Part shown: positions 1 to 13,685 of the stretch, piece after piece
Layout: each line of letters starts with the position of its first letter
Numbering within the stretch: position 1 is the stretch's first letter
Origin: an uncultured Chitinophagaceae bacterium
GTDB lineage: Bacteria; Bacteroidota; Bacteroidia; Chitinophagales; Chitinophagaceae
Assembly (NCBI GenBank): GCA_934502905.1
Contig: CAKSVK010000096.1
Coordinates: 1 to 13,685, forward strand
Direction: 5' to 3'
Length of the DNA: 13,685 nucleotides
Position numbers and translations under genes: made by a program
Notes under the pieces: generated by a model
Told to the model about the DNA's origin: nothing
The model's input: only the letters and a program-made list of their open reading frames with translations
Databases searched by the model: none

Positions 1-563
1 GCAGTGGTATGCGACCGGTATCCAACCCTTCTGAAATACTGATCACCCAAAAAGAGGAGCAGTTGAGCGGTATTGCCATTGCCGCGACGCTGGAAGGTCA
101 GAGACCCTTGCTGGTGGAAGTGCAAAGCCTGGTCACTCAATCAGTATATGGCACTCCTCAGCGGACCAGCAGTGGTTTTGATCTGCGGAAGCTGCAGTTG
201 CTGTTGGCTGTATTGGAGAAAAGAGGAGGTTTCCATTTTGGCGTAAAGGATGTATTCGTTAATATAGCAGGTGGGTTAAAGGTGGAAGATCCTTCGGTAG
301 ACCTTGCCCTGGTAAGTGCGCTGTTGAGTTCTTACGAGGATATTCCGTTGAGCCAGCATTTTGCATTTGCCGGGGAAGTTGGATTGAGCGGAGAGATCAG
401 GGCCGTCAACCGGATCGAACAACGGATCGCGGAAGCTGAAAAGCTGGGTTTTGAAAAGATCATCATCAGCCGTTATAACCAGAAGGGACTGGGAAAACAA
501 TCATTCAATATAGAGCTGGTAAGTCTTAGCAGGGTAGATGAATTGTATAAATATTTGTTTTAA
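1..563 (+). CDS. radA: DNA repair protein RadA (Sms), C-terminal part; 5' end outside window
   Basis: RadA is a RecA-like, DnaB-related ATPase that promotes branch migration and processing of recombination intermediates in the cytoplasm. The reading frame is open from base 3, before the first ATG at 9, so this is the tail of a longer gene: about 187 of the usual ~455 residues. It starts at the family-typical SGMRPVSNPSEI and covers the end of the ATPase domain. It then runs through the Lon-protease-like domain, with LLAVLEKRGG, VFVNIAGGLKVEDP and FAGEVGLSGEIR. The catalytic Ser of true Lon proteases is not present in the GLKVEDP region, as is normal for RadA, so this domain is structural rather than proteolytic. 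The N-terminal zinc finger, Walker A and KNRFG motif must lie upstream. The 3' end overlaps comF by 26 nt, suggesting co-transcription. Identification is secure. Confidence 0.95.
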   Translation, partial: SGMRPVSNPSEILITQKEEQLSGIAIAATLEGQRPLLVEVQSLVTQSVYGTPQRTSSGFDLRKLQLLLAVLEKRGGFHFGVKDVFVNIAGGLKVEDPSVDLALVSALLSSYEDIPLSQHFAFAGEVGLSGEIRAVNRIEQRIAEAEKLGFEKIIISRYNQKGLGKQSFNIELVSLSRVDELYKYLF

Positions 564-1269
564 AAAGAGATTATTGCTGCAACCTGTATTACATAGTATT
601 GCTCAATTGCTTTTTCCCCGTCTTTGCAATGGCTGCGGGAGCGATCTGGTGACCGGCAGGCATCTGCTGTGTGCCCGGTGTTTTGAACAATTATTCCCTA
701 CGGCATTCATTGACCTGCCGGATAATCCTGTGGAGAAAATGTTGTGGGGAAGATTGCGGTTCCAGGCGGCAATGAGCGGTTATTTTTTCACCAAAGGTGC
801 TTTGATGCAGAAAGTTATTCATCAGTTTAAGTACAGGGGTAATAAAGCATTGGGTGTTTATTGCGGTGAGCTGATGGGAACCCTGTTAGCTGCATCTCAC
901 CGGTTTGTAAAGCCGGATGTGCTCGTTCCCTTGCCTTTGTTCCAAGATAAGGAAAGAAAAAGAGGGTATAACCAGTCGGCGCTTTTATGCGAGGGCATTG
1001 CTGCTGTTTTAAAAATCCCTGTCGCCCCTGGCGCCGTGAAGCGGGTACGCGCAACAGATACCCAAACCCATAAAACAAGGATGGAACGCTGGCAAAATGT
1101 AGAAGGCGTTTTCCTGGCACCCGGGCAAAAAAATCTGGGTGGCAAACATATATTACTGGTAGACGACGTCATCACTACAGGCGCTACCGTAGAGGCCTGC
1201 GGTAATGCCATTCTGGAAGATATAAAAGATGTGAAGCTTAGTGTTGCAACCCTGGCCTGTGCTGTATAA
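538..1269 (+). CDS. comF: ComF family phosphoribosyltransferase-like protein
   Basis: ComF proteins are cytoplasmic and are needed for uptake of transforming single-stranded DNA in competent bacteria; in non-transformable species the role is unclear. The 243-residue length is normal. A four-Cys zinc ribbon is visible (Cys30, Cys33, Cys45, Cys48), in CNGC and CARC. The family motif around KRGYNQSALL is at 141-150. The PRPP-binding loop LLVDDVITTGATV is at 206-218, with both acidic residues present. The ATG at 538 is used although it lies inside radA; it gives about 29 residues before the first zinc Cys, and no better start is seen. The next gene begins 8 nt downstream, so radA-comF-lipoprotein probably form one operon. 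A link between RadA (recombination) and ComF (DNA uptake) is attractive but inferred from adjacency only. Confidence 0.93.
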   Translation: MNCINICFKKRLLLQPVLHSIAQLLFPRLCNGCGSDLVTGRHLLCARCFEQLFPTAFIDLPDNPVEKMLWGRLRFQAAMSGYFFTKGALMQKVIHQFKYRGNKALGVYCGELMGTLLAASHRFVKPDVLVPLPLFQDKERKRGYNQSALLCEGIAAVLKIPVAPGAVKRVRATDTQTHKTRMERWQNVEGVFLAPGQKNLGGKHILLVDDVITTGATVEACGNAILEDIKDVKLSVATLACAV

Positions 1270-1277
1270 ATATAAAA

Positions 1278-2657
1278 ATGATGAAGGAAAAGTTTTTTTT
1301 GCTCCTACTGTTGGTGCCGGTATTTTTTATTTCATGTAGCAAGCAGGGATTTGTCACCGATCCGGCAGCCGTAATATCCTATGCCGACACAGTTCGTTTT
1401 GATACTGTTTTTACAAGTATAGGATCCATCACGAAACATTTTGCAATAGTCAATTCCAACGACCAGAAGCTTCGGATCAGTTCGGTTAAGCTGATGGGAG
1501 GCAGTCAATCAGCCTTTAAGATCAATATTGACGGGCAGCCTGTGACACAAGTGGATAATATAGAGCTGGAAGCCGGAGACAGTGTATATGTATTTGTTTC
1601 TGTTACTGTTGATCCCAGTTCGGGTGCAACTCCCTTTTTAATAAAGGACAGTATCGGGATAGGCTATAATGGCAACACGGTGTACACCCAGCTGGAGGCA
1701 TACGGACAAAACGCTCATTTTTTAAAAGATCATGTTGTTGGGGAGGATACACAATGGGAGAACGACCTGCCTTACGTGATATCCGGGGGATTGTATGTAG
1801 AGGAAGGAGCGGCCCTTACCATTGAAAAAGGATGCAGGATATATATGTATGCCAATGCACCGATATTGGTAAACGGCAGTCTTATCGTAAATGGTACAGC
1901 AGAAGAACGGGTTATCATGCAGGGCGACAGGCTCGACAGGGGATATAAGGATTTACCTGCTTCCTGGCCCGGCATTGTTTTTAGTGCATCCAGCCATAAC
2001 AACAACCTGCGCTTTGGGGTTATTAAAAATGCTTACCAGGCCATCACAACAGTGGGTCCTTCCGCCGGGGCATCACCTAAACTAAAGCTGAGCCAGTGTG
2101 TCGTCGACAATATATATGATACCGGTTTACTGGCTTACGGATCTGAAATTGAAGCGGTGAATTGCCTGATCAGCAATTGCGGCGCCAATATATACCTGGC
2201 GGGTGGCACGTATAATTTCACGCATTGTACCATCAGCAGCTTTAACAATACCTATTTTAATCATACACGTCCGCTTGTATTTTTGACCGATACTTATGAA
2301 AACGTCAGTAATGTTGAATTAAATGCCACGTTTAAAAATTGTATCATCTGGGGAGACGGATCCGTCGTGGAAAATGAGATCAGGACCGAGAAAAAAGGTA
2401 ATGCCGGCTTTAATATATTGCTGGATCATACCCTTTATGGCACACAGCAAACTCCTCCGGAGGCAGAAGAGATAAATTGTATTGTCAACCAGGATCCCCT
2501 GTTTGATAGCATAGATGTGGTGAGAAAAATATTTGATTTCCGGTTGCAGGCTGCTTCGCCGGGAATAGGTGTGGGAGATGCAGCAGGTATTACCATTGAT
2601 CTGGATAATAATACCCGGACCGGTGAAGCTGACCTTGGTTGTTATGCAAAACCCTGA
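1278..2657 (+). CDS. Lipoprotein with right-handed parallel beta-helix domain
   Basis: A 459-residue predicted surface or periplasmic lipoprotein of unknown specific role. The N-terminus has a short charged region, a Leu/Phe-rich h-region and the lipobox FISC, with Cys20 as the lipidation site. Residues ~30-145 look like an Ig-like or ASH-like beta domain (alternating strands, DSVYVFVSVTVDP). Residues ~165-400 form a repeating short-strand pattern typical of right-handed beta-helices, with turns such as GGLYVEEGAALTIEKG, GSLIVNGTAEERVIM and CLISNCGANIYLAGG. The C-terminus (DPLFDS, FRLQAASPGIGVGDA, then DLGCYAKP) resembles the closing turn of Bacteroidota polysaccharide-lyase-like beta-helices. 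No lyase active site can be assigned, so binding or adhesion is as likely as catalysis. A second ATG follows at 1281; either start gives the same lipoprotein. It sits 8 nt after comF, probably co-transcribed by readthrough. Confidence 0.8.
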   Translation: MMKEKFFLLLLLVPVFFISCSKQGFVTDPAAVISYADTVRFDTVFTSIGSITKHFAIVNSNDQKLRISSVKLMGGSQSAFKINIDGQPVTQVDNIELEAGDSVYVFVSVTVDPSSGATPFLIKDSIGIGYNGNTVYTQLEAYGQNAHFLKDHVVGEDTQWENDLPYVISGGLYVEEGAALTIEKGCRIYMYANAPILVNGSLIVNGTAEERVIMQGDRLDRGYKDLPASWPGIVFSASSHNNNLRFGVIKNAYQAITTVGPSAGASPKLKLSQCVVDNIYDTGLLAYGSEIEAVNCLISNCGANIYLAGGTYNFTHCTISSFNNTYFNHTRPLVFLTDTYENVSNVELNATFKNCIIWGDGSVVENEIRTEKKGNAGFNILLDHTLYGTQQTPPEAEEINCIVNQDPLFDSIDVVRKIFDFRLQAASPGIGVGDAAGITIDLDNNTRTGEADLGCYAKP

Positions 2658-2794
2658 TGATCCTTTACCGTCAGTACGGATCACTTTCGGTGAGAAAATT
2701 CCTTGTACCCCGGAATAGCTGGCTGGAGCGTATGGATTGAACGATAGCATTAATGCCGAACGATTGTGCCGTTGCTGAACCAGACTAACAGCTT

Positions 2795-2824
2795 GTCATT
2801 CCGAAGCAGGAGGTATCTGATCTT
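2795..2824. repeat. GTCATTCCGA-type dispersed intergenic repeat, single copy
   Basis: The segment reads GTCATTCCGA, AGCAGGAGGT, ATCTGATCTT in successive blocks of ten. Words of the form GTCATTCCGA...GGAATCT or GGTATCT are recalled as recurring in intergenic DNA of many Bacteroidota. Only one copy is in this window, so its repetitive nature is inferred from recall of the motif class, not seen here. It lies in gene-free DNA, which fits. Confidence 0.4.
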
Positions 2825-3153
2825 ATAAAATTTCCTGTTTGCATATACGGATCTCCGAAGATTAATTTAAAATAAAGTATTGATAGCCGCCACTCTGGTA
2901 AAGTTGTTCGAAGACACGCAACAGAGGGATTTGCTGTTGCCGCTGACTCCTTACATGCAGCCTGCTTACATAGGGTTGCTTGCAGCAAACACTGTTATGA
3001 CAATAAGGATGATCTCCCATACTACCGTTTGTCCCACTGATTCATTATAAGTTGCTTAATCATTGAGCCGTGGCATGTAATATCCCGTTCCGCCTGAATA
3101 GGCACCCATCTGCGTTATTATAGACAGACATCCCTGAGCTATCTCCACTTGAA

Positions 3154-3175
3154 CTGCACGTGAGGACACGTGCAG
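3154..3175. other. Perfect 9-bp hairpin in gene-free DNA
   Basis: CTGCACGTG, a 4-base AGGA spacer, then CACGTGCAG: a perfect inverted repeat. The arm itself contains the palindrome CACGTG. There is no T-run after it on either strand, so it is not a classic intrinsic terminator. It could be an operator-like site, a structured RNA element or chance. A second small palindrome follows 3 bases later. Confidence 0.4.
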
Positions 3176-3341
3176 GAGCAGCGCAGCTGCCCGGGTGTGT
3201 CTGCACGCGACTTTCTAATGGCTTATTTACAGTTGATCATATTATGTATCATTGGCACGAAGGAAGCCCCTATTTTCGATGTAACTTTCTCTACCCGGGA
3301 TCCCTTGCAGGAACTCAGCTATAGCAACAGAATGCTTTTTC

Positions 3342-3518
3342 ATGCAAAAGGGCGCAGACAAAGAAGAGCATCTTGACAGCATGGCTGAGATCCCCGCGGC
3401 TTTGCGAGCATTATTTCCACAGGATCCTTACAGGAAATCCCGCTATCACAATAGTAGTGATCTCTATATGCTACCGGCAACCTGCGAAGGATCTGATGGC
3501 TATTTAGACTTTAGTTAA
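3342..3518 (+). CDS. Possible small ORF, 58 residues, unknown function
   Basis: An ATG at 3342 opens 58 codons ending in TAA at 3516-3518. The frame is also open upstream to about 3281, but no other start codon is seen there. The peptide begins MQKGADKEEHLDSMAEIPAA and contains ALRALFPQDPYRKS, followed by an acidic C-terminus ending GYLDFS. Composition is protein-like: an amphipathic acidic start and no long low-complexity tract. It has no signal peptide or membrane segment, and I recognise no family. The stop lies in the first bases of the strong hairpin at 3515-3553, the arrangement expected for a real 3' end, although the hairpin could serve only the opposite-strand gene. It may instead be the surviving tail of a decayed gene: the overlapping frame 3170-3376 carries a similar DP-containing peptide, so a frameshift upstream is possible. 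Confidence 0.25.
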   Translation: MQKGADKEEHLDSMAEIPAALRALFPQDPYRKSRYHNSSDLYMLPATCEGSDGYLDFS

Positions 3519-3553
3519 GTAGAAGAGGCTTCATAGAGGCCTCTTCTACTTAA
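3515..3553. terminator. Strong hairpin between convergent 3' ends
   Basis: TTAAGTAGAAGAGGC (3515-3529) pairs perfectly with GCCTCTTCTACTTAA (3539-3553). The stem can extend inward by T-G, T-A and C-G pairs to a 3-base ATA loop. It starts 3 bases after the stop of the minus-strand T9SS gene (TTA at 3557-3559) and overlaps the stop of the possible plus-strand ORF. The following T-run is weak on both strands, so stem strength rather than a U-tract would drive termination or protect the transcript end. Confidence 0.75.
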
Positions 3554-3556
3554 GGG

Positions 3557-5083
3557 TTAGTATTTCAAAAATTTAGATGAATGCCATTCTTTTCCATCAA
3601 ATATCTGAATAGTATAAATATCTGCTTTAAGTTCTGATATTCCAATCGTCACACTACTTTGATTGGCAGTTTTGATTTCCTTTTTAACACTTCCAAACTT
3701 ATCCATTATGCGAATTTGTTTGATAGTTTTTCCCTCGTTAGATTCTGGAAGAGAAATTGATAAATTTGAACCAGAAGGGTTAGGGGATAACCTGAGAGAT
3801 AGATTTCTTCCTTTAGGGGGATCTCCTTTAGCACATTGGCAATGAGTAAATATTTTTTTGAATACTTTCATGTTACAACCATTGATAGCTTCAACTTTGA
3901 TTTCAAAATCATCACATCGTCCGGGTCTTGATTCGCTAATATCTACATTGTTTTCTATTGTTTCTCTTATAAAATCAAATGACGATTTGTCGGTTCTTCT
4001 TGTGTACCATCTATACTTTGTAGCCCCTATGCCTCCAACTGCGGTATAGGTATATGTGGGTATATAACAGTCTGAGATGTGTGATTGTCGAGTAATCTTT
4101 GTGATTGTGGAAGGTTCCCCAAATATGAGTTGGGTAGATTTGGTTATTTCAAGTGTGTTATAAGTAAATGCCTGAGGGCAACCAGGAGATGATATTTTAA
4201 ATTCAACTGTACCTAGTCCGTTTCCTTGTTTAACTACTTGCGTCATTGTGGAGTTGGGGTTACCGAAAAATCCTAGCCCGGAGGGAGACAGTTGCCAATT
4301 TACGTTTGTAAATGCCGATGGAACATTCCGAGCTTGATAGACTACTGTACCACAAATCGGATTTGGAGCATCGAAGGTGATGGCTGGTTTGGGTCTTGCT
4401 ATTGTCGTGCTGGCCCAAGGGCCAACAGCAAGTCCAGTAGCGCATTTGTTAACTGCCCTTACTTTTATTTCGCCGGCAGAAGTAGCATTGGATTTGATTG
4501 TTGCAGAATTGGTTCCAAGCTTATAGTCATTGGGACCGCTTGAAACGGATCCATTTACGGACCAACCAGCAGGAACAGAATACTCGTAATCATTAATCTC
4601 CCCAAATTCAGTAGCAGGAGCTGCTGTAGAGTTTTTCCATTTTAATTTTGTAAAAGAGATGGTTGAGGTTGTTATTTGACACGGAGGGAATGTGTTTGGG
4701 GATAGTGTAAAATATGGAGGTGCAGTTTCAGCGTGGAGTGATTTGATTCTGTTAAATGTCCATGTGGCGGTGTAGGGAGAGGTAGTAGATCCACTACGTG
4801 TTTGCCAGTTCAGCCTAACAAAATGATCATAATTGACGTCTGCAAAATTGAGGGTAAAATAAACTGTAGTTTTTAAATTTATTGCGTCATATACATAGGT
4901 ATTTATGACAGCGGAGAGGTACTTCATTTCGGAAAAACTAAAGTTTTCAGGCTTTCCATGGATTACATACGAGAACTGTATATTAGTATTAGGACAAAAT
5001 TCTGAATTACCGGCCGGTGTCAATTGTGCATAGCTGATATTTGTTAAGGCAAGTAGAATAATTAAAATAAAGTGTTTTTTCAT
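3557..5083 (-). CDS. Secreted protein with T9SS type A C-terminal sorting domain
   Basis: A 508-residue secreted protein of unknown function. I place the start at the ATG at 5081-5083 rather than the upstream frame start at 5143. This gives a clean signal peptide, MKKHFILIILLALTNISYAQ, cleaved around residue 19-20. The middle (~21-425) is beta-rich, Ser/Thr/Asn-rich and contains several Cys residues (for example PNPICG, SPGCPQ, HCQCAK), suggesting Ig- or PKD-like modules; no catalytic motif is seen. The last ~80 residues form a type A sorting domain: LRLSPNPSGSNLSISLP, then IRIMDKFGSVKKEI, then LKADIYTIQIFDGKEW and KFLKY. This predicts export through the type IX system and attachment to, or release from, the cell surface. 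It is transcribed alone, ending in the hairpin at 3515-3553. Four hand-counted rows average ~36% GC, against ~49% in susCD, hinting at acquisition. Confidence 0.87.
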   Translation of the reverse strand: MKKHFILIILLALTNISYAQLTPAGNSEFCPNTNIQFSYVIHGKPENFSFSEMKYLSAVINTYVYDAINLKTTVYFTLNFADVNYDHFVRLNWQTRSGSTTSPYTATWTFNRIKSLHAETAPPYFTLSPNTFPPCQITTSTISFTKLKWKNSTAAPATEFGEINDYEYSVPAGWSVNGSVSSGPNDYKLGTNSATIKSNATSAGEIKVRAVNKCATGLAVGPWASTTIARPKPAITFDAPNPICGTVVYQARNVPSAFTNVNWQLSPSGLGFFGNPNSTMTQVVKQGNGLGTVEFKISSPGCPQAFTYNTLEITKSTQLIFGEPSTITKITRQSHISDCYIPTYTYTAVGGIGATKYRWYTRRTDKSSFDFIRETIENNVDISESRPGRCDDFEIKVEAINGCNMKVFKKIFTHCQCAKGDPPKGRNLSLRLSPNPSGSNLSISLPESNEGKTIKQIRIMDKFGSVKKEIKTANQSSVTIGISELKADIYTIQIFDGKEWHSSKFLKY

Positions 5084-5094
5084 ATTATGATAGT

Positions 5095-5277
5095 TTGAAG
5101 ATTTATGGTCAATACAAGAAGGAGTTATCTCTCGTATCTGCAACTTTTTCTTTCTTTATTTGGCTTTTGAAATTGCTGTTTACCGGAGATATAAACGGCG
5201 TGCGTCCAATCATGGGGGTATGCTTTTTGATGTTTTTCTTATGGACACTTGATAGGTTGCTAAGACAAGTTAAGTAA
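5095..5277 (+). CDS. Possible small two-helix membrane protein
   Basis: A 60-codon frame starts with TTG at 5095; no in-frame ATG lies upstream before the TAA at 5068-5070. The peptide is strikingly membrane-like. Residues ~12-30 (LVSATFSFFIWLLKLLF) and ~37-52 (RPIMGVCFLMFFLWTL) form two hydrophobic segments joined by a short polar loop. The ends are basic (KIYGQYKK and DRLLRQVK), which would put both termini in the cytoplasm by the positive-inside rule. It is divergent from the T9SS gene, starting 11 bases from that gene's ATG, and stops 36 bases before the bidirectional terminator at 5314-5357. This makes a self-contained unit. The antisense frame 5109-5294 is less protein-like. Doubts are the TTG start, no visible promoter and no recognised family. 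It could be a remnant of a larger membrane protein. Confidence 0.35.
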   Translation: MKIYGQYKKELSLVSATFSFFIWLLKLLFTGDINGVRPIMGVCFLMFFLWTLDRLLRQVK

Positions 5278-5313
5278 TATTTACTGTAAATCAAAAAGAA
5301 GACTGCGGACCTA

Positions 5314-5357
5314 ATTATAAAAGCGATACCTCAGATACGTGGTATCGCTTTTATAAT
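5314..5357. terminator. Bidirectional intrinsic terminator (susD / small membrane ORF)
   Basis: ATTATAAAAGCGATACC (5314-5330) is the exact reverse complement of GGTATCGCTTTTATAAT (5341-5357), a 17-bp perfect stem with a 10-base loop. A GC-containing core (GCGATACC) is flanked by A-rich and T-rich ends. On either strand the hairpin is therefore followed by CTTTTATAAT, the classic two-way form. It lies 26 bases after the susD stop and 36 bases after the stop of the possible ORF at 5095-5277. Confidence 0.9.
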
Positions 5358-5383
5358 ACAGCAAAAGTATGAGTATGGTGTGC

Positions 5384-6751
5384 TTAATATCCGGGGTTCT
5401 GCGTGATGGTGCCTTCCGAAGCGCCTACTTCCACCTGGGGAATAGGAAGCACCAGCCGGTTGTCATTCCATTCATAGTCTCCTGTTGATAACTTCAGGCG
5501 TTTGATATCATGGATCCTTACACCTTCAAAAGCCAGCTCCAGGTAACGTTGATCCAGTATGTCCTGCAGGGCCGGATTAGCAATTGCCGGCAAATTCACT
5601 CGAACAGGATTGACGATTTTTTCCAGGTCATTTTCGGGTGTATCGCCTACGGAAGTACCCAGTCTTTCATTACATTCTGCACGGGTTAAGTACATTTCAG
5701 CGATCCGGATGACGGGAAGGTTCTGACTGAAAGATTTCCACTTACCGCAGTACATATTACCGGGGCGCGAACCTGTTCCTTCATAATACCAGTTGCTCAG
5801 CCTGGAGTCATCTTCATCATACAGGGAAAGGAATTCATCCACCATTCTCACATCCGCCCTTCCAATGCCGGAAAAGCTGGCATAAAAGGTAGCCATGCCA
5901 TCATTCGCCACACCTGCATTGTTCTGGTCGTTCTGCTGAATTTCAAAAATGGATTCGGTGGTGTTTTTGTTATCAAACACGGCGGTAACGGCAGCGTTCA
6001 TTTTAAACAGGTCGCTTGCTATTACTTCATCTGCTGCATCGCGGGCACCTTCATAATTATGCTGTTGCAGGTAAACACGGCTCAGGAAAGCAATAGCAGT
6101 ATACCGGGTTGCCCTTCTGTCGTTTTCCTCCGGCAACAGGTCTGCTGCTTTTGTCAGGTCATCTATTACCTGCGCGTATACATCTTTTACACTGCTGCGT
6201 GCTGTTTTTTGAAAAGCCTGCTCGGAGGTATGGGTAGCCGTGGTTTTTATTACCACACCAGGATGGCTGTTGTCTGTAGTGGCGCCCCAGGGCAATCCAA
6301 AAAATCTCACCAGCTCGAAATGTACAATTCCACGAATAAAATAAGCTTCTCCTTCTAACTGATCGTGAAGATCAGGATCTGTAACAAGGTCCAGGGAGCC
6401 CAGGACAATATTTGCCATATTGATAGCTTGGTAACCCTTTTGCCAGATGCGCAGGGATTCCGCATTGTCCCGGGTCATACTTTTATTGGCAACTTGCCTG
6501 AAGCTGGTAAATGTGCCCCGCCAGGAAAGGTAGTCGTCCTGTGCCAGCAGATCGGGCACCATCAGCAGGTCTGTTCCATACAGGGCGCCGCCGGCAAGAA
6601 TAGAGTAGGCCCCTACAATGGCGGCATCCACACTTTCGGGGGAGTTGATCGCCTCACCGGCATCAAGGCTGTTTGCCGGCTCTATCTGCAGGTCTTTGTT
6701 GCAGGCGCCCAGCAGTGCTGCAAAAAATAATATATATGTGTATTTTTTCAT
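5384..6751 (-). CDS. SusD/RagB family nutrient-binding outer-membrane lipoprotein
   Basis: The surface lipoprotein lid of a SusCD uptake complex. It captures a glycan or peptide and closes over the SusC channel. The start is taken at the ATG at 6749-6751 (455 residues) rather than the frame start at 6778, because this gives a proper lipoprotein signal (MKKYTYILFFAALLGAC, Cys17). Family landmarks are RIWQKGYQAINMANIVLGSL at ~110, and GEAYFIRGIVHFELVRFFGLPWG (split in any motif search as YFIRG and LVRFFG) at ~145. Others are AIAFLSRVYLQQHNYEGA, RIAEMYLTRAECNERLG, LAFEGVRIHDIKRL and the terminal QNPGY. The length is a little short for the family, with no truncation seen. It lies 16 nt downstream of susC and ends at the bidirectional terminator, so the pair forms a two-gene operon. 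No hydrolase, sigma or anti-sigma gene is adjacent, leaving the substrate unknown. Confidence 0.95.
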   Translation of the reverse strand: MKKYTYILFFAALLGACNKDLQIEPANSLDAGEAINSPESVDAAIVGAYSILAGGALYGTDLLMVPDLLAQDDYLSWRGTFTSFRQVANKSMTRDNAESLRIWQKGYQAINMANIVLGSLDLVTDPDLHDQLEGEAYFIRGIVHFELVRFFGLPWGATTDNSHPGVVIKTTATHTSEQAFQKTARSSVKDVYAQVIDDLTKAADLLPEENDRRATRYTAIAFLSRVYLQQHNYEGARDAADEVIASDLFKMNAAVTAVFDNKNTTESIFEIQQNDQNNAGVANDGMATFYASFSGIGRADVRMVDEFLSLYDEDDSRLSNWYYEGTGSRPGNMYCGKWKSFSQNLPVIRIAEMYLTRAECNERLGTSVGDTPENDLEKIVNPVRVNLPAIANPALQDILDQRYLELAFEGVRIHDIKRLKLSTGDYEWNDNRLVLPIPQVEVGASEGTITQNPGY

Positions 6752-6767
6752 AAAATTCGTATTGATT

Positions 6768-9758
6768 TTATAATCCAATGTTTAACCCTATACTAATGGT
6801 TCTTGCAGGTGGTGGGGTGTAAAAGTCGTGGTTCATGGCAATATTATCTGCAGGATCAGACGTATTGGTGAACGTGCTTACTTCAGGATCATACCCTGTG
6901 TATTTTGTGAACGTGAACAGGTTCAGTCCGGCAACATACAAACGGGCATTTTCTATTTTTAACCGGCTTAACATGCTTTTCGGGAAATTGTAGCCCAGGT
7001 TCACTGTTTTTATCCTGAAATAAGAGCCATCCTGCACCCAGCGGGATGATTTGATTGAACCATTATCTTTATATATGCGGGGCTGTGGTATATTGGTAAT
7101 ATCACCTGGTTTTCTCCAGAAGTTCATCTGGTCTACAGTCTGGTTATCGTAGTAGTTTCCATTCACAGATTGAAAGATTCCGGCCATGTTGTAGATATCT
7201 CCGCCTTTTACAAACTGGCACTGGATATCCAGGTCGAAACCGGCGTAGCTGAACCTGTTATTAAATCCGCCAAAGAAGTCCGGGTTGGGATTGCCCAGGA
7301 TCATATCATCGGCATCTTCAGTTTCATTGGTTTTAGAGCCATCTGCTTTATAATACAATGCATCACCGTTTGCCGGGTCAACTCCTGCATATTTCAACCC
7401 ATAAAACTGGCCAAAAGGCTGACCTTCTTCCAGGCGGCTGAGCGTACGTGACTGGGAAGGTACGGGAGCAACCAGTTTGGTGATCTTGTTTCTGTAAGTA
7501 GATATGTTAACAGAGGCAGTCCAGCTGAGCGGGCCTTTTAGTATCGTGCCGTTCAGGGTCAATTCCCATCCCTTGTTACGCATGCTGCCAATATTCTGGG
7601 TGATCACCGTGAAACCGTTGATGCTGGGCAGCGGCACATCCAGTAACAGGTCTTTTGTGTCTTTATCAAAATAATCTATTTCACCACTGATGCGGTTGTT
7701 TAAAAAGCCGAAGTCTAATCCCACATCAAATTGATTTGTCTTTTCCCACGAGAGGGTGGGTACCCCGATCTGACTGGCAATGATACCTGAAATATCAGCA
7801 TATGCCTGCGCATTATAAAGCGACCTGGATTTGAAATTGCCTATTTCAGCGTTACCTGTTTTTCCATAGCTGGACCTTATTTTCAGGAAGCTGATGGCGC
7901 TGCTGTTTCTCAGAAAATTTTCTTCGCTGATGATCCAGCCGATAGAGGCGGCGGGGAAAGCGCCATAACGGTTGTCCCTGCCGAAACGGGAAGAGCCGTC
8001 TACCCGGAAGCTGGCGCCCAAAAGATAGCGATCGTTGAACTTATAGTTGGCCTTTGCAAAATAGGAGGCAAAAGAGTAGCTGGTCAGTTCGGATGATCCG
8101 GTCGTTATAATAGCGGCGCTGTTTATTTTTTTCAACCTGTCGTCTGCAAACGAACGGCCGGCAACGTAGGACTCTCCGATATCCCCCCGCTGATACTCTA
8201 TCCCGAGTAAGCCGTCTAATGCATGTTGATCGTTAAAAAGCTTGTTGTAGTTAAGCGTATTGGTATAGGTTACAATGGTAGAAGTGACCTGGTTGTTATC
8301 CCCCAGTCCTCCCGGACCGCCGTCCAGGGTTTTCCTGCCCTGGTAATTTTCTTCCTGGAGATTGTTCCAGTCCAACCCTACCTGGCTTCTGAACATCAGG
8401 TCTTTGGTAAGCTGCAACTCCGCATACGCATTGCTGATACTCCGGTAGTTGATCGCGATCTTTTTGGAATTGGCTACTTCTACAAGGTTGTTGTAGTAGA
8501 TGGTATTTTCATTAGGAGTTCCATCGGCATTATACATTGCCTGTATGGGAGGCAGGGCGTTTAATTGGAGGGGGTTGGTAAATGAGTTGTCGCTGTACAA
8601 CCTGTTGTTGATATTCTTGGCAAGCGATACATTTAACCCTATACGAATGAATCTGTTCAGGTTGTGATCTAGGTTTATCCTTGCATTACCACGTTTCAGC
8701 CTGTTGGTAATAATAATCCCTTTTTGATCATTCCATGAGCCACTGATCAGGAAACGCGTTCTTTCATCTCCCCCGTTGATATTAAGGTTATACTGCTGCA
8801 CACCGCCATTCTGAAAAGCTGCATCTGTCCATTTCGAATCGTTCGTGCTGTTCCAGTCCTCCGTAGCGCTTTCTTCAAAAAAGTCCTCAGCCGGGTCAAA
8901 ACCTCTGTAGTCGGCAGCAGCGGTAAATAATTCCCGGTATTGTGCAGCATTCAGGAACTCCCCTTTTTTCGTAGGCCGGCTCCATCCGACATAACTTCCC
9001 AAACTTATCTTGGTTTTACCGGCTTTACCGGATTTGGTAGTGACCAATAGTACACCGTTGGATGCCCTGGCTCCATAGATGGCGGCAGACGCTGCATCTT
9101 TTAATACCTCAATAGAAGCAATATCGTCCGGGTTGATGCTGGCCAGTGGGTTATCAGGTTCGCTGTAGGAGCCGATTGCCTGGCTTAGGACAGGCACCCC
9201 GTCTATAACCACGAGGGGCTGCTGGTTGGCTGAAATAGAAGAGATCCCTCTTACCCTTACATTGAGTCCCTGTCCGAGCTTTCCACTACCGGAATTGATA
9301 AAAACACCCGCTGTTCTTCCCTGTAATGCCTGCTCGAAGGAGGGCAAAGGAAGATTTTCAAACTCTTTAGCTGTCACCCTGGCAATGGAGGAAGTAAGGT
9401 CTTTCTTAATCTTAGTTCCGTACCCCACTACCACCACTTCGCTGAGGGCTTCGCTACCACCTTCCTCCATGCGGATATCCGAAAAATCGGCACCGGCAGG
9501 ACGTTCAACGGTTTTGAAGCCAACAAAGCTGATAACAATGGTAGCGTTTGAAGGCGCATGGAGAAGAAAGCTTCCATCATCTCCGGAAATGGTAGAAGCT
9601 GTCCCGTCCCTGGTTTGGATGCTTGCTCCGGCGATGGGTGCACCATCTCTTGCATCTGTAATTTTTCCTTTAATTTCTTTGGTTTGTGAAACGGCTGTTT
9701 GCAGGAGGATAAACAGCATAAACCCGATCATGGGTACACTTTGCAGCGTTTTTCTCAT
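6768..9758 (-). CDS. SusC/RagA family TonB-linked outer-membrane transporter
   Basis: The TonB-dependent outer-membrane channel partner of SusD. I use the ATG at 9756-9758 (996 residues). The frame also allows a GTG two codons earlier, but the ATG starts a normal signal peptide (MRKTLQSVPMIGFMLFILLQ, cleaved near TAVSQ). Residues ~27-105 are a carboxypeptidase D regulatory-like domain (KGKITDARDGAPIAGASI...). A SusC-typical SEVVVVGYGT segment follows at ~108-117, then the plug domain with LQGRTAGVFI, VRVRGISSI, PLVVIDGVPV and IEVLKDAASAAIYGARASNG. The rest is the beta-barrel, with GAFPAASIGWIISEENF and an end RTISIGLNIGL. No N-terminal STN secretin/TonB signalling domain is present, so it is not expected to act through an ECF sigma/anti-sigma pair. 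A Bacteroidota promoter is visible at 9782-9810. Confidence 0.97.
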   Translation of the reverse strand: MRKTLQSVPMIGFMLFILLQTAVSQTKEIKGKITDARDGAPIAGASIQTRDGTASTISGDDGSFLLHAPSNATIVISFVGFKTVERPAGADFSDIRMEEGGSEALSEVVVVGYGTKIKKDLTSSIARVTAKEFENLPLPSFEQALQGRTAGVFINSGSGKLGQGLNVRVRGISSISANQQPLVVIDGVPVLSQAIGSYSEPDNPLASINPDDIASIEVLKDAASAAIYGARASNGVLLVTTKSGKAGKTKISLGSYVGWSRPTKKGEFLNAAQYRELFTAAADYRGFDPAEDFFEESATEDWNSTNDSKWTDAAFQNGGVQQYNLNINGGDERTRFLISGSWNDQKGIIITNRLKRGNARINLDHNLNRFIRIGLNVSLAKNINNRLYSDNSFTNPLQLNALPPIQAMYNADGTPNENTIYYNNLVEVANSKKIAINYRSISNAYAELQLTKDLMFRSQVGLDWNNLQEENYQGRKTLDGGPGGLGDNNQVTSTIVTYTNTLNYNKLFNDQHALDGLLGIEYQRGDIGESYVAGRSFADDRLKKINSAAIITTGSSELTSYSFASYFAKANYKFNDRYLLGASFRVDGSSRFGRDNRYGAFPAASIGWIISEENFLRNSSAISFLKIRSSYGKTGNAEIGNFKSRSLYNAQAYADISGIIASQIGVPTLSWEKTNQFDVGLDFGFLNNRISGEIDYFDKDTKDLLLDVPLPSINGFTVITQNIGSMRNKGWELTLNGTILKGPLSWTASVNISTYRNKITKLVAPVPSQSRTLSRLEEGQPFGQFYGLKYAGVDPANGDALYYKADGSKTNETEDADDMILGNPNPDFFGGFNNRFSYAGFDLDIQCQFVKGGDIYNMAGIFQSVNGNYYDNQTVDQMNFWRKPGDITNIPQPRIYKDNGSIKSSRWVQDGSYFRIKTVNLGYNFPKSMLSRLKIENARLYVAGLNLFTFTKYTGYDPEVSTFTNTSDPADNIAMNHDFYTPPPARTISIGLNIGL

Positions 9759-9781
9759 AGACACTTGATTGTTGGTTAAGA

Positions 9782-9810
9782 CAAAGTTAAATAATATTTA
9801 TATCCACAAA
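9782..9810 (-). promoter_or_regulatory. Bacteroidota-type promoter for susC-susD
   Basis: Read on the minus strand: TTTG (9807-9810), a 17-nt gap, then TAACTTTG (9782-9789), a perfect match to the -7 consensus TAnnTTTG. The spacing is slightly below the usual 19-21. Transcription would start near 9775, giving a short leader before the ATG at 9758. This also supports the Bacteroidota assignment. Confidence 0.7.
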
Positions 9811-9822
9811 ATTTCAGGTAGA

Positions 9823-9837
9823 AAATTTTGAAAATTT
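9823..9837. promoter_or_regulatory. AT-rich perfect inverted repeat upstream of susC
   Basis: AAATTTT, G, AAAATTT: a 7-bp perfect inverted repeat about 13 bases upstream of the -33 element of the susC promoter, in the space shared with rlmH. It could be an activator or UP-like site. The surrounding DNA is very AT-rich, so chance is a fair explanation. Confidence 0.25.
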
Positions 9838-9900
9838 ATATTTATGAAGTTTAAGGTAGGGGTAACTTTACCGGCCATCATCTTTTTATGTAAGTAAAAT

Positions 9901-10374
9901 ATGAAGATCCTGTTTGTTTCCGTAGGAAAATCACATGAACAGTATATCAGTAAAGGAGTAGAGGATTTTACCCAACGCATCAACCGGTATTTTCCTGCAG
10001 AGTGGCTATTGATACCGCCGCCTAAGAATGCTGCCTCCCTGCCGGAAAATGAATTAAAAAAGCAGGAGGCCAAACAAATACTTCAGGTTGTACAACCGTC
10101 AGATTTCCTGGTGCTGCTGGATGAACGGGGAAAACAATTGTCTTCGGTGGACCTGGCGGAGTATATACAGCAGAAAGCGGTAAGTAGTACCAGGAGACTG
10201 GTATTTTTGATAGGAGGTGCATTTGGTGTAGATGATAGTGTGGTGAAGCAGGCAGGATGGGTATGGAGCTTATCGACGCTGGTGTTTCCCCATATGCTGG
10301 TCAGGCTGCTGCTGGCTGAGCAAATATACCGGGCCTGCACGATTATCCGCAATGAGAAGTATCATCATGTTTAA
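9901..10374 (+). CDS. rlmH: 23S rRNA (pseudouridine-1915-N3)-methyltransferase RlmH
   Basis: RlmH is a small SPOUT methyltransferase. It uses S-adenosylmethionine to methylate N3 of pseudouridine 1915 (E. coli numbering) in helix 69 of 23S rRNA, acting as a dimer on the assembled 70S ribosome. The 157-residue length is standard. Visible landmarks are the start MKILFVSVGK, LLDERGKQLSS at ~76-86, FLIGGAFGVDD at ~102-112 (the SAM-binding glycine loop of the trefoil knot), and the C-terminal block FPHMLVRLLLAEQIYRA ending in NEKYHHV. The C-terminal Tyr-His-His is the family signature. The ATG at 9901 gives the exact conserved N-terminus. It is divergent from susC (142-nt gap) and convergent with the transglutaminase-like gene, whose stop is only 3 nt away, so the two transcripts must overlap at their 3' ends. 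Confidence 0.97.
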   Translation: MKILFVSVGKSHEQYISKGVEDFTQRINRYFPAEWLLIPPPKNAASLPENELKKQEAKQILQVVQPSDFLVLLDERGKQLSSVDLAEYIQQKAVSSTRRLVFLIGGAFGVDDSVVKQAGWVWSLSTLVFPHMLVRLLLAEQIYRACTIIRNEKYHHV

Positions 10375-10377
10375 TGT

Positions 10378-11466
10378 TTAATGGGGTGGTCTTTTTTCCA
10401 GGAACAGCTTTTCTCTCTCGTTTGAGATCGTAGCGAGGTACAATTTTAGAAAGCCGATCTGTTCATCCGTTCTCTTTTCCAGGGAATTGAGCTGGTTTTG
10501 CAGGGATGCAGTATTATATTGATGGTTCTCGGTAATTTTTCCGATCATGGATATATGTTGTCGTGCTTTTGTGATCAATTCCTTCACCGGCTTCAGCATT
10601 TCAGCAAGGGACGCATCGTCTTTAGAAGGCAGGAACTGGTTATTCCGGAATAGGACAAATTCGTTAAAGATACTTTTGGCTTTATTAAGCTCTTCAACCG
10701 CGAGGTTGTATAAACGCATATCTTCCTCTCCCGCGATAATGACGATCTTCATACGGTTGTAGTTTTGCCAGGTTTTGTACAGGCTTCTGTTCACACTCAT
10801 GTCTTTCATCCGGCGTTCGATGGCAATATACCGCTGCAGGCTGTCCTGTGACATATAGGTTCGGATAGAGTCATTGAAATTAAATGGAAGCTTTTTCCCG
10901 TTTTGTTTATAACCGACCGGCGTTTCTACCAGTTGCCAGATAGGGTCGAAAGGGAGATGGGTTTGAGCAAAAAACCAGGGGTCGGCCCGGTAATACAAAA
11001 AATCCGGACGTTGCACCGCATCCCAGGTAGGGTCGCAGAGATACCATTTATTATCCAGCTGTACGGCGGCCCAGCTATGTGCCGCACTACTACTCACCTT
11101 CACCAGTCCATGCACCACAAATGCGGGAATATCCATTTTCTGTGCTATTTCTACAAACAGGGAAGCATAGTGTTCACAAACACCTTTTCTTCGTCGCAGC
11201 ACCGCTTCAATTTTTTCCTCGTGCGTCACCGCCTGGTCGAAATAATAGGCGCTGTCTGTACTATACCTGATATTGGTTGTCACCCAGGCGTAAGCAGCAC
11301 GTAGTTGCTCTTCTTTGGTTTCATAGCGCATGCGGAAATGACTTGCCAGGTTTTCAGCGCTCAGGTTACCGGAACTTGTCAATAATATATGTTGTACATT
11401 TTGCAGTTGTGCATTTGCAGTTAATGCAGCACAACCCAGCAGGCAATATAATATCCAACATTTCAC
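10378..11466 (-). CDS. Exported transglutaminase-superfamily protein
   Basis: A 362-residue exported protein with a transglutaminase/cysteine-protease fold, of unknown substrate. The core holds the full triad: Cys97 in KGVCEHYASL, His130 in AAHSWAAVQ and Asp145 in YLCDPTWDA. It resembles CYK3/transglutaminase-like domains that cleave or cross-link peptides in the envelope. After ~150, a segment with FDPIWQL follows, then a long helical, charged C-terminal half (~215-362) with coiled-coil-like stretches such as LYNLAVEELNKAKSIF and TASLQNQLNSLEKR. The start is a GTG at 11464-11466; no ATG lies nearby upstream and the next Met is residue 46, past the signal peptide. The N-terminus (ILYCLLGCAALTANAQ) fits Sec cleavage after ANA, although LLGC (Cys12) also resembles a lipobox, so lipidation is not excluded. 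Its 3' end nearly abuts rlmH. Confidence 0.88.
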   Translation of the reverse strand: MKCWILYCLLGCAALTANAQLQNVQHILLTSSGNLSAENLASHFRMRYETKEEQLRAAYAWVTTNIRYSTDSAYYFDQAVTHEEKIEAVLRRRKGVCEHYASLFVEIAQKMDIPAFVVHGLVKVSSSAAHSWAAVQLDNKWYLCDPTWDAVQRPDFLYYRADPWFFAQTHLPFDPIWQLVETPVGYKQNGKKLPFNFNDSIRTYMSQDSLQRYIAIERRMKDMSVNRSLYKTWQNYNRMKIVIIAGEEDMRLYNLAVEELNKAKSIFNEFVLFRNNQFLPSKDDASLAEMLKPVKELITKARQHISMIGKITENHQYNTASLQNQLNSLEKRTDEQIGFLKLYLATISNEREKLFLEKRPPH

Positions 11467-11617
11467 AACGTAAATTTACAAATTTCTGTTGATCGGTTTC
11501 CGGTAATCCTGCCGGTCTTTTTTGCCGGTTTCCGGAAGTGAGAACCAGGGGAATGACCGGGTATTTCTGTTTTTTGATTTTTTCATTTCTGATTTTTCGT
11601 TCGTCCCTTACATCAGC

Positions 11618-11663
11618 AATCGTCCATCAAAAATCAGCAATATGCGATTGTTGATGGACGATT
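11618..11663. repeat. Large imperfect hairpin, possible dispersed palindromic element
   Basis: AATCGTCCATCAAAAATC (11618-11635) pairs with GATTGTTGATGGACGATT (11646-11663): 18 bp with one mismatch. Inside, GCA (11637-11639) and TGC (11643-11645) pair around a 3-base ATA loop, leaving one bulged A at 11636. The 9-base word ATTTCTGAT occurs on both sides (11585-11593 and 11675-11683). No open frame uses it, and it lacks a terminal T-run, so it looks more like a palindromic intergenic repeat than a terminator. Confidence 0.6.
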
Positions 11664-11685
11664 TACGATTTGAGATTTCTGATAT
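11658..11685. repeat. Heptamer-period tract, ACGATTT type
   Basis: Four consecutive 7-mers: ACGATTT, ACGATTT, GAGATTT, CTGATAT. The first two are identical and the rest drift. The tract overlaps the right end of the hairpin and ends about 30 bases before the LuxR fragment. Period-7 intergenic repeats are known as a class in some bacteria (the cyanobacterial STRR sequences); membership of this tract in such a class is inferred. Confidence 0.4.
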
Positions 11686-11713
11686 ATCCTGGATTTGAAT
11701 CGTTGACTATCTC

Positions 11714-11863
11714 TCATCCCATTTCTTTTAAATAGCGTACCAGGTCTGTGTCCGCATCTAACCGGAACTTTTGTTTCAGGCGGTATTTGGTCATGCATAC
11801 GCTTTTAGGTTCCACATTCAACAGGTGGGCAATTCGTGCCAAAGCATCCCAACAATATGCCAC
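11714..11863 (-). pseudogene. C-terminal remnant of a LuxR-type (HTH) regulator
   Basis: Reading from 11863 (GTG) to the TGA at 11714-11716 gives 49 residues. All but the first ~6 look like the DNA-binding end of a Bacteroidota LuxR-type regulator: ALARIAHLLNVEPKSV, then MTKYRLKQKFRL, then TDLVRYLKEMG. The turn and recognition helix (LLNVEPKSVCMTKYRLKQKF) are intact by eye. Immediately upstream in frame is a TAG stop (11864-11866), and sequence beyond it shows no regulator homology, so the sensor or receiver part (normally several hundred residues) is missing. The break falls near 11846-11850. This is best read as a gene fragment left by a deletion or insertion. Such fragments can sometimes still be expressed as DNA-binding miniproteins, but no start signal supports that here. 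Confidence 0.7.
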
Positions 11864-11935
11864 CTAGTACGAAGAAGCAGTGCTGAAACCTTGGGAAAGT
11901 GATGACGGAAAAAGCGCTGGGGAAGATGCTGGTCT

Positions 11936-11956
11936 CAGGTTACAGGTCCCAGGTAG
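11936..11956. repeat. Heptamer tandem repeat, CAGGTNN type
   Basis: CAGGTTA, CAGGTCC, CAGGTAG: three tandem 7-mers sharing CAGGT, with a partial fourth (GTCC) following. On the other strand it reads as ACCTG words spaced by 7. AACCTG appears again in isolation at 12001-12006. The tract lies between the LuxR fragment and the helicase stop, and its period matches that of the 11658-11685 tract although the unit differs. Confidence 0.45.
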
Positions 11957-12030
11957 GTCCTTGTGTCTGCCTGCATCTTGTGTTTTCTTGTATTTCCTGC
12001 AACCTGCGCTAAAACCAGCGTATAGTGCAG

Positions 12031-13685
12031 CTATCGCCAGATCGTTACATGTTCTGTTTTATCCTGAAACTGTGCTGCCAGAGATTTTATCCTGGATTGT
12101 AGCAGGATTTTCCTGCCTTCCTGTGTACGGGTGAATACAAGCTCACAATTACCTATCTTTTTCAGCCATTGTTCCTTGAAGAACTCAGCCAGCTTTTTAT
12201 TTTTCCCCAATATTTCCGGAATGGAATGGTAGTCTTTTTGTTTTATAATCAACATAAACCGGCTCTTGCGAATAATAATATACCTGGGGTTTTCTATTGG
12301 ACCTAGCATTTCCTGCAACAGGTTTTTGAATGTTGATGCTTCAAATGTGCTGCCTCCTTCCAAATGACAATATACTCCGCCGGAAGTATCGGTAGTAGTC
12401 AACACCTGCAACCGGTCGGGAGCTGTATGTATGATCCCTGCTTTAATTAATGAGGAAAGAAGTACATCTCCTATTTTATGTATATCTTTTGCTATGTCCC
12501 GGTATTGAATGTAGAGCCGGAGGGCTTTAAGCGTGGAACTGCCAAATAGAATAACGCCCGACATTCCAATAAGAGATAAAATATAATATAGACCTTCTTT
12601 ATTCCGGATCTTAGTGACATGTCCGATTAATTCCCACAGGCTTTCCGCACCAAATGTCACTATTGCAGATGTAAGTGTGGCAAACATGAAAGCAATGGTT
12701 TTGTTGAAGTACAGGCGTTTTTGAACCGGGTAGGTCCGCTTGCCTGTATATGGTATCCGGAGTTCTTCCACAAGCTTCATACCTGAGCCAAGCGCATCTT
12801 TCCACCGCTCGTGCAGCAGGTCTCTTTCAGTAGCCAGCCGGAGTGTCTTCATATTTTTTTCTTCCATTGCTGGTTTTTCATGGATATTTTCGGGAATAGC
12901 AATTCTTTTACTGCCATTTTCTATGGTATTTTCATGATAAGAAACACCTGTGAAGCTTCTGAAACGGCGCTTTAAAAGTTCAATATCGTCTCCTCCACCA
13001 GTAGCGGCAGGATCTATACATACCAGGTGCCATATATTGCTGGTCTTTTCCGCATACTCTTGTTGTGTTCTGATGGCCCTGCCCCGCATTTGATTTGACA
13101 GTACAAAAGAGCCGACAAAACTGGCTAGTATAAGGGTGTTGATAGCCGGAGCATCCCAACCCTCACCCAATAGCGATTTGGTACCGATCAGGATATTAAT
13201 TTCTCCATCCTGGAACAATTGCGTTATAATATGGACAATATTATGTTTCAACTGTTCGGTAGTATATAGCAGATAATAATTATCATCAAATGGCAAAGAT
13301 TGAATATTTACTTCCGGAACCTCATACTTTGAAGTAAGCTTCTCAAAAGCAGTCCCCGCGGTACGCGGAATAATTATTGCCGACCCTGTGAGTACTCCCA
13401 GCTTCTTTTCATCGGTGTTTTCCCTACGGAGAGATTCAAAGATGGGTATTACCCCCATTTTGTTCAGGGGTAAATTGTTTTCAGGCGCAAGCGTCAGGTA
13501 TTCTTTCCTGATATAATCAGAAAGAATGACCATTCTTAAGTTGTGGGAAAGCTTATTGAATTCAAGCGACACTATCTCATTAATAGCTTTCAATTTGCTG
13601 GTGCTGGCAGTAAGAAAGCTGCTTATTCTTCTATTGTAGGTGAGGTGGATCTTTTTTCGATCCAGTGCGCCAATATGTTTCAGTC
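12031..13685 (-). CDS. Superfamily 2 helicase with membrane segments, C-terminal part; 5' end outside window
   Basis: The frame is open to the window edge (550 residues visible). An apparent TTG start at 13591-13593 is not real, because coding continues upstream with HIGALDRKK and TYNRRISSFL. In numbering from that TTG, the RecA-like domain 2 of an SF2 (DEAD/DEAH, type-III-restriction-like) helicase is clear. It has motif IV-like NLRMVILSDYI (18-28), motif V ILIGTKSLLGEGWDAP (134-149) and motif VI QMRGRAIR (168-175) with its arginine fingers. Motifs I-III must lie upstream. Two hydrophobic helices follow at ~298-318 and ~333-353, then a ~165-residue C-terminal domain with GGVYCHLEGG and GPIENPRYIIIRKS. 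A helicase core followed by membrane helices is unusual; a role in defence or foreign-DNA handling is inference only. Four hand-counted rows give ~37% GC, lower than susCD. Confidence 0.82.
   Translation of the reverse strand, partial: LKHIGALDRKKIHLTYNRRISSFLTASTSKLKAINEIVSLEFNKLSHNLRMVILSDYIRKEYLTLAPENNLPLNKMGVIPIFESLRRENTDEKKLGVLTGSAIIIPRTAGTAFEKLTSKYEVPEVNIQSLPFDDNYYLLYTTEQLKHNIVHIITQLFQDGEINILIGTKSLLGEGWDAPAINTLILASFVGSFVLSNQMRGRAIRTQQEYAEKTSNIWHLVCIDPAATGGGDDIELLKRRFRSFTGVSYHENTIENGSKRIAIPENIHEKPAMEEKNMKTLRLATERDLLHERWKDALGSGMKLVEELRIPYTGKRTYPVQKRLYFNKTIAFMFATLTSAIVTFGAESLWELIGHVTKIRNKEGLYYILSLIGMSGVILFGSSTLKALRLYIQYRDIAKDIHKIGDVLLSSLIKAGIIHTAPDRLQVLTTTDTSGGVYCHLEGGSTFEASTFKNLLQEMLGPIENPRYIIIRKSRFMLIIKQKDYHSIPEILGKNKKLAEFFKEQWLKKIGNCELVFTRTQEGRKILLQSRIKSLAAQFQDKTEHVTIWR

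Follow-up and report, generated by a model that had tools for sequence, protein, structure and literature searches.

The window analysed here, a stretch of 13,685 nucleotides from an uncultured Chitinophagaceae bacterium, ends in the C-terminal part of an SF2 helicase that belongs to a large protein family with a domain order of helicase core, predicted membrane hairpin and conserved C-terminal domain (CTD). The unit that spreads and disappears appears to be one gene, and both the architecture and this one-gene mobility are well supported by sequence comparison; from them we infer the function. As a tentative proposal, held at somewhat less than an even chance, the protein would be a self-contained translocase of the XPB/FANCM/RIG-I type, tethered to the membrane and acting on foreign or abnormal nucleic acid.

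The last open reading frame (ORF) of the window is one long frame on the minus strand (12031..13683, stop codon at 12031-12033), which encodes 550 aa and is open at its N-terminus, with the 5' end of the gene beyond the window edge. At least 7320 proteins matched the fragment at E <= 0.001 among 7997 candidates scored, and the 120 matches listed (57-60% identity; 883-923 aa, mostly about 905 aa, with one of 610 aa) spanned 99-100% of it, which argues that the ORF did not arise by chance. Given the length of these relatives, the window helicase should begin about 350 residues upstream of the window edge and reach a full length of about 900 aa. The sequence-only reading had recognized SF2 motif V (GEGWDAP) and motif VI (QMRGRAIR), and both were located on the minus strand, at 13147..13167 (fragment residues 173-179) and 13069..13092 (residues 198-205), respectively. 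A match to Pfam Helicase_C (26.7 bits against a curated cut-off of 23.5) was also obtained. The fragment holds the RecA2 lobe with motifs V and VI only, the other motifs lying beyond the window edge; in three full-length relatives the missing N-terminal region matched Pfam ResIII and DEAD above the cut-off, with RecA1 matching ResIII. Pattern counts in 91 long relatives recovered motifs I, II, III, V and VI in 84, 91, 90, 91 and 77 proteins, respectively. The GEGWD of motif V is kept in all 91, while motif VI reads Q..GR[AS]IR in 77 and Q[ML]RGRV[IL]R in the remaining 14; the misses of motifs I and VI are variants, bar one motif I, and motif III was missed in a single relative. On these patterns the family qualifies as SF2 helicases or translocases with intact helicase motifs. 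The AT-richness remarked on earlier proved slight, the helicase gene having a GC content of 42-43% compared to 38-48% across the window.

A genome scan with the lone fragment as the query returned nothing. An alignment, used to scan genomes at one per species, recovered at least 593 stretches, at least 577 of them relatives, from which we retained the 80 best as loci. Judged by their record titles, 70 of these 80 belong to Bacteroidota; the others include Paenibacillus, Rossellomorea, and MAGs named Omnitrophota, Sedimentisphaerales, Tissierellales, Thorarchaeota (three) and Lokiarchaeota, so that Bacillota and Asgard MAGs also carry relatives. A more distant branch occurs in Alphaproteobacteria. 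Misbinning is a risk with MAG contigs, but with an identity to the query of only about 40% the Asgard copies are not contamination from Bacteroidota, and Thorarchaeota-named relatives recurred in the protein database search. The Lokiarchaeota relative (L080:8894-12667) is 1258 aa long, about 350 residues of which form an N-terminal extension that matched nothing in Pfam at E <= 1e-4. Two peptide patterns run against IMG/VR returned no relative, and 4 of 72,556 plasmid records contained one. Two 'phage' records with a relative were faecal contigs; a phage origin of one of them, locus L143 (MT836806.1), was rejected, as the record is marked unverified and its neighbors look ABC-transporter-like by eye, and this locus is probably mislabelled bacterial DNA. 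Among the open-licence PMC papers listed in literature searches, no title or abstract opening described the family, although a description may exist elsewhere.

Membrane insertion energies were calculated by our own implementation of the biological hydrophobicity formula, which gave a marginal helix, TM1 (12646..12714, minus strand, residues 324-346), at +1.07 kcal/mol, a clear helix, TM2 (12529..12594, minus strand, residues 364-385), at -0.71 kcal/mol, and a best non-hairpin segment of the window fragment, at motif V, of +1.41 kcal/mol. The fragment probably contains two membrane helices, of which only TM2 stands alone by this prediction. Two hydrophobic helices had been placed earlier at about residues 298-353 of a 520-aa ORF starting 30 residues later; in that numbering our segments fall at about 294-316 and 334-355, close to the original estimate, and the second of the two helices was upheld while the first is marginal. 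In the structure model of a relative, TM1 falls in a long helix of low confidence, and the hairpin part has block pLDDT values of 53-69. Among the 91 long relatives, the second hairpin segment was below +1 kcal/mol in 89 and the first in 37 (median +1.41), with a segment below +1 kcal/mol outside the hairpin region in 12; by insertion energy, both best segments of the whole protein lay within the hairpin region in only 54. Kyte-Doolittle hydropathy was discarded as a hairpin detector, since it failed to set the hairpin apart from other buried segments: in 77 relatives, the hairpin region contained two segments above 1.6 in 22 cases, one in 42 and none in 13, and 53 of the 77 had such a segment elsewhere in the protein. 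The predicted TM2 and the second segment of 89 relatives support the earlier view of a membrane-linked SF2 helicase, and the family is usually predicted to be an integral membrane protein.

The spacing between motif V and the NPRY of the CTD is about 230 residues in a Tritonibacter branch, compared to the usual 293 or so. We assembled 335 sequences, namely 240 database proteins among the matches listed and the proteins of 95 loci, and could measure this spacing in 309, which divided into 19 short and 290 long. None of the 19 short-linker relatives had a segment below +2.4, whereas 281 of the 290 long-linker relatives had one below +1. Of the 26 sequences in which the spacing was not measurable, five are 770-778 aa long and probably also short-linker. 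Three of the 19 short-linker proteins carry a name, Rhodovulum, Pikeienuella and Paracoccus, all of them Rhodobacterales. Because at least 19 natural proteins without the hairpin retain both the helicase and the CTD, the hairpin can be regarded as a removable cassette between the two. Representatives of the hairpin-less branch that keeps both parts are L183:6004-8307, P0195-P0203 and P0209-P0214.

The CTD (12034..12528, minus strand, residues 386-550, about 165 aa) was modelled, with a pLDDT of 84, as a long helix that leads into a mixed alpha/beta domain. The segments GGVYCHLEGG and PIENPRY start at fragment residues 435 and 462, respectively. In an alignment of 70 sequences, the four positions P466, P489, W506 and G523 (fragment numbering) never vary, and C439, G443, E458, N465, R467, Y468, T518, R519, R524, R531 and W549 are nearly invariant. 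The domain was found in 331 of the 335 sequences, the four without it being short proteins of 436-744 aa, and the distinct conserved C-terminal domain anticipated from the window alone is thus near-constant in the family. Fold searches returned no recognized fold, and the fold may still be a known one. The conservation pattern revealed no acidic cluster of the nuclease type. We infer that the CTD may be a binding or gating domain.

The closest folds and sequences include the repair translocases XPB and FANCM, and these form the starting point of the main rival explanation, that of an accessory FANCM/XPB-like translocase for repair or fork remodelling. Such a protein would work at membrane-attached DNA, in a setting of chromosome tethering, segregation and stress, would be kept where damage is frequent, and would not be a defense gene; we consider this possible but doubtful. 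XPB/RAD25 proteins are characterized by a damage-recognition domain, a RED motif and a thumb, and XPB is not known to have a membrane hairpin. The profile match of our family to XPB/RAD25 (archaeal XPBII, TFIIH XPB) is confined to RecA1 (E 1.4e-14, profile positions 12-112), and the gene described here is a lone one that encodes a hairpin. Like the SF2 group of FANCM, Hef and RIG-I, the family has two RecA lobes separated by a helical stretch, at model residues 239-405 in the predicted structure of a relative, which may correspond to the helical insert of that group. FANCM and RIG-I aligned with the helicase model over 412 and 405 residues, respectively. Hef matched RecA2 by sequence (E 2.4e-5), and NCBI lists one relative under the name Hef nuclease. 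The family differs from this group in its membrane hairpin, in a CTD without a match and in the lack of a nuclease by Pfam in three full-length relatives, where only ResIII and DEAD scored above the cut-off and the ERCC4-type nuclease domain of Hef was absent. The RIG-I-like motor could also serve a one-protein RNA guard, in which the CTD senses double-stranded or foreign RNA and the protein acts at the membrane. We regard this as improbable and take DNA, not RNA, to be the likely substrate.

Resemblance to the motor subunits of type I and type III restriction systems (HsdR, Res) lies in the match of RecA1 to ResIII and in weak NCBIfam and PADLOC matches in RecA2. In contrast to those systems, the present unit consists of one gene, has no endonuclease domain by Pfam and has no recurrent methylase or specificity partner, no family of either kind recurring in 95 loci. 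Sensor helicases of defense systems, such as HamB of Hachiman (PMC12278908), may work in a like manner, by inspecting nucleic acid for abnormal features. HamB is Ski2-like and acts with the nuclease HamA; here no partner was found. The PADLOC profiles PbeA and PDC-M27C matched parts of the helicase core only (best E 4.8e-11 and 6.9e-8, respectively), and no companion genes were found. Overall, the PADLOC 2.0 library of 2023 gave partial helicase matches and no whole-length match to a system protein.

To follow the movement of the gene, we compared identities of the helicase with those of RlmH in known carriers; 20 were tried and one had no rlmH match, leaving 19 carriers and 171 pairs. The two identities were uncorrelated (r = -0.06), and the helicase was closer than RlmH by at least 15 points in 46 of the 171 pairs. 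The helicases of Belliella and Brumimicrobium, for example, are 91% identical, compared to 58% for RlmH. The reverse was observed for two Pedobacter species (helicase 85%, RlmH 98%), and in the five lowest pairs the values were 48-50% for the helicase and 54-60% for RlmH. DNA similarity continuous with the helicase ran more than 30 bp past the ORF on a side in 18 of 136 pairs (17 carriers), the extension never exceeding 175 bp upstream or 141 bp downstream. The pairs L002/L003 and L003/L007, each with more than 7 kb of contig on both sides, extend 157 and 12 bp, and 175 and 21 bp, respectively; pairs involving L001, L004, L006 or L021 are weak evidence because less than 300 bp of contig is available on at least one side. 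Separate matches in the flanks comprised one of 116 bp, shared by L003 and L007 and lying about 1.9 kb upstream of the helicase, and five of up to 775 bp between Pedobacter species. Two helicases of different clades (L007:13016-16544 and L033:13695-17278) have the same galE-type order of core genes next to them (gene names by eye), which may reflect chance or a preferred landing site.

The distribution of the gene is patchy. With the centre genome G001, a known carrier, counted in, the helicase was found in 14 of 395 Bacteroidota genomes and in 1 of 147 genomes of the Chitinophaga family. Genome G514 has the transglutaminase gene and rlmH in common with the window and lacks the helicase in the 18 kb examined; the copy in the window is therefore accessory there, which does not imply that the exact empty site was found. 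Together with the missing correlation with RlmH, this patchiness bears out the accessory locus proposed in the sequence-only reading. Directly downstream of the helicase in the window lies the remnant of a regulator gene (11714..11845, minus strand), consisting of the last 43 or so codons with a LuxR-type HTH by eye and a stop a few codons upstream, followed by the transglutaminase-like gene and rlmH. This remnant suggests that the regulator gene was disrupted by the arrival of the helicase or by a deletion. The gap between the helicase and the transglutaminase gene also contains an imperfect inverted repeat (11607-11674; arms of 29 nt, 79% complementary, 10 nt between them), and a SusD-like and TonB/SusC-like pair, typical of Bacteroidota, was recognized by eye at 5384-9764.

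At the opposite end of the window, a comM-like gene (3-563) and a comF-like gene (538-1269) were recognized by eye. These genes, together with the predicted hairpin and the translocase fold, could be taken to indicate a membrane motor that aids incoming DNA in competence or plasmid entry. However, they are some 11 kb from the helicase and have unrelated genes next to them, clustering of neighbors in 95 loci gave no family that recurs across clades as a partner would, hairpin-less versions exist, and a gene present in 14 of 395 genomes is too rare for a general uptake part. We judge such an uptake role quite improbable.

Gain and loss could be followed at a single site in the Chryseobacterium gene order, represented by the G316 locus, whose genus was sampled as 78 genomes with the centre genome included. 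The helicase occurs in 24 of the 78, two copies being split into two frames, and side-by-side comparison of coordinates placed all 24 within about 60 bp of a gene for a uracil-DNA-glycosylase-like (UDG-like) protein on the same strand. The UDG-like gene is present in 76 of the 78 genomes. We inspected the first 20 listed of the 54 helicase-less genomes: in 18, the UDG-like gene is followed directly by the next core gene, with 65-125 bp between them, while L160 has a different gene at the helicase site. In L144 (L144:7615-7965, genome G541) a relic at the site preserves 63 in-frame residues of the helicase C-terminus at 92% identity to a carrier, which we read as a direct sign of helicase deletion. 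On a tree of 35 UDG sequences (15 with the helicase and 20 without, the L144 relic counted among the latter), helicase presence changes at least seven times, firmly supported branches forcing two of these changes; presence was more clustered on this tree than shuffled labels mostly were, with values as low reached in 1 and 5 of 500 shuffles. Identities of helicase and UDG are correlated (r = 0.81; 105 pairs, 15 loci), and the Chryseobacterium-type helicase therefore seems to be mostly inherited and lost. Across orders the helicase is transferred, unlike this mostly vertical descent.

The neighboring UDG-superfamily gene would be a further argument for repair, since it adjoins the helicase in 15 of 15 loci of the Chryseobacterium/Elizabethkingia type, once on the other side. 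It was rejected as a partner, since 76 of 78 genomes have it irrespective of the helicase; given its persistence in 52 of the 54 helicase-less genomes, the adjacency does not demonstrate a functional link. Nor did clustering of neighbors in 80 and then 95 loci reveal any partner that recurs across clades, and the partner genes envisaged beyond the window edge were thus not borne out in these loci. A beta-lactamase-like family (by eye) lies at most two genes away in five loci (L009, L019, L024, L133 and L139) with varying side and strand, a further family recurs in four loci (L014, L015, L031 and L073), and an ABC-type ATPase family occurs at scattered distances in 10; all three were taken for common families and set aside as partners. 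Two clades hold the helicase at a fixed place beside core genes: the Chryseobacterium type, with phenylacetate genes and the UDG-like gene, and a heme clade of seven loci, in which hemF and hemE are at most a few genes away from the helicase and hemB adjoins it in four of the seven (gene names taken from one representative locus). An earlier suggestion, that a conserved housekeeping context with a known non-defense function would speak against defense, applies in part: most of the surrounding genes are housekeeping ones (heme, phenylacetate, sugar), but they vary from clade to clade and show no functional link. The mostly core metabolic surroundings and the two fixed sites favor repair, and together with the closest folds they keep a repair role open. 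Against it stand the patchiness of the helicase, its movement across orders and its repeated loss, which are unusual for repair genes.

The enrichment of defense genes around the helicase, proposed earlier as a check, was assessed with PADLOC (E <= 1e-15) on two sets of 150 proteins, one drawn from 239 near proteins (63 of 68 loci) and one from 257 far proteins (51 loci), omitting 15 Chryseobacterium-type, seven heme-clade and five redundant loci. The test, which yields counts per family and not individual proteins, gave no clear enrichment: 16 families near and 10 far, each with one of 150 proteins, no difference worth naming. Several of these families are broad enzyme families by name, and the commonest nearby Pfam families were acetyltransferases, outer-membrane proteins and epimerases, with 3-4 of 150 proteins each.

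A defense or DNA-entry role, as first suggested from the window alone, is possible. Since an ATP-driven motor appears to be transferred and repeatedly lost on its own, protection against foreign nucleic acid fits best. In the mechanism that we propose, the two-helix hairpin would usually tether the ATP-driven translocase to the inner membrane, with the helicase and the CTD facing the cytoplasm. The CTD would either read the substrate, such as an end, a junction or a foreign structure, or keep the protein inactive. Incoming or abnormal DNA would engage the motor at the membrane and be displaced, unwound or stalled, and the cell may thereby be protected from foreign DNA without a separate nuclease or partner. 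Any effector action would have to proceed without a recognized nuclease, as Pfam shows no such domain in three full-length relatives, and this counts against the proposal. We also count against it the defense test, the IMG/VR and plasmid results, the two fixed-site clades, the partial PADLOC matches, the low-confidence hairpin model and the Pedobacter pair.

We know of no phenotype for the family, and a lone gene in mostly ordinary surroundings could simply be an ordinary orphan helicase that serves no selected role and owes its spread to chance transfer. The ATPase motifs and the CTD are, however, conserved over Bacteroidota, Bacillota and Asgard MAGs down to about 40% identity, and we consider this explanation very improbable. 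Returning to the membrane-tethered translocase, its boldest form, which we hold to be possible though unlikely, is a one-gene immune sensor-effector whose C-terminal domain is an orphan sensor and which, needing no nuclease, partner or signal, protects bacteria and Asgard archaea from foreign nucleic acid.

Many new defense genes have been found through clustering with known ones. Guilt-by-association screens would not flag this family, because the gene lives alone and mostly among metabolic genes. The family is large and bears the signs of an accessory gene in its cross-order transfer, patchiness and repeated loss. Its hairpin-less natural versions and the present/absent pairs of Chryseobacterium provide ready controls for a membrane-bound DNA motor. 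If the proposal is true, the family would represent an immune sensor-effector that was missed by such screens and that settles among metabolic genes, not in defense islands.
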